From an uncultured Cohaesibacter sp. (lineage in GTDB: Bacteria; Pseudomonadota; Alphaproteobacteria; Rhizobiales; Cohaesibacteraceae), in contig NZ_OY782507.1 in the NCBI RefSeq assembly GCF_963677725.1, forward strand, positions 1,426,001-1,490,000: a stretch of 64,000 nt of DNA. The letters are read 5' to 3'. Numbering within the stretch: position 1 is the stretch's first letter; every line of letters starts with the position of its first letter. A program made the translations under genes and the position numbers. Below, piece after piece: positions 1-64,000 of the stretch. The notes beneath the pieces are model-generated. The model worked only from the letters and a program-made list of their open reading frames with translations. It made no database searches and was not told the origin of the DNA.

Positions 1-782
1 AGCGCTCTGACCGCAGAAAGCGGTGTTCTCAATTGATGGGCGGCATCAGCGGTGACCTGGCGCAGCCCTTCAAGCGTTGCTTCGAGCCGCGCCATGAACT
101 GATTGATCGATCCGACCAGTGTTGCAACCTCCAGGGGAACGTCGACATCAATCGCCGACATATCGGTCGGATTGCGTTGGCGAATGGATGTTTCAATGGC
201 ACGCAGAGGAGAAAAGGAGCTGCGAATGGCCAGACTGATCAGCACCAATCCCAGAATGGTTGCCAGAATCGCGGGAAGCAACGCGAAGGATGCCAAATGC
301 GTCGCCAGTTGATTGCGCGCTTCGCGAGTCTCACCGACAAACACATTGAACCAGCCGCCTCCCCGCCTGCCTTGAAAGAAATGGGCAATTTGCACAACGC
401 GTATCGTCTCGCCGCGATATTCACTGTCGAAAAAGCGGCTTTCATTGAAGGTCAGGGGTGACTGGTCAATCCCCAGAACGGGCGTCCCAGTCACCGTGCT
501 TCCGTCGGGAGCAACAACACGATAGAAAATCCGGTTCTTTCCCGATGTTCCCAGAATCGCAAAAGCGGCATAAGGCAGATCGACCGTCACGCCGGATTCG
601 CCAAAGCTGATGGTCTCCGCAATGGTCATGGCAGCCGCGCCCAGCACCTTGTCATGAGCCTCATCGGAGGCCGTGTTGGAGAGCTGAAGGACAATGAATC
701 CAGAAATCACGCCGACGGCGATCAGGACGAGCATCGCGCTTTTGAGCAGGCGTTTTTGGATCGAGTATCGCACTGAAATCAC
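1..782 (-). CDS. Sensor histidine kinase, TctE-like, partial at left edge
   Basis: Inner-membrane sensor kinase that would phosphorylate the response regulator encoded just upstream. I translated the minus strand from a GTG at 782, which overlaps the regulator stop codon by a few bases. The 260 visible residues show an N-terminal membrane segment (about 13-35), a periplasmic domain of about 125 residues as in the 2CSK_N/TctE group, a second membrane segment (about 163-185), a HAMP-like linker, and the H-box DAAHQLRTP with phospho-acceptor His249. The ATPase domain lies beyond the window. The translational coupling indicates one operon with the regulator. What it senses cannot be read from the sequence; the divergent PhnD-like binding protein is a candidate partner. 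Confidence 0.88.
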   Translation of the reverse strand, partial: MISVRYSIQKRLLKSAMLVLIAVGVISGFIVLQLSNTASDEAHDKVLGAAAMTIAETISFGESGVTVDLPYAAFAILGTSGKNRIFYRVVAPDGSTVTGTPVLGIDQSPLTFNESRFFDSEYRGETIRVVQIAHFFQGRRGGGWFNVFVGETREARNQLATHLASFALLPAILATILGLVLISLAIRSSFSPLRAIETSIRQRNPTDMSAIDVDVPLEVATLVGSINQFMARLEATLEGLRQVTADAAHQLRTPLSAVRA

Positions 783-1456
783 GTCATGTTCGAGGTTTGC
801 AACTGATATCCGACGCCCCGTTGGGTAACGATTTTCACGCTTGATTTTTCAAGCTTTTTTCTCAGGCGCGAAACGAGGAGTTCAACGGCATTGGGAGAAC
901 CAGTTTCATCATATCCAAACAGCTTGGCAACCAGTTGTTCCTTGGAAATGGTCTGGTCTGGCTTTTGCATCAGATATTCCAGTAGCTGCACCTCACGTCC
1001 GCCCAGATCCAAAGGCTTACCATCGCATGAAATCGAGCGTGCCGATTGGTCCAGTATCAGATCACCAACACAAAGCGCCGGGCTGGCACGGCCCTCATTG
1101 CGCCGGGCAATGGCCCGTAGTCTGGCTTCCAGCTCCTCCAGAGCAAAGGGCTTGACCATGTAATCATCAGCCCCCAGATCGAGCATATTGACCTTGTCGC
1201 CAATGTGATCTCTGGCCGTCAAAACGACGATGGGCGTATCGATATTTTCAGCCCGCAGGGAGGCAAGAATTTCGAATCCACTGGCCCCGGGCAAATTGAC
1301 ATCCAGTATGACCGCGTCATAGTCCCCGAACTTGATCATGTCGACGGCTTCGTCACCGCGCGCACAATGTTCCGGCCGATTTCCGCGGGTTTTGAGCCTT
1401 TCACAAATGGCGAAAGCCACATCCTCGGCATCCTCAACGACCAGGATTTTCATCAT
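779..1456 (-). CDS. OmpR-family response regulator, TctD-like
   Basis: DNA-binding response regulator of 225 residues, the family's usual length. The receiver domain (1-118) has the acidic pair Glu8/Asp9, phospho-acceptor Asp52 in LDVNLPG and Lys102 in VKPFA; the C-terminal winged helix (about 130-220) ends with the RGVGYQL motif of OmpR/PhoB regulators. An AGGAGA ribosome site precedes the start, which could be either of two adjacent ATGs. The gene is transcribed away from the PhnD-like gene at 1547, so the 90-base spacer between them probably holds divergent promoters and the regulator's own target. It probably controls the transporter genes downstream of that binding protein, by inference from position. 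Confidence 0.9.
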   Translation of the reverse strand: MMKILVVEDAEDVAFAICERLKTRGNRPEHCARGDEAVDMIKFGDYDAVILDVNLPGASGFEILASLRAENIDTPIVVLTARDHIGDKVNMLDLGADDYMVKPFALEELEARLRAIARRNEGRASPALCVGDLILDQSARSISCDGKPLDLGGREVQLLEYLMQKPDQTISKEQLVAKLFGYDETGSPNAVELLVSRLRKKLEKSSVKIVTQRGVGYQLQTSNMT

Positions 1457-1546
1457 ATTCTCCTTCTGACAGGACTTTGACAGCTACTCTGATGCATAGT
1501 GTTTTCCTAAAGGCCATGCAATTGGCAATCTTGGAGGAGATTGGGA

Positions 1547-2515
1547 GTGGAAGTTCTGCGCAAATTCTGGTGCGGTCTGGGTTTGGTTGCCTATGCTATG
1601 CTTGGCGGGGTCGGCCCTGTGGCTGCGCAAGAGCCATGCACCATCACGTCAGATTTAGCACCTCAGTTCACAGATGCCAACTGTGACCTATTGGCCGACA
1701 TGCCAACAGACCCCAGCCTTCTCAAAGATCCCAAGACCCTCGTGTGGGCCTATACCCCGATTGAAGATGCAGCCATCTACGCGGACTTGTTCAAGCCCTT
1801 TACCCGTCATCTTGCCAAATGTGTTGGCCGCCAGATCGTCTATTATCCGGTGCAATCGGAGATCGCTCAGGTGCGTGCCTTTGCCAATGGCCGTTTGCAC
1901 TTTGCAGGCTTTGCGACAGGTGCCACGGTGGCGGCGGTGAAAACGGCAGGAGCCCATCCTTTCGCTGCCAAGGGCACTGCGGAAGGCATGCGCGGCTATC
2001 ACCTGATTGCCATCGTCAGGGCTGACAGTCCATTTTATTCCCTCAAGGATTTGGCCGGCATGCGCATTGCTCATACAACGGAGCGGTCCAATTCAGGCAA
2101 TCATGCGCCCAAATTCTATTTCGGACAGCATGGGCTGGAACCGGGCAAGGACTATAGCCCGATCATGTCGGGAGGCCATGCGCAATCGATCCTTGGTGTC
2201 CTTGGCGGGGACTATGAAATGGCCGCTGTTGCATCCGATGTCTTTGCCCGAATGGCAGAGCGGGGACGCATCAACAAAGACGATTTTAGGATCCTCTACA
2301 AAAGCCCTCTCTTCCCGACCTCCTCCTTCGCCTTGGCCTATGACTTGAAGCCAAGTCTGGCTGAAAAATTGAAGAGCTGTTTCTTCAATTTCACCTTCCC
2401 GAAGGAAATGTCAAAAGAATTTCAAGGGGATAATAGGTTCATACCGGTTCACTACAAGTCAGATTGGGACGCCGTTCGTACCATTATCACAATGACCAGG
2501 CTCAAACCGGACTAG
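1547..2515 (+). CDS. PhnD-like periplasmic substrate-binding protein
   Basis: Periplasmic binding protein of 322 residues in the phosphate/phosphite/phosphonate-binding (PhnD) group. The N-terminus is a signal peptide (about 1-27, ending AVAAQ-like). The body has the PhnD pattern, with lines such as LVWAYTPIEDAAIYADLF and a central region DLAGMRIAHTTERSNSGN that lies in the ligand-binding zone. I prefer the GTG at 1547 because a GGAGGAG site sits at a normal distance; the TTG at 1541 is too close to it. It is followed by a complete ABC transporter that has its own binding protein, so this copy may act as an accessory sensor for the divergent two-component system, as AioX-type proteins do. The ligand is unknown. 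Confidence 0.78.
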   Translation: MEVLRKFWCGLGLVAYAMLGGVGPVAAQEPCTITSDLAPQFTDANCDLLADMPTDPSLLKDPKTLVWAYTPIEDAAIYADLFKPFTRHLAKCVGRQIVYYPVQSEIAQVRAFANGRLHFAGFATGATVAAVKTAGAHPFAAKGTAEGMRGYHLIAIVRADSPFYSLKDLAGMRIAHTTERSNSGNHAPKFYFGQHGLEPGKDYSPIMSGGHAQSILGVLGGDYEMAAVASDVFARMAERGRINKDDFRILYKSPLFPTSSFALAYDLKPSLAEKLKSCFFNFTFPKEMSKEFQGDNRFIPVHYKSDWDAVRTIITMTRLKPD

Positions 2516-2598
2516 CCCTTTTTTCACCCCGACACCTGAATTCAACAGCGCTTTGCCAGCGCTGAACGCTACCGCTCACTCTTTTTGAGGAAAATACC

Positions 2599-4434
2599 GT
2601 GTCAGCAATCAACGCGAATAGTGCAAAATCTGGGAGGTTTGCGCGCAAAGCCAAACGCCTTTGGTACAATTCACGCAACTGGGCGGCCGATCCGACGGCA
2701 ACGCTTGGTCTGCTCCTCACCATCGTTGCGGCCTATTTCATTCTGGCGCCTGTCCTGCTCATGCTATGGGATGCCATCACGGTCGACTTTGCCGATCAGG
2801 TGCGCACTGGCCTGCCCGAAGGCGCATTCACCACTTACTATATCGAACGCGCCCTTTTCTCCCGGATCTCCAAATATATTTTCTGGATTCCGCTTGGCAA
2901 CACCGCCCTGATTTCCCTCATCGTGATTTGTTCAACCCTGCTGATTGGCGGCTTGCTGGGTTGGCTGGTCAGTCGCACGGATTTACTGGGGCGGCGCTGG
3001 TTCTCGACCGCGCTGATCGTGCCCTATATGGTTCCGTCCTGGACCTTCGCCCTTGCCTGGATGACGATCTTCAAGAACCGGACCATGGGCGGACTGCCGG
3101 GTTGGTTTGAAAGCCTTGGCGTCACGCCGCCCAACTGGCTGGCCTACGGCTTCCTTCCCATTGCGGTCATTCTGTCGCTTCACTATGTGCCCTTTGTCAT
3201 TCTTCTGGTGGGCAATGCGCTGCGCCAGTTTGACAGCCAGATGGAGGAGTCCGCGCGCACCCTTGGGGCCAGCCCGCTGGTTGTCGCCCGGAAGATCATT
3301 TTCCCCTTGTTGCGACCATCGATCATTTCAGCATCCACGCTGGTCTTTGCCAAATGTCTGGGGGATGTGGGTGTCACCTACATTATCGGCGCACCGGTCA
3401 AACTCGATTTGCTGGCGACCTCCCTGCTTCGGACCATCTCGACCGGCCAAAGCGGCATGTCGGCCATCATTGCCGGTGCCATCGTCATTCTCGGGGCAAC
3501 ATCGGTGTTGATCGACATGAAGCTGCTCAAGGCGGCCCAACGCTTTGTCACGATTGGCTCGAAGGGATCGCTGCATCGAACCACAGAACTGGGCAAATGG
3601 AAGTGGCCAGCCTTTGGCTTTGCAAGCGGCTTTGTGTTCGTCGGTGCCGTCGTGCCGATGGCGGCCTTGTTCCTGACAACAGTCATGCGCATGCCGGGGG
3701 TTTTCACCCGGGAGAATTTCACGCTTGATTTCTGGATTGGCAGAGACCTGCTGACCACAGCCTTGCCGCAGGGGATTCTGATCACGCCAGCCTTCTGGAT
3801 GGCGGCATGGAACACCGTGTGGATGGTTGGTCTGGCTTCGATCGGGGCCGGTTTGCTCGGTCTGTTGGTGGGCTACATCGTCGCCCGCTCGCCGCTGCGC
3901 ATTCTGGGGTCCTTTCTCAAGCAGGTTACATTCCTTCCCTATCTCGTGCCCGGCATCGCCTTTGCAGCGGCTTATCTGTCCATGTTTGCGGTCCCGCGCG
4001 GACCAATCCCGTCCTTCTATGGCACCGGGTACATTCTCGTGGTTGCCCTTTTGGCAAGCCAGATGCCGTTTGCCTCGCGCTCTGGCATCGCGGCGATGAT
4101 GCAGATGGGCAAGGACCCGGAGGAAGCCGCCCGCATCACCGGGGCCGGTTGGTGGCGTCGTGCGATCTCCATCGTTCTGCCAATTCATCGCGGCGCACTG
4201 GTTTCCGGGATCCTGTTGCCCTTCATCTCGGGCATCAAGGGACTCAGTCTGGTGATCCTGCTTGCCGTTCCCGGCACGGACCTTCTCACAACCTATGCCG
4301 TGCGCCTTGTCGACTTCGGCTACACCCAAGCGGCCAATGCCGTTTCGATCATGATCTGCATCGTTGCCTTTGTCGGCACATGGATCGGCCAGAAGGTCGG
4401 CAAGAGCAACTTAGCCAGTGGCATTGGAGGATAA
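2599..4434 (+). CDS. Fused ABC permease, AfuB/FbpB type
   Basis: Inner-membrane permease of 611 residues with two permease domains in one chain, as in the ferric-iron (FbpB/SfuB), hexose-phosphate (AfuB) and 2-aminoethylphosphonate transporters. Two EAA loops are visible: EESARTLGASPLVVARKII near residue 215 and EEAARITGAGWWRRAISIV near 510, each followed by the usual proline-rich membrane return. The GTG start has TTGAGG upstream at a suitable distance. It is the first gene of a permease-ATPase-binding protein unit; the ATPase start lies 4 bases after its stop. Substrate cannot be decided: iron, a sugar phosphate or a phosphonate are all possible in this family. Confidence 0.87.
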   Translation: MSAINANSAKSGRFARKAKRLWYNSRNWAADPTATLGLLLTIVAAYFILAPVLLMLWDAITVDFADQVRTGLPEGAFTTYYIERALFSRISKYIFWIPLGNTALISLIVICSTLLIGGLLGWLVSRTDLLGRRWFSTALIVPYMVPSWTFALAWMTIFKNRTMGGLPGWFESLGVTPPNWLAYGFLPIAVILSLHYVPFVILLVGNALRQFDSQMEESARTLGASPLVVARKIIFPLLRPSIISASTLVFAKCLGDVGVTYIIGAPVKLDLLATSLLRTISTGQSGMSAIIAGAIVILGATSVLIDMKLLKAAQRFVTIGSKGSLHRTTELGKWKWPAFGFASGFVFVGAVVPMAALFLTTVMRMPGVFTRENFTLDFWIGRDLLTTALPQGILITPAFWMAAWNTVWMVGLASIGAGLLGLLVGYIVARSPLRILGSFLKQVTFLPYLVPGIAFAAAYLSMFAVPRGPIPSFYGTGYILVVALLASQMPFASRSGIAAMMQMGKDPEEAARITGAGWWRRAISIVLPIHRGALVSGILLPFISGIKGLSLVILLAVPGTDLLTTYAVRLVDFGYTQAANAVSIMICIVAFVGTWIGQKVGKSNLASGIGG

Positions 4435-4438
4435 TCAT

Positions 4439-5542
4439 ATGACCAACATCAACATTCAAAATGCCAACAAGGCCTACAGCAAGGGCGGCCCTTTGGCCGT
4501 GGCAGATCTGAGCCTTGATATTCCCAGTTCCGAGTTTCTTTGCCTTCTTGGCCCTTCGGGCTGTGGCAAGTCGACGACTTTGCGCATGATCGCCGGTCTT
4601 GAAAATCTGACATCCGGTCAGATCCAGATTGGAGATCGGGTTGTTGATGCGACCGAGGATGGCATTTTTGTCCCTGCCGAAAAGCGCAATCTGGGCATGG
4701 TTTTCCAGAATTATGCCCTCTGGCCCCATATGTCCATTCAGGAGAATATCGAGTTCGGCCTGAAGATCAAAAAGGTCGCGGCAGCCGAGCGCCGGGCAAT
4801 TGTCGATAAGGTGCTAAAAACACTCGGCATCTATCAATTCAAGGACCGCTACCCTTCCGAAGTCTCAGGTGGTCAGCAGCAGCGCGTCGCCCTTGCCAGA
4901 ATGATCGCTGTCAGCCCGGATGTAATCCTGCTGGACGAGCCCCTGTCAAACCTTGATGCCAAACTGCGGCTTGATATGCGCGCCGAGTTGAAGCGCATCC
5001 ATACTGAACTCGGCTCGACCTTCATCTTCGTTACCCACGACCAATGGGAAGCCATGACGTTGGCCACCACCATTGCCGTTATGAATGAGGGGCGATTGCA
5101 GCAGGTGGGACCACCGGCGGACATTTATGATCGTCCTGCCAACCGGTTCGTCGCCGAGTTTGTCGGCACCCTGCCAATCAACATTCTCGAACGCTCGGAT
5201 CTCGACAGCAACAAAAGGCTGGATGACTGGATCAAGACCATCTGGGCGGATGCGTCGCTTGATGCAGCCAAAGTCGGCTCTGTTGGCATTCGGCCAGAAA
5301 CCATCGAGCTTTTCGCCCAAGGCATCGCAGTCCCGGACACGCTTGAGGCCTGTTCAGCCAAGGTCATGGATCTGGTTCCCACCGGGGGCAACTGGATTGT
5401 CGAGTTGAACATCGAAGGCACGCGCCTGTTCGCCTTGAAGCGTCAGGTGGATGACCTGGCGGTCGATGCCAGCGTTCAGATGGCGATCAGTCTGCGCGAT
5501 CTGCACATTTTCGATACCAGCGGTGACCGGATCACCGCTTGA
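4439..5542 (+). CDS. ABC transporter ATPase, FbpC/PotA-type
   Basis: Cytoplasmic ATPase of 367 residues that energises the neighbouring fused permease. It has Walker [11 protein letters not shown]-loop FQNYALWPH, signature SGGQQQR, Walker [13 protein letters not shown] and the switch His in FVTHDQ, followed by a TOBE-like C-terminal domain (about 240-367). The ATG at 4439 is chosen because GGAGG lies 8 bases before it; an earlier ATG at 4418 lies inside the permease gene. It is the middle gene of a three-gene unit. ATPases of this type serve iron, polyamine and phosphonate importers alike, so it does not fix the substrate. Confidence 0.9.
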   Translation: MTNINIQNANKAYSKGGPLAVADLSLDIPSSEFLCLLGPSGCGKSTTLRMIAGLENLTSGQIQIGDRVVDATEDGIFVPAEKRNLGMVFQNYALWPHMSIQENIEFGLKIKKVAAAERRAIVDKVLKTLGIYQFKDRYPSEVSGGQQQRVALARMIAVSPDVILLDEPLSNLDAKLRLDMRAELKRIHTELGSTFIFVTHDQWEAMTLATTIAVMNEGRLQQVGPPADIYDRPANRFVAEFVGTLPINILERSDLDSNKRLDDWIKTIWADASLDAAKVGSVGIRPETIELFAQGIAVPDTLEACSAKVMDLVPTGGNWIVELNIEGTRLFALKRQVDDLAVDASVQMAISLRDLHIFDTSGDRITA

Positions 5543-5578
5543 AACCCATCCATACATGTCAAAACTAGGAGGAAAGAC

Positions 5579-6721
5579 ATGACTGTTCGTATGAAAAAAA
5601 CACGCAAGGCGGGATTGGCTCTCGCGCTGTTGTGCGGGACCGTGGCCAGTTTGCCAGCCATGGCGGCTGAGCTGGGTATCTCGGACGAGAATTTCTCGCT
5701 GGAGGCATTGATTGAGGCGGCTCGCAAGGAACCACCCATCGTGGTCGTCGATGCAACCGGCAAAATCAAGACCATGGCAAAGAACTTCTCGGAGCTTTAT
5801 GGCCTTGAAGCCACCGGCGTGAAACTGGGTGGGCAGGAGCAGGAACTCATCCTGCAACGCGAGTTTGCCGCAAAAAACGTCACCCATGATGTTTTCAACA
5901 TGAGCAACCTGCCATCGGTGACCTCTCAGCTGCTCGTCAATGGGGCGGGCGTGAGCTGGATGCCACCCGATCAGCTGGAAACCACGCCCAAAAACTATCA
6001 AAAACCAGCCATCACCAGCCTCAACCCTTGGGTCTGGGCCTACAATACCGAGAAATATGGCGACAGCTGCCCGATCCAGAATATCTGGCAATTGACGGAT
6101 CCAGAATGGAAAGGCCGGGTCAGCATCCCCGATCCGCTGCTACGCAACGAGACCATGTTCTGGTTCAACCAGATCGAAACCAATCATGATGACAAGATGG
6201 CCGAAGCCTATCGGGCGCACTTCAATGAAGACCTGCCCAAGGACGCGGAAAGCGCCACCAGTGAGTGGGTCAAACGCTTTGCCGCCAATCAGCCCAATGT
6301 CACACGCAAGGACAGCGAAGTGGGTCCGGTCGTCGGATCACCCGGCCTTAAAGACCCGCATTTCGGTTTTCTCAGCGCCGCAATCTTCCGCAAGAAGTAT
6401 GGCTACCAGATGGCTATCTGCGATGGCATGAAGCCATGGGCCGGACAGTTGACGCCGCGAGTGGCGGTCATAGCCACAGGCACTGACAGTCCAAACGCCG
6501 CCAAACTTTTTGTGCATTATATGATGCGCGGGGAAGGCATGGGACCACAATTGATTGACGGCAAGATGGCCACCAACATCAACACCAAAATGCCAGCAGA
6601 AGAAGGCTCCGGTGTCGCGAAGTTTGTTGACCAACTGCATGTGACCAATTCGGAGACGACGGATCAGGACTTTGCCAGATTGCAATATTGGCAGGATCTC
6701 TGGACAATCCATTCTCGCTAA
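5579..6721 (+). CDS. Periplasmic binding protein, AfuA/FbpA-like
   Basis: Extracytoplasmic solute-binding protein of 380 residues for the preceding permease and ATPase. It has a signal peptide (about 1-29, ending SLPAMAAE) and the extracellular solute-binding fold, with stretches such as NPWVWAYNTEKYG and ELTDPEWKGR-like WQLTDPEWKGRVSIPDP that recur in the iron/2-AEP binding group. The Tyr pair that binds ferric iron in FbpA is not clearly present, so a non-iron ligand is reasonable. A strong AGGAGG site precedes the ATG. The gene ends at a hairpin shared with the convergent asnC gene. Confidence 0.82.
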   Translation: MTVRMKKTRKAGLALALLCGTVASLPAMAAELGISDENFSLEALIEAARKEPPIVVVDATGKIKTMAKNFSELYGLEATGVKLGGQEQELILQREFAAKNVTHDVFNMSNLPSVTSQLLVNGAGVSWMPPDQLETTPKNYQKPAITSLNPWVWAYNTEKYGDSCPIQNIWQLTDPEWKGRVSIPDPLLRNETMFWFNQIETNHDDKMAEAYRAHFNEDLPKDAESATSEWVKRFAANQPNVTRKDSEVGPVVGSPGLKDPHFGFLSAAIFRKKYGYQMAICDGMKPWAGQLTPRVAVIATGTDSPNAAKLFVHYMMRGEGMGPQLIDGKMATNINTKMPAEEGSGVAKFVDQLHVTNSETTDQDFARLQYWQDLWTIHSR

Positions 6722-6729
6722 AAACACAA

Positions 6730-6753
6730 CGGCCCGGTTCCAGAACCGGGCCG
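6730..6753 (-). terminator. Hairpin between convergent genes
   Basis: An 11-base-pair perfect stem (CGGCCCGGTTC against GAACCGGGCCG) lies between the converging binding-protein and asnC genes. On the minus strand it is followed by a T-rich stretch, so it most likely terminates asnC; it may act on both strands. Confidence 0.75.
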
Positions 6754-6779
6754 CCATATGATCAAGCCATTGGTGTGCT

Positions 6780-7271
6780 TCACCCCTTAAACAGCTTGTC
6801 CAACGGCAGCGCGGCTGTGCTCTTGACCGGTTTGGTGACAACATAGGTGAAGTAACGACGCAATCCGATGTTGGCCTCCAACATGTGATCAATCAGCCGC
6901 TGATAGTGATCCACATCCTTGGTGACGATTTTCAGGATATAATCAAGGCCGCCGCCGACGGCCCAGCATTCGAGAATTTCGGGATAGGATTGCACGGCCT
7001 CTTCGAAACGATCGAAATCTTCTGCCCGATGGCTATCCAACTCCACCTCGACCAGAATGATCGAAAGCGCGCCGAATGCCTTGAGCGACAGGCGCGCTTC
7101 GTAGCTTTCGATGATGCCTGCCTGTTCGAGACGCTTGAGCCGCTCCCAACAGGGTGTCGGGGACAGATTGACCCGTTGGGCCAATGCAGCCTTGGTTATG
7201 CGCCCTTCGGTTTGCAGGATCTTGAGAATGGCGATATCACGATCATCCAGTTTCAATCCCAATATGGTCAT
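6780..7271 (-). CDS. asnC: Lrp/AsnC-family regulator of the ectoine locus
   Basis: DNA-binding regulator of 163 residues: an N-terminal winged helix (about 6-60, LDDRDIAILKILQTEGRIT) and the ligand-binding RAM domain (about 70-150, containing CWAVGGGLDYILKIV). The ATG at 7271 has GGAGAGCAGGA before it; the longer reading from 7313 lacks a site. In known ectoine-degradation clusters an AsnC/DoeX regulator responds to pathway intermediates such as diaminobutyrate. Here it is the last gene, and a strong terminator stands between the transaminase gene and it, so it is probably transcribed on its own. Assignment to this pathway rests on location. Confidence 0.85.
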   Translation of the reverse strand: MTILGLKLDDRDIAILKILQTEGRITKAALAQRVNLSPTPCWERLKRLEQAGIIESYEARLSLKAFGALSIILVEVELDSHRAEDFDRFEEAVQSYPEILECWAVGGGLDYILKIVTKDVDHYQRLIDHMLEANIGLRRYFTYVVTKPVKSTAALPLDKLFKG

Positions 7272-7330
7272 AATCCTGCTCTCCACACACTGTTTGTCCG
7301 TCATGCCTAGCATGACAGGGCGGAAATAAA

Positions 7331-7357
7331 AATGGCGGGCCGATGGGGCCCGCCATT
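7331..7357 (-). terminator. Strong terminator after the ectoine operon
   Basis: An 11-base-pair perfect stem (AATGGCGGGCC against GGCCCGCCATT, loop GATGG) begins 18 bases after the transaminase stop, and on the minus strand it is followed by TTTTTATTT. It has the form of a rho-independent terminator and separates the catabolic operon from asnC. Confidence 0.85.
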
Positions 7358-7375
7358 GATCTTTGCTGATCTGCC

Positions 7376-8755
7376 CTAGAGCTTGGCAGCAACCGTCTCG
7401 ATGGCGTCCTTGGTTGCGGCAATCACGATGTCGGCTTCTTCACGGGTCATGCAAAGTGGTGGTGCATAGCCCAGAATATCGCCCTGAGGCATCGCGCGTC
7501 CGATGATCTTATGACGTTCCAAGAGCGCGCCGACAATCTGGTAGCCAACTTTGTCTGCCGGATCGAAGAAAGTTCGGCTGTCCTTGTCCTTGACGAACTC
7601 CACCGCCGCCATGATGCCTTCCCCACGCACGTCCCCTACAATGGACAGATCGCCAACAGCCTCTTTCAAACCGTTGACAAAATAGGCACCTGTTTCCCGG
7701 GCATTGTCGATCAGGTTCAGCTCATCAATAAGCTTGAGGTTGGCGACGCCCGCAGCCGCACCGATCGGATGGGCGGAATAGGTCCAGCCATGACCGATGG
7801 CGCCGAATTTGTCAGTGCCCTGTTCGAGAACTGACCAGACCTTGTCGGCGATGATAGAGCCGGATAATGGGGCATAGGCCGAGGTCAGACCCTTGGCGAT
7901 GGTCATGATATCTGGCTTGAGACCATAATGATCCGAGCCGAACATCGAACCCAGACGACCAAAACCGGTGATCACCTCGTCGACAATCAGCAAGATATCG
8001 TATTTATCAAGCACGGCCTGAATGGCGTCCCAATATCCCGCAGGGGGCGGCACGATGCCACCGGTGCCAAGGACCGGCTCGCCGATGAAGGCGGCAACGG
8101 TGTCGGGCCCTTCTTTCTGGATCAGTGCATCGAGATTGTCTGCACACTGCTTGACGAAATCGGCTTCCGACTGGCCCAGATCCGCGCGATGGAAATAGTA
8201 GGGCGCATCCGTATGCACCACATAGGGAAGCGGCAGATCGAACTGATTATGGAAGACTTCAAGGCCGGTCAGCGACCCGGTCATCAGGCCTGACCCGTGA
8301 TATCCGCGCCAGCGGGAAATAATCTTCTTCTTTTCAGGACGACCAAGCACGTTGTTGTAATACCAGACGAGCTTGATGTTGGTTTCGTTGGCATCCGAAC
8401 CGGACAGGCCGAAATAGACCTTGGACATGTGATCGGGTGCGCGGTCAAGGATCATTTTGGCCAGCGTTATGTTGGCTTCGGTTCCGTGTCCGACATAGGA
8501 GTGATAATAGGCCAGTTCCTTGGCCTGCGTGGCGATCGCATCGGCAATTTCCGGGCGACCATAGCCGATATTGACACAATAGAGACCGGCAAAGGCATCA
8601 AGCAGCTTGTTGCCTTCACGGTCCTCGATATAGACGCCCTTGCCACCGGTCACGATGCGGTTGTTCAGCTCACCGCGTGCAAATTGTCCCAGAGGTGTCG
8701 ACGGGTGGAAAAAGTTTTCCCGGTCCCACTGAGCCAATTGATCATTCTGTAGCAT
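7376..8755 (-). CDS. doeD: Class III transaminase, diaminobutyrate degradation (DoeD/Atf)
   Basis: PLP-dependent class III aminotransferase of 459 residues. It should move the amino group of L-2,4-diaminobutyrate, giving aspartate semialdehyde in ectoine breakdown. Visible features are the cofactor aspartate Asp259 in IVDEVITGFGR, the Schiff-base lysine Lys288 in IAKGLTSAYAP, and GLSGSDANETNIKL around 116-129, which holds the phosphate-binding turn. The ATG at 8755 has AGGAGA at normal spacing; the earlier start at 8884 runs into the dehydrogenase gene. It is the last structural gene of the operon. The overall pattern is also that of omega-amino acid:pyruvate transaminases, so the exact substrate comes from context. 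Confidence 0.85.
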   Translation of the reverse strand: MLQNDQLAQWDRENFFHPSTPLGQFARGELNNRIVTGGKGVYIEDREGNKLLDAFAGLYCVNIGYGRPEIADAIATQAKELAYYHSYVGHGTEANITLAKMILDRAPDHMSKVYFGLSGSDANETNIKLVWYYNNVLGRPEKKKIISRWRGYHGSGLMTGSLTGLEVFHNQFDLPLPYVVHTDAPYYFHRADLGQSEADFVKQCADNLDALIQKEGPDTVAAFIGEPVLGTGGIVPPPAGYWDAIQAVLDKYDILLIVDEVITGFGRLGSMFGSDHYGLKPDIMTIAKGLTSAYAPLSGSIIADKVWSVLEQGTDKFGAIGHGWTYSAHPIGAAAGVANLKLIDELNLIDNARETGAYFVNGLKEAVGDLSIVGDVRGEGIMAAVEFVKDKDSRTFFDPADKVGYQIVGALLERHKIIGRAMPQGDILGYAPPLCMTREEADIVIAATKDAIETVAAKL

Positions 8756-8810
8756 ATCTTTCTCCTGAGATTTTAGCGCCCTTGGACGCAGGTTCGGATC
8801 GTCGCGGCTC

Positions 8811-10298
8811 TTATGAGAAGTCGCGGCAGACATATTTGATTTCGGTGAATTCCTCGAGGCCCTGGCGCGCCCCTTCGCGTCCAAGACCGGATTGCTTCAT
8901 GCCGCCGAAAGGAATGGGCGCACCGGTCACCTTGGTCCGGTTGACCGCCACCATGCCATATTGAAGGCTTCTGGAAGCGGCATAGATGCGTTTGGCATCG
9001 CTGGTGTGCAAATAGGCAACCAGACCATATTCGCTGTCATTGGCCAGTGCGATAACGTCTTCTTCCGTGTCGAACGGAATAAGTGCCGCAACAGGTCCAA
9101 AGGTTTCTTCCGAACAGATCAGGGCATCTCTTGGCACGTCGCCCAGAACCGTTGGCTCAAAGAAAAGCGGCCCTGCTGAGTGGACCTTCCCACCGCAAAG
9201 CAGCCGCGCGCCCTTGGCGACTGCGTCTTCGACATGTTCTTTTTGCTTGCTGATGGCATTCTCATTCATCAAAGGCCCGATATCGGGATTATCCAACCCG
9301 CGACCGATGCTCAACGCCTTTGTTGCAGCAACGAATTTGGCGGCGAAGGCGTCATAGATCGACCGCTCGACATAGAACCGGTTGGCCCCGAGGCAATCCT
9401 GTCCGGACGTTGCAAATTTGGCCGAAATGGCGCAATCAACGGCTCGGTCAAGATCGGCATCGGCAAAGACGATGAAGGGCGCATGCCCGCCAAGCTCGAG
9501 CACCAGATGCTTGATGGTCTGGGCCGATTGCCCATAGAGCAAACGGCCGACTTCGGTGGACCCGGTGAAGGATAGCGCCCGCACACGGGCATCCTTGGTC
9601 CATGGCTCGACCACCTCTGCGGCATTGCCTGTCACGATGTTGAATATTCCGGCGGGGAAACCGACCTGTTCTCCCAACTCGGCCAAGGCCGTGGCGGAAT
9701 AGGGAGTCTCCCTTGATGGATGCACGACACAGGTGCATCCAACAGCAAGGGCGGCGGCGGCTTTGCGCGTGATCATCGCGCAAGGGAAATTCCATGGCGT
9801 GATCAAGGCAACCACACCAATGGGCTCGCGCCAGACCTCGACCTCCCCATCAGGCAGGTGCGAAGTGATGCCTTCGATATTGGGGCGCTTGGCTTCTTCG
9901 GCATAAAACTCGACAAAGCTGGCCGCATAATCAATCTCGCCGCGCGCCTCTGAAATCGGCTTGCCCTGTTCCAGTGTCATCAAAAGCGCAAGGTCATCCT
10001 TGTTCTCAAGGATCAGATCGAACCACTTGCGCAAGATCGCCGCCCGCTCCTGCGGCAGCTTCGCCATCCAGGATGTGAGGGCGTTTTGTGCGGCGTCCAC
10101 AGCCTTGCGGCTATGGTCCGCCGTCAAGGCCGGAATGGTCCCCAACAATGTGCCATCGGCTGGATCACAAACCGGCAATGAATTTTTCCCCGATTGCGAC
10201 ACCCACTCGCCATTGATGTAGGAAAATTCCTTGAAGAGGCGCAAGTTGGCCAAGTCGCCAAGGGCCTCCGACCTGTTTCTTGTATGGGCAATAAACAT
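8811..10298 (-). CDS. ssd: Aldehyde dehydrogenase of ectoine degradation (Ssd/DoeC)
   Basis: NAD(P)-dependent semialdehyde dehydrogenase of 495 residues, expected to oxidise aspartate semialdehyde to aspartate at the end of the pathway. It has the ALDH landmarks PWNF (Asn170), FTGSTEVGR (244-252), general base Glu268 in LELGG and nucleophile Cys302 in SGQDCLGANRF. One oddity: the coenzyme-binding lysine motif usually written KPSE or KPAE reads HPSR (His193, Arg196). GGAGAG precedes the ATG. Succinate-semialdehyde dehydrogenase is the usual name for this gene in ectoine loci, hence the symbol. Confidence 0.88.
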   Translation of the reverse strand: MFIAHTRNRSEALGDLANLRLFKEFSYINGEWVSQSGKNSLPVCDPADGTLLGTIPALTADHSRKAVDAAQNALTSWMAKLPQERAAILRKWFDLILENKDDLALLMTLEQGKPISEARGEIDYAASFVEFYAEEAKRPNIEGITSHLPDGEVEVWREPIGVVALITPWNFPCAMITRKAAAALAVGCTCVVHPSRETPYSATALAELGEQVGFPAGIFNIVTGNAAEVVEPWTKDARVRALSFTGSTEVGRLLYGQSAQTIKHLVLELGGHAPFIVFADADLDRAVDCAISAKFATSGQDCLGANRFYVERSIYDAFAAKFVAATKALSIGRGLDNPDIGPLMNENAISKQKEHVEDAVAKGARLLCGGKVHSAGPLFFEPTVLGDVPRDALICSEETFGPVAALIPFDTEEDVIALANDSEYGLVAYLHTSDAKRIYAASRSLQYGMVAVNRTKVTGAPIPFGGMKQSGLGREGARQGLEEFTEIKYVCRDFS

Positions 10299-10447
10299 CG
10301 TGATCTCTCCTCATTCGGCCACATAGTGGGGGATCCGGGACCGAATGTGCCTCCATATTCTCACCGATTTTCAGAGCAACTCTCGGCTTGGCAAGGCATC
10401 GGTAGACGATTCCTCTTCTGCCCCGCCCGCTCCTGATGCACAGATCC

Positions 10448-11617
10448 TCAAGTGGCTTCTTCCAGATCAGCAGCAACATCATGCAGGAAAGACAGACATC
10501 TCGATATTTCAGATAGTTCTATGAATTCGTCGGGTTTGTGTGCCTGATCGATAGACCCCGGTCCAAAGACCACGGACGAAATACCAGCCCGCTCGAAATG
10601 CCCCGCATCCGTGCCAAATGACACCACCTCACTCATATTGATCCCCGTTACGCGGCGCAGAAACTGGACGGCAGCAGAGGATTCATCTGCCCAGAGCGGC
10701 GGCACATCTGCTTCGATTATGGTCTTGATGGATGCGTCGGCATAAGTCTCGCGCATCGCTGGCAGCAGCTCGGTGTCACAGAAATATTGCAGCTCGGCCA
10801 ACAACACCCGCCCATCGTCGGACGGTATGGGGCGAAGTTCCCAGTCGATCGCGCAGTGATTGGCCGTGATGTTTCGGGCGACCCCACCCTCAATCTTGCC
10901 GATATTGAAGGATGTATAGGGAGGCTCGAACGGGGTTTGCAGATCGGGATTGATCGAACAGCGATCCGCCAGTTCGATGATCTTGTTCATGTAGCGCGCG
11001 GCCACTTCGATGGCGCTGACCCCTTTGCGCGGGTCCGATGCATGGGCAGCCAACCCCGTAAACTCGGTGCGCAATTCATATCCAGCCTTGTGTCCGTTTA
11101 CCAACTGCATTTGCGTTGGTTCCCCAACGATGGCGACCGCCGGCTTTGGCCCTCTGTCGATGATATCGCGGGCCAGAATTGGCGCACCAAAGCCGCCAAT
11201 TTCCTCATCATAGCAAAAGGAAAGCAGAATGGGTCGGGACAGATTGACCGCTTTGAAATGTGGCACCATGGCCAATATGCAGGCCAGAAAGCCCTTCATG
11301 TCGACCGCACCGCGCCCATAGAGACGCCCGTCTTTTTCCATCAGGATATAGGGATCATTGGACCAGTCTTGCCCTTCCGTCGGCACCACATCGGTATGAC
11401 CATTTAGCAGAATGCCCCCTTCCACATCGGGGCCGATGACGGCAAACAGGTTGGCTTTCTCGCCTGTCTCATCATAAGACAGCATCGCGTTGACCCCTTG
11501 GGCGGCCAACAGGTCTTTGATATATCCGATCAAATCAAGATTAGACGTTCCGGAGACACTCTTGAAGGCCACCAGATCCGCCAATATTTCTTTTGTTCTT
11601 TCCAGGACTTGATGCAC
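10448..11617 (-). CDS. M20 deacetylase, ArgE-like, in the EutE position
   Basis: Zinc-dependent M20-family deacetylase of 389 residues related to acetylornithine deacetylase. Metal and catalytic motifs are all present: LNGHTDVVP (His ligand and catalytic Asp), YGRGAVDMKG (bridging Asp), DEEIGGFGA (catalytic and ligand Glu), GEPT and the C-terminal ligand His in AHKPDEF. The GTG at 11617 has GGAGG five bases before it and gives the family's usual length; the longer reading from 11797 would overlap the hydrolase gene. It lies directly downstream of ectoine hydrolase, where the aspartoacylase-like EutE/DoeB normally sits. I infer that it deacetylates N-acetyl-diaminobutyrate. Confidence 0.82.
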   Translation of the reverse strand: MHQVLERTKEILADLVAFKSVSGTSNLDLIGYIKDLLAAQGVNAMLSYDETGEKANLFAVIGPDVEGGILLNGHTDVVPTEGQDWSNDPYILMEKDGRLYGRGAVDMKGFLACILAMVPHFKAVNLSRPILLSFCYDEEIGGFGAPILARDIIDRGPKPAVAIVGEPTQMQLVNGHKAGYELRTEFTGLAAHASDPRKGVSAIEVAARYMNKIIELADRCSINPDLQTPFEPPYTSFNIGKIEGGVARNITANHCAIDWELRPIPSDDGRVLLAELQYFCDTELLPAMRETYADASIKTIIEADVPPLWADESSAAVQFLRRVTGINMSEVVSFGTDAGHFERAGISSVVFGPGSIDQAHKPDEFIELSEISRCLSFLHDVAADLEEAT

Positions 11618-11699
11618 ATCTGCCTCCAGACAAAAGGAGATGGGACCGACTGGCTGACGGCATGGTGCGCCATGCAACCAATCGGCCGACACGCTTTGA

Positions 11700-12893
11700 T
11701 CAGTCGATGACGACCAGCTCACGGGGGACATTGGCCAGACATTCCGGGCCGGTCTCACCGATGGCAATGCTTTCCGTGATCTCAAGGCCCCAACCATCCT
11801 GCCAGAGGCCTGTCATGAAGTGGAAGGTCATGCCCTCTTCCAGAACGGTCCGATCCCCGGATCGCAAGCTCATGGTGTGCTCGCCCCAATCAGGGGGATA
11901 GGAAAGGCCGATTGGATAGCCGGTGCGGTTGTCCTTGACGATTCCATATTTTTTCAGAACGGCGAAAAAGGCATTGGAGATGTCTTCGCAGACATTGCCA
12001 ACCTTGGCCATTTCAAGCCCGGCATCCATGCCTTCGAGCACGGCCTTTTCTGCGTCAAGGAACTGCTGGGTGGGTTTGCCCATGAAGAGCGTGCGCGAAA
12101 GCGGGCAGTGATAGCGGTGATAGCAGCCTGCAATTTCGAAGAAGGTGCCTTCTCCCCGTTTGAAGGGTCTTTCATCCCATGTCAGATGCGGTGCCGACGC
12201 ATCGGCTCCCGAGGGCAGCAATGGCACGATTGCGGCATAGTCGCCACCGATCCCGTCGACCCCACGCAGGGAGGCATCATAGATTTCGGCGACCAGCTCA
12301 TGTTTGGGCAGATCCGGGCGGGCATGTTCGCGAATGCGGGCATGCATCTGTTCAACGATCCGGCCTGCGGTGCGCATCATATCCAGCTCGGGTGCGGATT
12401 TGGCGGCGCGTTGCCAATGCACCAGCACGTTGCAATCCTTGAATTTCGCGTTCGGCATATGCTTGATCAGCGATAGATAGGCCGAGGCGGTGAAATAGTA
12501 ATTGTCCATCTCAAGGCCAATGGTTGCCGAGCCGAGCCCCTTGTCGATCAGAATGGAAGAGAGAAGATCCATCGGATGACGCTCGGTGGTCTGCACATAA
12601 TGGTCCGGATAGAACAGGATATTGTCGTGATCCAGATAGCAGGTCAGTTTGGCGCCGTTGGCATCTTGGGTTCGGCCATACCAGATCGGTTGACCTTCCA
12701 TCGTGACGATGACGCATTGATGCACATAGAAGGACCAGCCATCATAGCCCGTAAGCCAAGCCATATTGGCAGGCTCGGTACAGATCATGACATCAACGCC
12801 CTTGGCTTCCATCGCTTTTCGCGTTTTTGCCAGCCGCCTGTTATATTCTTCCTGACTGAAAAACAGTCTGGGCTTTACCTGGTCCATATTCAT
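11700..12893 (-). CDS. eutD: Ectoine hydrolase, M24 family (EutD/DoeA)
   Basis: Opens the ectoine ring to N-acetyl-L-2,4-diaminobutyrate in the cytoplasm. The 397 residues show a creatinase-type N-terminal domain (about 10-165) and a pita-bread M24 domain (about 170-390). The motif TGYDGWSFYVHQCV (48-61) is characteristic of ectoine hydrolases as I remember them, and Glu253 in EGTFFEIAGC is near the glutamate reported as catalytic in DoeA. The metal ligands of true M24 peptidases are not retained, as expected for this subfamily. It lies between the cyclodeaminase homologue and the deacetylase on the minus strand, within one operon. Confidence 0.92.
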   Translation of the reverse strand: MNMDQVKPRLFFSQEEYNRRLAKTRKAMEAKGVDVMICTEPANMAWLTGYDGWSFYVHQCVIVTMEGQPIWYGRTQDANGAKLTCYLDHDNILFYPDHYVQTTERHPMDLLSSILIDKGLGSATIGLEMDNYYFTASAYLSLIKHMPNAKFKDCNVLVHWQRAAKSAPELDMMRTAGRIVEQMHARIREHARPDLPKHELVAEIYDASLRGVDGIGGDYAAIVPLLPSGADASAPHLTWDERPFKRGEGTFFEIAGCYHRYHCPLSRTLFMGKPTQQFLDAEKAVLEGMDAGLEMAKVGNVCEDISNAFFAVLKKYGIVKDNRTGYPIGLSYPPDWGEHTMSLRSGDRTVLEEGMTFHFMTGLWQDGWGLEITESIAIGETGPECLANVPRELVVID

Positions 12894-12935
12894 GCTCAGT
12901 TCCTTCTGGTCTTGTTAATGCGTTGTCTTTTTCTT

Positions 12936-13919
12936 CTAGAAAGGCGCCCCGATCCGCTGCTCCACCGCGCGCTGGTGGGCGAGCGTTGCAATGGCTGTGT
13001 CCTGCACGCCCATCCCTGTCAGATCGCAAAAGGTGATATCCCGGTCGCTCTGGCGTCCGTCTCTGGTGCCTGCCAGAATGTCTGAAAGCTCGACAAGATC
13101 ATCCGGGCTTGCCACCAGTCCACGCGCGAGCGCCGTGCGTAATTCTCCCAGTTCGCGGGTCTGGGTCAAGCGATCCGCCACATAGAGATCCGCTTTTGCA
13201 AAACAGGCAGCATCGATTTCGTTCTTGTAATCGGCATCCGAACCCATAGCGGTGAGATGCTGGCCTTGCTCGAGCCAGTCAGCCATGACGACGGGCTGTT
13301 GTGCGGGTGTTGTCGTGATCAGAATATCAGCTCCCTTTGCCGCCTCGGCCCCGTCCGCGCAGGCGACTGCGTCCAGTCCAAGCCGTTCAGCCATTTGCGA
13401 TGCCATAGCCTCAGCCTTGTCAAAGGTTCGACCCCAGATGCGCACCGACGCAATTGGCCGGACAAGGCACAATGCTTCGAGCTGCAATCGCGCTTGCAGA
13501 CCGGTGCCATAGATGGCAGCAACGCTGGAATCCGGTCGAGACAGCGCCTTGGCTGCAACGGCACCCGCACAGGCCGTGCGGATATCGGTGAGATAGCCAT
13601 TGTCCAGCAACACCGCCTCAACAATGCCGGTTTGTGCGGAGAACAAAACCATCAGACCATTAAGGCTCGGCAGGCCCAGCTTGGGATTATCAAAGAAGCC
13701 CGGGCTGATCTTGACCGCAAAGCTATCAAGGCCCGGCACAAAGGCGGTTTTGACATCCACTTCGCCATTGTGTTGCGGGATTTCCATCGACAGGATTGGT
13801 GGCATGACAACTTGCTGGGTAGACAGGCTCTCGATGGCGGTTCTGACAAAGGCAATAGCCTCCAGATCAAGGGGAACGAGCTTGCGCAAATTGTCTTCAT
13901 TCAAGATGAGAATCGACAT
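12936..13919 (-). CDS. eutC: Ornithine cyclodeaminase homologue EutC
   Basis: NAD(P)-binding protein of 327 residues in the ornithine cyclodeaminase/mu-crystallin family. Visible are the substrate-binding part (about 1-110, with TAFVPGLDSFAVKISPGF), the Rossmann motif AAIYGTGLQARLQLEAL (about 133-149) and the later HLTAMGSDADYKNEID typical of cyclodeaminases. In characterised hydroxyectoine clusters EutA, EutB and EutC together are thought to convert 5-hydroxyectoine to ectoine; EutC's exact step is not settled. Its gene lies 10 bases after eutB, in the same operon. Confidence 0.9.
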   Translation of the reverse strand: MSILILNEDNLRKLVPLDLEAIAFVRTAIESLSTQQVVMPPILSMEIPQHNGEVDVKTAFVPGLDSFAVKISPGFFDNPKLGLPSLNGLMVLFSAQTGIVEAVLLDNGYLTDIRTACAGAVAAKALSRPDSSVAAIYGTGLQARLQLEALCLVRPIASVRIWGRTFDKAEAMASQMAERLGLDAVACADGAEAAKGADILITTTPAQQPVVMADWLEQGQHLTAMGSDADYKNEIDAACFAKADLYVADRLTQTRELGELRTALARGLVASPDDLVELSDILAGTRDGRQSDRDITFCDLTGMGVQDTAIATLAHQRAVEQRIGAPF

Positions 13920-13929
13920 TCAGCTCTCC

Positions 13930-14937
13930 CTAGCGCTCGACGGGCTGGTTGGAAATCAGTTTGTGATGCTGGGTGATATCGATGTTGCGCCCTGACAGGA
14001 TCGCCACACACCGGCCCGGAGCCTTGATCTTTCCTACCAGCAAAGCTGCAATGCCGACAGCGCCAGCCCCTTCAACCACCTCTTCCTCGCACCAATAGGC
14101 ATGGTGCACGCCTTTGGCGATTTCGTCTTCATTGAGCAGAAAAACCTCATCCACCAAGGCGCGTGTCATGGCGAAGGTGTAGGCGTTGTTCAATCCTATC
14201 CCTCCGCCAAGTGAATCGGCTAAGGTCGGCAGCTCTTCCACTTCGACCGGTTTGCCCGCGGCAAGACTTGCATGCATCGCCGCGCCCCGCTGCATGGAGA
14301 TACCGACAATGCGGGTGGTCGGAGACACCGCCTTGATGGCGGCGGCGACACCTGAAATCAAGCCTCCGCCCGACAACTGTACCAACACGGTATCGATGTC
14401 CGCCAGCTGCTCGATGATTTCGACCCCCAATGTGCCCTGCCCTGCAATGACATCGGCATGGTCAAAAGGCGGGATCGTCGCCATTCCGTTTTCGGCGATC
14501 ATGCGATCCACCGCCTTTTGCGCCTCATCTTGCGAGCGGCCATGGATGACCACCTCCGCTCCATAGGCCGCGATACCATCGCGCTTGTTTTGTGGCACCA
14601 GCTCGGACATAGCGACCACGCAGCGAGTGCCTGCTTGCTTTGCGGCCAGAGCCAGCGCCCGCCCATGATTGCCGGTTGAGACCGCTGCAATGCCTTTGGT
14701 CTTCTGATCATCACCAAGGGAAAGGACCGCATTGGTTGCCCCGCGAAACTTGAAGCTCCCGGTATGTTGGCGATGCTCGAACTTGAGATATATATCGCCT
14801 CCGGTCAGCCGTGACAGGGATGGGGATGCAACAAGTGGCGTGTTGACGATATGGGGCGCAATACGCCGCTTTGCCCGCAAGATATCCGCCAGCGAAACCC
14901 ATTTATCCTTAGCGATTTCAACATTGGCCGAACCCAT
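13930..14937 (-). CDS. eutB: Threonine dehydratase-like EutB
   Basis: PLP-dependent type II enzyme of 335 residues, similar to threonine/serine dehydratase, in the hydroxyectoine-processing set. Lys63 in TGSFKFRGATNA is the Schiff-base lysine; SGGGLISGVAAA near 180 is the phosphate-binding loop, and VSTGNHGRALA near 85 is the substrate loop. The ATG at 14937 has a GAGG site and gives a normal N-terminus; longer readings run back through the eutA gene. It lies between eutA and eutC. Removal of the hydroxyl group from hydroxyectoine is the presumed role, by analogy with water elimination from threonine. Confidence 0.9.
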   Translation of the reverse strand: MGSANVEIAKDKWVSLADILRAKRRIAPHIVNTPLVASPSLSRLTGGDIYLKFEHRQHTGSFKFRGATNAVLSLGDDQKTKGIAAVSTGNHGRALALAAKQAGTRCVVAMSELVPQNKRDGIAAYGAEVVIHGRSQDEAQKAVDRMIAENGMATIPPFDHADVIAGQGTLGVEIIEQLADIDTVLVQLSGGGLISGVAAAIKAVSPTTRIVGISMQRGAAMHASLAAGKPVEVEELPTLADSLGGGIGLNNAYTFAMTRALVDEVFLLNEDEIAKGVHHAYWCEEEVVEGAGAVGIAALLVGKIKAPGRCVAILSGRNIDITQHHKLISNQPVER

Positions 14938-14962
14938 GTCTGTGACCTCATCTGTTACGATT

Positions 14963-15733
14963 TCAGTGACGCGCCGTCCCGTCGAGGGTTCGGAACAAAT
15001 GACACGGATTGCGCTTTGGCTGCGGCAATCCCAGATGCCGCAAAATATGCCAAATGGCGGCCTGATTTGAGGTAATGACCGGTTTGCCAAGGCGGGTTTC
15101 AAGCGCGGGAACCACTTCCACCGCCCTCAGTGCCGTGCAGGAAATGAACAAGGCTTCTGCATCAGGGTGATCGGCCGCCACAGCAGCCTTGATCAGGCTC
15201 TTGTCATCCAAAGCTGCCATGATGCGGTCATCCTCGATCCCCAGACAGCAATGGGAGACCACGGAAAGGCCGGCTGACTCCATATAGGGGTCGAGCAATG
15301 CACTTGTTTCGGCAAGATATGGCGTCAGGACGGCGAGCTTTGAGACAGAAAGGTGACGACAGGCCGCAACGGCAGCCATCGTTGGTGTCACGACCGTCGA
15401 ATTTGCCTTGGCCGCGCGGATATGCTCTGCGACCACATCATCACCGATGACGAAAGAGGCCGAGGTGCAACCATAGTAAACCACATCAAGATCTGCTTCA
15501 GGCAGGATCTGACTAGCCTTCTCACCGATCAGAGGCGTCATCTTGCGCAGATTTTCCGGCGTTGTCGGGTTGGCATAGGGGATCCTGTTGGCATAGACAC
15601 CAACAAGATCGTGCGGCATGTGTCTGGCAAATTCCAGCTCGGTGGTGTGGTCCGTTTCCAGCAGGATCAGTCCGATCCGCGCAGGGACGGTTCTATTGCG
15701 CAGAGACAAGGTCAGATTGAGTTGCTTCACCAT
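14963..15733 (-). CDS. eutA: Arylmalonate decarboxylase/Asp-Glu racemase-like EutA
   Basis: Cofactor-free enzyme of 256 residues from the Asp/Glu racemase superfamily, thought to act on 5-hydroxyectoine with EutB and EutC. The two cysteines of the superfamily are in place: Cys89 in YYGCTSASF and Cys199 in FISCTALRA, so a two-base racemase mechanism is possible. Start choice is uncertain: the ATG at 15733 gives the usual N-terminus but has a weak ribosome site, whereas an ATG at 15799 lies inside the stress-protein gene and would add 22 residues. The eutA start therefore may be coupled to translation of that gene. Confidence 0.87.
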   Translation of the reverse strand: MVKQLNLTLSLRNRTVPARIGLILLETDHTTELEFARHMPHDLVGVYANRIPYANPTTPENLRKMTPLIGEKASQILPEADLDVVYYGCTSASFVIGDDVVAEHIRAAKANSTVVTPTMAAVAACRHLSVSKLAVLTPYLAETSALLDPYMESAGLSVVSHCCLGIEDDRIMAALDDKSLIKAAVAADHPDAEALFISCTALRAVEVVPALETRLGKPVITSNQAAIWHILRHLGLPQPKRNPCHLFRTLDGTARH

Positions 15734-15774
15734 GGCCGGGGTCTTTTCATCTTTGAAATTGTGAAGGGATACGG

Positions 15775-16221
15775 TCAACGAATGATCATGACCGGGCAAT
15801 GTGCAAGACTTGTCACCTTGTGCGACACACTCCCAAGCAAAAGCGCTTCGAGATCCCCCAGTCCGCGTCCCCCCATGACGATCAGGTCGGCCTTATTGTC
15901 CGAAGCAAAGCGCATGATCGTGCGCGCGGTGGGGCCCTGTTTGACATGGGCGGTCACATTCCGCCCCCCCAATTCGTAAACGCGGGCCTTGGCCTCCTGC
16001 ACCACCTCTCTTGCATTCTGCGAAAGCGCCTTGTCGATCACCTCCGGAGCGCTGGGCCGCACCATTGAAAGGGAGGCTTCCTGCGCGCCCTGATGTCGGT
16101 AGACGCACAGAATTTTAAGGACACAGTCCAGCCCGCAGAGTTTTTGCAGCTCAACAGCCTTTTCCAAGGCATGCATGGAACATGGTGAGCCGTCTATGGG
16201 CACGATGATTTTTTCAAACAT
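15775..16221 (-). CDS. Universal stress protein, TeaD-like
   Basis: Single-domain UspA protein of 148 residues. It begins KIIVPIDGSPCSMHALEKAV and carries the nucleotide-binding loop MGGRGLGDLEALLLGSVS near the C-terminus, so it probably binds ATP. It is placed between the large TRAP permease and eutA. In the ectoine transporter TeaABC of Halomonas, the associated stress protein TeaD modulates uptake; the same role is likely here. The gene begins 17 bases after the permease stop. Confidence 0.88.
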   Translation of the reverse strand: MFEKIIVPIDGSPCSMHALEKAVELQKLCGLDCVLKILCVYRHQGAQEASLSMVRPSAPEVIDKALSQNAREVVQEAKARVYELGGRNVTAHVKQGPTARTIMRFASDNKADLIVMGGRGLGDLEALLLGSVSHKVTSLAHCPVMIIR

Positions 16222-16238
16222 TCGCCTATCTCTCCCTG

Positions 16239-17522
16239 TCAGCGAAACGCGAAATCACGCAAGAACAGGGCAATCTGCGGAAACATGATAAGCAGCGCGG
16301 ACACCCCAATCAGCATGAAAATGAAGGGCGGTGTGCCTTTGATCACGTCGAAATAAGGCCTTCTGAATACCGCCATTGCCGTGAATATATCGCACCCGAA
16401 GGGTGGCGTTGCCGATCCGATTGCCACTTGCAGGGTGATGATGGTCCCCACCAGCACAGGATCAAGGCCCACCGCCTTGATCACTGGGGTGAAGATCGGC
16501 ACCAGTATCAATATGACCACAATCGGATCAACGAACATGCAGCCAATGAAGAAGGCCACCGAAATAACGACCAAGACGCCGATCGGCCCCATCTCGGATA
16601 TTCCGATTGCAGCCAGAATATGTTGCGGAATTTGGGCAAAGGAAATCACCCAGGAAAAGGATGCCCCCGCCGCCACCAGAATGAAAACAACAGCCGTGAT
16701 CAGCCCCGTCGACTTGGCAATTTCGTAAAGATCGGCCAAGTTGAGAGACCGGAAAACGATCATTTCCAGAATGACCGCATAAAAGACGCAAACCGCAGCA
16801 GCCTCGGTGGGCGAGAAGACACCTCCATAGATGCCCCCCACAATGATCACCGGAAAACCCATCGGCCAGATCGCGCCGAGCACCGCTTCAAGGCGCTCTC
16901 TCCAACTTGCCTTTGGTTCAGTGGGCACATCATTCACATAGGCATAGATGATGCTGTAGATTGAAAAGAGGACCAAGATCAGGAGCCCCGGCCCAATCCC
17001 GGCAATAAACAACTCGGCAATCGAGGTGTTGGACACGACGCCGTAAATGATCATGCCGATTGATGGGGGGATCAGAAAGGCGATGTCACTGGAATTGACG
17101 ATCAGCGCCAGAATGAAGGAGTCCTTGTAGCCTGCCTTGAGCATACGTGGGCGTAAGGGCGATCCCACTGCAACCACGGTGGCCTGTGTTGAGCCAGAGA
17201 CAGCGCCGAACAGGGTGCAGGCCGTTGCAGTCGTCACGGCCAATCCGCCTTTGATATGGCCGACAAATTTCATCACCATATCGATGAGCCGACCTGCTGA
17301 CTGCCCCCGTGTCATGATATCAGCGGCAAGGATGAACATGGGCACCGCAATCAGCGAGGCCGGACGGATGCCAGCCATGAATTGCTGGACCATGAAGTCC
17401 ATTTTGTCAAAGCCGCCAAACATCGAATAAAAACCGATGGAGGCCCCCGCAATCAACGGAATCATCATCGGAAATCCAACGAGCAGGAGCGCAAGCATCA
17501 CAAAAAACATCGTTAAAGCCAT
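16239..17522 (-). CDS. uehC: TRAP transporter large permease UehC
   Basis: DctM-type large membrane subunit of 427 residues, predicted to have about 12 hydrophobic segments, that moves ectoine or hydroxyectoine with sodium. It opens with LTMFFVMLALLLVGFPMMIP, and GAVSGSTQATVVAVGS near 105-125 is the conserved glycine-rich membrane loop of the family. It is the second membrane gene of the TRAP system, 9 bases after the small permease. The substrate assignment rests on the surrounding enuR and eut genes. Confidence 0.9.
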   Translation of the reverse strand: MALTMFFVMLALLLVGFPMMIPLIAGASIGFYSMFGGFDKMDFMVQQFMAGIRPASLIAVPMFILAADIMTRGQSAGRLIDMVMKFVGHIKGGLAVTTATACTLFGAVSGSTQATVVAVGSPLRPRMLKAGYKDSFILALIVNSSDIAFLIPPSIGMIIYGVVSNTSIAELFIAGIGPGLLILVLFSIYSIIYAYVNDVPTEPKASWRERLEAVLGAIWPMGFPVIIVGGIYGGVFSPTEAAAVCVFYAVILEMIVFRSLNLADLYEIAKSTGLITAVVFILVAAGASFSWVISFAQIPQHILAAIGISEMGPIGVLVVISVAFFIGCMFVDPIVVILILVPIFTPVIKAVGLDPVLVGTIITLQVAIGSATPPFGCDIFTAMAVFRRPYFDVIKGTPPFIFMLIGVSALLIMFPQIALFLRDFAFR

Positions 17523-17531
17523 GGTCAGCTC

Positions 17532-18101
17532 CTAAACCTCAAATTCGTCATCGGAATAGCCTTCAAGCACCTGGCTTGAAAGATAGATATCCTTCGATGT
17601 GATGTTGCGAATGGCGGTCAGAATATATTGCAGACCGGTGAGAAGAAGCCCCACGGGCACCCAAAGATAGATCCAGTAGACGGGAATCTGCAGGGCAGGT
17701 AAAAGGCGTCCGGATTTGGCAACCGTCTGGATGTAGGAAAAGGAAAAATAGGCCAGCGCGATCATGATTGCGGCTGTCGAGAGCGCGATGATGATCATCA
17801 GCACCTTGCGCACGGGTCCGGCCAACTTGTCGAAAATCGCCGACATCCTGATATGTCGCCCCTGACGGGCTGCATAGGATATGCCGGAAAATGTAATCAG
17901 AACGATGAGGAAGCGATTGAGTTCCTCGGAAAAGAAGATGCTGTTTTGAAAAACGAACCGACCGATGACATTGGCGACCGTGTTCGTTGCCATGAGGATC
18001 ACGCCAAGCGCCAGCATCACCGACTCTATTCTGGCAATCGAAATGTCGATCAACCCGAGAAAACCGGGCAAAGTTGTCTCTGTTTGATTATCCATAGACA
18101 T
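17532..18101 (-). CDS. uehB: TRAP transporter small permease UehB
   Basis: DctQ-type small membrane subunit of 189 residues with four hydrophobic segments, beginning after a short polar N-terminus. [16 protein letters not shown] and [14 protein letters not shown] are the conserved DctQ blocks. A GGGAG site precedes the ATG. It is preceded by an unusually long spacer after uehA that contains a short direct repeat. Confidence 0.88.
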
Positions 18102-18124
18102 GGCAAACTCCCGACGAAGACAGA

Positions 18125-18164
18125 GGCCAACAGAAAAGAACGGGGGCCAAGGGAAAAGAACAGG
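18125..18164. repeat. Tandem 20-base imperfect repeat before uehB
   Basis: Two adjacent copies of GGCCAA..GAAAAGAAC..G (18125-18143 and 18145-18164) with a 20-base period and only a few differences lie about 25 bases before the uehB start, in the 219-base uehA-uehB spacer. The rest of that spacer shows no gene. Confidence 0.7.
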
Positions 18165-18320
18165 AGTTCATCCCGCTCTTTCCATGCTTAAGCTGCATAT
18201 CACTGCAAAAGGGTGTGGGACTTGACCAACAAGCCCCCTCACCGCATTGGCGTGGGCATTGAGATCGGCAGCAGGCATTCATGCCTATGCCGCCAACCTG
18301 ATACACACCTTGAAGCAGGA

Positions 18321-19355
18321 TTACTTCCCGTTGACGGCTTTCAGATCAGCTTTCATCTGGTCCAGAATAGCCTTGCCGCTGTCACCGGTCATTTCGATGA
18401 ATTTGGCCTCAACCTTCTGTGCTGCAGCTTTGAAAGGTGCCCGCTCTTCTTCGCTCAGCACATTGACGACAATCGAAGGCTTGGCGGCCTTGATTTTATC
18501 AAGCGCCTCTTTTTCAAGGCCCTTCTGGTAGTCGAGAATGTAGTCGAATGCAGTCGTCGCGGCATCCTGAACGAGCTTTTTGTCTTCCTCGCTCAGGCCG
18601 TCATAAAAGGCCTTGTTTGCCATCACTGCGGTCGTGAAGTTGCTGTGGCCAGCATAGGTGATGACATCGGTCACTTCGTAAAGCTTGGTGGATTCAATGA
18701 AGCTTGTCGGATTTTCCTGACCTTGAATGATGTTGGTCTGAAGACCACCATAGACCTCACCCCAAGGCAGCGGCGTCGGCGTGGCACCGAAGGCCTTGTA
18801 GGCTTCCACCAGCAGCGGGTTGGTCATGACGCGGAACTTGACCTCGTTAAGGTCCTCACGGCTCTTGACCGGTTCCTTGGTCGTCATGGCGACTTCGCCT
18901 TCGGGGAACATTTTCAAGAGTTCCAGCCCTTGCTCGGCATAAAGCTTGGCGAAATCTTCGTTGATGGCTTTGGAGGTGCGGAAGAATTCATTGAGCTTTT
19001 CGGTGTCGGTTGGCAGAAGGTATGGCACGAAGAAAACCTGAGCCTCCGGGATCAACGCTCCGGTGAAGCCCGGAGACTGATCAACGAACTGCAAAATGCC
19101 CGCCTGGGTCTGTTCCATCGTGTCAGCGGACTCGCCCAGCGTCCCATAGGGGAAAATCTGAACTTCGTGATCGGAGTTCTTCTCGATCTCTTCCTTGAAT
19201 TTCGTGGCATAAACGCCCTGAACTTCAGTGATCGCTTCTTCAATGGCATATTTCCAGGTGTCTGCATGCGCCACGCTAGGCATCATGGAAACACCCGCCA
19301 GCAGTGCAGCAGCACATGTTGCAGAGCCAAGACCGTTCAAAAATCGCGTTTTCAT
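18321..19355 (-). CDS. uehA: TRAP ectoine/hydroxyectoine-binding protein UehA
   Basis: DctP-type periplasmic binding protein of 344 residues. It has a signal peptide (about 1-31, ending SVAHAD), and the family blocks VQIFPYGTLGESADTMEQ and LNEVKFRVMTNPLLVEAYKAFGATPTP-like DLNEVKFRVMTNP near 150, where the conserved arginine that pairs with the substrate carboxylate lies. The ATG at 19355 has GAGGGAAG before it. It is the first gene of the uptake set, transcribed from the spacer that follows enuR. Confidence 0.9.
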   Translation of the reverse strand: MKTRFLNGLGSATCAAALLAGVSMMPSVAHADTWKYAIEEAITEVQGVYATKFKEEIEKNSDHEVQIFPYGTLGESADTMEQTQAGILQFVDQSPGFTGALIPEAQVFFVPYLLPTDTEKLNEFFRTSKAINEDFAKLYAEQGLELLKMFPEGEVAMTTKEPVKSREDLNEVKFRVMTNPLLVEAYKAFGATPTPLPWGEVYGGLQTNIIQGQENPTSFIESTKLYEVTDVITYAGHSNFTTAVMANKAFYDGLSEEDKKLVQDAATTAFDYILDYQKGLEKEALDKIKAAKPSIVVNVLSEEERAPFKAAAQKVEAKFIEMTGDSGKAILDQMKADLKAVNGK

Positions 19356-19527
19356 CGCTTCCCTCGTTGTGAACTGTGATTGCATCGTTGTTTATTTTTT
19401 CATGCACAATCAAACAGAGACAATTTCAGGTCAAATGAAACATTAAATCATGACAATTTTACTTGGTCGCAAGGGAAGTTGTTGACTGAACCATATGCAA
19501 CTGGCCAAAAGTTCGGCGCAAATCAGA
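19356..19527 (-). promoter_or_regulatory. Spacer before uehA with repeated GACAATTT
   Basis: The 172-base AT-rich spacer between enuR and uehA should hold the uehA promoter and EnuR operator. The 8-mer GACAATTT occurs twice on the plus strand (19419-19426 and 19452-19459), 33 bases apart, which is about three helical turns. This is a candidate for paired regulator binding. No promoter boxes were assigned. Confidence 0.4.
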
Positions 19528-20934
19528 TCAAAACATAGGCAGAGGTTTTTCATCGCCTGAGGCCAACAGCGTCGAGACCACTTTAAGGGCATGGGTCAGC
19601 AGACTTTCATCACACGGCCCCAAAGCAATGCGCACGGCATTGAGTTTCTCCGGATCCCCCTCGTTGGAATGTTCGGCCATAATGAAAGGCAGACTGCCGG
19701 CAAGCGCGACATTCTTCTTTCGGGCCCGGTCCAAAAACTCCTGTTCGTTCCAGATCTTGGGCAGCGGCAACCAGATGTGTGGTGCATATTTGTGCGATGA
19801 GAAGCGATGTCCGGCAAGCAGCTTGTCGGCCAGTTTCTGACGCCTGTTCAACGCCCTTGCCTGCCAGTTTATCAATTGATCCGCTGTTCCATTTTCAAAC
19901 CAGTGCGTCAGCAAATCGACCATCAGAGGGTTGGCCATCCAGTTGGTCACAAGATGTCGGTTTTTTGTGGAGACATACATCGAGGGCGGCGTGATGAGCA
20001 AACCGATGCGCATGCCCGGCATGATCGTCTTGGAAAAAGAGGTAATGTAGAAGACCCGCTCGGGATCAAGCTGATGCATTGTCACCGGGGCGCCCTTGAT
20101 CAGCGTTCCCAACACATCATTCTCAATTATGAAGACATCGTGCCTTCGGGCGATGTCGATGATTTCCTGTCGCCTTGCGCTGCCCATGACATAGGCGCGC
20201 GGATTGGCGACTGTCGGCGACACAATCAATGCCCGCAGGGAGGCATTCTGGCAGGCTGCCTCGAATTCGTCGGGCCGAAGCCCCTCTTCGTCCATACCAA
20301 CCGTTTGCAATCGTATGCCCAGATATTCGCATAGCGGCCGGATGCTGTGAAAACTGACATCCTCTGCACAGATGGTCGAGCCGGGCGGAGCGGCGCTCAT
20401 GATGGACGCCGTCAGGGCCGGGATCGCACCATTGGTGAAAATGGCTGAGTAGGGATCGGCATGGATATGGTGGGATTTCAGCCAGCGGCAAGCGATCGTC
20501 AGATGATCCCGAAAGGCCTCATCGGGACGAAAGGAATGGACTAGATCCCGTGTGAAGCCCTTGGATAATTCGCCAAGCCCCTTCTGCATCGCGTCATAAT
20601 GCAAGGTCGAGGTAACAGGCTTGAGCATCGACAGATCGATCAAGCCCTCCTGCCGGTTCGGCAGGAAAGGCATGGACGCCTCAGAGCCTTCCCGATACCG
20701 AACAAATGTCCCGCGTCCGACCTCGCCCACCAGATAACCCAGCTTGCACAACGCATCATAGGTGCGCGAGACGGTCTGGACCGAAATCTTCAACTGGTAG
20801 GCAAATTCTCGATGGGTCGGCATGCGCTCGCCGGCACGCAAATCACCTGCATCAATAGCATCGATGATCAGGCTCTGAAGTGTTTTATAGACTGGCCGTT
20901 GCAAGTGGTCGGGGTCTGGCATCCAATTTGTCAT
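19528..20934 (-). CDS. enuR: MocR/GntR-type ectoine regulator EnuR
   Basis: Repressor of ectoine uptake and catabolism: an N-terminal GntR winged helix (about 10-80, RMPTHREFAYQLKISVQTVS) joined to a class I aminotransferase-like domain (about 105-460) that binds PLP. The ATG at 20934 gives 468 residues and puts the PLP lysine (SFSKTIMPGMRIG) at position 302, the number I recall for Ruegeria EnuR. In that system PLP-bound EnuR senses diaminobutyrate-type intermediates. No good ribosome site is seen for this start or for the one at 20958. It heads the operon and lies on the same strand. Confidence 0.9.
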   Translation of the reverse strand: MTNWMPDPDHLQRPVYKTLQSLIIDAIDAGDLRAGERMPTHREFAYQLKISVQTVSRTYDALCKLGYLVGEVGRGTFVRYREGSEASMPFLPNRQEGLIDLSMLKPVTSTLHYDAMQKGLGELSKGFTRDLVHSFRPDEAFRDHLTIACRWLKSHHIHADPYSAIFTNGAIPALTASIMSAAPPGSTICAEDVSFHSIRPLCEYLGIRLQTVGMDEEGLRPDEFEAACQNASLRALIVSPTVANPRAYVMGSARRQEIIDIARRHDVFIIENDVLGTLIKGAPVTMHQLDPERVFYITSFSKTIMPGMRIGLLITPPSMYVSTKNRHLVTNWMANPLMVDLLTHWFENGTADQLINWQARALNRRQKLADKLLAGHRFSSHKYAPHIWLPLPKIWNEQEFLDRARKKNVALAGSLPFIMAEHSNEGDPEKLNAVRIALGPCDESLLTHALKVVSTLLASGDEKPLPMF

Positions 20935-21140
20935 GATTATTTTCAATATCAATATCATAACAATTGATCAAGCTGAGCCTTTCAGGCCCAGACACAGCAG
21001 CACGTCACGAGGCGTGTCAATCCACTGTTATTCCAACCAGTTCATCACCAGCCAAGTTGACATCAATCGCCAATGGACAAGATGCAGGGCCTCGATTGCG
21101 AGGCAAATGATAGCCTTAATCGTCTGGAGTGGCCAGATAG

Positions 21141-21164
21141 GCGGCCGTCGCGATGGACGGCCGC
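21141..21164 (-). terminator. GC-rich hairpin downstream of the copper chaperone
   Basis: A 9-base-pair perfect stem, GCGGCCGTC against GACGGCCGC with a 6-base loop, lies about 36 bases after the chaperone stop. It lacks a clear T tract, so intrinsic termination is uncertain. Confidence 0.5.
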
Positions 21165-21199
21165 GCTTGTCTTCATATCAATGATCGTCGTGACCGATC

Positions 21200-21736
21200 C
21201 TAATTATGCTTGTGCTCGGCGTGTGGATCGGACTTGTCCATATCATGATCGTGGCCCGAATGGTCCATGGACATTGTTTCCTTTTTGCCTTTACGGGCTT
21301 GGACGTTGAACACGACATCCAACGCACCAGCTTTTTCAAACACCAGCGTTGCCGGGATTTTTTCACCCACTTCAAAAGGATCACCATCAAGGCCCATGAA
21401 CATCACATGCAGGCTGCCGGGCTTGAAGGTGACGGTTTCCCCTGCCTTCAGCTCGATTTTGTGCATATGCGGCATGGTGGCGACGCCATCCTTGATGACG
21501 GTCTTGTGCAGCATAACCTGGGGGAAGTCTGCCTTGACCGCGATCAGGGCGTCATCTGCTTTGCCATTGTTGGTGATGGTCATGTAGCCACCGCCGGATT
21601 TCACCATTTTCGGTGTCTCGATGGCATATGGATGATGAACGGAAATGTCGCCAAGCTTATAGCCATGGGCAAAAGCGGCGGTTGCAGAAGCGGTAAGGCA
21701 GGCGGCCATAGCCGCAATTTTCAAGGTGGTTTTCAT
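21200..21736 (-). CDS. PCuAC periplasmic copper chaperone
   Basis: Exported copper(I)-binding protein of 178 residues that delivers copper, typically to cytochrome oxidase. It has a signal peptide (about 1-23, ending AAFAH) and the complete H-X10-M-X21-H-X-M copper motif as His77, Met88, His110 and Met112. The C-terminal tail (from about 155) is rich in His, Asp and Met (MSMDHSGHDHDMDK), which may bind a second metal ion. The ATG at 21736 gives a proper signal peptide; the longer reading does not. It lies upstream of enuR and is probably cotranscribed with the small protein at 21932-22279. Confidence 0.92.
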   Translation of the reverse strand: MKTTLKIAAMAACLTASATAAFAHGYKLGDISVHHPYAIETPKMVKSGGGYMTITNNGKADDALIAVKADFPQVMLHKTVIKDGVATMPHMHKIELKAGETVTFKPGSLHVMFMGLDGDPFEVGEKIPATLVFEKAGALDVVFNVQARKGKKETMSMDHSGHDHDMDKSDPHAEHKHN

Positions 21737-21931
21737 CGTTGGTCTCCAAGCTTCCTGCGCGCTTGCAACAGAGCAAAGACGCGGAAGTCTCACATATACG
21801 CGCGCTCACTCCATTATCCATCAGCTTTCAAGGCATGAGGGTCGATCACTGGTACAGGCGCATCACTCTCTAGCCCAATCGATCCTCAAAGGGCGTTCAG
21901 ATTGGGCGGTTCAATTTATTGATAAGAGGCG

Positions 21932-22279
21932 CTATGCGATGGGAGGCGCACGGGCAAGGCGCGTTGCAACATGGCTGGAGGCATTGCCGAATTCAAGCAG
22001 GCCAGCAACCGCCATTTCGATCATATGCGTTGGCGCGTTGCAATCGGTGCAGGCCGTCACCAATCCGTTACAAATGGTGCAATGCTGGGACGTTGCGCTC
22101 GATTTGACCGGATTGCCATGTTCATCGATGGTGATGGTTTCAAGGCTGTTTCCGGTACAAATGACAATTGTCTGGGATGAGACAAGTCCCAGTCCCACAA
22201 GGCCAGCCGAGACCTGAGGGACCAGAAATCCCATAAATAGGCCGATGAGCAAAATGAGGCGTGGGGCAAGTCTTGTCAT
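21932..22279 (-). CDS. Small exported Cys-rich protein, DUF2946-like
   Basis: Protein of 115 residues with an N-terminal hydrophobic segment (about 5-30) followed by a Cys-rich region: CTGNS, then HCTICNGLVTACTDCNAP. The spacing of cysteines resembles DUF2946 proteins found beside copper genes, and it precedes the PCuAC gene on the same strand by about 195 bases. A role in copper or metal handling is a guess from that position. It may be a genuine small membrane-anchored protein; I could not match it to a known function. Confidence 0.6.
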   Translation of the reverse strand: MTRLAPRLILLIGLFMGFLVPQVSAGLVGLGLVSSQTIVICTGNSLETITIDEHGNPVKSSATSQHCTICNGLVTACTDCNAPTHMIEMAVAGLLEFGNASSHVATRLARAPPIA

Positions 22280-22895
22280 GGTTTCGTTCTAGCTGCAACC
22301 AAAAGAGGGCGCAACAAATTTAAGTGTAATTACTTGGACAAACTGCGCAAAGATCCCGTCTGTAACTGTGAGATTTCAACCATTTCATTGCCGAGGCAAA
22401 CCGGGCAATCGGTCAAGCGGGACCCCAAGCAAGCAAGTGATGAGCGCAGCAAAAACCTCTTGGCATAGCCCGCATGAATAGCGGCAAACGCTCGGTAAAA
22501 TGATATGAGAATGACTTTGGAAAGTGACCAAACCGGCTGCTGTCTTCATGACCCGACTTCAGCACGAAGTGGCGGATAATGGGAGTTGGGAATCTCCACC
22601 GACAACGCGGAGTGTGACCTTGATCCTCCCTCGCCCTTCGGCAAACAACAGGGGATAAGTGTCATTGGAACTAGCGCAAACTAGCCACAACACTCTGTAT
22701 TAATACGCACTTTCCCCTATCAATATAACAAAAATTACAAAAACCTGCATTTAAATGGTTGATTATTTCCATTCACCCCAATTACTACACTGCAATGAGG
22801 CGGGGCGTGTACTTCGCCTTCTCACCATGCCATTGAAGGTCCGTGAAATGAAGCGGGAGCCTTGCTGACAAATCCCGCCATCGGAGGAAAAAATT
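22280..22895. other. 616-base non-coding stretch before a TRAP operon
   Basis: No convincing gene is seen on either strand. Short hairpins occur around 22550-22610 (for example ACTTC..GAAGT), and a GGAGGAAAAAATT ribosome site for the TRAP gene lies at its right end. One minus-strand open frame of about 64 codons (from about 22528 to 22332) lacks an ATG near its beginning. Riboswitch consensus sequences I tried (cobalamin, glycine, fluoride, TPP) do not match. Confidence 0.5.
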
Positions 22896-23897
22896 ATGAA
22901 ATTCGTGAAAGCGTTGACTTGCGCGGCTATCGCAGCCCTGATCGCCAGTCCGGCTCTGGCCGACTATAAAAAAGAATATAAGGTATCGACGGTTCTGCCC
23001 GCTCCTTTCCCATGGGGCATTGCGGCTGAAAAATGGGTTGAGCTGGTCAAAGAACGCACTGACGGCCGCATCAATATGAAAATCTATTCGGGCAGCCAGC
23101 TGGTTTCGGGCGACCAGACCAAGGAATTCACGGCTCTGCGTCAGGGCATCATTGACATGGCCATTGGCTCGACCATCAACTGGTCGCCGCAGGTCAAGGA
23201 ACTCAATCTGTTTTCCCTGCCTTTCCTGATGCCGGATTATAAAGCGGTTGACGCGCTGACCTCGGGGCCAGTCGGAGAGGCCCTGTTCGAAGCGGTCGAG
23301 AAAAAAGGCGCCGTGCCTCTGGCATGGGCGGAAAATGGCTTCCGCCAGCTTACCAACTCCCAACGCGAAGTGCATACGCCAGCTGATCTGAAGGGCTTGA
23401 AAATCCGTGTGGTCGGATCGCCGCTCTATCAGGACATTTTCACCGCCCTTGGCGCCAATCCAACCCAGATGAGCTGGGCCGATGCCAAGCCAGCACTGAC
23501 CACCAAGGCAGTGGATGGGCAGGAAAACCCAATAACCGTATACAAGATCGCCAAGATCCATACGGTCAGCCAGATGTATATGACCCGCTGGTCCTATGTG
23601 AATGACCCGCTGTTGTTTGCGGTCAACAAACGCGTCTGGAAAAGCCTCTCTGAGGAAGATCAGAAAATCCTGAAACAGGCAGCGATTGATGCTGGCAAGG
23701 TTGGGATCGAAGCCTCGCGCGGCGGTGATGAAGCAGCAGCGAAAGAGATTGTCGGCTACGGGGTGACCATCACCGATTTGACAGACGACGAACGCCAGCA
23801 ATTTGTCGATGCGACGCGCGGCGTCTATGACGAATGGAAGAAGAAAATCGGTCCGGATCTTGTGGATATGGCCGAAGAAGCCATCGCCAACCGCTAA
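22896..23897 (+). CDS. TRAP transporter substrate-binding protein (DctP)
   Basis: DctP-family periplasmic binding protein of 333 residues with a signal peptide (about 1-22, ending PALAD). Family blocks include INMKIYSGSQLVSGDQTKEF and DLKGLKIRVVGSPLYQDIF, with the conserved carboxylate-binding arginine in the latter, so the ligand is probably an organic or amino acid. The GGAGG site precedes the ATG well. It is the first gene of a DctP-DctQ-DctM operon that ends at a strong terminator. The following DauR-like regulator and aminotransferase suggest an amino acid or keto acid. Confidence 0.9.
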   Translation: MKFVKALTCAAIAALIASPALADYKKEYKVSTVLPAPFPWGIAAEKWVELVKERTDGRINMKIYSGSQLVSGDQTKEFTALRQGIIDMAIGSTINWSPQVKELNLFSLPFLMPDYKAVDALTSGPVGEALFEAVEKKGAVPLAWAENGFRQLTNSQREVHTPADLKGLKIRVVGSPLYQDIFTALGANPTQMSWADAKPALTTKAVDGQENPITVYKIAKIHTVSQMYMTRWSYVNDPLLFAVNKRVWKSLSEEDQKILKQAAIDAGKVGIEASRGGDEAAAKEIVGYGVTITDLTDDERQQFVDATRGVYDEWKKKIGPDLVDMAEEAIANR

Positions 23898-23917
23898 GCC
23901 CCAAACGGGAAAAGACA

Positions 23918-24439
23918 GTGACCGAATTCAAAGATAAAAGCAGCGCAGCGTCTCCGAGAGTGTCGGGTACGCTGCGCATTGATCAGGCCTTGGCGGCGGG
24001 CGCCATGGCAATCATCTGCGTGATCAGTATGGCGAACGTAATTGTCCGCTATGTCACGGATATCAGCTTTGCTTTCACCGAAGAGTTTTCGGTGTTTCTG
24101 CTTGTCTTCATGACTCTGATCGGGACGGCTCTGGCCTTTGCTACCAAGGGCCACTTGCGGATTACGTTTTTCGTGGACCGCTTGCCAAGACCGCTGCGTC
24201 GTGGAGCCGAAGCGGTATCGCTGCTGGCGACTGTCACTGTCTTTTCGCTCGTGTGCTATTATGGCGCGCTATTTGCCTATGACCAGTGGGAGTTTGAAGA
24301 GACCTCCGCTGGTCTTGGCTATCCTAGCTGGATCTATTCGATCTGGTTGCCAATCCTTGGTGCGGTGATCCTGTATCGTGCCATTGAACGCACTTTGAAA
24401 GACTGGCGGGCAAAAACCGGCGAGGTGAATGATGTTTGA
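23918..24439 (+). CDS. TRAP transporter small permease (DctQ)
   Basis: DctQ-type membrane subunit of 173 residues with four hydrophobic segments and the conserved block FTEEFSVFLLVFMTLIG. The GTG at 23918, preceded by CGGGAAAAG, is chosen because the longer reading from 23834 lies inside the binding-protein gene and has no membrane character. Its end overlaps the large permease start by about 10 bases, so the two are translationally coupled. Confidence 0.85.
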   Translation: MTEFKDKSSAASPRVSGTLRIDQALAAGAMAIICVISMANVIVRYVTDISFAFTEEFSVFLLVFMTLIGTALAFATKGHLRITFFVDRLPRPLRRGAEAVSLLATVTVFSLVCYYGALFAYDQWEFEETSAGLGYPSWIYSIWLPILGAVILYRAIERTLKDWRAKTGEVNDV

Positions 24440-25733
24440 TCCTAACGTCATCATGCTTGTCAGCCTTGCATTCTTTTTGGTTGCCGGGGTTCCGATTGCC
24501 GTTTCCCTGTGTCTGTCGGCGGTGCTCGGCATCCTGACCGGCCTCGACATCTACGCTTTGGCGACGGTGGGCACCAACACCTATAATGGCATTGCCAAAT
24601 ATCCGCTGATTGCCATTCCCCTGTTCATTTTGACCGGGATGATCTTTGAACGCTCCGGGGTTGCAGCAAAGCTGGTGACATTTGCCACCGCTGTTGTCGG
24701 CCCACGGCGCGGCGGACTGGCCGTGGTTGCGGTTCTGGTTTGCCTGTTGATGGGCGGCATGTCCGGCTCCGGTCCGGCGGATGCGGCTGCGGTTGCCACT
24801 GTGATGATCCCCTCGATGATGAAGGCGGGCTATCCCAGGAGCTTTTCGGCCAGCGTCATCGCCTCGTCTGCCTCAACTGCCATTCTCATTCCGCCCTCCA
24901 TTGCGCTGATCATCTATTCGATCATGGTGCCGGGCATGGACTTGCGCGCCTTGTTTGCAGCAGGGATTATTCCAGGATTGATGGCAGGCCTTGCCATCAT
25001 CATCCCGACCATCCTTCTGAGCCGCAAGTACGGGTTCGGAACGCTGGAAAGTGACGACCGCCCACCCTTTTGGGAAAGCCTTTTCGGCGCCGTTCCGGGA
25101 CTTTTGGCGCCGGTGATCATTCTGGGCGGCTTGCGCAGTGGTCTGTTCACCCCGACCGAGGCGGCAGTGGTCGCGGTCTTCTATGGCCTGATCATGGGCA
25201 CGCTGATCTATCGCAACATGACCTTGCGCGATGTCTATCAGTGTCTGGCCGATTCAGCGGAGACATCTGCCACCGTGATGATCATCATTTCGCTTGCTGG
25301 CATCTTCGCCTGGGCGGGCAGTACACTGGGTGCCTTTGACGAAGCGGCGGGCATTCTCTTCACTGTCTCGGACAATGGCTATGTTGTTCTGGCTATGGTG
25401 ATGGTGCTGCTTCTGTTTGCAGGCATGGTGCTTGATGGAGTGTCGATCTATCTCATCACCCTGCCTTTGCTGATGCCAGTGATGGAGCGGTTTGACTGGA
25501 ACCCAACATGGTTCGGCATCCTGATGGCGATGAATATCGCGATTGGACAGTTCACACCGCCCGTTGCGGTCAATCTGATGGTAACAACCAAAATCGCTAA
25601 TGTTGGGATCGAGTCCACTGTCAAATGGGCCGCGTGGTTCATGCTGTCGATGGCGATTGCCATGGGGCTGGTCATAGCCATTCCGGGCCTTGCCCTTTGG
25701 CTGCCCGAAAGCCTTGGTTATGTAACCCATTAG
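24429..25733 (+). CDS. TRAP transporter large permease (DctM)
   Basis: DctM-type membrane subunit of 434 residues with about 12 hydrophobic segments. GGMSGSGPADAAAVATVM near 112-130 is the family's conserved glycine-rich loop, and GLRSGLFTPTEAAVVAVFYG near 235-255 is a second conserved block. The start is one of two adjacent ATGs. It closes the three-gene operon. Confidence 0.92.
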   Translation: MMFDPNVIMLVSLAFFLVAGVPIAVSLCLSAVLGILTGLDIYALATVGTNTYNGIAKYPLIAIPLFILTGMIFERSGVAAKLVTFATAVVGPRRGGLAVVAVLVCLLMGGMSGSGPADAAAVATVMIPSMMKAGYPRSFSASVIASSASTAILIPPSIALIIYSIMVPGMDLRALFAAGIIPGLMAGLAIIIPTILLSRKYGFGTLESDDRPPFWESLFGAVPGLLAPVIILGGLRSGLFTPTEAAVVAVFYGLIMGTLIYRNMTLRDVYQCLADSAETSATVMIIISLAGIFAWAGSTLGAFDEAAGILFTVSDNGYVVLAMVMVLLLFAGMVLDGVSIYLITLPLLMPVMERFDWNPTWFGILMAMNIAIGQFTPPVAVNLMVTTKIANVGIESTVKWAAWFMLSMAIAMGLVIAIPGLALWLPESLGYVTH

Positions 25734-25763
25734 AAAAGTTTTTCCCTTGCCACAAAACAAAAA

Positions 25764-25791
25764 GGCCTCTGCCGTTGCAGGGGCCTTTTTT
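25764..25791 (+). terminator. Rho-independent terminator of the TRAP operon
   Basis: GGCCTCTGC pairs with GCAGGGGCC around a CGTT loop (one G-T pair) and is followed by six T residues. It is 30 bases after the large permease stop. Confidence 0.93.
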
Positions 25792-25895
25792 GTCAATTCT
25801 CCTCGGGATAACCGGTTAAACAACGAGTTGGCTTGACTTCCTTTCATCTATACAATAATTACAATTTTGAAAATTTTGTACGGATTTTGAACGCA

Positions 25896-26528
25896 ATGAT
25901 CCCCTTATCCAACCTCGCTCCCCTTTGTCGCTCTGTCTGCCACCTGTTGCCCGGGCAGGTGGAGGTGGTTTTGCATGACTTGCACACCAATCGCATTGCT
26001 CTGATTGAGAATAGCTTTTCTCCGCGCAATGCCGGCGATGACAGCCTCAGCGATGTTGGTGACTTCCAGTCCGAATTGCGCGCTGATGATACGATCGGGC
26101 CTTATATGAAATCCAACAGCGACGGATCGCGGCTGCGTTCTGTCTCGGCGCTACTGCGCGATGAGGCTGGCAATCCTGTGGCGCTTTTCTGCATTAATCT
26201 ACGGGTGGATGCGCTGGAAATGGCCCGCGATGTGCTGACGGCCCTCACCCAAATGGACCCGGCCCCGAACACAGCTTTGTTGCGCAATGACTGGCGTGAA
26301 GTGACCAATGCGATCATTGCGGCAACGCTGAAGGAATTGAAACTGTCTTTCAACCAGCTCAGGAAGCGTGATCGCGACTTGATCGTCGAACGCCTGATCA
26401 GTGCGGACATTTTCACGGCGCGTGGCGCTGTCGATTATGTTGCAGAGGCCTTGGGTATTTCCCGCACCACCCTCTACGGCCATATCAAACAATTGAAGCC
26501 TGACTCGTCAGAGACAGCCAGACAATAG
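25896..26528 (+). CDS. YheO/DauR-type transcriptional regulator
   Basis: Regulator of 210 residues with a PAS-like YheO domain (about 10-115, beginning HLLPGQVEVVLHDLHTN) and a C-terminal helix-turn-helix (about 150-200, FTARGAVDYVAEALGISRTTLYGHIK). This architecture is that of DauR, the sensor of D-arginine utilisation, and related proteins. The ATG at 25896 fits the domain start; a TTG at 25833 would add 21 residues without homology that I can see. The aminotransferase gene begins 9 bases later, so they form one unit, and the regulator likely controls it and the TRAP operon. Confidence 0.78.
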   Translation: MIPLSNLAPLCRSVCHLLPGQVEVVLHDLHTNRIALIENSFSPRNAGDDSLSDVGDFQSELRADDTIGPYMKSNSDGSRLRSVSALLRDEAGNPVALFCINLRVDALEMARDVLTALTQMDPAPNTALLRNDWREVTNAIIAATLKELKLSFNQLRKRDRDLIVERLISADIFTARGAVDYVAEALGISRTTLYGHIKQLKPDSSETARQ

Positions 26529-26537
26529 GAGCCTATC

Positions 26538-27707
26538 ATGACCCCTCCCCGTTCCATGCGCGATTTTGGTCTGGAAGTGTTTTTCTCCGAATGGGAATTC
26601 AAGGCCAAGCATCACATGACGGCATCCGACATGGAAAGCCTGTCGGTTGACGATCTGCTGGCAATGGCCAGCCCTGAAAATGCCGAGGCCTTTCGCTCGC
26701 TCTGGCTGGGATATACCCAGACGTGGGGTTTGCCTGCCCTGCGGCAGGAAATCGCCAGCACGTATGAGCAGATGGAGGAAAGCAACATTCTGTGTCTGGC
26801 AGGGGCGGGCGAAGGCCTCTATATGGTCGCCAAGATTTTGCTGGACAAAGATGATCATGCCATCGTGCCCACTCCCAATTATCAAAGCGCTGAGACTGTT
26901 CCGCTGTCGCTTTGCGAGGTCACGGGCCTGCCTTTGACAAAGGGATCGACGAAGGGTGGCTGGGGCCTCGATCTTGATGCCTTAAAGGCGGCAATCCGTC
27001 CCAATACCAAGCTTTTGTCACTCAACTTTCCGCACAATCCGACAGGACAGATCATTCCGCTTGCGGATCTTGAGGCGATCATCGAGATCTGCCGGGCCCA
27101 TGATATCTGGATTTTGAGTGACGAAGTCTATCGTGGCGTGGAGCTTGACCCTACCGACCGGCTGCCGCAGATCTGTGATCTGTACGAGAAGGGGATTTCA
27201 CTCAACGTGATGTCCAAGGCCTACGGCTTGCCGGGCCTGCGGATCGGCTGGATTGCCGCTCAGGACAAGACCTTGCTGGAGCAGGTTGAGCGCTACAAGC
27301 ATTATCTCTCGATCTGCAATTCGGCCCCGTCCGAGCAATTGGCGCTCATAGCACTCAAGGCAAGAGACGGGATCCTGGCGCGCAATCGCGGGCTTGTGGA
27401 ACGCAATATCACCGCGCTGGAACAGCTCTTTGCAGACTATCCGGGCATCATCGACTGGAGCCGACCGGTTGGGGGCTGCGTCGCCTTTGCGCACTTTACC
27501 GGGCCGGGTGGCGTGGAAGCCTTTTGCAAACGCCTGCTTGATGAGCAAGGGGTGTTGCTGTTGCCAAGCTCAATCTATGTGTCTGATCTGGGAAACACGC
27601 CGCAGGACCATTTCCGCATCGGCTTTGGTCGCGATCAGGTCTTCACCGACGGCCTTGCAGCAATGCGGCGATTCTTTGAGCATCATTATGCGGACTTTCG
27701 CGCCTAG
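26538..27707 (+). CDS. Class I/II PLP aminotransferase
   Basis: Fold-type I aminotransferase of 389 residues. Visible residues are NPTG (167-170), cofactor Asp195 in LSDEVYRG, Schiff-base Lys227 in VMSKAYGLPGLRIGW and Arg235. The 'SKAYGLPGLR' form resembles the capreomycidine-synthase/aspartate aminotransferase-like branch. An AGGAGC site precedes the ATG. It is cotranscribed with the DauR-like regulator and lies beside a TRAP transporter, so it probably acts on the imported compound. The substrate is unknown. Confidence 0.85.
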   Translation: MTPPRSMRDFGLEVFFSEWEFKAKHHMTASDMESLSVDDLLAMASPENAEAFRSLWLGYTQTWGLPALRQEIASTYEQMEESNILCLAGAGEGLYMVAKILLDKDDHAIVPTPNYQSAETVPLSLCEVTGLPLTKGSTKGGWGLDLDALKAAIRPNTKLLSLNFPHNPTGQIIPLADLEAIIEICRAHDIWILSDEVYRGVELDPTDRLPQICDLYEKGISLNVMSKAYGLPGLRIGWIAAQDKTLLEQVERYKHYLSICNSAPSEQLALIALKARDGILARNRGLVERNITALEQLFADYPGIIDWSRPVGGCVAFAHFTGPGGVEAFCKRLLDEQGVLLLPSSIYVSDLGNTPQDHFRIGFGRDQVFTDGLAAMRRFFEHHYADFRA

Positions 27708-27869
27708 CGTGGAGCGCGTGGTTATTGACCGGAGATCGGATCTTGCAGGGTGAGGATTTCGATGCGGGCGCTGTTTGGAAAGTGGATCTCTTCCAAAGGC
27801 TATGTCCTGCGGGAAAAGCCGTAAATAAGTAAGGGTTCTTATTTTCAATATTGACGAAATACCAAGAAA

Positions 27870-27899
27870 CCGGGCCCCTCACCTTGGTGAAAGGCCCGG
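27870..27899 (-). terminator. Hairpin downstream of the SDR gene
   Basis: CCGGGCC pairs with GGCCCGG, and an inner TCACC/GGTGA stem extends it. It lies between the converging aminotransferase and SDR genes. On the minus strand it is followed by a moderately T-rich stretch. Confidence 0.65.
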
Positions 27900-27917
27900 C
27901 CTGAGGCTCAACCGTTA

Positions 27918-28697
27918 TTAGATTTCGGCAATGGCCTCGAGGGACTCCGGTAGGATCTGGCCACCATCGACGACGATCTGCTGGCCAGTGATATAGGCGG
28001 CTTCCTTGGAGGCAAAGAACAGGGCCGCATTGGCAATGTCTTCGACAACGCCGAGGCGCTTCAAGGGAATGGAGGCGGCCATGGTATCGAGATAGTCTTG
28101 CCCGAGATCTTGCAGGCCTTCGGTATAGATGTTGCCCGGCATTACCGCATTGATGGTGGTGTTGTAGCGCGACAGCTCCATTGCGGCGGTTTTGAGAAAA
28201 CCGAGCTGGCCCGCCTTTGACGCGCCATAATGGGACCAGCCGGGAAAGCCGGTTATCGGGCCGGTGATCGACGAGGTGATGACCACACGCCCCTCACCCG
28301 CTGCCTCGAAGGCTGGAATGGCGGCCTTGACGCAAAGAAAGCTGCTTTTGAGATTGACCGCCATGACCTGATCCCAGTCATCGGGGGACATGTCGACCAT
28401 TTTCACCTGCGGGAAAATGCCCGCATTGGCGCACATGATGTCGAGGCTGCCAAAGGCTTTGATCGTATCGGCCACCATGGCGTTGACCTGATCCCAGTCC
28501 GAGACATCACAGCTCATGGCTTGTGCGGTGCCACCTTCGGCGACTATTTCTGCAGCGGTGGCTTCGGCCTCTTCTAGACCACGGGCGACGACCATGACCT
28601 TGGCACCCTTGGCTGCAAAGACCTTGGCAATGCCCTTGCCGATGCCCTTGGAGCCACCGGTAACAATACAGGATTTTCCTTCAATGGAGGTCAGCAT
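27918..28697 (-). CDS. SDR-family dehydrogenase
   Basis: Short-chain dehydrogenase of 259 residues. It shows the cofactor motif TGGSKGIGKG (13-22), NAG (91-93), Asn115, Ser near 142 and the YxxxK pair Tyr157/Lys161. The Arg39 after the second strand suggests NADP or NAD use without deciding it. The ATG at 28697 is chosen because the family motif begins 12 residues later; the longer reading is non-homologous. It is the last gene of the polyamine-type transporter operon, 90 bases after the PotC-like gene. It probably oxidises or reduces an intermediate of the transported compound. Confidence 0.88.
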   Translation of the reverse strand: MLTSIEGKSCIVTGGSKGIGKGIAKVFAAKGAKVMVVARGLEEAEATAAEIVAEGGTAQAMSCDVSDWDQVNAMVADTIKAFGSLDIMCANAGIFPQVKMVDMSPDDWDQVMAVNLKSSFLCVKAAIPAFEAAGEGRVVITSSITGPITGFPGWSHYGASKAGQLGFLKTAAMELSRYNTTINAVMPGNIYTEGLQDLGQDYLDTMAASIPLKRLGVVEDIANAALFFASKEAAYITGQQIVVDGGQILPESLEAIAEI

Positions 28698-28786
28698 GGA
28701 ATGGTTCCTTCTCTCAAATTTGATTGCTTTTGGTTTTTTGTGTTTTTGGCGATTGCTGTTGAGGGCGTCCGCGCGAGTGGCAATGA

Positions 28787-29638
28787 TCAACTTTGACCAG
28801 AGCGACCTTCGCGCAGGCGCTGAATGAAGGGCGGGATCGAGGGGGCGATCAGGGCAACGGCCAAGATCACCGCCGAAGCGAGCACCGTGAGAATACCAAC
28901 GGTTGGTACCAGTGGCGAATAGCCGGATACCATTTTGGCATAGAGCCATTCTGGCAAGGTGGAATCCGCCCCTGTGGTGAAGAGCGAGAGCGGAAAGTTG
29001 CCCCAGCTCAACAGGAAGGCAAAGAGGCCTGCTGAAATGACGCCCGGCATCAAGAGCGGCACCGTGATGTCGCGCAGGATTTGGAAGGTAGAGCAGCCCA
29101 TATCGCGGGCGGCTTCTTCCAGTGTCGGATCAAAGCTGTAGGCGCGAATGGAGATGATCAAGGTGGCGATGGGTGAAATCCAGACCAAATGAGCCACCAC
29201 CGCCGTATGCCATGAAGGCGTGACGCCGATGGCGTTGAACCACATCAGCAATGACAGGCCCAGCACGGTTTGGGGAAAGAAGATCGGCAGCAGGATCAGC
29301 TTTTGATAAAGCTTGCGGAAGCGCCAGTGATAGCGGGCAAAGGCCAGCGCGCCAAAGAAACCGACCAGCATGGAAATGATGGTCACAATGGCCGCGACCT
29401 TCAACGAGATGAACAAAAGCTCGGTGACCGTGTCGCTTTCCAGCGCCGCACCATACCATTTTGTATCATAGCGACGGATGGGAAAGCTGAGATAGCGCCC
29501 CTTGGAAATGGAGGCAAAGAAAACCGCCACAAGGGGCAGATAGAGCATCAGCAAAGCCCCGATGCCATAGCCCGTCAGCAGCCAGCGCGTGCGCTGCTTG
29601 TCCAAGATCGGCTTTTTGTAAACAACATCAAGGCTCAT
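28787..29638 (-). CDS. ABC permease, PotC-like
   Basis: Inner-membrane permease of 283 residues with six hydrophobic segments. The EAA loop is LEEAARDMGCSTFQILRDITVP near 170-192. It overlaps the PotB-like gene by four bases. It forms a heterodimeric channel with that protein for a polyamine- or amino-compound-type substrate. Confidence 0.9.
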   Translation of the reverse strand: MSLDVVYKKPILDKQRTRWLLTGYGIGALLMLYLPLVAVFFASISKGRYLSFPIRRYDTKWYGAALESDTVTELLFISLKVAAIVTIISMLVGFFGALAFARYHWRFRKLYQKLILLPIFFPQTVLGLSLLMWFNAIGVTPSWHTAVVAHLVWISPIATLIISIRAYSFDPTLEEAARDMGCSTFQILRDITVPLLMPGVISAGLFAFLLSWGNFPLSLFTTGADSTLPEWLYAKMVSGYSPLVPTVGILTVLASAVILAVALIAPSIPPFIQRLREGRSGQS

Positions 29639-30489
29639 TTTGCTCTCCCCATGATGGCATCGAGATCGACTTTATTGACCGCCCAGATGGCCATGCCACC
29701 AATCAGGGTGATGAGCACCATCGACAAGGCCGAGCCAAGCGGCCAGTTCTGTCCATAAGTGAAGGCGGTTTCGATTTCGTCGGCAATGACAATCACCGCC
29801 TGCCCACCAAGCAGCTTGGATTCTGCCAGGGCGCCCGCCGCAAGGACAAAGGTGAGAAGACTGCCGACAACAATGCCCGGTGCTGCGAGCGGAAGATCAA
29901 TGTCAAAGAAGATCCGAAGCTTGCCTGCTCCCAGATCTTCTGCCGCCTGCCGGGCATCGTCTGGCACCATGGAAATGCCCTGGGCCAGCGGGAAGAGCAT
30001 GAAGGGAAAATAGACATAGACGAGACCGAAAATGATGATCGGGACATTATAGAGCAGACCATCAAAGCCGGTGCCGAACCAGTGCCGGACATAGCCTTCA
30101 ATGAGGCCACCCTTCATCAGGGTCAGAACCCAGCCGAACATGCGGATATTTTCCGACACGAACAGGGTCATGACCACACCGATCGTCAACACGAGGGTGA
30201 ATCTCTTGAAGATCTTGGCCATGGCAAAGGCCAGTGGCCAGCAAATGACCAACAGGGTCAATGTGGCGGCCAGAGCCATACCGAGCGACCATGCGAGCGA
30301 GCGCCAATAGCCGTCGTGGAAAATCTCCGCATAGGCCGAGAAATCCGGCATATTGAGCAGGGAAAAGACCTTTTGCGGCATGATCGAGAAGGCCGCGACC
30401 ACGAGCAACGGGGCGAGGAAGGACAGGCAGAGCAACACCACAAGCGGCGCTGCTGTCAGCATACCCAACCGACGATCTATGCGTTCCAT
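29635..30489 (-). CDS. ABC permease, PotB-like
   Basis: Inner-membrane permease of 284 residues with six hydrophobic segments. The EAA loop reads DDARQAAEDLGAGKLRIFFD near 180-200. Its start overlaps the ATPase stop by one base and its stop overlaps the PotC-like start, showing tight translational coupling. Confidence 0.9.
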   Translation of the reverse strand: MERIDRRLGMLTAAPLVVLLCLSFLAPLLVVAAFSIMPQKVFSLLNMPDFSAYAEIFHDGYWRSLAWSLGMALAATLTLLVICWPLAFAMAKIFKRFTLVLTIGVVMTLFVSENIRMFGWVLTLMKGGLIEGYVRHWFGTGFDGLLYNVPIIIFGLVYVYFPFMLFPLAQGISMVPDDARQAAEDLGAGKLRIFFDIDLPLAAPGIVVGSLLTFVLAAGALAESKLLGGQAVIVIADEIETAFTYGQNWPLGSALSMVLITLIGGMAIWAVNKVDLDAIMGRAK

Positions 30490-31571
30490 CAGGCAGTCTC
30501 CCGGATCACATGGCAGCTGGCCGCAGACCAGCCCAGTTTCACGGTTTCATTCATCGCGCCGGCATATTGATTGTCGCGTAGGGTTTCGACGATCAGCTTT
30601 TTGCCCTGTTGGGTCAGGACTTCATACTGAATGCGCGAGCCAAGATTGAAGTCGGCCTTCACAACCCCGTGCAAGGTGATGTCGTCCGTCTCCTCCTCGG
30701 CGAGGAACTTCACATTCTCCGGTCGCACCATCAGGGTGCCACTCATGTCCGTGTCAAGGCCAAGGCTTGATGCCCCTTCCTTGGTGATTTCGAGCGGTTC
30801 TTCGCCCGTGGTCATATCGAAGAGATTCACGTCGCCCATGAATTCGGCAACGAAGGTGCTGACCGGCCGGGTATAGATTTCATCGGCGGGGGCAATCTGC
30901 TCGAACGATCCGGCGCGCATGATGGCGATGCGATCGCTCATCCCCATCGCTTCTTCCAAAGAGTGGGTGATATAAATGAAGGTCTTGCCGGTGCGCGCGT
31001 GGAGATCTTTCAGTTCCTTTTCCAGCGTCTTGCGCAGGCGATAGTCAAGCGCCGAGAGGGGCTCGTCAAAGAACAGGATTTCCGGATCAAAGGCCAAGGC
31101 ACGCGCGAGCGCCACCCGCTGCCGTTCACCGCCGGAGCATTGATGCACGCCCTTGCCATAATAGTCCTGAGGCAGCTGCAGCAAATCGAGCAGCTCAAGC
31201 GCCCGGACCTTGCGGGCCTCGGCGTCGATCTTTTTGATCTTCATCGGGAATTCGATATTTTGCCCGACGGTCATATGGGGGAACAAAGCAAGCGACTGGA
31301 ACACCATGCAGGTGGGGCGCTTGTTGGCGGGCATGGTTTCCATGCGCGTGTTGCGCAGGAAAATCGCCCCATTGGTTGGCTCGTCCATGCCGACAAGCAG
31401 TCGGATGAGCGTGGTCTTGCCGCTGCCCGATGGGCCGACAATTGCCAGAAACTCGCCCTCTTCGACCTTCAGATCGACATTATTCAACGCGGTAAAATCG
31501 CCAAAGACCTTCAACAAGCCAGCGATATTAAGGATTGGGAGTTTTGCCATGGACGTGGTTACACTCATCAT
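30489..31571 (-). CDS. ABC ATPase, PotA-like
   Basis: ATPase of 360 residues with Walker A GPSGSGKTTLI, Q-loop VFQSLALFPH, signature CSGGERQRVALARAL, Walker B ILFFDEPLSALD and the switch His in YITHS, followed by a C-terminal TOBE domain (about 285-355). The start is uncertain: ATGs occur at 31571, 31568 and 31550, the last giving the usual N-terminus. It powers the PotB/PotC-like channel. Confidence 0.9.
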   Translation of the reverse strand: MMSVTTSMAKLPILNIAGLLKVFGDFTALNNVDLKVEEGEFLAIVGPSGSGKTTLIRLLVGMDEPTNGAIFLRNTRMETMPANKRPTCMVFQSLALFPHMTVGQNIEFPMKIKKIDAEARKVRALELLDLLQLPQDYYGKGVHQCSGGERQRVALARALAFDPEILFFDEPLSALDYRLRKTLEKELKDLHARTGKTFIYITHSLEEAMGMSDRIAIMRAGSFEQIAPADEIYTRPVSTFVAEFMGDVNLFDMTTGEEPLEITKEGASSLGLDTDMSGTLMVRPENVKFLAEEETDDITLHGVVKADFNLGSRIQYEVLTQQGKKLIVETLRDNQYAGAMNETVKLGWSAASCHVIRETA

Positions 31572-31659
31572 TCTGGGTTCAATCTCGTTTGCGGGGGAAG
31601 ACGTCGCGGCGGGCGCGGCGTCCTTTTTGTCTTGGGAGGAGGATGTCTGGGCGCTGCCG

Positions 31660-32793
31660 TCAGGATCTCTTGGCAGCGTTGTAAATCTTGTTCAGCTCAT
31701 CGTAGGAAGCGACCACGTCATATTCGACGGAGCGTTCCATTTCCTCAGCCAGAGTGTCCCACTGGATGGCGTCGAGTTCTTCTTCGTTCCATTTCTCGAA
31801 CACTTTCGGATCGCCCATCTGGGAAACCGGATTGTAGGTGCCTTCGGCAAAGCCGACGGCCTTGCAGATTTCGGGTGTCTGGACGAATTCAAGGAAGTCT
31901 TCCGCGAGGCTCGAAGGATTTGGATTATTGACCAGAGAGGTCAACTCGATCCAGACCACGCCGCCCTTGCCATTGATCGGGCCGGATTTGGGCGTGATGC
32001 CGCGAATGTTGGTCAGGCCGTCAAGACGGGCCGGGCTGGCGGTATAGGTGCCACCGGTGAAATAGGCATCGATCTCGCCATTGACCAAGGCGGTGTTCAT
32101 GGCCACCAGATCATCACTGAGCAGCTTGGCGCCACCAAAGATGGCTTCTGCGGTGCCCTTGAAGGTTTCCAGACCTGCTGCATCCATCGGATCGTAAGGG
32201 TTCTGATCCCCGGTCAGGCACATATGCATGATGTTCCAGTTGTCATAGGTCAGGACGCCGTAGCGGCCCTTCATGGCCGGATCGAGGAACAATTTCCAAC
32301 CCTGATCCTCCGCCATTTCCTTGCTGATCTTGTCGGTATTGACCACGAAGGAAAAAGGCCCGTAGCGTTGGGGCATGCCGATCAGTTCGCCATCGCCGCC
32401 AAAGGCAAGGGGGTAAGGGCCGGTAAATTCTGGTGCCATCTTTTCGAAATAGGGCAGGAAGCGCTCTTTGCTGAGTGGCTTGATCAGGCCGGACGGATAG
32501 AGCTGTGACTTGGCCCATGGCTGGTTGACGTTGATCAGGTCCCAGACCTTCACTTCACCGGCGCGCAATTTGTTGATCATGTCCGGGTCGGACGTGCCAC
32601 TTTCAGCGCGGACGGTTGCGTTTGGATTGAGCTTGCGGAAGGGGCTCAAGACATCATCGGTGTTGTAACCTTCCCAACACAGGATGTTCAGTCGATCATC
32701 AACCGCAGCCTGCGCGCGGCCAAGGGGCCCAAGGGCCGCAACGCCTGCAGTCAAGGCCAGCCCTTTTGCGAAATCGCGTCTCGTAAGTTTCAT
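31660..32793 (-). CDS. Periplasmic binding protein, PotD/PotF-like, Tat-exported
   Basis: Binding protein of 377 residues of the spermidine/putrescine type. The N-terminus MKLTRRDFAKGLALTAGVAA is a twin-arginine export signal (RRDF), with cleavage near AQA. The body holds INVNQPWAKSQLYPSGLIKP and KGGVVWIELTSLV, consistent with the PotD fold. It is the first gene of the operon and is transcribed from the divergent control region at 32863-32978. Whether the ligand is a polyamine or another cationic amine such as hydroxylysine or an amino alcohol cannot be told. Confidence 0.88.
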   Translation of the reverse strand: MKLTRRDFAKGLALTAGVAALGPLGRAQAAVDDRLNILCWEGYNTDDVLSPFRKLNPNATVRAESGTSDPDMINKLRAGEVKVWDLINVNQPWAKSQLYPSGLIKPLSKERFLPYFEKMAPEFTGPYPLAFGGDGELIGMPQRYGPFSFVVNTDKISKEMAEDQGWKLFLDPAMKGRYGVLTYDNWNIMHMCLTGDQNPYDPMDAAGLETFKGTAEAIFGGAKLLSDDLVAMNTALVNGEIDAYFTGGTYTASPARLDGLTNIRGITPKSGPINGKGGVVWIELTSLVNNPNPSSLAEDFLEFVQTPEICKAVGFAEGTYNPVSQMGDPKVFEKWNEEELDAIQWDTLAEEMERSVEYDVVASYDELNKIYNAAKRS

Positions 32794-32862
32794 GTCTCAC
32801 CTCTGTTCTCGCTCGCCAAACCCCGACCAGATTTCCCTGTTGCGCGGCAGGAGAAGGGCAGC

Positions 32863-32978
32863 GTGGGATTACACTTTTGTTGTAGATTGCATGGTCATTT
32901 TGAATGATATCCCACAAAAATCAATATTTTTTTGTTGTAAGACCAACTTTTTTTGCCTATTTTGAGAGAAAGTCCCAC
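32863..32978. promoter_or_regulatory. Divergent control region with repeated GTGGGA sites
   Basis: The spacer between the PotD-like and kinase genes holds three copies of one element: GTGGGAT at 32863-32869, ATCCCAC at 32909-32915 and GTCCCAC at 32972-32978. The 10-mer TTTTGTTGTA is also repeated (32875-32884 and 32932-32941). The arrangement suggests cooperative regulator sites controlling both transcripts; the DeoR-type regulator at 35526 is the nearest candidate. Binding is inferred only. Confidence 0.5.
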
Positions 32979-33001
32979 ATTTTCATCAAGGAGGTGCTCC
33001 G

Positions 33002-33997
33002 ATGGGCGGTCTGTATAATGATCAGATGGTCAACGAATTACATAAAGGCGCGCAAAGCCTCGTGCCCTTGTGGGGTTTGTCGGAGAAAACAGAAGTGAAG
33101 CTGCTGACCGTGTCGGAAAATGCCACTTTCAAGGCGGTCGACCCGGTTGGAGGTCGCACGGTTATTCTTCGCGTTCATCGCCCGGGTTATCACACCCGCG
33201 CAGAGATCGAATCCGAGCTGTCATGGATCAAGGCGCTGCGCCAGTCTGGCGTGGTGGATACGCCAGAACCTCTGCCCATGCTCGACGGGGAGCTGATTGC
33301 CAGCTTTCAGACCGAACATGAAACGCGTGACGTGGTCGCCTTTGACTTTTGCCAGGGCGCAGAACCACAAACGGGTTCTTCGCTTGTTGCAGGCTTTCGC
33401 GATCTGGGGGCAATCAGCGCCCGGCTCCATAGCCATGTCAAGCAGTGGGACCGACCGGTCAGTTTTGTCCGTAAGACATGGAATTTTGACAGCACTCTCG
33501 GCCATGTCGCTCTGTGGGGCGACTGGCGCGATGCCATGGGGCTGACCGAGGAGGGCAAGGCGCTTCTGATCAAGGCCTGCAACAAAATCGAGGCGAAACT
33601 TGATGACTATGGCATTGAAGATGACCGCTTCGGGTTGGTGCATGCGGATTTACGGCTGGCCAATTTGCTGGTCGATGGCGACAAGATGGCCGTGATCGAC
33701 TTTGACGATTGTGGCCTTAGCTGGTTCATGTATGACTTCGCTGCGGCGATCAGTTTCATCGAGGAAGACCCGATTGTGCCGGAGTTGCAAAAGGCCTGGA
33801 TTGACGGTTACCGCTCCGTTGCCCTGCTGAGCGAAGCCGATGAGGCGATGTTCCCGACCTTCATCACCCTGCGCCGAATTCTCCTGACTGCGTGGCTGGC
33901 AAGCCATTCTGAAACCCCCACAGCACAGGAGCTTGGGGCGGGTTATACCGAAGGCACCTTGCGGATCGCGGCAGACTATCTTGCCAATGACGCCTGA
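33002..33997 (+). CDS. APH-fold small-molecule kinase, hydroxylysine kinase-like
   Basis: ATP-dependent kinase of 331 residues in the aminoglycoside phosphotransferase/choline kinase superfamily. The catalytic loop is HADLRLANLL (His214, catalytic Asp216, Asn221) and the metal-binding aspartate lies in VIDFDDCG (Asp233). A GGAGG site precedes the ATG. It begins the transcript divergent from the Pot-type transporter and is followed by a gene for an AGXT2L-type phospho-lyase. In animals hydroxylysine kinase (HYKK) and phosphohydroxylysine phospho-lyase make the same pair, so an O-phosphorylation of an amino alcohol is likely. Homoserine kinase-like or methylthioribose kinase-like roles are less supported. 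Confidence 0.75.
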   Translation: MGGLYNDQMVNELHKGAQSLVPLWGLSEKTEVKLLTVSENATFKAVDPVGGRTVILRVHRPGYHTRAEIESELSWIKALRQSGVVDTPEPLPMLDGELIASFQTEHETRDVVAFDFCQGAEPQTGSSLVAGFRDLGAISARLHSHVKQWDRPVSFVRKTWNFDSTLGHVALWGDWRDAMGLTEEGKALLIKACNKIEAKLDDYGIEDDRFGLVHADLRLANLLVDGDKMAVIDFDDCGLSWFMYDFAAAISFIEEDPIVPELQKAWIDGYRSVALLSEADEAMFPTFITLRRILLTAWLASHSETPTAQELGAGYTEGTLRIAADYLANDA

Positions 33998-34100
33998 TTG
34001 AGCGCAGCATAGATCCTTATCTACCCTGAATTGCAATTCCAACAGGAAGACATGCCAAGCGCCCCCAAAAGGATGTGCGGAGGCCCAAGCAAAGTCTCAA

Positions 34101-35438
34101 GTGAAGCAAATGTCGATAGAAAAACGCCAGATCCTGGACATGAACGCATTCCATGCCAAACATGGAGAGCCGTTGTCCGACTCCCTTCTGGGGCGGCGAA
34201 CCCAAAATGCCGGGGCCTCTTCTGTTCTGTTTTACAACAAGCCACTGGATCTGGTCTCAGCCAAGGGTTGCTGGATGACCGACCGGGACGGCGTGTCCTA
34301 TCTCGATTTCTATAATAATGTGCCTTCGGTTGGTCATTGCCACCCCCATGTGGTGGAAGCGGTTTCAAAGCAGTTGGCAGCGCTCAATGTCAATTCGCGT
34401 TATTTGTGCGAGACGACTGAGGCCTATCTGGAGAAGCTGAAAGCGACCTATCCGCCGCATCTGTCCAATGTGGTGCTGACCTGTAGCGGCAGCGAGGCCA
34501 ATGATCTGGCCTTGCGAATCGCCCGGGCCAATACAAGGGCAACCGGGGTGATTGTCACGGCGACGGCCTATCATGGCAATACCAGTGCCGTCACCGACAT
34601 TTCGCCTGCAGCCTTCATCCATGGGTCCTGCCCTGACCATGTTGCAATCATTCCAGAGCCAAGCTCGGCGGCCTATGGGGACGATATTGCCTCAGGCTTT
34701 GCTGCGGCAGTGAAACAGGCAATGGAGCAGTTGATCAACAAGGGGCATGGCATTGCGGTGCTGATTTGCGACAGCATTTTCTCTAGCGACGGGGTATTTG
34801 ATGGTCCGAAAGGCTTTTTGAAACCTGCGGTGGATTTGGTCAAAGCCGCTGGCGGGCTGTTCATTGCCGACGAAGTGCAGCCCGGCTTTGGCCGAACGGG
34901 GGAAGCCTTCTGGGGCTTTGCCCGACATGGCGTGACCCCGGATCTGGTCAGCATGGGCAAGCCGATGGGCAATGGCTATCCGATCGCCGGTATTGCTGTG
35001 CGGCCTGATCTGCTGGAGGTTTTTTGTGGTGAGGTGGGCTATTTCAACACCTTTGGCGGCACTCCGGCAGCAGCTGCTGCGGGCATGGCGGTGCTAGACG
35101 TGATTGAAGAAGAAGGCTTGCAGAACAATGCCCTTCAGATCGGCACCTATCTAAAGCAGCGTCTGGGCGAGATGGCCGAGCGTGACGGCAGGATTGGCGC
35201 CGTACGCGGAGCGGGCCTGTTTATCGGCATCGATATTTGCGACAGGCTCAGTGGCGCTGCTGCCCCACACTTGGCGAGCCAATTGATCAATGCCTTGCGC
35301 GACGAACGGGTGTTGATCGGTGCTGCTGGGCCGTTTGGCCATACATTGAAAGTACGACCGCCGCTCTGTCTATCTGCGGATGAAACGGATTATTTCCTAG
35401 AGGCCTTGCAGCGCGCGCTGGCAAGTCTGCCGGGATAG
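34101..35438 (+). CDS. AGXT2L-type phospho-lyase, class III aminotransferase fold
   Basis: PLP enzyme of about 445 residues. It carries the landmarks YLDFYNNVPSVGHCHP (68-82), TCSGSEANDLALR (127-139), IADEVQPGFGR (255-265) and Schiff-base Lys287 in MGKPMGNGYP. The NNV..VGHCHP block and the MGKPMGNG block match ethanolamine-phosphate and phosphohydroxylysine phospho-lyases, which remove phosphate and ammonia to give an aldehyde. The start is unsettled: GTG 34101, ATG 34110 and ATG 34140 are all possible. It is paired with the kinase gene 103 bases upstream. A plain transaminase is the alternative. Confidence 0.78.
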   Translation: MKQMSIEKRQILDMNAFHAKHGEPLSDSLLGRRTQNAGASSVLFYNKPLDLVSAKGCWMTDRDGVSYLDFYNNVPSVGHCHPHVVEAVSKQLAALNVNSRYLCETTEAYLEKLKATYPPHLSNVVLTCSGSEANDLALRIARANTRATGVIVTATAYHGNTSAVTDISPAAFIHGSCPDHVAIIPEPSSAAYGDDIASGFAAAVKQAMEQLINKGHGIAVLICDSIFSSDGVFDGPKGFLKPAVDLVKAAGGLFIADEVQPGFGRTGEAFWGFARHGVTPDLVSMGKPMGNGYPIAGIAVRPDLLEVFCGEVGYFNTFGGTPAAAAAGMAVLDVIEEEGLQNNALQIGTYLKQRLGEMAERDGRIGAVRGAGLFIGIDICDRLSGAAAPHLASQLINALRDERVLIGAAGPFGHTLKVRPPLCLSADETDYFLEALQRALASLPG

Positions 35439-35525
35439 CCAATGGCAAAAGCGCGGCGCTCTCCTTTGCTTGAAGGCACGGATTTGGGTGCCAAAGACCC
35501 ATTGCGCGGAATGGAACCAGTCCAC

Positions 35526-36299
35526 CTATTTGCGGGCGAGCGCCATCCTCACATCGGCCCCCTTCAACGCTTCGGCGATGGCGTTTGGCGGTTCCTGATC
35601 GCTGACCAGCAAGTCAATCGCCTTCCAGTTGGCATATTGCGTGGCGAAGGTTTCCCCATATTTGGAATGGTCGGCCACCACCATGGTGCGGGTCGAGCGC
35701 TGGATCATCTGGGCATAGACTTCGCCCGCCTCAATCAGCGCATCGGTCCCACCCTCCACGTTGAGCCCACTGGCGCCGAGAATCGCCCAGTCGGCGCGAT
35801 AATTCTGCAAATAGCGAATGGTCTGGCCACCATGCATCGCGCCTTCACGGGCAAAATAGCGCCCCGGCGCCATGAACACACGGATGGTCGGATTCATCGA
35901 CAAAGCCGTTGCCACGCCAAAAGAATGGGTCAACACGGTGACATTGTTCATTTCATAGGCCATGCGACGGGCCACATGCACAGTGGTGGCACCAGACCCG
36001 ATCATGAAATGCTTCGAGCCTGCCAGCTCCTGCACCGCCGTACGGGCGATCTTCTGGCGCTCGTCCACCAGCATGTTGTGACGCTCATTGAGACCCGGTT
36101 CCTGCATATTTTGCCGTGCCACCGCACCGCCATAGGTGCGCCCGATCAGCCCCTTCTTGGTGAGCTCATCCAGATCGCGGCGGACCGTCTCGGTGGAGAC
36201 ATTGAGTTTTTCGGCAAGGTCACTGACGCGAAGGCTCGGCTGAAACGCCAGTTCCTCCACGATGCGCCGTTGGCGTGTCTGTTTCTTGTTCGATGTCAT
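35526..36299 (-). CDS. DeoR/GlpR-family repressor
   Basis: Repressor of 257 residues with an N-terminal DeoR helix-turn-helix (about 6-60, LAEKLNVSTETVRRDLDELTKKGLI) and a sugar-phosphate-sensing C-terminal domain (about 80-240, with IGSGATTVHVARRM). It converges on the phospho-lyase gene and faces away from the isochorismatase-type gene. DeoR proteins usually sense phosphorylated intermediates, which fits a pathway starting with a kinase. It may regulate the kinase/transporter region or its divergent neighbour. Confidence 0.87.
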   Translation of the reverse strand: MTSNKKQTRQRRIVEELAFQPSLRVSDLAEKLNVSTETVRRDLDELTKKGLIGRTYGGAVARQNMQEPGLNERHNMLVDERQKIARTAVQELAGSKHFMIGSGATTVHVARRMAYEMNNVTVLTHSFGVATALSMNPTIRVFMAPGRYFAREGAMHGGQTIRYLQNYRADWAILGASGLNVEGGTDALIEAGEVYAQMIQRSTRTMVVADHSKYGETFATQYANWKAIDLLVSDQEPPNAIAEALKGADVRMALARK

Positions 36300-36376
36300 G
36301 GCCGAAAATTAGCCCAGTTGCAGGGGGGCTGCAAGGAAGAACACCCAGAAAAAACCAAGGATGCAGGAGATTTGCC

Positions 36377-37057
36377 ATGAGCTGGAATTGGAAAACAGCC
36401 TATCGGTCTTTCTATTATCAAACGGCTGATGAACCAGACGATATCAAGCTTGATCCGGCACGAACGGCGCTGCTGGTCATTGACATTCAAAACACCTATC
36501 TGGAGCCAAAAGACGATGAAGAAGAGCAGGCCCGATGGCAGCCCTTCTTTGACAGAATGAACGGCCAAGTCATCCCCAAGGTGGCCGAGATGATCACCTT
36601 TTCACGCCAGAAGGGCATCGAGGTGATCTTTGCCCGCATTGCGTGCCAGACGCTGGATGGTCGGGACCGGTCTTTGTCACAAAAGAAACCCGGCTTCAAT
36701 TATCTGCTGCTTCCCAAGGACAGACAAGACAGCCAGATCGTGCCGGAGCTGACCCCACAAGGGGATGAAATCACCGTATTGAAGACAACGGATTCCGCCC
36801 TGACGGGCACGAATCTGCGGCTCACCTTGCATAATATGGGCATAGACACCCTGATCGTGACAGGCATTTTCACCGATCAATGTGTCTCCTCAACCGTCCG
36901 CAGCCTTGCCGATGAAAGCTTTAATGTGCTGGTGGTTGATGATTGCTGTGCGGCAGCCACCGACGCCCTGCATGAGGCGGAACTGGAGATCCTCAACATG
37001 ATTTATTGCCATGTTGTCCGCTCGCAGGACATTCCAAGCTTGATGCCTGAGGCGTAA
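36377..37057 (+). CDS. Isochorismatase-family hydrolase
   Basis: Cysteine hydrolase of 226 residues with the family triad Asp36 (VIDIQNTY), Lys136 (VLKTTDSAL) and Cys169 (FTDQCVSST), and the cis-peptide segment before the cysteine. Members cleave amides and related bonds, such as nicotinamide, N-carbamoylsarcosine or biuret. The ATG at 36377 has AGGAGA before it. It faces away from the DeoR gene across 77 bases and converges on the PfkB gene. The substrate is unknown; release of ammonia from an amide in one of the adjacent pathways is plausible. Confidence 0.85.
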   Translation: MSWNWKTAYRSFYYQTADEPDDIKLDPARTALLVIDIQNTYLEPKDDEEEQARWQPFFDRMNGQVIPKVAEMITFSRQKGIEVIFARIACQTLDGRDRSLSQKKPGFNYLLLPKDRQDSQIVPELTPQGDEITVLKTTDSALTGTNLRLTLHNMGIDTLIVTGIFTDQCVSSTVRSLADESFNVLVVDDCCAAATDALHEAELEILNMIYCHVVRSQDIPSLMPEA

Positions 37058-37067
37058 AGGGAGCATG

Positions 37068-38078
37068 TCAGGCTTGGATCTCCGCCAGCAATGTATCAAG
37101 CGTCGGGATCGCTTGCGTCGCGGTCATGCCTTTCATTGAGGCAACAGCAGTGACATGGGCGAGCTGCAACGCATGCGCGGGATCAAAGCCCTGATGGATT
37201 CCATAGAGCAGTCCGGCGCAAAAGGCGTCCCCTGCCCCAACCGGACTGAGAATGGCTTCGGACGGCAAGGGAGCGGGCCGGAGGAAGATCGGTTCCGCTC
37301 CCTTGCCGATCCAGATTGCCTTTTTGGGGCAATGGATGATGATTGCCTTGTGAATGCCGCTGGTCATAACCAGTTTGGCGGCGGCCAGCAGTTTGGCGTC
37401 TGAGGGGACTTCTCCTGCCTTTATTGGCTGGTCGCCTGCGCGGCAGGCTTCAACCTCATTCATGATGAGATAATCGATATATGGCGCGGCATGCCGGACT
37501 ATTGCCGAAAAGTCCGCCCGGTTGGCCGAGACAAGATCAACCGCCGTGATCATGCCTGCTGTGCGGGCGCGTGCCAGAATATGCGCCGCTCCCGTGGTAT
37601 CGCCTTGCATTTTGTCAAGCCGCTCGAGCAGCATCAAATAGCCCAGATAGAAGATTTTGGCATCAGAGGCTGCAAAGAAACCGGTCGGGAAATCCGCTTC
37701 CGATAAGCTGTCATTGGCCCCACCCTGATAGAAGAAGGTGCGGCTGTCTCCGGGGACCGACATGACATGGGTGTGAGCGGTGGGGCTCTCTTTGCGGCGC
37801 AAAAGCTGGGTCGTTGGCAATGCCAGAGCTTCACAGGCCTTAACCACAAAGTCACCCAGATCATCCGCCCCGATGGCGCCGAAAGGCAAAAGCGGGAAAC
37901 CAACCTGCATGCGGGCAAGTGCAGAAATGACATTTGCCGCCCCGCCTCCGATGCCTCGATCCTCACGGATGATATTTGCCAATTCGCTCTTGTTCGGCCA
38001 CTGGTCGATTTCATGCACGATGTCGACGATCCAGTTGCCAGCGCAAATGATCCCCTGCCGCTCTATCTGTCGTTCCAT
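37068..38078 (-). CDS. PfkB-family sugar kinase
   Basis: Ribokinase-type kinase of 336 residues. It has the N-terminal GGGAANVISALARMQ motif (44-58) and the anion-hole/catalytic motif VGAGDAFCAG with Asp284. The ATG at 38078 is preceded by GGAGG; the longer reading runs into the regulator gene. It is the last gene of an aldolase-RpiR-PfkB operon, so it likely phosphorylates a sugar or cyclic polyol derivative that the aldolase then cleaves. Confidence 0.88.
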   Translation of the reverse strand: MERQIERQGIICAGNWIVDIVHEIDQWPNKSELANIIREDRGIGGGAANVISALARMQVGFPLLPFGAIGADDLGDFVVKACEALALPTTQLLRRKESPTAHTHVMSVPGDSRTFFYQGGANDSLSEADFPTGFFAASDAKIFYLGYLMLLERLDKMQGDTTGAAHILARARTAGMITAVDLVSANRADFSAIVRHAAPYIDYLIMNEVEACRAGDQPIKAGEVPSDAKLLAAAKLVMTSGIHKAIIIHCPKKAIWIGKGAEPIFLRPAPLPSEAILSPVGAGDAFCAGLLYGIHQGFDPAHALQLAHVTAVASMKGMTATQAIPTLDTLLAEIQA

Positions 38079-38118
38079 CGCTTGCCTCCCTATTGTCAGG
38101 CTTATGGCCTTAGGTCTT

Positions 38119-39018
38119 CTAATCGGTCTGTTCGCGGGTCCGTTTCTTGGCAATTTCACGCTCCAGCGGCCTTGTATCCCCTAAAATGGCATGGGCCTCT
38201 GGATCCTGTTGAGACACGGCCACCGAAATGGCCTCGATAATCGCCAGTTGCGAGATACGGGTGCCGAGGATATCGAGGGCTGGCGGCATCCTGCGCACCG
38301 CAGACACCAGTATCAGATCGGCAACCTTGGTGGCCGGCGATGCCGGATCGCTCGTGATCAGGATACGGTCCAGACCTTTCTCGCCAGCGGTCTCGAAGGC
38401 ATCAACCAAATCCCGGGTCCGTCCGGAGCAGGAAATCCCCAAAAAGACAGTTCCCGGCTTGCTGCGGGCTGTGACCACCGCAAGAATATGCGGATCGCTA
38501 TGAGCCATGGCAGGCAGCCCGAGGGACAACAGCCTGCGGCAGGCATCAATGGCAATCGGGGCGGAACTGCCAAAGCCGACGATCTGGATCTGAGCGGCAT
38601 TGAGCAGCCGCTCGGTTGCCTGCTCCAGAGCATCAAGCGAGAGCACCGTCGGCGTGCGCATCAATTGCTCGATATTGGCTTCGATGACCTTTTGCAAGAT
38701 GGCCCCATAGCTATGGTCATGGGCTTCCTCGCTGGCTCCGGCCATTTGCGAGCCAAGAGCAAGCCCCCTGCCTTCTGCAAGCGCCAGACGCAGATCCTTG
38801 TAGCCGGTGAGACCAAGCAGTTTGCAGAAACGAAAGATTGTCGTCTCGCTAACCTCTGTGCGGTTTGCAAGGTCAGAAATGGTCAAGCGACGGCACACAT
38901 CCTGATGGTCCAGCACCCATTTGGCCAGCGGGGCCATGGTCTTGTCATCGGATCGGGCAACCGAGGTCAACACCTGAAAGATATCGACCATCGGCTCGGC
39001 CTGTCGATTATCTGCCAT
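38119..39018 (-). CDS. RpiR-family regulator with SIS domain
   Basis: Regulator of 299 residues with an RpiR helix-turn-helix (about 10-80, ISDLANRTEVSETTIFRFCKLLG-like ANRTEVSETTIFRFCK) and a phosphosugar-binding SIS domain (about 120-250, containing GFGSSAPIAIDACRRL). Its start overlaps the aldolase-like stop by about 11 bases, so it is coupled to that gene. It probably represses this operon until its phosphosugar ligand appears. Confidence 0.88.
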   Translation of the reverse strand: MADNRQAEPMVDIFQVLTSVARSDDKTMAPLAKWVLDHQDVCRRLTISDLANRTEVSETTIFRFCKLLGLTGYKDLRLALAEGRGLALGSQMAGASEEAHDHSYGAILQKVIEANIEQLMRTPTVLSLDALEQATERLLNAAQIQIVGFGSSAPIAIDACRRLLSLGLPAMAHSDPHILAVVTARSKPGTVFLGISCSGRTRDLVDAFETAGEKGLDRILITSDPASPATKVADLILVSAVRRMPPALDILGTRISQLAIIEAISVAVSQQDPEAHAILGDTRPLEREIAKKRTREQTD

Positions 39019-40024
39019 CACAGAAGCCAGCCTTGAGGACCGGATCCGTCAGCTCGCTATCCTCATCAAGACTGAGTTTGGGTTTGATGCCCGCCTTCAA
39101 CAGTCCATTATAATAAAGCTTGGTAGCCTCTTGCGAGCTGAGGCCCTCTTCCAGCATCAGCCGCATGGTGCGGACGATCTCTACCGAGCTTTCGGCAAAG
39201 AAGATCCGACGGCCAAACAGGGCGACGCGCGCACCATATGCCTCTGACTGCTTGATCATTTCAAGGGTATCGCGCGTGGTGGAGAATGCGCCACCAAGGA
39301 TGCCAACGATCAGGTTGCCCGGATCGTAAGAGGCAAGCTCTTCCATCGCGCGGGGACCGTTATAGGCCATTTTCAGAAAGACGGGACGATCAAGGCTCGA
39401 CACACCGGCCAGCGTGCGCACAATGGCGTCATTGTTATAACTGGCAAAATCGCTGCCCGGTGTCGCGACATCGAAATGGGGGTTGAAGACTTCCAGAAAG
39501 TGCCGCACACCGGCGCTGGATGCCTCATCGCGGAAGCGGGCATAGGCCTCCAGCGTATGATGGTCTTTCTCAAGATCATTATAGAAGGTGATGGCATAAA
39601 GCCCCAGATCGGCGACAGGCTTGACCCGGTCGAGACGGGCAGAACGAAACGGTTTGCACGCAAAGCGCTTATAGTCGGCGCCACGCATCAGCCAGATATC
39701 GCTGCCGTCATTGAGGCGTACGGCGGGGGTGATGTCGCTGCCAGCAAAATGCCCTTCGCGGGTCAGATATTCGCAGGACGACTGGGACGTGAGCATGATG
39801 TCGATGAGATCGGAGCGGCACATTTCAATCATGTCGTCGCGATAGACCTGCATCGGCCTCATCATGCCCGTCGGCTTGCCATCCTTGTCCAGACGCGGCC
39901 CGTTGGCGGCAATTCCGCCCGCCATGTCGGCATCCTTGGCATCGGCAATGATGAAATCCGAAGAGCGATAAAGTCCCTTTTCGATCCGCGCCAATTTCTC
40001 ATCAAGGCGTTTCATCTTGGCCAT
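39008..40024 (-). CDS. TIM-barrel aldolase-like protein
   Basis: Protein of 338 residues that I read as a class I aldolase-like barrel (FbaB/LacD/DeoC superfamily). Supports are the alternating strand-helix pattern, a lysine in RPVFLKMAYNG that would be the Schiff-base residue, and GILGGAFSTTRDTLEMI with a phosphate-binding glycine run near the end. Overall homology is not recognised with certainty. A GGAGG site precedes the ATG. It is the first gene of the operon with RpiR and PfkB, which supports a role in splitting a phosphorylated sugar. Confidence 0.6.
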   Translation of the reverse strand: MAKMKRLDEKLARIEKGLYRSSDFIIADAKDADMAGGIAANGPRLDKDGKPTGMMRPMQVYRDDMIEMCRSDLIDIMLTSQSSCEYLTREGHFAGSDITPAVRLNDGSDIWLMRGADYKRFACKPFRSARLDRVKPVADLGLYAITFYNDLEKDHHTLEAYARFRDEASSAGVRHFLEVFNPHFDVATPGSDFASYNNDAIVRTLAGVSSLDRPVFLKMAYNGPRAMEELASYDPGNLIVGILGGAFSTTRDTLEMIKQSEAYGARVALFGRRIFFAESSVEIVRTMRLMLEEGLSSQEATKLYYNGLLKAGIKPKLSLDEDSELTDPVLKAGFCDGR

Positions 40025-40183
40025 GGCCCAATCCTCCTTTGATCGGGCATCCTTTCACGCTCTGGCTGTGCGCCAGATGTGCCTCCTGCCCGTCATTCTT
40101 CTACTGGGGACAGGATAGCAGTGGAGACAAAAAAGTAAATTCCCGATTTCTTCATCAATGGAAAATTTCTTTTTTATCTACCT

Positions 40184-40231
40184 AAAAAAAAGCTGCCGCA
40201 CCCATGAGATCCATCCCATCAGCGCGGCAGC
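40184..40231 (-). terminator. Terminator of the BCCT transporter gene
   Basis: GCTGCCGC pairs with GCGGCAGC around a 24-base loop, 16 bases after the transporter stop on the minus strand, and is followed there by eight T residues. Confidence 0.8.
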
Positions 40232-40246
40232 CGATCTTTTCAGCAA

Positions 40247-41818
40247 TCAGGTGTCGACATGCTTCCATTCATGACGCAGGCCCATATAGAGGCTGACGCA
40301 CATGATCAACAGAACAATGATGAAAGGCAGTCCAGCGGTGATGGACGCGGCCTGCAAGGCACCAAGCGCATCGGATCCGCCCCCATAGAGGAGTGCGGCT
40401 GCAATACAGCCTTCAATCAGCGCCCAGAATACTCGCTGTGGCACCGGAGCGTCGACCTTGCCACCGGCGGTGATGCTGTCGATCACCAGCGAGCCAGAAT
40501 CTGACGAGGTGACGAAGAAGACCAACACCAACACAATGGCCAAAAAGGAAATCATCGAGGTCAGAGGCAGATTCTCAAACATATGGAACATGGCCAGCGA
40601 AACATCGCCAAGGCCCTTGGACAGTTCACCAACATTATTCTGAATCTGATCAAGTGCACTGCCGCCAAAGACGGACATCCAGACAAGGGTGACAAGAGTC
40701 GGGACCAGCAAAACTGCCGTAAGGAACTGGCGGATCGTGCGGCCCTTGGAAATGCGCGCAATGAACATACCGACGAAAGGTGACCAGGAAATCCACCAAG
40801 CCCAATAGAAGACCGTCCAGCCATGATAGAATTTGTCATCGGTTCGGCCAATCCAGTTGCTAAGCGGGATCAGGTTTTCCAGATAGGACGTGCCGGTGGT
40901 CAATATGTTGGTCAGGATGACAATGGTTGGACCAAAGACAAAGACGAAAACAAGCAGCAACAAGGCCATGCCCATATTGATGTTGCTGAGGATCTTTACG
41001 CCTTTGTCCAGACCCAAAGTCACTGAACAAAGGGCCACCAGGGTCACACCGGTGACGATGATGATTTGGGTGACAATGGTGTTTGGAATGTCAAACAGGA
41101 AATGCAGGCCACTTGCTGCCTGTTGCGCACCAAGACCCAGAGAGGTCGCCAGACCAAACAGGGTTGCAACAACCGCCAGCGTATCCACGAAATGGCCAGG
41201 CCAGCCCCAAGCCCGATCGCCGATCAGCGGATAGAAGGCAGAGCGTATGGTCAGCGGCAGATCTTTGTTGTAAGTGAAGAAGGCAAGCGACAAGCCGACC
41301 ACCGCATAGATGGCCCATGGATGCAGGCCCCAGTGGAACATGGTTGCGCCCATGGCCATACGAGCAGCTTCGGGCGTTTTGGCCACGGCATTGAGAGGCG
41401 TGCCCCACCAATCGGTGTAATAGGCGGCAGGTTCGGCAACACTCCAGAACATCAACCCGATGCCCATGCCTGCTGCAAACAGCATGGCAAACCAGCTCAT
41501 AATCGAGAAATCAGGCTTGGCATCCTTGCCGCCAATGCGGATTTGGCTCAGCGGAGAGACAATCAGGAACAAGCTGAACAGCACAAATACGTTGCCAGCC
41601 ACCATGAAGAGCCAGTCGAAATTATTGATCGACCATCCCTTGGCACCATCGAAAATCTGTTTTGCTTCTGTGGGCGCGACCAACGTGCCAACAACAAAAG
41701 CGAGAATAAGGAGAGCGGAAATCAAGAAGACCGGATTGTGAACATCCATGCCAAAGGCATTGATATTGTCCTGTCCGACTTCATACTCGGTTTCGTATAA
41801 TTCTGATGACTCAGACAT
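40247..41818 (-). CDS. BCCT-family betaine/choline/carnitine transporter
   Basis: Sodium- or proton-coupled osmolyte transporter of 523 residues with 12 hydrophobic segments. The family signature lies at YHGWTVFYWAWWISWSPFVG with its tryptophan box, and GMGIGLMFWSVAEPAAY marks segment 3. No long charged C-terminal tail typical of osmosensing BetP is present, so it may serve nutrition more than osmotic stress. It has its own terminator. Glycine betaine, dimethylglycine or sarcosine are plausible substrates because the sarcosine oxidase genes lie 3 kb away. Confidence 0.9.
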   Translation of the reverse strand: MSESSELYETEYEVGQDNINAFGMDVHNPVFLISALLILAFVVGTLVAPTEAKQIFDGAKGWSINNFDWLFMVAGNVFVLFSLFLIVSPLSQIRIGGKDAKPDFSIMSWFAMLFAAGMGIGLMFWSVAEPAAYYTDWWGTPLNAVAKTPEAARMAMGATMFHWGLHPWAIYAVVGLSLAFFTYNKDLPLTIRSAFYPLIGDRAWGWPGHFVDTLAVVATLFGLATSLGLGAQQAASGLHFLFDIPNTIVTQIIIVTGVTLVALCSVTLGLDKGVKILSNINMGMALLLLVFVFVFGPTIVILTNILTTGTSYLENLIPLSNWIGRTDDKFYHGWTVFYWAWWISWSPFVGMFIARISKGRTIRQFLTAVLLVPTLVTLVWMSVFGGSALDQIQNNVGELSKGLGDVSLAMFHMFENLPLTSMISFLAIVLVLVFFVTSSDSGSLVIDSITAGGKVDAPVPQRVFWALIEGCIAAALLYGGGSDALGALQAASITAGLPFIIVLLIMCVSLYMGLRHEWKHVDT

Positions 41819-42600
41819 TTCTTACCTATTTATTTCGTTCCGACATTGCCACAGATAGAAGCGTGCGCTCGCCGTGGGCGCGTGTCTGTGAGCGCGAAGG
41901 GGGGAGCCTTGAAACCAGCTTGCCGCTTACAGAAAGGGCATGAAAACTGATCTTCACCCGGCCACCCGGACTAGTCAAAATACTGGCCAAGAGATGCTGC
42001 AGGGCGCAGGTCCCGGCTATTTTATCGCAGCATTCTAGTGAGGGTTGCAGATTCCAACTTTAGTTTTACGCACGCAAAGACTTATTACACTAACAATTAC
42101 GAGTCAAATAATCGAAGGACCTATATGGACAAGTCTGTCCGTATAGAATGAAACGCCCGGCAAGATGCTTTGAAATCCGGGCAAGAAAAACGGGATAGCA
42201 GGTGGCAAGAAACCATAAATCTGGCTCTGCAATCCTACCAGTACCAACGACGATGACAGGACAGACTTGGCAAAAATAGTCCAAATTGCCCCCTCTCCGC
42301 TCGTCTGATGATAAAAATGGCAGCAAATCGTCGTTTTAGGCTCACGTTTTTGCCAATGCCTCCGATAGTTTACCCTTTGTTAACCATGCTGCTTAACCAT
42401 ACGAGGAGAGCAAGCAGCCTGATCTCGTCACTGGTTTGGAAGCCTGTCTGTCCGTCCCTCTTATCGGGATTGATGACAAGGCCAGCATTGGGACCTCAGG
42501 TTGAAACCGACACGCCATGTCTATCCAGCTTTTGTTGGGAAATGCTTCAGGATGACGCCGGTGCGGTGCTCGTTAGTGGGTCGGGATATTGGGGAACAAT
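41819..42600. other. 782-base intergenic stretch
   Basis: It contains the BCCT promoter side, a 26-base palindrome (42121-42146) and AT-rich sequence to about 42120. Two short open frames were judged not to be genes. No RNA gene was recognised. Confidence 0.5.
42121..42146. promoter_or_regulatory. Palindrome resembling a TetR-type operator
   Basis: CTATATGGACA and TGTCCGTATAG form an 11-base inverted repeat with a 4-base centre and one mismatch. Its size and symmetry suit a dimeric repressor. No TetR-type gene is adjacent. Confidence 0.4.
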
Positions 42601-42813
42601 ATGGGACATTCATACAAGGTGAGGCCGCATTTGCTTGATGAAGTGGCCATCCAAAAGGCGATTGACGAAACAGGCTTTGAACATTTCGAGCAAGGCCAGA
42701 TTGTCGACAGATTGGTAGAAAGTTACACGGTCGATCTCGACTTGCTGGCGCTCGCCATGCGGTCGTTGATTGCCAGCGAACAAAGCCCGGAGCCTCTTGC
42801 TCGCGCGGCTTGA
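42601..42813 (+). CDS. Small hypothetical protein
   Basis: Frame of 70 residues (MGHSYKVRPH..) with amphipathic, soluble composition and no membrane segment. A GGGGAA site precedes the ATG, and a hairpin follows 30 bases after the stop, which argues for a real transcript. No family is recognised. The sequence contains a helical run FEQGQIVDRLVESYTVDLD and could be a small regulatory or adaptor protein; that is a guess. Confidence 0.45.
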   Translation: MGHSYKVRPHLLDEVAIQKAIDETGFEHFEQGQIVDRLVESYTVDLDLLALAMRSLIASEQSPEPLARAA

Positions 42814-42845
42814 TTGCCTTGATCGCTGTAACAACCCGGCAGGCA

Positions 42846-42874
42846 AAACCCGGCAAGCTAGGATTGCCGGGTTT
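42846..42874 (+). terminator. Hairpin after the small gene
   Basis: AAACCCGGCAA pairs perfectly with TTGCCGGGTTT around a 7-base loop. The T run that follows is interrupted. The remainder of 42814-43140 shows nothing further. Confidence 0.7.
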
Positions 42875-43140
42875 GCTTGCTCGTTCTTTTTTGTGCGTGT
42901 TGATCCCTTCACACGATCTGAACGAAGGTCACTCACGCCGCATTTCATGCGCTTGGCTCTTGCAGGTTTGAAACAGTTTTCTGCCCATGCCGGAAAATTT
43001 GTAAAATAAAATTATCCTGCCCCCTCCCATTCGGCCGACGAACAACTTATCTCAAAATAGACCAATCAGTCGCACCGGTTTTCTTGGCCGGTGTCTGCAT
43101 CCCTTTGCCTGATCCCTGTTTGTTTGCATGGAGTTTTTAC

Positions 43141-43851
43141 ATGTCTGATCTCAAGTCTTTGGCCGATTTTCCCATCACGAAACGTTGGCCCGCGAGCAAT
43201 CCTGACGTCATTCAGCTTTATTCCTTCCCGACACCCAATGGCGTGAAGGTGTCTATCGCGCTGGAGGAAATGGGTCTTCCCTATGAAGCGCACAAAGTGG
43301 GGCTTTCGGATGAAGATGTGAAAAGCGATGCTTTTCTGTCGCTCAATCCGAACAACAAAATCCCGGCCATCATAGATCCCAACGGCCCGGACGGCGAGCC
43401 GATTGGCCTGTTTGAAAGCGGCGCGATTCTGATTTATCTCGCCGAGAAAAGCGGCAAGCTTTATGGCAGCAACGAGCGCAACCGTCTGGAAGTGCTGAAA
43501 TGGCTGATGTTCCAAATGGGTGGCGTTGGCCCGATGCTTGGCCAACTGGGCTTTTTCTACAAATTTGCTGGCAAGGATATTGAAGATCCACGCCCGCGCG
43601 AACGCTTTATCAACGAAGCCAAACGTCTGCTGGCGGTCATCGACAAGGAGCTGGACGGCAAGGACTGGATTGCCGGATCTTATTCTATCGCCGATATCGC
43701 AATCGCCCCATGGCTGGCGACGATCATCAAATTTTATGAAGCCACTGACGTGACCGGCTTTTATGACTTCAAGAATGTGGTCGATTATGTGGACCGCTTC
43801 GAAGCCCGGCCTGCGGTCAAGAAGGGCTGGACTATCCCCCCGCGTGATTGA
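43141..43851 (+). CDS. Glutathione S-transferase, YghU/YfcG-like
   Basis: Cytosolic glutathione transferase of 236 residues: thioredoxin-like N-terminal domain (about 20-105) with FPTPNGVKVSIALEEMGLPYE, the cis-proline turn NNKIPAI and glutathione-binding LFESGAILIYLAEK, then a helical C-terminal domain (about 110-225, SYSIADIAIAPWL). The TPNGxKV motif fits the Nu-class disulfide-bond oxidoreductases. The ATG at 43141 gives the family's start. It ends at a clear terminator and converges on soxG, so it is its own unit. Confidence 0.9.
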   Translation: MSDLKSLADFPITKRWPASNPDVIQLYSFPTPNGVKVSIALEEMGLPYEAHKVGLSDEDVKSDAFLSLNPNNKIPAIIDPNGPDGEPIGLFESGAILIYLAEKSGKLYGSNERNRLEVLKWLMFQMGGVGPMLGQLGFFYKFAGKDIEDPRPRERFINEAKRLLAVIDKELDGKDWIAGSYSIADIAIAPWLATIIKFYEATDVTGFYDFKNVVDYVDRFEARPAVKKGWTIPPRD

Positions 43852-43875
43852 TGCATGTGCTGACATCGATAGCAG

Positions 43876-43903
43876 AAGCCGCCCCAAAGGGCGGCTTTCT
43901 TTG
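43876..43903 (+). terminator. Terminator between GST and soxG
   Basis: AAGCCGCCC pairs with GGGCGGCTT around CAAA, followed by TCTTTG, about 25 bases after the GST stop. Confidence 0.88.
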
Positions 43904-43925
43904 TTGTGGGGACCTTCAAGTGAAC

Positions 43926-44504
43926 TTAGGCGTGAAGGCGTTTTTCAGCTGCCAATGCTCTGGCGGACTGCTGCAACAAAGACGCCAGATGCGGTGCAAA
44001 AGAGCGCCAGACATCGATACGAAACCGATCCTCAGCTTCGCACCAGAGGATGACCGACACATCAAAGCACAGGGTCCGGCAAGCCTTGCCAGTGGTAAAA
44101 TGATTAAGGTTGCGCGGGCAACCAACGCACAGCAGTTCCTTGGCATCCGCCCCGGCAACGACCAGCGAGACTTCGCGCGATGAAACATCGACAAGCGCAT
44201 GGGGGACGGCGGCAGATAAGGCGCGTTCCTTTAGAGAAAGCGCAAGGTCGTTATCAAGCCACAGCATCCATTCATCGGGACCAAGGCAGGCAATATCCCC
44301 GCCTTCCATCTGTGTTTGCTGGCCGATCTGGTCTGGCAGCGGGGCACCAATTTGCTTGCCGAACGCTTCGCGGTCGGCAGGGGCGACCCGCAAAGACAGG
44401 CGGGTCTTGTTTTCAGGCATCAGAGTGATGGCAAGGCCGTCCTGTTCGATCAATTGGACCGTCTGGATCGGGTCAGGCTGCAACGAGCTGGGGAGAATAG
44501 TCAT
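43926..44504 (-). CDS. soxG: Sarcosine oxidase gamma subunit
   Basis: Gamma subunit of heterotetrameric sarcosine oxidase, 192 residues. It has the GcvT-like gamma pattern, with GPDEWMLWL near 78-86 and VDVSSREVSLVVAGADAKELL. The ATG at 44504 has AGAGG five bases before it. It is the last gene of soxBDAG, 12 bases after soxA. The subunit is structural and contributes to the enzyme's active-site channel in known structures. Confidence 0.9.
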   Translation of the reverse strand: MTILPSSLQPDPIQTVQLIEQDGLAITLMPENKTRLSLRVAPADREAFGKQIGAPLPDQIGQQTQMEGGDIACLGPDEWMLWLDNDLALSLKERALSAAVPHALVDVSSREVSLVVAGADAKELLCVGCPRNLNHFTTGKACRTLCFDVSVILWCEAEDRFRIDVWRSFAPHLASLLQQSARALAAEKRLHA

Positions 44505-44516
44505 CAGCACCTCTGG

Positions 44517-47510
44517 TCACATTTTCTGGCGGCTGCCATCGGGGTCATAGAAAAGGGTGTCATGAACGGTGGCGGTGATCACCCGGTCAGGCATTGGGAT
44601 ATGGACTTGCTGACCGATCTTGCTCCGACCGTCCGCTAACAGTGCGAGCGCAATCGGGCGACCAACGGTCCCACTGTGATAAGATGAGGTGACATGGCCA
44701 ACCATGGTCATGGGGACTGGCTCGGATGGATCCAGCACGATCTGTGCCCCCTCTTCGAGTCGGGTTTGAGCATCGTCGGTCAACAGGCCAACCAGTTGCT
44801 TGCGACCTTCGGCGACAAGATCTGGTCGTGCCAGACCGCGCATGCCGACAAAGTCCGGTTTGTTTTTGGCGACTGCCCAGCCCATGCCAAGATCATAGGG
44901 CGTGACGGTGCCGTCGGTATCCTGGCCGACAATGATGAAGCCCTTTTCGGCCCTCAAGACATGCATGGTCTCGGTGCCATAGACGCAGAGATCGAACGCT
45001 TTGCCCGCTTCATAGAGGGTCTGCCACAGGGCAAGACCATACCGGGCGGGCACATTGATCTCAAAGCCCAGTTCTCCGGTGAAGCTGAGGCGGAAAAGGC
45101 GCGCCGGGAAGCCCGCGACCATGCATTCGCCCACCGACATATGCGGGAAGGCCTCGTTGGAAATATCCAACCCTTCGACAAACGGCGCGAGCAGCTTGCG
45201 CGCATTGGGGCCATTGAGCGCAATGGTTGCCCATTGCTCGGTGGTTGAGGTCAGCCAGACCTTAAGATCACCCCATTCGGTCTGGAGATAATCTTCCATC
45301 ATATTGAGCACGCGAGCGGCCCCACCGGTTGTGGTGGTGACGTGGAAGCGGTCGTCAGCCAATCGGCCGATGACCCCATCATCGCGGACAAAGCCATCGT
45401 CGCCAAGCAACAGGCCATAGCGACAGCGCCCCGGCGCCAGCTTGGTCCATGGGTTGGTATAGAGCCGGTTCATGAAATCGACCACATCGGGGCCAACAAC
45501 CTCGATCTTGCCAAGGGTCGATGCATCGAACATGCCGACCGAAGCGCGGGTTGCCTTGCATTCCCGGGCCACCGCCTCGTCCATGCTTTCGCCCGCTTTG
45601 GGGAAATACCAGGCCCGTCGCCATTGGCTGACCGGCTCGAATTTGGCGCCTTGGCTTTCCGCCCAGCCATCAATGGGCGTGCGGCGGGTCACTTCGAAAT
45701 GCGTGCCTTTGTGATGGCCCGCATAGGTGCCAAATGTGGTTGGCGTATAAGGCGGGCGGAAGGTGGTGAGGCCGATTTGCGGCGGAGTCTTGCCTTGGGC
45801 ATCGGCGATGATCGACAGACCATTGAGATTATAGAGCTTGCCCTGATCGGTCGCCATGCCTGCGGTGGTGTAGCGCTTCACATGCTCGACGGATTTCATC
45901 CCCTCACGCACAGCAAGACGCAAATCCTTGGCCGTGACGTCGCTCTGGAAATCGACGAAGGCCCGCTGCTTGACGCTGTCCAGATCGTTGGGCAATTCGC
46001 GATGGGAGATGCCGCTGCCGGTGCGATCCCCTTCGAGCGTCAGGCTTTCGCCTTCGACCATCTTGCCAAGGGTTTTGCCTGCGCGCTTTCCTGCGGCCAC
46101 CCCATCGTCGAAGGCTGGTTTGAGGCCCCAATGGCCGCCGCAGGCCCCGGCAATCTGGCAATTCTGCGTGGTCTGATCCGGCAGATAGACCGCGCGTTCT
46201 TCATCCCAGCGGATGGAACCACCCGTATGGGAGAAGAGTTGCAAGGACGGGGTCCAGCCACCGCACATCAAAACCGCGTCACAGGCGATGCGTTCCGCCG
46301 CACCGACCTTGTCGCCACGAAGTGGATTGAAGGCCACCGCCGTCACTTGGGTTTTGCCATCCACTGCGGTGATCACATGGGCCTTGCAAAGACGGATGTT
46401 GCGCCTCTGCGCCTCCTCTTCCAGCGCGGCAGGGATGTCCGAGCGCGTGTCGATGATCGCCTGAATGGCCGCGCCAGCGTCAGCCAGATCAAAGGCCGCA
46501 TAATAGGCGCTGTCATGGCTGGTCATGATGACCGGCTTTTGCCCCACCAGAACGCCAAAGCGGTTGAGATAGGTCTGGGCAGCACCGGCCAGCATGACGC
46601 CGGGACGGTCATTACCATGAAAGACCAAGGGCTTTTCGATCGCCCCTTGAGCCAGAATGATCTGGCCTGCCCGCACCCGCCACATGCATTCGCGTGGCAG
46701 ATCCGGGTCAGGGTCCTTCAGGTGATCCGACAGACGCTGACAAAGACCCATCATATTGTCGTTGAAATAACCAATGGCCGTCGTGCGGCTCATGAGTTTG
46801 ACACCGAGGGCAGCAAGATCCTCTAACTCATTGGCGAGCCAGTCCCATGCAGGTTGTCCATTGATCCTTGCGTGGGGCTCACTTAGAAGCGTGCCGCCAA
46901 GCTCTGCATGTTCATCAACCAGCATGACCGACAGCCCGGATTTGGCCGCTGTGCGGGCAGCAGCCAAACCGGCGGGGCCTCCTCCGACCACCAGCACATC
47001 CGTATGCCAATAGCGTGCGGCATAGTGATCGGGGTCTTTTTCCTTTGGTGCGACACCAATGCCCGCTGCATTGCGGATGATCGGCTCATAAACCCGCTCC
47101 CAAAGAATCTTCGGTTTCATGAAAGTCTTGTAGTAAAAGCCCGCCGCCAGAAAACGGGACAGCTTGTCGTTGATCACCCCAACATCAAAGGCGAGGCTTG
47201 GCCAGCAATTCTGGCTGCCTACGGTGAGGCCGTCCCAGACTTCCAGCATGGTGGCGCGGCTGTTCGGCTCGGTTCTCCCCGGCCCACGACGGCTCGACAT
47301 TAGCGCATTGGGTTCTTCGGAGCCAGCGGTGACCACGCCGCGCGGGCGGTGATATTTGAAGGAGCGGGCCATTAGATGGACGCCATTTGCCAGCAAGGCG
47401 GAGGCCACGCTGTCCCCTGCCCGGCCACGATAGGATTTGCAATCAAAGGTGAAGACAATCGGCTTGTCCGGATCGATCCGGCCATAGCCGGGAATGCGAC
47501 GGGCGCTCAT
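44517..47510 (-). CDS. soxA: Sarcosine oxidase alpha subunit
   Basis: Alpha subunit of 997 residues, the normal length. Domains in order: a 2Fe-2S_4-like N-terminal domain (about 15-105, with YRGRAGDSVASALLANGV), an NAD/FAD-type fold (about 170-460, VLVVGGGPAGLAAARTAAK), a SoxA_A3-type helical domain (about 500-590, AFVDFQSDVTAKDL) and a C-terminal GcvT tetrahydrofolate-binding pair (about 610-990). Tetrahydrofolate accepts the formaldehyde unit, forming methylene-THF. Its start overlaps soxD by four bases. Confidence 0.95.
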   Translation of the reverse strand: MSARRIPGYGRIDPDKPIVFTFDCKSYRGRAGDSVASALLANGVHLMARSFKYHRPRGVVTAGSEEPNALMSSRRGPGRTEPNSRATMLEVWDGLTVGSQNCWPSLAFDVGVINDKLSRFLAAGFYYKTFMKPKILWERVYEPIIRNAAGIGVAPKEKDPDHYAARYWHTDVLVVGGGPAGLAAARTAAKSGLSVMLVDEHAELGGTLLSEPHARINGQPAWDWLANELEDLAALGVKLMSRTTAIGYFNDNMMGLCQRLSDHLKDPDPDLPRECMWRVRAGQIILAQGAIEKPLVFHGNDRPGVMLAGAAQTYLNRFGVLVGQKPVIMTSHDSAYYAAFDLADAGAAIQAIIDTRSDIPAALEEEAQRRNIRLCKAHVITAVDGKTQVTAVAFNPLRGDKVGAAERIACDAVLMCGGWTPSLQLFSHTGGSIRWDEERAVYLPDQTTQNCQIAGACGGHWGLKPAFDDGVAAGKRAGKTLGKMVEGESLTLEGDRTGSGISHRELPNDLDSVKQRAFVDFQSDVTAKDLRLAVREGMKSVEHVKRYTTAGMATDQGKLYNLNGLSIIADAQGKTPPQIGLTTFRPPYTPTTFGTYAGHHKGTHFEVTRRTPIDGWAESQGAKFEPVSQWRRAWYFPKAGESMDEAVARECKATRASVGMFDASTLGKIEVVGPDVVDFMNRLYTNPWTKLAPGRCRYGLLLGDDGFVRDDGVIGRLADDRFHVTTTTGGAARVLNMMEDYLQTEWGDLKVWLTSTTEQWATIALNGPNARKLLAPFVEGLDISNEAFPHMSVGECMVAGFPARLFRLSFTGELGFEINVPARYGLALWQTLYEAGKAFDLCVYGTETMHVLRAEKGFIIVGQDTDGTVTPYDLGMGWAVAKNKPDFVGMRGLARPDLVAEGRKQLVGLLTDDAQTRLEEGAQIVLDPSEPVPMTMVGHVTSSYHSGTVGRPIALALLADGRSKIGQQVHIPMPDRVITATVHDTLFYDPDGSRQKM

Positions 47511-47809
47511 TGGTCCATCTCCTGCAACTTGTCGAGATCCGGACGCGGTTCACCCGCCTTGTAGGTGGTCAGGAACTGATCGGTGACCGTGTGGCGCACC
47601 GCATTGAAGAAACGACCGCAGCCATGGATGTGACGCCAGCGTTCAAAGGTCAGGCCACGCACATTGTCGCGGATAAAGAGAAAGTCTCGCCATTCTTCAT
47701 CGCTCACTTGGGCCGGATTTTCAGGCCGGGCGACATGGGCTTCCCCTGCATGGGCGAATTCGGCTTCTGGCAGGGTTTCGTTGCAATAGGGGCAATGAAT
47801 ATGCAGCAT
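47507..47809 (-). CDS. soxD: Sarcosine oxidase delta subunit
   Basis: Small zinc-binding subunit of 100 residues with CPYC (6-9) and HGCG (about 62-65) supplying the metal ligands, and the conserved ENPAQVSDEEWRDFLFIRDN block. It sits between soxB and soxA with a four-base overlap with soxA. It stabilises the tetramer. Confidence 0.94.
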   Translation of the reverse strand: MLHIHCPYCNETLPEAEFAHAGEAHVARPENPAQVSDEEWRDFLFIRDNVRGLTFERWRHIHGCGRFFNAVRHTVTDQFLTTYKAGEPRPDLDKLQEMDQ

Positions 47810-47829
47810 CTTTTTGTCCTCAAGTCGCC

Positions 47830-49083
47830 TTAGTGGGCCACAGCTGCGGCGGCGGCTTCATCGATCAGGCGACCGGTGGTGAAGCGCTCCAGCGTGAAGG
47901 GGGCGTTGATCGGGTGCGGCTCGTCGTTGGCAATCGTATGGGCAAAGACATGTGCCGACCCGGGTGTGGCCTTGAACCCGCCAGTGCCCCAGCCACAATT
48001 GACATAAAGCCCCTTGACCGGGGTCTTGCCGATGATCGGCGAGCGGTCCGGTGTTACATCCACGGTGCCTGCCCATGTGCGCATAACCCGCATGCGATTG
48101 AAGATCGGGAAGATTTCGCAGATCGCGGCGACAGTATGCTCGATCAATGGCAGGCCGCCGCGCTGGCTGTAGCTGGTATATTGGTCGGTGCCCGAGCCAA
48201 TCACCAATTCGCCCTTGTCGGACTGGCTGATATAGGCATGCACGCTGTTGGACATGACCACACAAGGAAAAATTGGCTTGACGGGTTCTGAGACCAAAGC
48301 CTGCAGGGGGAAGCTTTCAAGCGGCAGGCGAACGCCAGCGCTTTGCATCAAGGGGGTGGTTGTGCCAGCAACCGAGACGCCAACCTTGCCAGCCCGGATG
48401 AAGCCTTTGGGCGTCTCCACCCCTTCTACCGCGCCATTGGCCGCGCGGCGAATGGCGGTGACGGGGCAATTCTGGATGATATCGACGCCGAGTTTGGCTG
48501 CCGCGCGGGCATAGCCCCAGGCAACCGCATCGTGGCGAGCGGTGCCTGCCCGGGCCTGAAAGGCGGCGCCCAGCACCGGATGGCGGGTATCCGGGCCGAG
48601 ATTGAGCGGCGGGCAGATCTGTTTGGCTTCATCAGCGCTGATCCAGCGATTGTCGACGCCATTGAGGCGATTGGCATGGATATGACGCTGGAAGCTCTGG
48701 ATGTCGTGCTGGTTATGGGCCAGCATCATTACGCCGCGCCGCGAAAACATGACGTTGTAATTCAGCTCTTCGCTCAGATCTTCCCACAGATCGACCGCAT
48801 GGTCATAGAGCTTGGCGCTTTCATCATAGAGATAGTTGGACCGAATGATGGTGGTGTTGCGCCCGGTATTGCCGCCCCCGAGCCAGCCCTTGTCGATCAC
48901 CGCAATGTTGGTGATGCCATGTTCCTTGGCGAGATAATAGGCAGCGCCCAATCCATGGCCACCGGCGCCAACAATCACCACGTCATAGCTGGATTTCGGC
49001 TCCTTATCCGGCCATTGCTCTGGCCAATTCTTATGGCCACTCAAGGCATTTTTGAAAACCGACCAAGCGGAATATCGGGTCAT
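47830..49083 (-). CDS. soxB: Sarcosine oxidase beta subunit
   Basis: Flavin subunit of 417 residues that demethylates sarcosine to glycine. The FAD-binding motif is VVIVGAGGHGLGAAYYLA (about 36-53), and the histidine in GTARHDAVAWGY (near 175-185) is in the place of the covalent FMN attachment site. The ATG at 49083 is the family start; the longer reading is not homologous. It is the first gene of the operon and faces the divergent regulator across 148 bases. Confidence 0.94.
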   Translation of the reverse strand: MTRYSAWSVFKNALSGHKNWPEQWPDKEPKSSYDVVIVGAGGHGLGAAYYLAKEHGITNIAVIDKGWLGGGNTGRNTTIIRSNYLYDESAKLYDHAVDLWEDLSEELNYNVMFSRRGVMMLAHNQHDIQSFQRHIHANRLNGVDNRWISADEAKQICPPLNLGPDTRHPVLGAAFQARAGTARHDAVAWGYARAAAKLGVDIIQNCPVTAIRRAANGAVEGVETPKGFIRAGKVGVSVAGTTTPLMQSAGVRLPLESFPLQALVSEPVKPIFPCVVMSNSVHAYISQSDKGELVIGSGTDQYTSYSQRGGLPLIEHTVAAICEIFPIFNRMRVMRTWAGTVDVTPDRSPIIGKTPVKGLYVNCGWGTGGFKATPGSAHVFAHTIANDEPHPINAPFTLERFTTGRLIDEAAAAAVAH

Positions 49084-49231
49084 GGTGCGGCGGCTCCCTA
49101 TGGTTGGGTTCGGCAGGCTGGAATTGGCCAAGATCAATGGAATGACGGTAGGACCGGGAGCCGTTCCTTTGATTGGACAATCACGTCAAAATGATTGTAT
49201 ATTTACGACAGACACCATGAAAGAAGCGCCC

Positions 49232-50215
49232 ATGCCTGCTGCCGCCCCTCGCCCTGCGCTGCCTCGCTTGCGCATTGGGCTGATTGTTGCCCCACGCTTC
49301 ACGTTGTCGGCTTTTGCCAATTTCGTCGACGTGCTGCGGTTGGCTGCCGATGAAGGTGACCGATCTCGGCCGATCCGCTGTGAATGGCGGATCCTGTCCC
49401 CTGACCGTCGCCCGCTCCTTTCAAGCGCCGGGATTGAGGTTCAGCCCGATGGACCTTTGCGCCAGCCCGAAGCCTATGACTATATCGCGGTGGTGGGTGG
49501 TCTGCTGGGGGCAGGCGCAGAATTGGGGCCGGACTATCTGGCCTTTTTGCGCCAGGCTCGGGACAAGAATGTGCCGCTGGTCGGCATTTGTACCGGGGCT
49601 TTCATTTTGCACAAGGCGGGGTTGATGGAGGGCTATCGCTGTTGCGTCAGCTGGTTCCACCACGAGGATTTTCTTGATCAGTTTGGTGGCCTGAAACCGG
49701 TGTCAGACCAGATTTTCGTGGTCGACCGGGATCGTCTGACCTGTTCGGGTGGGGTCAGTTCAGCCCATTTGGCAGCCTTTCTGGTGGATCGCCATGTTGG
49801 CAAGGCCGAGGCGCAAAAGAGCCTGCATATCATGATCATCGATGAGGCCCAGACCGAGGAAAAGCCCCAGCCCGGTTTGCCCTTGGAGCTTGCCACCAGT
49901 GATCCAGTGGTCCGGCGGGCTCTCTTGCAGATCAGGCAGCGTCTGACATCGCCGATACGGATGGATGACCTTGCCCGAATGCTGAAAGTGAGCCGTCGGA
50001 CGCTGGAACGGCGCTTCACCGAGGCGCTCGGTCTCAGCCCGGCGGAAGCTGCGCTCAAGGTGCGCCTGTCCCACAGTCGGATGCTGTTAAAGCGCAACGA
50101 GGCCAGCATCACCGAAATCGCCACGGAAACCGGTTTTTGCGATGCGTCCCACTTCACGCGCAGTTTCATCAAGGAAACGGGCATGACACCAAGCCATTAT
50201 CGCGATCATGCCTGA
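49232..50215 (+). CDS. GlxA/GbdR-type AraC regulator
   Basis: Regulator of 327 residues with an N-terminal DJ-1/PfpI-like amidotransferase-type domain (about 15-180, with VPLVGICTGAFILHKAGL) and a C-terminal AraC DNA-binding domain (about 220-325, MDDLARMLKVSRRTLERRF and FCDASHFTRSFIKETGMTP). The ATG at 49232 suits the domain start; 49217 is an alternative. In Pseudomonas, GbdR and SouR, of this architecture, activate betaine and sarcosine catabolism. Its divergent position beside soxB supports that function here. Confidence 0.87.
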   Translation: MPAAAPRPALPRLRIGLIVAPRFTLSAFANFVDVLRLAADEGDRSRPIRCEWRILSPDRRPLLSSAGIEVQPDGPLRQPEAYDYIAVVGGLLGAGAELGPDYLAFLRQARDKNVPLVGICTGAFILHKAGLMEGYRCCVSWFHHEDFLDQFGGLKPVSDQIFVVDRDRLTCSGGVSSAHLAAFLVDRHVGKAEAQKSLHIMIIDEAQTEEKPQPGLPLELATSDPVVRRALLQIRQRLTSPIRMDDLARMLKVSRRTLERRFTEALGLSPAEAALKVRLSHSRMLLKRNEASITEIATETGFCDASHFTRSFIKETGMTPSHYRDHA

Positions 50216-50379
50216 AACACTTTCGTCACCCACTGGCATCGGGAAGACATCTGGGGCAAATGGTCCTGTCTGGTAGGGCGCAAAAACAAGCGATCCCTGT
50301 TGCGGTTCCATCCATGTCGCCTATGATTAATCGAGTAATTTTCCATGCGGGCTGAAATGAAAGAAACAGGCTAGTCGGA

Positions 50380-51486
50380 ATGAAAAAAGCAGATCGGCAG
50401 GGGCAGCACCGCGAAGAAATCTCCCAATGGATCGCGCAAGAGATCGAGCGGCGCGGACCGGGCGGCAGGCTTCCCTCTGTGCGGTCGATGATGAAGCAAT
50501 TTTCAACCGCGCAACGGGTCATACAGGCGGCCCTCGCACCCTATGTGGAGCAAGGCAAGATCACCGCACGCCGTGGCGCCGGAATTGTCATTGCCAGTGA
50601 GCCGGAATCCACGTCCGATGAATATGAAGCGGATGTGCTTGTGCTCTATCGGCTTTCTGACAGTCGCCTTGCCAACAACCTGCTGCTTGAAATCGAAAAG
50701 CGCATGAAGGCAAAAGGCGTCAGCATTCTGGTGCTGGGTTTTGCCGACAATGGCCATGCTGAATCGGTCCTGCAACGTCTGGGGCGCTTTCGCACCTGTC
50801 TGGTGCAGGTGCATTTTGCCCTGATCCCCTTGCCTTTGCTGGCGCTTCTGCATCAGCATGCCAACAGCGTCATCGTCGATGGGATTTCGGCCACTGGCGT
50901 CGGGCTTGATGGAATTGGGACAAATTGGCGTGAAGCCCTGTCATCGGCCTGGTTCTATTTGCAGGATATGGGACATCGGGAGATCGCCTATCTCACATCG
51001 GCTCATTCTGCACGCCAGATCGCGATGGCCCGACGTGAATATCAACTGCTCTCGCGTGCCGATCAGGGAGGACAGAGTTGGCTTCTTGAAATAGACGCGT
51101 TGCCCGGCTCCTACAAAAGTGAACAGATCCGCAATTGCCTTGCCAATGTCAGAAACGAACATGGCGCATTTCCTTTCTCGGCGCTCATCGTTTGGGGCAT
51201 TGTCGAGGGCTATCGACTGGAGATTGCCCTACGGGAACTGGGGGTGGAAATCGGGCGGGATTTGTCCGTGGTGATCCTAGGAAGCGTCGACTTCGCCTCC
51301 GAACATCTGAACCTGTTTGATGTTGTGGGATGCAGCAATGCCGAGAAACTTGACTGGTTCGAAAAAATCATGCTGCTCAGAGTTGCCGGGGAAGATGTCG
51401 AGCCGCAAACCCACTATTTGCCGATCCAACTGCAGCGCTTCGGCAGCACAGACAATTTGGAGAAACAGAACGAGGAGATTCTTTGA
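50380..51486 (+). CDS. GntR-HTH/LacI-type sugar-binding regulator
   Basis: Regulator of 368 residues with an N-terminal GntR-type winged helix (about 10-70, GRLPSVRSMMKQFSTAQRVI) and a periplasmic-binding-protein-like ligand domain (about 85-350, with YLQDMGHREIAYLTS and DLSVVILGSVDF). This arrangement is used by repressors of sugar uptake genes, such as AraR-like proteins. It stands at the head of the amino-sugar cluster, on the same strand. Confidence 0.83.
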   Translation: MKKADRQGQHREEISQWIAQEIERRGPGGRLPSVRSMMKQFSTAQRVIQAALAPYVEQGKITARRGAGIVIASEPESTSDEYEADVLVLYRLSDSRLANNLLLEIEKRMKAKGVSILVLGFADNGHAESVLQRLGRFRTCLVQVHFALIPLPLLALLHQHANSVIVDGISATGVGLDGIGTNWREALSSAWFYLQDMGHREIAYLTSAHSARQIAMARREYQLLSRADQGGQSWLLEIDALPGSYKSEQIRNCLANVRNEHGAFPFSALIVWGIVEGYRLEIALRELGVEIGRDLSVVILGSVDFASEHLNLFDVVGCSNAEKLDWFEKIMLLRVAGEDVEPQTHYLPIQLQRFGSTDNLEKQNEEIL

Positions 51487-51563
51487 AGTTGGGTATAACT
51501 CCCATTTTCAGGAAAGTTGTACTCATCTAGCGTTGGAGCATAAGACCTCGAAAAGGATCGTTT

Positions 51564-52838
51564 ATGCCCGCTGTCTCATCCTCTCTCACCGAAAAAGACC
51601 GTCCAATCGGCGTCGCCATCATAGGGGCAGGCGAACGTGGGATCTATTATGTCGGCAGTCGCATGGCAGAGCTGGCAGGGGAAACCGGACTGCGGATCAG
51701 AGTGGTTCATGATCGGCTGCCAGACCGTACAGCGCTCGCCGCAGAGCATCTCACCAATCTCTATATTCAGGCCGGTGTCAATCATCAGGTCGAAGCATCC
51801 GACAGCATGAAAGCGGCGATAGAGCGCGAGGACGTGGATCTGGTTCTCGTGACAACCCATACCAACGCCCATCTTGAACCGGTTTTGATTGCGGCAAGGG
51901 CGGGCAAGCGGATTTATCTGGACAAACCGATCTCCGTTTCCCTGTCTGATGCACAAGCCATAGCGCAGGCTGAGAGAGACGCGGGCAAGCCCATCATGAT
52001 GGGCTTTACGAGACGCTATGAGCGTCCCTGGATCGAAGCGGTCAACATTGCCAAAAGTGGCGGGATCGGCAAGCCTCAAATGGTGTTGTTGCGCTCGGTT
52101 ATTCCATACACCCGCTATTTGCAGCTCTGGCACCGGACGAATGCTGCTTCTGGGGGGGCGATCAACGACAAGGGATCCCATCATTTCGACGTTCTCAACT
52201 GGGTAACCGATGCCCGGCCCGTGACCTTGTCTGCCTTCGGTGGACGGTCAGACATTTTCAAAGCGGATCCCACCGCGCCTGCGCGCTGTAGCGAATGCAG
52301 CCGAGACTGTCCGTATCGTCGTCATGAAACCCTGATCGATATCGCGGAAGGCGTGGCGCGGGTGCCGAACAAATCCTGGCTCACCGCAACCAGCCCGGCG
52401 GACCGGAATGACAATTGCGTTTACCTGCCAGGATCGGACATAGACGACCACATGGTCGCGACCGTGCAATATGACAATGGCATGGTGGCAACGCTCTTTT
52501 TTACGATCTTCGGCCCCTATTCAGAAGATCAGGAAACCCTTGAAATCATCGGCAGTGCGGGTCGGCTTCGCATGGAACGGCATTCCGGCTCCATTGATCT
52601 TGTCAGTGACTATGGACGCAAACATGAGGTGATCGCCATGGCGAGCCCTGACCGGGACAGCTCCCATTTCGGGGCTGACAAGGAATTGGTGCGGAGCTTG
52701 CGCCGGCTGGTTGACGGAGATGTTCCGCCCGTTGGCGTGGCCGAAGGGGTTGCGTCGCTGCGGCTCGTCACGGCGGCGCAAAAGTCTCTGAGCTCGGGTG
52801 GCCGCACGATTAATCTTGAGACACTGGAGTTTGTTTGA
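51564..52838 (+). CDS. Gfo/Idh/MocA-family oxidoreductase with Cys motif
   Basis: NAD(P)-dependent oxidoreductase of 424 residues. It has the Rossmann motif AIIGAGERG (18-26), the catalytic lysine Lys121 in YLDKPIS, and NDKGSHHFD (201-209), where the active-site Asp/His lie. A cysteine cluster follows (Cys242, Cys245, Cys249 in RCSECSRDCPYR), found in some family members, which may bind a metal. The stop overlaps the next gene's start by one base. It probably oxidises a sugar or sugar acid, or cleaves a glycoside by a redox mechanism. Confidence 0.85.
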   Translation: MPAVSSSLTEKDRPIGVAIIGAGERGIYYVGSRMAELAGETGLRIRVVHDRLPDRTALAAEHLTNLYIQAGVNHQVEASDSMKAAIEREDVDLVLVTTHTNAHLEPVLIAARAGKRIYLDKPISVSLSDAQAIAQAERDAGKPIMMGFTRRYERPWIEAVNIAKSGGIGKPQMVLLRSVIPYTRYLQLWHRTNAASGGAINDKGSHHFDVLNWVTDARPVTLSAFGGRSDIFKADPTAPARCSECSRDCPYRRHETLIDIAEGVARVPNKSWLTATSPADRNDNCVYLPGSDIDDHMVATVQYDNGMVATLFFTIFGPYSEDQETLEIIGSAGRLRMERHSGSIDLVSDYGRKHEVIAMASPDRDSSHFGADKELVRSLRRLVDGDVPPVGVAEGVASLRLVTAAQKSLSSGGRTINLETLEFV

Positions 52839-54418
52839 TGCCCGTCAATCCAATCGCTCTGCCAAATCCTGACCTGATGCCACTGGCAAAACGCCTTGGC
52901 GTTGTGCCCGCCTATGGCGACATTCACAATCACTGCGACATTTCTTACGGGCACGGACGCTTTGCCGATGCACTGGCGCGCGCAGCCATCCAGCTGGATT
53001 TCCTCTCGATCACCGGTCACGCCCACTGGCCGGATATGCCGGTTGATGAGCCGAGCGTGGCGCATATCGTGGAGTTTCACGTCAAGGGCTTTGCCAAACT
53101 GATCGAAGGCTGGAGCGGGCATTTCAGTGCCCTTGCCAAGGCCTGCAAGGACGGGTTTGTGGTTTATCCCGGCTATGAAATCCATTCCAACGAACATGGC
53201 GATTACACAATTGTTTATCGTGATCTTGCCATTCAGCCGCTCTATCTGGCGAACAGTCCCGGCGAACTCAAGGATGTTTTGCAAAGCGACTTGCCGGGCA
53301 AGGCTTTCGCCTTTCCCCATCATATCGGCTATCGGCAAGGTGCCCGCGGCATCAATTGGAGCAGCTTTGATGCAGAGCTCTCGCCCTTTGTTGAAATGAT
53401 CTCCATGCATGGCTGTGCAGAGACGTCCGAGACCGAGCGCGGCTATCTGCATTCCATGGGGCCGGTGGATGGACATTCAACTATGGACTGGGGGCTCAAG
53501 CAGGGTCACATATTCGGCATCGTCGGCAACACAGATCATCACAGCGCCTTTCCCGGATCCTATGGGCATGGTCGCATGGCGGCTTATGCACCATCGCGTG
53601 AGCGCGGTGACATCTGGCAGGCCATGATCGAGCGGCACACAAATGCCCTGACCGGGGACCGTATTCATCTGCTGTGTGCCATCGGAGAGGAGATACAGGG
53701 CAGCATCATAGAGCCGCAGCAGGATGCCACGCTTGATATCGAAGCCGTCGGTGGCGGGTTCATCGATATGATCGACGTGATCCGCAACGGCGAGTTGTTT
53801 GACCGTGTGTCTCCTTCACTCGATCCCAACCCCGTTTCGCCGCAACCATCATCGCAGGCGGATTGGTTTGAAACCATTCTGTATCTGGAAATGGGATGGG
53901 GTGCGCGGGGGCAATCCCATCTTTGGGAGGGGCACCTCTCCCTCTCGGACGGAGAGATCATTGGAGTGGAACCCAGATTCCGGGGTGCAGAAGTGGTCTC
54001 GCCGCTTGAAGGGGATGATGCTGGCTACGCTCTGCCTTGCGCGACACTGGGCGACAATGAAGTGGCCTTTTCGGTCGTCGCAGAAGCCAATCCCAACAAT
54101 GCAACATCGGCAACGCAAGGCATCGCGCTTCACTGCCGGCTTTGCGCCAACAGCGTGATCCACGCAGATCTTTGCGGTGTGCGCCTTGATATTCCCGCAT
54201 CCCGGCTTCTTGAAGGAGCGCTCTCGGGCAATTTGGGTTTGATCGACACACCGGCCTACCGCTTTCATCCCCTGCCATTACCCCATCAGTGGCAATGGCA
54301 AGGCCAGATCAAGCTGGGTGCGTTTAAGGACGGCGAAAATATCTATCTACGCCTACGTCAGGCGGGCGGACAGATGGCTTGGGCGAGCCCTATCTACTGC
54401 CGGAAAGACGCTGAATGA
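52838..54418 (+). CDS. PHP-domain metal-dependent hydrolase-like protein
   Basis: Protein of 526 residues with a PHP-type histidine-rich active site: GDIHNHCDISYGHG near 28-41, SITGHAHW near 58, YEIHSNEHGDY near 110, FPHHIGYRQG near 160, EMISMHGCAE near 188 and NTDHHSAFPG near 230, which would hold two or three metal ions. The C-terminal part (about 290-526) is beta-rich and of unknown role, as in DUF3604-type proteins. The start is the ATG overlapping the oxidoreductase stop, so the two are coupled. PHP proteins hydrolyse phosphoesters or related bonds; the substrate here is unknown. Confidence 0.72.
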   Translation: MPVNPIALPNPDLMPLAKRLGVVPAYGDIHNHCDISYGHGRFADALARAAIQLDFLSITGHAHWPDMPVDEPSVAHIVEFHVKGFAKLIEGWSGHFSALAKACKDGFVVYPGYEIHSNEHGDYTIVYRDLAIQPLYLANSPGELKDVLQSDLPGKAFAFPHHIGYRQGARGINWSSFDAELSPFVEMISMHGCAETSETERGYLHSMGPVDGHSTMDWGLKQGHIFGIVGNTDHHSAFPGSYGHGRMAAYAPSRERGDIWQAMIERHTNALTGDRIHLLCAIGEEIQGSIIEPQQDATLDIEAVGGGFIDMIDVIRNGELFDRVSPSLDPNPVSPQPSSQADWFETILYLEMGWGARGQSHLWEGHLSLSDGEIIGVEPRFRGAEVVSPLEGDDAGYALPCATLGDNEVAFSVVAEANPNNATSATQGIALHCRLCANSVIHADLCGVRLDIPASRLLEGALSGNLGLIDTPAYRFHPLPLPHQWQWQGQIKLGAFKDGENIYLRLRQAGGQMAWASPIYCRKDAE

Positions 54419-54446
54419 AAAAATCATCAAACAGGGGAACATCATC

Positions 54447-55712
54447 ATGAAAAACAAGACAATCTTGGCCGCTGGCCTGTTATCGACATTGCTCTTGGCG
54501 CAAAGCGCCCTTGCGACGGATCTTTCAATCGTACATGGCGCGGTGGGGCGCGATCATGACGTTCTGCGTGCTGCGCTGGATCGCTATGAAGCCGAAAGCG
54601 GCAACAAGGTGACCATCGTCTCCATGCCGGAACGCACCACCGATCAGTTCGCCCAGTTCAAGCTGTGGCTCTCGGCCAAGAATGCCGACATCGATGTCTA
54701 CCGTCTTGATGTGATCTGGGCGCCGCAGATTGCAGATCATTTTGTTGATCTGACCGAAGCGACCAAGGATATTATCGGCGGCTTCTCGCCAATGGCAGTG
54801 CAGTCCCAGACCGTGGATGGCAAGCTCGTTGCCTTGCCGATGTTTCTTGGCGGACCTGCCCTTTATTATCGTGCTGATCTGCTTGAGAAATATGGAAAGG
54901 ACGTCCCGAAAACATGGGAAGAGCTGACGGCGACCGCGAAGGAAATCATGGATGCGGAACGGGCCGCAGGCCATTCCGACATGTGGGGTTATGTCTTTCA
55001 GGGTGCCTCATATGAAGGCCTGACCTGCAATGCGATGGAATGGATCGCGTCTTCGGGTGGCGGTCAGGTTGTCGAGCCGGATGGATCAATTTCGGTTAAA
55101 AATGAAGCTGCGGCCAAAGCGCTTGATCTGGCGGCCACCTGGATCGGCGGGATTTCGCCAGAAGGCGTCCTCAATTATGCGGAAGAAGATGCCCGCGGCA
55201 TTTTCCAGTCTGGCAATGCGGTCTTCATGCGCAACTGGAACTATGCCTACGCTCTTGTTAAGGGCGAAGACAGCCCGATCAAGGATGGTGTTGCCGTTTC
55301 AGTCCTGCCCTCTGATGGCACCCATGCTCCGGCTTCCATTCTTGGCGGATCGCATCTGGGCGTTTCCAAATACTCAAAGCATCAGGACGAGGCCATTGAT
55401 CTGGTCCGCTTCCTGAACAACTATGAAAGCCAGAAAGCCCGGGCCATTGACAGCTCTCGCCCGCCGACCCTGATGGCCGTTTATGACGACAAGGAAGTGG
55501 CTGAAAAAGTCGAGTTCATCCCCCTTTGGAAACCGGTGATCGAGAATGCCATTGTGCGGCCATCTGCCCCGACCAAAACCTCCTACAATGAGATTTCGTC
55601 GGAAATCTGGACCGCTGCCCATGACGTTCTGGAAGGCAAAAGCACGGGCACCAAAGCGGTCGCCAAGCTGGCAGCCCGCCTGAAGCGTCTTAAAGGATCC
55701 GGCTGGAAGTAA
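54447..55712 (+). CDS. Sugar ABC transporter binding protein
   Basis: MalE-type binding protein of 421 residues with a signal peptide (about 1-23, ending SALATD). Family blocks include AVFMRNWNYAYALVKG and GGSHLGVSKYSKHQDEA. GGGGAA precedes the ATG, which lies 28 bases after the PHP gene. It opens the transporter unit and probably binds an amino sugar or its conjugate. Confidence 0.9.
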   Translation: MKNKTILAAGLLSTLLLAQSALATDLSIVHGAVGRDHDVLRAALDRYEAESGNKVTIVSMPERTTDQFAQFKLWLSAKNADIDVYRLDVIWAPQIADHFVDLTEATKDIIGGFSPMAVQSQTVDGKLVALPMFLGGPALYYRADLLEKYGKDVPKTWEELTATAKEIMDAERAAGHSDMWGYVFQGASYEGLTCNAMEWIASSGGGQVVEPDGSISVKNEAAAKALDLAATWIGGISPEGVLNYAEEDARGIFQSGNAVFMRNWNYAYALVKGEDSPIKDGVAVSVLPSDGTHAPASILGGSHLGVSKYSKHQDEAIDLVRFLNNYESQKARAIDSSRPPTLMAVYDDKEVAEKVEFIPLWKPVIENAIVRPSAPTKTSYNEISSEIWTAAHDVLEGKSTGTKAVAKLAARLKRLKGSGWK

Positions 55713-55818
55713 GGCGCCGCATGGTCGCGTACTTCGCGATGCAATCTCACAGGGGTTCGGCGCAATGTGCCGGACCCGCTTACAAGAGCGTTTGAAATCG
55801 CCACAGAGGAGTGGATCC

Positions 55819-56772
55819 ATGCCTCCAAGATCAGGGGCCCAACAGACCGGACTGATAAGGCAGCGAACGCGCTCTGCTTGGATGTTCGTCGCTCCCATGC
55901 TGGTCGTATTGGCCATCGTTGCCCTTTACCCCTTGGCCGAAACCATCTGGTATGGCTTCACCGATGCCTCGCTGAATTCCATCGATAATGCCAGTTTTGT
56001 CGGGTTTCAGAATTATCTCGAATGGCTTGATTATGGGGATGGGGACGGTGAATGGCTCGGCCTGCTGGCAGACGAGCGCTGGTGGCAAGCCGTCTGGAAT
56101 ACGTTGCGATTTGCCTTTATCTCGGTTTCGCTGGAGACAGTTTTTGGCATGATCATCGCTCTGGTGCTGAACAAGCAGTTTGCTGGCCGCAGTTTCGTGC
56201 GCGCCTCCGTGCTGGTGCCATGGGCTATTCCAACCGTCGTTTCAGCCAAGCTCTGGGTCTGGATGCTGCATGACCAGTTCGGCATCATCAATGACATGAT
56301 GCTTGGAATGGGATTGATCTCAAAACCAATCGCATGGACTGCGTCACCTGATACTGCCATGACTGCGGTTTTGATTGTCGACATCTGGAAGACGACGCCC
56401 TTCATGGCCCTACTCATTCTGGCTGGCCTTCAAATGATCCCGCGCGACATCTATGAAGCCGCTCGTCTGGACCAGATCGGGCCTTTCACCCTGTTTCGCA
56501 AAGTGACGCTGCCTCTGGTTATGCCAGCGGTGCTGGTCGCCATCGTCTTTCGCGCCCTTGATGCCCTGCGTGTCTTTGATGTGGTCTATATCATGACGCC
56601 CAATTCCCCCCAGACACGTTCCATGTCGGTTTTTGCGCGAGAAAACCTCTTCGATTACGACAATTTTGCCTACGGATCGGCTGCGTCGACGCTGTTGTTC
56701 CTGATCATCGCCCTGATCACGATCAGCTTCATATATGGGACCAAGATGGATCTTTCGGGGGACAAGTCATGA
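55819..56772 (+). CDS. Sugar ABC permease, MalF/UgpA-like
   Basis: Inner-membrane permease of 317 residues with six hydrophobic segments. The EAA loop is IYEAARLDQIGPFTLFRKVTLP near 212-233. The ATG at 55819 has GAGGAG upstream and removes a non-homologous N-terminus. Its stop overlaps the next start by four bases. Confidence 0.9.
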   Translation: MPPRSGAQQTGLIRQRTRSAWMFVAPMLVVLAIVALYPLAETIWYGFTDASLNSIDNASFVGFQNYLEWLDYGDGDGEWLGLLADERWWQAVWNTLRFAFISVSLETVFGMIIALVLNKQFAGRSFVRASVLVPWAIPTVVSAKLWVWMLHDQFGIINDMMLGMGLISKPIAWTASPDTAMTAVLIVDIWKTTPFMALLILAGLQMIPRDIYEAARLDQIGPFTLFRKVTLPLVMPAVLVAIVFRALDALRVFDVVYIMTPNSPQTRSMSVFARENLFDYDNFAYGSAASTLLFLIIALITISFIYGTKMDLSGDKS

Positions 56773-57608
56773 CGCGCAAGCACATCAATATTGTCAAAGG
56801 CATCGGTTTTTACGGCCTTCTTGCCATCATCGTCCTTCAGGCGCTGTTCCCCTTCTATTACGCCATTGTCACGAGCTTCAAGTCGGGTCAATCTCTGTTC
56901 GAGGTCGATTATTTCCCGCGTGTTTTCGACATATCGAACTATGTGTCAGCCTTTGAGGATGGATATTTCTTCTCGCAGATTCTCAATTCCATTTTCGTGG
57001 CAACCGTGGTGGTGATCGCTTCGCTGTTGTTGGCTGTGACGGCATCCTATGGTCTGGCACGGATCCGCTTTCGTGGTCGCGGGGTTCTGCTTTTCACCAT
57101 CCTGTCGGTGTCCATGTTCCCGCAGATTGCGGTCCTTTCGGGGCTCTTTGCGATGATCCGCGCGTTTGGCCTGTTCAATTCGCTCTGGTCGCTCGTCTTC
57201 TCCTACATGATCTTCACGCTGCCATTCACGGTCTGGGTGCTCACCACCTTCATGCGCGAATTGCCGGTCGAGCTTGAGGAAGCCGCCATTATGGACGGCG
57301 CCAAACCACTCACCATCATCCGGCGGATTTTCCTGCCATTATTGTGGCCTGCGATGGTGACAACCGGATTGCTGGCCTTCATCCATGCATGGAACGAGTT
57401 TCTGTTCGCGCTCACCTTTCTGTCCACCGATGCCCAGCGCACGGTGCCTGTTGCGATCGCGATGATCTCCGGCCAGTCCGAGTTTGAAGTGCCCTGGGGC
57501 AATATCATGGCAGCATCGGTGATTGTCACCGTGCCGCTCATTCTTCTTGTTCTCGTCTTTCAACGCAAAATCATATCCGGCCTGACGGCGGGCGCGGTAA
57601 AGGGGTAA
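56769..57608 (+). CDS. Sugar ABC permease, MalG-like
   Basis: Inner-membrane permease of 279 residues with six hydrophobic segments and the EAA loop [22 protein letters not shown] near 165-186. It pairs with the preceding permease and is followed after two bases by the ATPase gene. Confidence 0.92.
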
Positions 57609-57610
57609 CT

Positions 57611-58618
57611 ATGGCCACTGTTGAGCTGATCAATGTCCGCAAATGCTACGACCGGGTCGAGGTACTGCATGACATCAATCTTTCGCTTCAGGGGGGCGAG
57701 TTTGTGGTCTTTGTGGGACCATCCGGCTGCGGGAAATCAACCTTGCTGCGCATGATTGCAGGCCTTGAAGGGATCACCGAGGGGGATTTGCGCATAGACG
57801 GCAAGAATATGAATGACGTTCTGCCCGCGGACCGGGGGGTATCGATGGTGTTCCAGTCCTATGCCCTTTACCCGCACATGTCTGTATTCGAGAATATGGC
57901 TTTCGGTCTGGAACAGGCAAAATTGTCCAAGCAAGAGATCCGTGTGCGGGTCGATGAAGCGGCGAAAATGCTCCAGATCACGGATCTGATGGACCGCAAG
58001 CCCAAACAGCTTTCGGGCGGGCAGCGCCAACGGGTGGCGATTGGTCGGGCCATCACGAGAAAGCCACGGGTTTTCCTCTTTGACGAGCCTCTGTCCAACC
58101 TCGATGCCGCCTTGAGATCTGACACCCGTGTTGAAATTGCACGCCTGCATGAAAAGCTCAGCGACACTACGATGATCTATGTGACCCACGACCAATATGA
58201 AGCCATGACGCTGGCTGACAGGATCGTGGTGCTGAATGATGGCAAAATCGAACAGGTTGGCACACCGATGGAGCTTTTCGACAAACCCGCAAGCCAGTTT
58301 GTTGCCGGGTTCATCGGCTCGCCCAAGATGAACTTCATCACCGGCGCTGAGGCCGAAACCCGCAATGCGCATCTGCTGGGGTTGCGTCCCGAAGACATCA
58401 GCGCCTCAACGGATAGCGGCCTCTGGGAGGGAAAGGTGATCCTCTCCGAAGCGCTCGGCTCGGACACTTACCTGCATGTGGAAACCGACTTCTGCGAAAA
58501 GCCACTGGTTGTTCGCGCCGCCGGGCGCATGCACTTTGCCTCTCATGGTCCGGTTTATCTGACCCCGGACATGAGCCGCGCCTATCTCTTTGATGCGCAT
58601 GGTCGGCCCGTAACCTGA
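57611..58618 (+). CDS. Sugar ABC transporter ATPase, UgpC/MalK-like
   Basis: ATPase of 335 residues with Walker [13 protein letters not shown]-loop [10 protein letters not shown], signature [14 protein letters not shown], Walker [13 protein letters not shown] and His in YVTHDQ, then a C-terminal regulatory domain (about 235-335) shorter than in MalK of enteric bacteria. It completes the carbohydrate importer. Confidence 0.93.
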
Positions 58619-58719
58619 GCAATGGACCACAGCGCCAATCACCCGATAGGACCCACCATGTGCCGCATCACTGTTCTCATTCGGGTGTCTTTGAGGTAAG
58701 AAGCCACAGAAGGTCAATC

Positions 58720-59904
58720 ATGGATAACAGCCGGAATGATCGCAGAATGATGTCCCAAATCATGGCTGCGATCCTTGAAGCGGGGGCCCTGTCAACATCG
58801 AAGCTGATGAACAGAACCGGGCTTGGGGAGACCGAAATTTTATCTCCTTTGAACATGCTGCATGAAAAGGGATTTATAAAAGCGCAAACAAGCGTTGCAG
58901 AAAGCCATCTGGGGGCAAATCGGGACGCTGGCTTTGCGCTTGCTTTTGACGTCGGCGGCACGAAAATCATTGGCCTCCTGCTGGATTTATACGGCTCGGT
59001 CCTTGCGCAAAAAAGAGTGGTCACCGATGCACAAGGTGGTTTGGCAGTCGTGGACCAACTTGTGGGGCTATCGGACGATCTGTTTGCGCTGGCGGGCAAA
59101 GATGCTGATCACCTGCGCGCCTTAGCTCTTGGCGTTCCCGGTGTCCCGGATCCCCGAACCGGAGCCATCCGGATGGCGAGCAATATTGCCCAATGGGAAG
59201 ACATCGATATTGGTGATGCTGTATCCAAACACTTTCCCGGTTGCGTGGTCCTGATTGAAAATGATGTCAATCTGGCTGCTCTTGGTGAAGCACACTACTC
59301 CAAGCATCAAGTGGGTGGGAATTTTGGCTATATCAATGTGGGAACCGGCATCAGCCTGGGCATCATTCTTGGGGGGCAGTTGATCAAGGGGGCCTCTGGC
59401 GCCGCCGGTGAAATCGGCTTCATGCCCATTGTCCCGCCTCAAGCATCAGGTCATATCGGATACAATCAGCAGCTTGAGGCAACCTTTGGCAGCCGAGGTC
59501 TGGTTGAGCGCTACAATGCAACCATTCGGAACAAATCAGTAGCGACGGTTCGAGAGATATTCGAACTGGCCGAAAGCGGCGAGCCCACTGCCCATGCCCT
59601 GCTTGATGAAACCGCCCATTATCTTTCCATCGCCTTGCTTTGCATCGATGCCTGTCTTGACCTTGGAACCTATATTTTGGGTGGGAGCATTGGCATGCAG
59701 GCTATGCTGCGGGAACGAATTTCGGCCCATCTGGATGCCCAGCAGGCGGCAAATATCCGGCTGGAAAAAAGCTTTCTGGACAATAAGGCAGGCATTTATG
59801 GCGCCGCCTCCCTCGCCAGCCAGTCATTGCTGGATGCGCTGTTCGATTTCTCGTCAGCAGGGTTGCCCCTGCCGGACATTGCCATCAACCCCGCTTCGCT
59901 CTGA
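58720..59904 (+). CDS. ROK-family protein lacking the zinc cysteines
   Basis: ROK protein of 394 residues with an N-terminal winged helix (about 8-60, STSKLMNRTGLGETEIL) and a sugar-kinase-like fold with the phosphate motif FDVGGTKI and the catalytic-type IENDVNLAALGEA. The zinc motif CxCGxxGCxE is absent: the matching segment after GH is IGYNQQLEATFGSRG. It is followed by nagB and could be a NagC-like regulator, a kinase, or both. The ATG at 58720 is chosen over an unsupported start at 58660. Confidence 0.8.
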   Translation: MDNSRNDRRMMSQIMAAILEAGALSTSKLMNRTGLGETEILSPLNMLHEKGFIKAQTSVAESHLGANRDAGFALAFDVGGTKIIGLLLDLYGSVLAQKRVVTDAQGGLAVVDQLVGLSDDLFALAGKDADHLRALALGVPGVPDPRTGAIRMASNIAQWEDIDIGDAVSKHFPGCVVLIENDVNLAALGEAHYSKHQVGGNFGYINVGTGISLGIILGGQLIKGASGAAGEIGFMPIVPPQASGHIGYNQQLEATFGSRGLVERYNATIRNKSVATVREIFELAESGEPTAHALLDETAHYLSIALLCIDACLDLGTYILGGSIGMQAMLRERISAHLDAQQAANIRLEKSFLDNKAGIYGAASLASQSLLDALFDFSSAGLPLPDIAINPASL

Positions 59905-59951
59905 CACCCCGCAGACGGGTTGGAAACCGGAAAATCCAAGGACCACTCACC

Positions 59952-60737
59952 ATGAATGCGCTTGCAAAACAATCTCGTTTCTCTCAGCGGCCCCTTGTTC
60001 GCAATGGCATCCATGGTGTTGTTTTCAAAGCGCAAGACGGTCTTGCTCATCATGCCGCCAACATGATCATCGAGCAGTTGCGGGCAAAACCGGATTCGGT
60101 CTTGTGTCTGCCAACGGGGCGCACGCCCCTGCTCACTTACCGAAAGCTTGTTGAGGCCTATCAACGCAATGAGGTCAGCTTCCGGCATGCAACGATTTTC
60201 AATGTTGATGAATATGTCGGCCTTGGGAAACAGGATCAGGGCTCTTTCGCGACCTATATGCGCGACAATCTGTTCGACCATATCGATTGTCCTGCTACCA
60301 AACGATTCATTCCTGACGGACGTGCGGAGGATCTACAGCAAGAAACTCGGGACTATGAAACGCGCATTACGGAGGCAGGCGGGATTGATCTCATGGTGCT
60401 GGGCGTCGGCAACAATGGGCATATCGGGTTTAACGAACCGGGCTCGGAGGCGACCAGCCGGACTCGCATTGTCAAGCTTGCACCCCAGACCTTGCAGGCC
60501 AACGCCGCCGATTTGCCTCAAAAGAAGCGCCCTACAGAAGCACTGTCCATTGGCATGCAAACAATCATGGAAGCAAGGCGCATCGTGCTGCTTGCGATGG
60601 GGGAAACGAAGCGTCCAGCGCTTGAGCACCTCTTCGCGCGATTGCACCCGGAACAATGGCCCGTTTCGCTGTTGGCAGACCATCCAGATTTTACAGTTCT
60701 GATGGATGAGCAAGCGTTGCCGTTCAAAGTGCGGTAA
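59952..60737 (+). CDS. nagB: Glucosamine-6-phosphate deaminase
   Basis: Converts glucosamine-6-phosphate to fructose-6-phosphate and ammonia. The 261 residues show LCLPTGRTPLLTY (51-63) for phosphate binding, catalytic NVDEYVGL (84-91, Asp86) and GNNGHIGFNEPG (153-164, His157), all expected in NagB. It is the last gene of the cluster, 47 bases after the ROK gene. No NagA deacetylase is present in the window, so the imported compound may already be unacetylated, or the PHP protein may take that part. Confidence 0.92.
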   Translation: MNALAKQSRFSQRPLVRNGIHGVVFKAQDGLAHHAANMIIEQLRAKPDSVLCLPTGRTPLLTYRKLVEAYQRNEVSFRHATIFNVDEYVGLGKQDQGSFATYMRDNLFDHIDCPATKRFIPDGRAEDLQQETRDYETRITEAGGIDLMVLGVGNNGHIGFNEPGSEATSRTRIVKLAPQTLQANAADLPQKKRPTEALSIGMQTIMEARRIVLLAMGETKRPALEHLFARLHPEQWPVSLLADHPDFTVLMDEQALPFKVR

Positions 60738-60744
60738 GAAGTAA

Positions 60745-61467
60745 CAGGACAGTCGCTTTATTGGAGAGCGGGACGACCCGGAGACCGGTCTCACCTATCT
60801 CCATGCCCGTTACTATGACCCGGCTCTTGCCCGCTTCATCTCGCCAGACTGGTACGACCCAACCCAACCCGGTGTCGGCACCAACCGATACGCATATTCC
60901 GCAAACGATCCAGTGAATTTGAGCGATCCCAAGGGGAATTGCATTTGGGATGTTTGTGCAACGGAAATTGCGGTTACTGCAATAGCTGTCACTGCAGCAT
61001 ATGCTTATGCAACCAATGTGCTTGTTCCAGACTACAAAGATGACGGATTAATCAACGGATCCATCTTACAGACTCGAAACACGCTAGAATCCAAAGGATA
61101 TGTAAAACCATTGGGTGTAGGTCATCCAGATTCAGGGGTAAAAGGAATTCACATTCATGTTGGTGGGATAAAAGGTCAAAAAGGAGATATTGAAATTGGA
61201 ATTAAGATTGGACAGAGTGGCGAATGGGAACTTAACGGCGCAAGGCCAAAAGACAAAAGAAATGAAAGTTTGGGAAAAGCAAAAACAATTGCAGAAAAGT
61301 GGTTAGGAACAAAATCGGGACTCAAAGAATTGGCAGATAAGGCAAAAAAAACAGCTGCCGCTCTGAAAGGGCGTGATGAAACCGTAAAAGGAAAAATTGA
61401 CGAAATTGAAGATGTCGCAGAAAAAGCCTCAAGAGAACTCGATGAAAACGAAGAAAATAAGCAATGA
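60745..61467 (+). pseudogene. Orphan Rhs C-terminal fragment with toxin-like tip
   Basis: The frame opens right after a TAA at 60742 and has no start codon before the Rhs homology. It reads [36 protein letters not shown] and [19 protein letters not shown], the conserved C-terminal end of an Rhs core, then a variable tip of about 185 residues with a hydrophobic segment and a Lys/Glu-rich helical end. The tip (for example [15 protein letters not shown]) is not a family I recognise. This is the form of a polymorphic toxin tip separated from its Rhs parent; the upstream several kilobases are missing. Confidence 0.82.
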
Positions 61468-61936
61468 AACAAAAAAAAATTCGTATACACACCACCCAGT
61501 ATTTGATTTGTTGTCGAAGCGAGAAACTTTTGGCTTAGATAAATTTTGCGATTTAAATACAATTTTGCAAAAACTGGGCTCTCCTGATGAAGGCTGGGAA
61601 GATGATAGCCTTATGTGCTATGATGATTTAGAAATCGGCATTTGCAATAAAAGCACGTCTCCAAAGCCGGTGTACTTTGCTATATACCCTGAAAAAAACG
61701 AGGAAAAAAAGCTCATCATTCCTAACACCTACAAGAATGTTCCCGATAATTCGTCAAGAATCAAAAATTTTGTAGAATTCTTTTTCAGCAATAACATTGG
61801 CTTTGCATACGACCCTACCAAAGATTATGACATAAATCAGAAGTATTTGGTTACATCACATGGCGACGAGTTATTTTTTCAAAAAAAAAGTGATATGGAT
61901 TTTTATTTGTATTCTATCTACTTTTCTTCGTTGTAA
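61442..61936 (+). CDS. Candidate immunity protein for the Rhs tip
   Basis: Soluble protein of 164 residues with no membrane segment, rich in Lys, Asp and aromatic residues. The ATG at 61442 overlaps the Rhs frame by 26 bases, the spacing typical of toxin/immunity pairs. The sequence includes [20 protein letters not shown] and a Tyr/Phe-rich end. No named immunity family was recognised. The gene is AT-rich like the toxin tip and unlike the flanking genes. Immunity is inferred from position. Confidence 0.62.
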
Positions 61937-62029
61937 TTATGCGTTTCTAAGAGCCTGAATCAAAAAATCTTTCGAAGAGGTGGTCAGTTTCATCGCCGGA
62001 AACCGATCCGGTAGTTTTGCGGCGGTCAT
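61937..62029 (-). other. Short 30-codon open frame, possible gene remnant
   Basis: A complete frame of 30 codons (MTAAKLPDRFPAMKLTT..) begins two bases after the stop of the GspC-like remnant and ends exactly at the stop of the candidate immunity gene. It could be the remaining start of the next secretion-operon gene, truncated when the Rhs module joined. Confidence 0.3.
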
Positions 62030-62030
62030 A

Positions 62031-62466
62031 TCAACGAACAACTCTATACAATTGCAGATCGATTGTGTTTCCTTGTTTTTCGAGCGTCACTTTTTCACTC
62101 GCGATTTTGGCAACATTCCAATCATCTATCTCGGCTCCCTTTTTAACCCATCGGCTTGTGCCGTTTGCAGGATCTGAAAACAGAGCTTTTGACTGTCCAT
62201 CCGAAATAAGAATACCAGTCAGGTTTAGTCGAAAGTCATTTCCCAGACTAAGCGGTTTTTTGTTCGGGAAGTGGTTCGTTGCGCTGCGGAGATTGCACAG
62301 CCTCACTGCTCTTCTCATCCGTCATTTCTGAAATCGAGCGCAGGTCAAGTGCTTTCACTGGTGGTGAACCCGATAATGAAGATAATCGCTGGTCAGGTGG
62401 CTTATCCGGCACGTAGCTGCGGCATCCGTTTTGCCTGTTGGTGGGCGTCGGCCGATGACTTGCCAT
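62031..62466 (-). pseudogene. Frameshifted GspC-like secretion gene remnant
   Basis: Two minus-strand frames belong together. The downstream one reads DFRLNLTGILISDGQSKALF and SRWVKKGAEIDDWNVAKI, the pattern of the type II secretion GspC/PilP periplasmic domain. The upstream one ends EPLPEQKTA then a stop. Removing one base from the six-base T run at 62256-62261 would join them in frame. No N-terminal membrane segment is visible, so the gene is also truncated. The family call is from the domain pattern only. Confidence 0.6.
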
Positions 62467-62483
62467 ATGCTTGCGGAATGATT

Positions 62484-62516
62484 GGAATGGATGATGCGTT
62501 GTGCATCATCCATTCC
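62484..62516 (-). terminator. Hairpin downstream of the dihydroxyacetone kinase gene
   Basis: GGAATGGATGATGC pairs perfectly with GCATCATCCATTCC around a five-base loop, 7 bases after the stop of the kinase gene. There is no strong T run after it. Confidence 0.65.
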
Positions 62517-62522
62517 CATTGT

Positions 62523-64000
<1,478 letters not shown>

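Follow-up and report, generated by a model that had tools for sequence, protein, structure and literature searches.

The window (the whole analysed stretch of 64,000 nucleotides) contained genes for an SDR dehydrogenase, an ABC importer with its binding protein, an APH-fold kinase and a PLP enzyme (Table 1). All seven genes of the first-pass annotation were open and at their places; for the SDR gene, present as described, the probable start was 28697 and not the longest-ORF start at 28949, since the match to solved relatives began at that Met. The ATPase and the two permease genes overlapped by 1 and 4 bases. The unit was larger than first described, with a DeoR regulator and an isochorismatase-like hydrolase that often travel along. 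The same gene set was found again in many genomes among the fetched kinase loci and is therefore not a chance arrangement.

Table 1. Positions in the window of the genes and other features of the cluster.
Feature	Position	Strand	Evidence
SDR dehydrogenase, predicted aminoacetone reductase / (S)-1-amino-2-propanol dehydrogenase	27918..28697	-	solved relatives 6ci8/6ci9
ABC importer permease, PotC-like	28787..29638	-	Pfam BPD_transp_1 3.3e-14; PotC below cut-off
ABC importer permease, PotB-like	29635..30489	-	PotB below cut-off
ABC importer ATPase, PotA-like	30489..31571	-	TIGR01187 below cut-off
Periplasmic binding protein, twin-arginine (Tat-type) start	31660..32793	-	weak SBP_bac_6, below cut-off
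Divergent promoter region, candidate DeoR sites	32794..33001	.	two exact TTTTGTTGTA copies
APH-fold amino-alcohol kinase, predicted (S)-1-amino-2-propanol kinase	33002..33997	+	Pfam APH 2.4e-27
AGXT2L-type PLP phospho-lyase, predicted for 1-amino-2-propanol O-phosphate	34101..35438	+	Pfam Aminotran_3 9.7e-76; 5g4i, 6tor
DeoR-family regulator, predicted for cluster	35526..36299	-	Pfam DeoRC 9.4e-38
Isochorismatase-family hydrolase, recurrent partner	36275..37057, likely start 36377	+	Pfam Isochorismatase 1.5e-34
Terminator-like hairpin closing SBP-to-SDR operon	27902-27867	-	16 pairs, 9 G-C

A total of 139 kinase loci were fetched, 80 of which were picked as best matches to the window kinase, so that close kin were favoured; the kinase fragments G038 and G114 were left out. 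Removal of the duplicates L127, L139 and L141 before counting left 136 loci. Partners were scored at self-chosen bit-score thresholds (among others, lyase 300, SDR 295, binding protein 250 and DeoR 200), a partner outside the fetched flank was scored as absent, and aldehyde dehydrogenases across loci were counted with two reference queries. A DeoR protein of at least 200 bits was present in 44 of 101 kinase loci and the isochorismatase-family hydrolase in 19 of 136, two of these with shell genes.

The motif TTTTGTTGTA had only two exact copies in the window, at 32875-32884 and 32930-32939, both in the divergent promoter region, and these are candidate DeoR sites. The motif was also found upstream of the kinase in a same-genus locus (L124) and was absent from the 10 other relatives checked, save for a half-like site in L044; as far as seen, it is confined to the genus. 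The promoter and terminator scan was uninformative except for the hairpin directly after the SDR gene: 13 terminator-like sites were found against 10.0 (sd 3.6) expected and 7 promoter-like sites against 4.9 expected, and the hairpin was weak by itself.

Importer, SDR and kinase

The transporter had been described as Pot-type. It was Pot-like, with PotA, PotB and PotC of the spermidine/putrescine importer PotABCD as the best NCBIfam matches of the ATPase and permeases and with the same ABC family, but all scores fell below the curated equivalog cut-offs: 121.2 bits against 326 for PotC, 131.7 against 348 for PotB, and, for the ATPase, 296.5 against 482 for PotA and 301 against 355.6 for TIGR01187. 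The binding protein had no NCBIfam match at 0.001. Its start, MKLTRRDFAKG, carries by eye a twin-arginine motif consistent with the predicted Tat export, and R5 and R6 were conserved at 97% or more in an alignment of 48 rows (the window protein and relatives of at least 400 bits). Orthologues of the binding protein with 55-76% identity were found in four loci with shell genes.

The best solved relatives of the SDR were 6ci8 and 6ci9 (1e-97), whose titles name a microcompartment-associated aminoacetone/aminopropanol dehydrogenase. Identity to 6ci8 was 59%, and among the 27 SDR matches that the 6ci8 query gave in the genome, the window SDR scored highest (329 vs 142 bits). The SDR fold alone did not discriminate, as 6ci8 ranked 12th in the fold comparison, tied with many FabG-like rows. 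The SDR is predicted from its relatives to be an aminoacetone reductase / (S)-1-amino-2-propanol dehydrogenase. The aldehyde-processing role first proposed for it was rejected because of the titles of these nearest solved relatives.

The APH catalytic loop noted in the kinase was borne out by the Pfam match, with FGLVHADLRLANLL and VIDFDDCG. Its closest solved relative among the matches listed was a C3 amino-alcohol enzyme with 43% identity, and the window kinase is predicted to be an (S)-1-amino-2-propanol kinase. The 2018 work of Mallette and Kimber is reportedly the kinase paper. In a quick kinase tree, the window kinase paired with the same-genus copy (support 99); 6ef6 and RHA1 formed long branches of unsure placement, and deeper placement was unsafe. 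Genes annotated as ethanolamine permease were seen near two kinase relatives. The kinase also occurred in other settings: in 26 of 101 kinase loci the lyase, the alternative PLP enzyme and the SDR were all absent, and five of these shared an apparent exopolysaccharide cluster.

Phospho-lyase and an alternative PLP family

The phospho-lyase blocks read in the class-III PLP gene were present as NNVPSVGHCHP and SMGKPMGNG, with the catalytic Lys 287 inside MGKPMGNG. In the comparison with solved structures, the window lyase stood far above transaminases in similarity to phospho-lyases: 5g4i, a bacterial phospholyase presumably from Arthrobacter, matched at 1e-108 (44% identity) and human ETNPPL (6tor) at 1.7e-99 (43%), and the next match was at 9.4e-48. 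Active-site blocks were largely common to the three proteins, GKPMGNG, NNV..VGH, SGSEAN, DEVQ.GFGR and FNT being identical. The AGXT2L-type lyase of RHA1 (43% identical to the window lyase) had the same GKPMGNG signature and a TGSEAN variant; on our reading of the aligned rows, GKP appears to mark phospho-lyases. The genetic partners of the window lyase differ from those of 5g4i and ETNPPL, and its phospho-amino-alcohol is therefore probably a different one. A separate fused kinase-M23-lyase in the same genome was closer to human ETNPPL (51% vs 43%).

Kinase and lyase adjoin here, and 5 relatives carry them as a single fused protein. The lyase occurred without the SDR in 13 of 101 kinase loci, and its step may thus be used for further amino alcohols. 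An alternative class-III PLP family, with GKG for GKP and 22-25% identity, was present in 16 of 136 loci, never alongside the AGXT2L type, and its loci fell in two separate regions of the kinase tree. It was also found in 13 of 199 sampled genomes of one order (best candidates, at most 8 per genome); each of the 13 had the kinase, and 13 of 14 places lay within 6 kb of it.

Comparison with microcompartment loci

The known system most like the cluster was the aminoacetone-utilization microcompartment of Mycobacterium and Rhodococcus (RMM/AAUM, Aut). It holds the closest solved relatives, among the matches listed, of the SDR and the kinase, and its aminopropanol kinase and aminoacetone/aminopropanol dehydrogenase-type SDR features were both found in the window. 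Rhodococcus RHA1 also has the AGXT2L-type lyase with GKPMGNG, and alphaproteobacterial relatives have the same importer and SDR beside shell genes. In contrast, neither BMC (PF00936) nor EutN/CcmL (PF03319) shell proteins were found at E 0.001 in the whole 4.63-Mb one-contig genome, in a search that gave matches in both controls, E. coli and Synechococcus. The cluster also had no acylating aldehyde dehydrogenase; the nearest of 15 Aldedh matches in the genome lay at about 8829-10205 of the window, some 18 kb off. The regulator is GntR there and DeoR here, and the published loci, in the parts consulted, have an amino-acid/GabP-type permease in place of the Pot-like ABC importer. The RHA1 microcompartment locus showed no SDR match within 15 kb. 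In 10 of 11 shell loci the PLP enzyme was not of the AGXT2L type, and what ties the cluster to the microcompartment is therefore its importer, SDR and kinase rather than its lyase.

Enzymology of the 1970s in Erwinia and Pseudomonas is reported to have described an amino alcohol kinase and an amino alcohol O-phosphate phospho-lyase converting 1-amino-2-propanol to propionaldehyde, and that work is not known to have included genes. Its two-step chemistry is that proposed for the window cluster, whereas the ABC importer belongs to the window type. In a Lonsdalea (Pectobacteriaceae) locus, L112, an APC permease accompanied the kinase, lyase, SDR and DeoR.

A complete bacterial amino-alcohol route had first been thought new; in the consulted part of PMC8156839, however, a route from aminoacetone to propionyl-CoA in the RMM/AAUM is already proposed, citing Mallette and Kimber 2018. 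An alternative from comparative genomics, with transamination to lactaldehyde and a late phosphotransferase step, is given in part of PMC6620236. A shell-free cluster with an ABC importer did not appear in the examined parts of PMC4207490, PMC6620236, PMC8007038, PMC8156839, PMC8217296 and PMC8154272, and the titles and abstract beginnings returned by a literature search held nothing on this gene set.

Proposed pathway and alternatives

The cluster is probably a microcompartment-free catabolic module for aminoacetone/1-amino-2-propanol that yields propionaldehyde, ammonia and phosphate, most likely with the enzyme kinds that other bacteria keep in protein microcompartments. The ABC importer would take up aminoacetone or 1-amino-2-propanol. 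Judging by close relatives, the SDR would interconvert aminoacetone and (S)-1-amino-2-propanol with NADP(H), and the kinase would phosphorylate the hydroxyl with ATP. The PLP phospho-lyase would then eliminate phosphate, and the enamine would hydrolyse to propionaldehyde and ammonia, the reaction type being suggested by the family and the substrate by context. The order first proposed, amino-alcohol import by a Pot-like importer, then kinase, then AGXT2L-type phospho-lyase, agrees with the adjoining and fused genes. Propionaldehyde would probably be turned into propionyl-CoA by a CoA-acylating dehydrogenase encoded away from the cluster, where three genes of the MMSDH type lie, and pass onward via a methylmalonyl-CoA mutase-type enzyme. 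Control of the divergent operons probably falls to the DeoR protein, which might, speculatively, sense a phosphorylated intermediate.

The natural substrate is unlikely to be a different vicinal amino alcohol of about this size (e.g., 2-amino-1-propanol, 1-amino-2-butanol or 3-amino-1,2-propanediol). The enzymes are related to the solved ones but distinct from them (43% identity for the kinase and 59% for the SDR), and the recurrent hydrolase suggests a precursor beyond plain aminopropanol, but aminoacetone-type microcompartment loci also carry this binding protein and SDR. A route that takes up and phosphorylates ethanolamine, or an N-methylated form of it, and then cleaves it to acetaldehyde, ammonia and phosphate, with the SDR in another step, is quite unlikely; it would suit the ethanolamine-phosphate phospho-lyase and bacterial phospholyase closest to the window lyase, the permease genes near two kinase relatives and the loci with lyase and no SDR.

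Hydroxylysine catabolism through a hydroxylysine kinase and a phosphohydroxylysine phospho-lyase, raised in the first-pass annotation, was rejected as the main reading and is very improbable. An AGXT2L-type lyase beside an APH-fold kinase would fit it, and a reference title in PMC8154272, from its consulted part a paper on a related lyase, has phosphohydroxylysine and phosphoethanolamine lyases identified together. However, the closest solved kinase (among the matches listed) and SDR are C3 amino-alcohol/ketone enzymes of the RMM/AAUM kind, and the fused kinase-M23-lyase is the better ETNPPL match; no hydroxylysine kinase was named among the kinase matches listed, so none entered the comparison. 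Equally hard to credit is a kinase that supplies aminopropanol phosphate, a cobalamin (B12) building block, beside an unrelated transaminase: the PLP enzyme, encoded next to the kinase and in some relatives fused to it, bears the signature of a phospho-lyase and would break down what the kinase makes, and the ten cluster and neighbour proteins reached no cobalamin family cut-off among the matches listed.

Fusion of kinase and lyase in some relatives, together with the phospho-lyase signature seen in the Rhodococcus microcompartment enzyme, speaks for phosphate elimination as the PLP step of that microcompartment, in contrast to the transamination put forward in PMC6620236. Tentatively, and with somewhat less than even confidence in the whole, aminoacetone/aminopropanol breakdown in Proteobacteria may be mainly free and cytosolic and have spread as a cassette that brings along an ABC importer, with the microcompartment as an extra that can be added to this importer and SDR, and with the key PLP step replaced by a second, undescribed class-III family, an independently evolved amino-alcohol-phosphate lyase. 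A recurring cassette with generic present annotations (such as FabG, aspartate aminotransferase and phosphotransferase, e.g., on Agrobacterium plasmid At) thereby gains a checkable function, and it offers natural shell-free controls for asking what leads some bacteria to place aminoacetone metabolism inside a microcompartment.

Layout of the gene cluster

The source genome consists of one contig of 4.63 Mb, in which the window covers bases 1426001 to 1490000. ORF and Pfam searches of the window found every member of the gene set that the first-pass annotation had named for an amino-alcohol pathway (kinase, phospho-lyase, SDR enzyme, binding protein, two permeases and ATPase). The longest ORF for the SDR starts from 28949, and its alignment with solved relatives begins at 28697. 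The DeoR regulator and the isochorismatase-family hydrolase are probably part of the unit because both recur with the cassette of kinase, lyase, SDR and importer in relatives. The hydrolase, which perhaps frees the amino alcohol from an amide, was beside the cassette in 19 of 136 loci, both with and without shell genes. Two exact copies of TTTTGTTGTA (32875-32884 and 32930-32939) were found in the divergent promoter region and nowhere else in the window. This sequence was also close to the kinase in the same-genus locus L124, and the copies are candidate regulator sites.

Genes of the cluster in the window
Feature	Position	Strand	Arrangement
Binding protein, twin-arginine start	31660-32793	-	first in transcription order
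ABC ATPase	30489-31571	-	second in transcription order
ABC permeases, two	29635-30489, then 28787-29638	-	third and fourth in transcription order
SDR dehydrogenase	27918-28697	-	last in transcription order
APH-fold kinase	33002-33997	+	divergent from importer-SDR genes
Class-III PLP enzyme	34101-35438	+	divergent from importer-SDR genes
DeoR regulator	35526-36299	-	after PLP enzyme gene
Isochorismatase-family hydrolase	36275-37057	+	after DeoR gene

Elsewhere in the window, a YheO-type PAS regulator followed by a class-I PLP enzyme (25833-27707) was located downstream of ORFs resembling, by eye, a TRAP transporter. The best NCBIfam matches of this enzyme were PRK07324 aminotransferase, GntC cyclodehydratase and capreomycidine synthase, all below cut-off. 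A 338-residue protein (39011-40024) with no Pfam match at 0.001 adjoined a PfkB kinase and an RpiR/SIS regulator.

Assignment of the PLP enzyme and the SDR

Among all solved structures, the window PLP enzyme best matched the bacterial phospholyase 5g4i (1e-108) and the human ethanolamine-phosphate phospho-lyase 6tor (1.7e-99), followed by dialkylglycine decarboxylase (9.4e-48). It was 43-44% identical to each of 5g4i, 6tor and the PLP enzyme of the Rhodococcus jostii RHA1 microcompartment. In the alignment, the NNV..VGH, SGSEAN, DEVQ.GFGR, MGKPMGNG and FNT blocks did not differ between the window protein and either 5g4i or 6tor, with catalytic Lys 287 of the window enzyme lying within MGKPMGNG; the RHA1 enzyme has TGSEAN for SGSEAN and the remaining blocks unchanged. 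The YHGNT (YHGH in 6tor, YHGC in RHA1) and LKVR (LKIK in 6tor) blocks were more variable. Assignment to the phospho-lyases is well supported by family, and phosphate release is predicted.

The best solved relatives of the window SDR were 6ci8 (1e-97) and 6ci9 (8.9e-97), titled as microcompartment-associated aminoacetone/aminopropanol dehydrogenases. The fold search by itself gave a match tied with many FabG-like proteins. With 6ci8 as query against the whole genome, the window SDR was the first of 27 matches (329 bits, 59% identity) and the second reached 142 bits and 36% identity.

Hydroxylysine had also been proposed as a substrate. The same genome encodes a 1036-residue fusion (L194:3242-6352; C1 about 3550241-3553351) in which an M23 peptidase sits between an APH kinase and an AGXT2L-type lyase. 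With human ETNPPL, the lyase domain of the fusion shares 51% identity and the window lyase 43%; the first 450 residues of the fusion, including the kinase domain, gave no match with the window kinase. If the strain has an animal-like hydroxylysine route, this fusion is a better candidate than the window genes.

Relatives with and without shell genes

A total of 139 further loci of kinase relatives were gathered: the best 80 of at least 578 confirmed relatives, 54 from a set of 199 same-order genomes and five plasmid stretches. Removal of three duplicates left 136 besides the window. The kinase was present at E ≤ 1e-30 in 56 of the 199 order genomes (28%), and in two of the six same-genus genomes among those listed (own included), so the cassette looks accessory. 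In this sample, in which near relatives of the window kinase are over-represented, 101 loci had at least 7 kb of flank on each side of the kinase, and at chosen bit-score thresholds their partners were lyase (64), SDR (61), DeoR (44), binding protein (40) and isochorismatase-like hydrolase (16). Lyase and SDR occurred together in 51 of the 101 and with the binding protein in 36. Counting against breakdown of aminoacetone or 1-amino-2-propanol, 26 of the 101 had the kinase without lyase, alternative PLP enzyme or SDR. The entire cassette, with isochorismatase-like and DeoR genes, was seen under generic gene names on plasmid At of Agrobacterium fabrum C58 (L039). Five kinase relatives (L165, L166, L170, L172 and L174) shared a conserved gene set resembling an exopolysaccharide cluster, which suggests amino-alcohol phosphate decorating a polysaccharide; Pfam, applied to L165 and L172 only, identified O-antigen ligase, sugar transferase and glycosyltransferase in L165 and Wzz in L172.

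Two strong links were provided by kinase-lyase fusions and by shell loci sharing the SDR and importer. In five loci (L072, L079, L081, L082 and L085), all gammaproteobacterial and four titled Methylophaga, kinase and lyase form a single ORF of 772-784 codons that retains both catalytic motifs. Shell genes were found in 11 of 136 loci (ten from same-order genomes, plus RHA1), and the whole window genome gave no shell-protein match. In nine of the ten same-order shell loci the SDR was 65-79% identical to that of the window, and four of these nine had a binding protein 55-76% identical. L154, a contig-edge piece from the same genome as shell locus L153, had both at 63-64%. This importer and SDR type is therefore found in loci that have shell genes and in loci that lack them.

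The lyase is outside this bridge, as ten of the 11 shell loci (L164, L168, L146, L147, L152, L153, L157, L159, L160 and L167) carry an alternative class-III PLP enzyme with GKG for GKP, found also in six other loci (L099, L106, L108, L117, L145 and L154, the last cut at a contig edge). The L168 enzyme, the sole member aligned, was 22-25% identical to the lyases; the nearest solved relative of the L164 enzyme was putrescine aminotransferase, and for L106 and L168 the 25 top-ranking NCBIfam models all stayed below their cut-offs. Of the 136 loci, 16 had the alternative enzyme and 81 the AGXT2L type, with no locus having both; these counts are inflated by kinship among the loci. With at most eight candidates scored per genome, it was present in 13 of the 199 order genomes, all 13 with the kinase, and 13 of its 14 places were no more than 6 kb from the kinase, and the remaining one was on a separate contig. 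This family may have evolved independently as a second lyase for amino-alcohol phosphates, or it may mark a branch that proceeds by transamination.

Proposed route and relation to known systems

The gene set, its families, relatives and synteny, the fusions and the lack of a shell-gene match are observed. In the proposed route, aminoacetone or 1-amino-2-propanol would be imported, the SDR would interconvert the two, and phosphorylation would be followed by elimination of phosphate by the PLP enzyme to yield propionaldehyde and ammonia. The cluster itself lacks an aldehyde dehydrogenase, the nearest one being ~18 kb away. Use of propionyl-CoA is possible, since three CoA-acylating genes of the MMSDH type and two matches to acyl-CoA mutase (TIGR00641) scored above cut-off in the genome. 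In a Moraxella plasmid cluster, an MMSDH-type dehydrogenase stands directly alongside an SDR, a kinase and a lyase of the GKPMGNG type.

Reportedly, work of the 1970s on Erwinia and Pseudomonas already described kinase/phospho-lyase chemistry acting on 1-amino-2-propanol. The RMM microcompartment was described with a phosphotransferase, short-chain dehydrogenase and aminotransferase (PMC4207490), later renamed Aaum (PMC8007038) and given a proposed route from aminoacetone to propionyl-CoA (PMC8156839). A 2019 comparative study presents the PLP enzyme as a transaminase yielding lactaldehyde, and Proteobacteria (two genomes) without a phosphotransferase gene in the cluster (PMC6620236). In contrast to that account, the kinase is present in the proteobacterial shell loci here, accompanied by the alternative PLP enzyme, and in the shell-free loci it adjoins or is fused to a phospho-lyase-type enzyme. 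No description of a shell-free cluster with its own ABC importer was found in the open-licence literature searched. What sets the cluster apart from these systems is the shell-free arrangement with a dedicated ABC importer.
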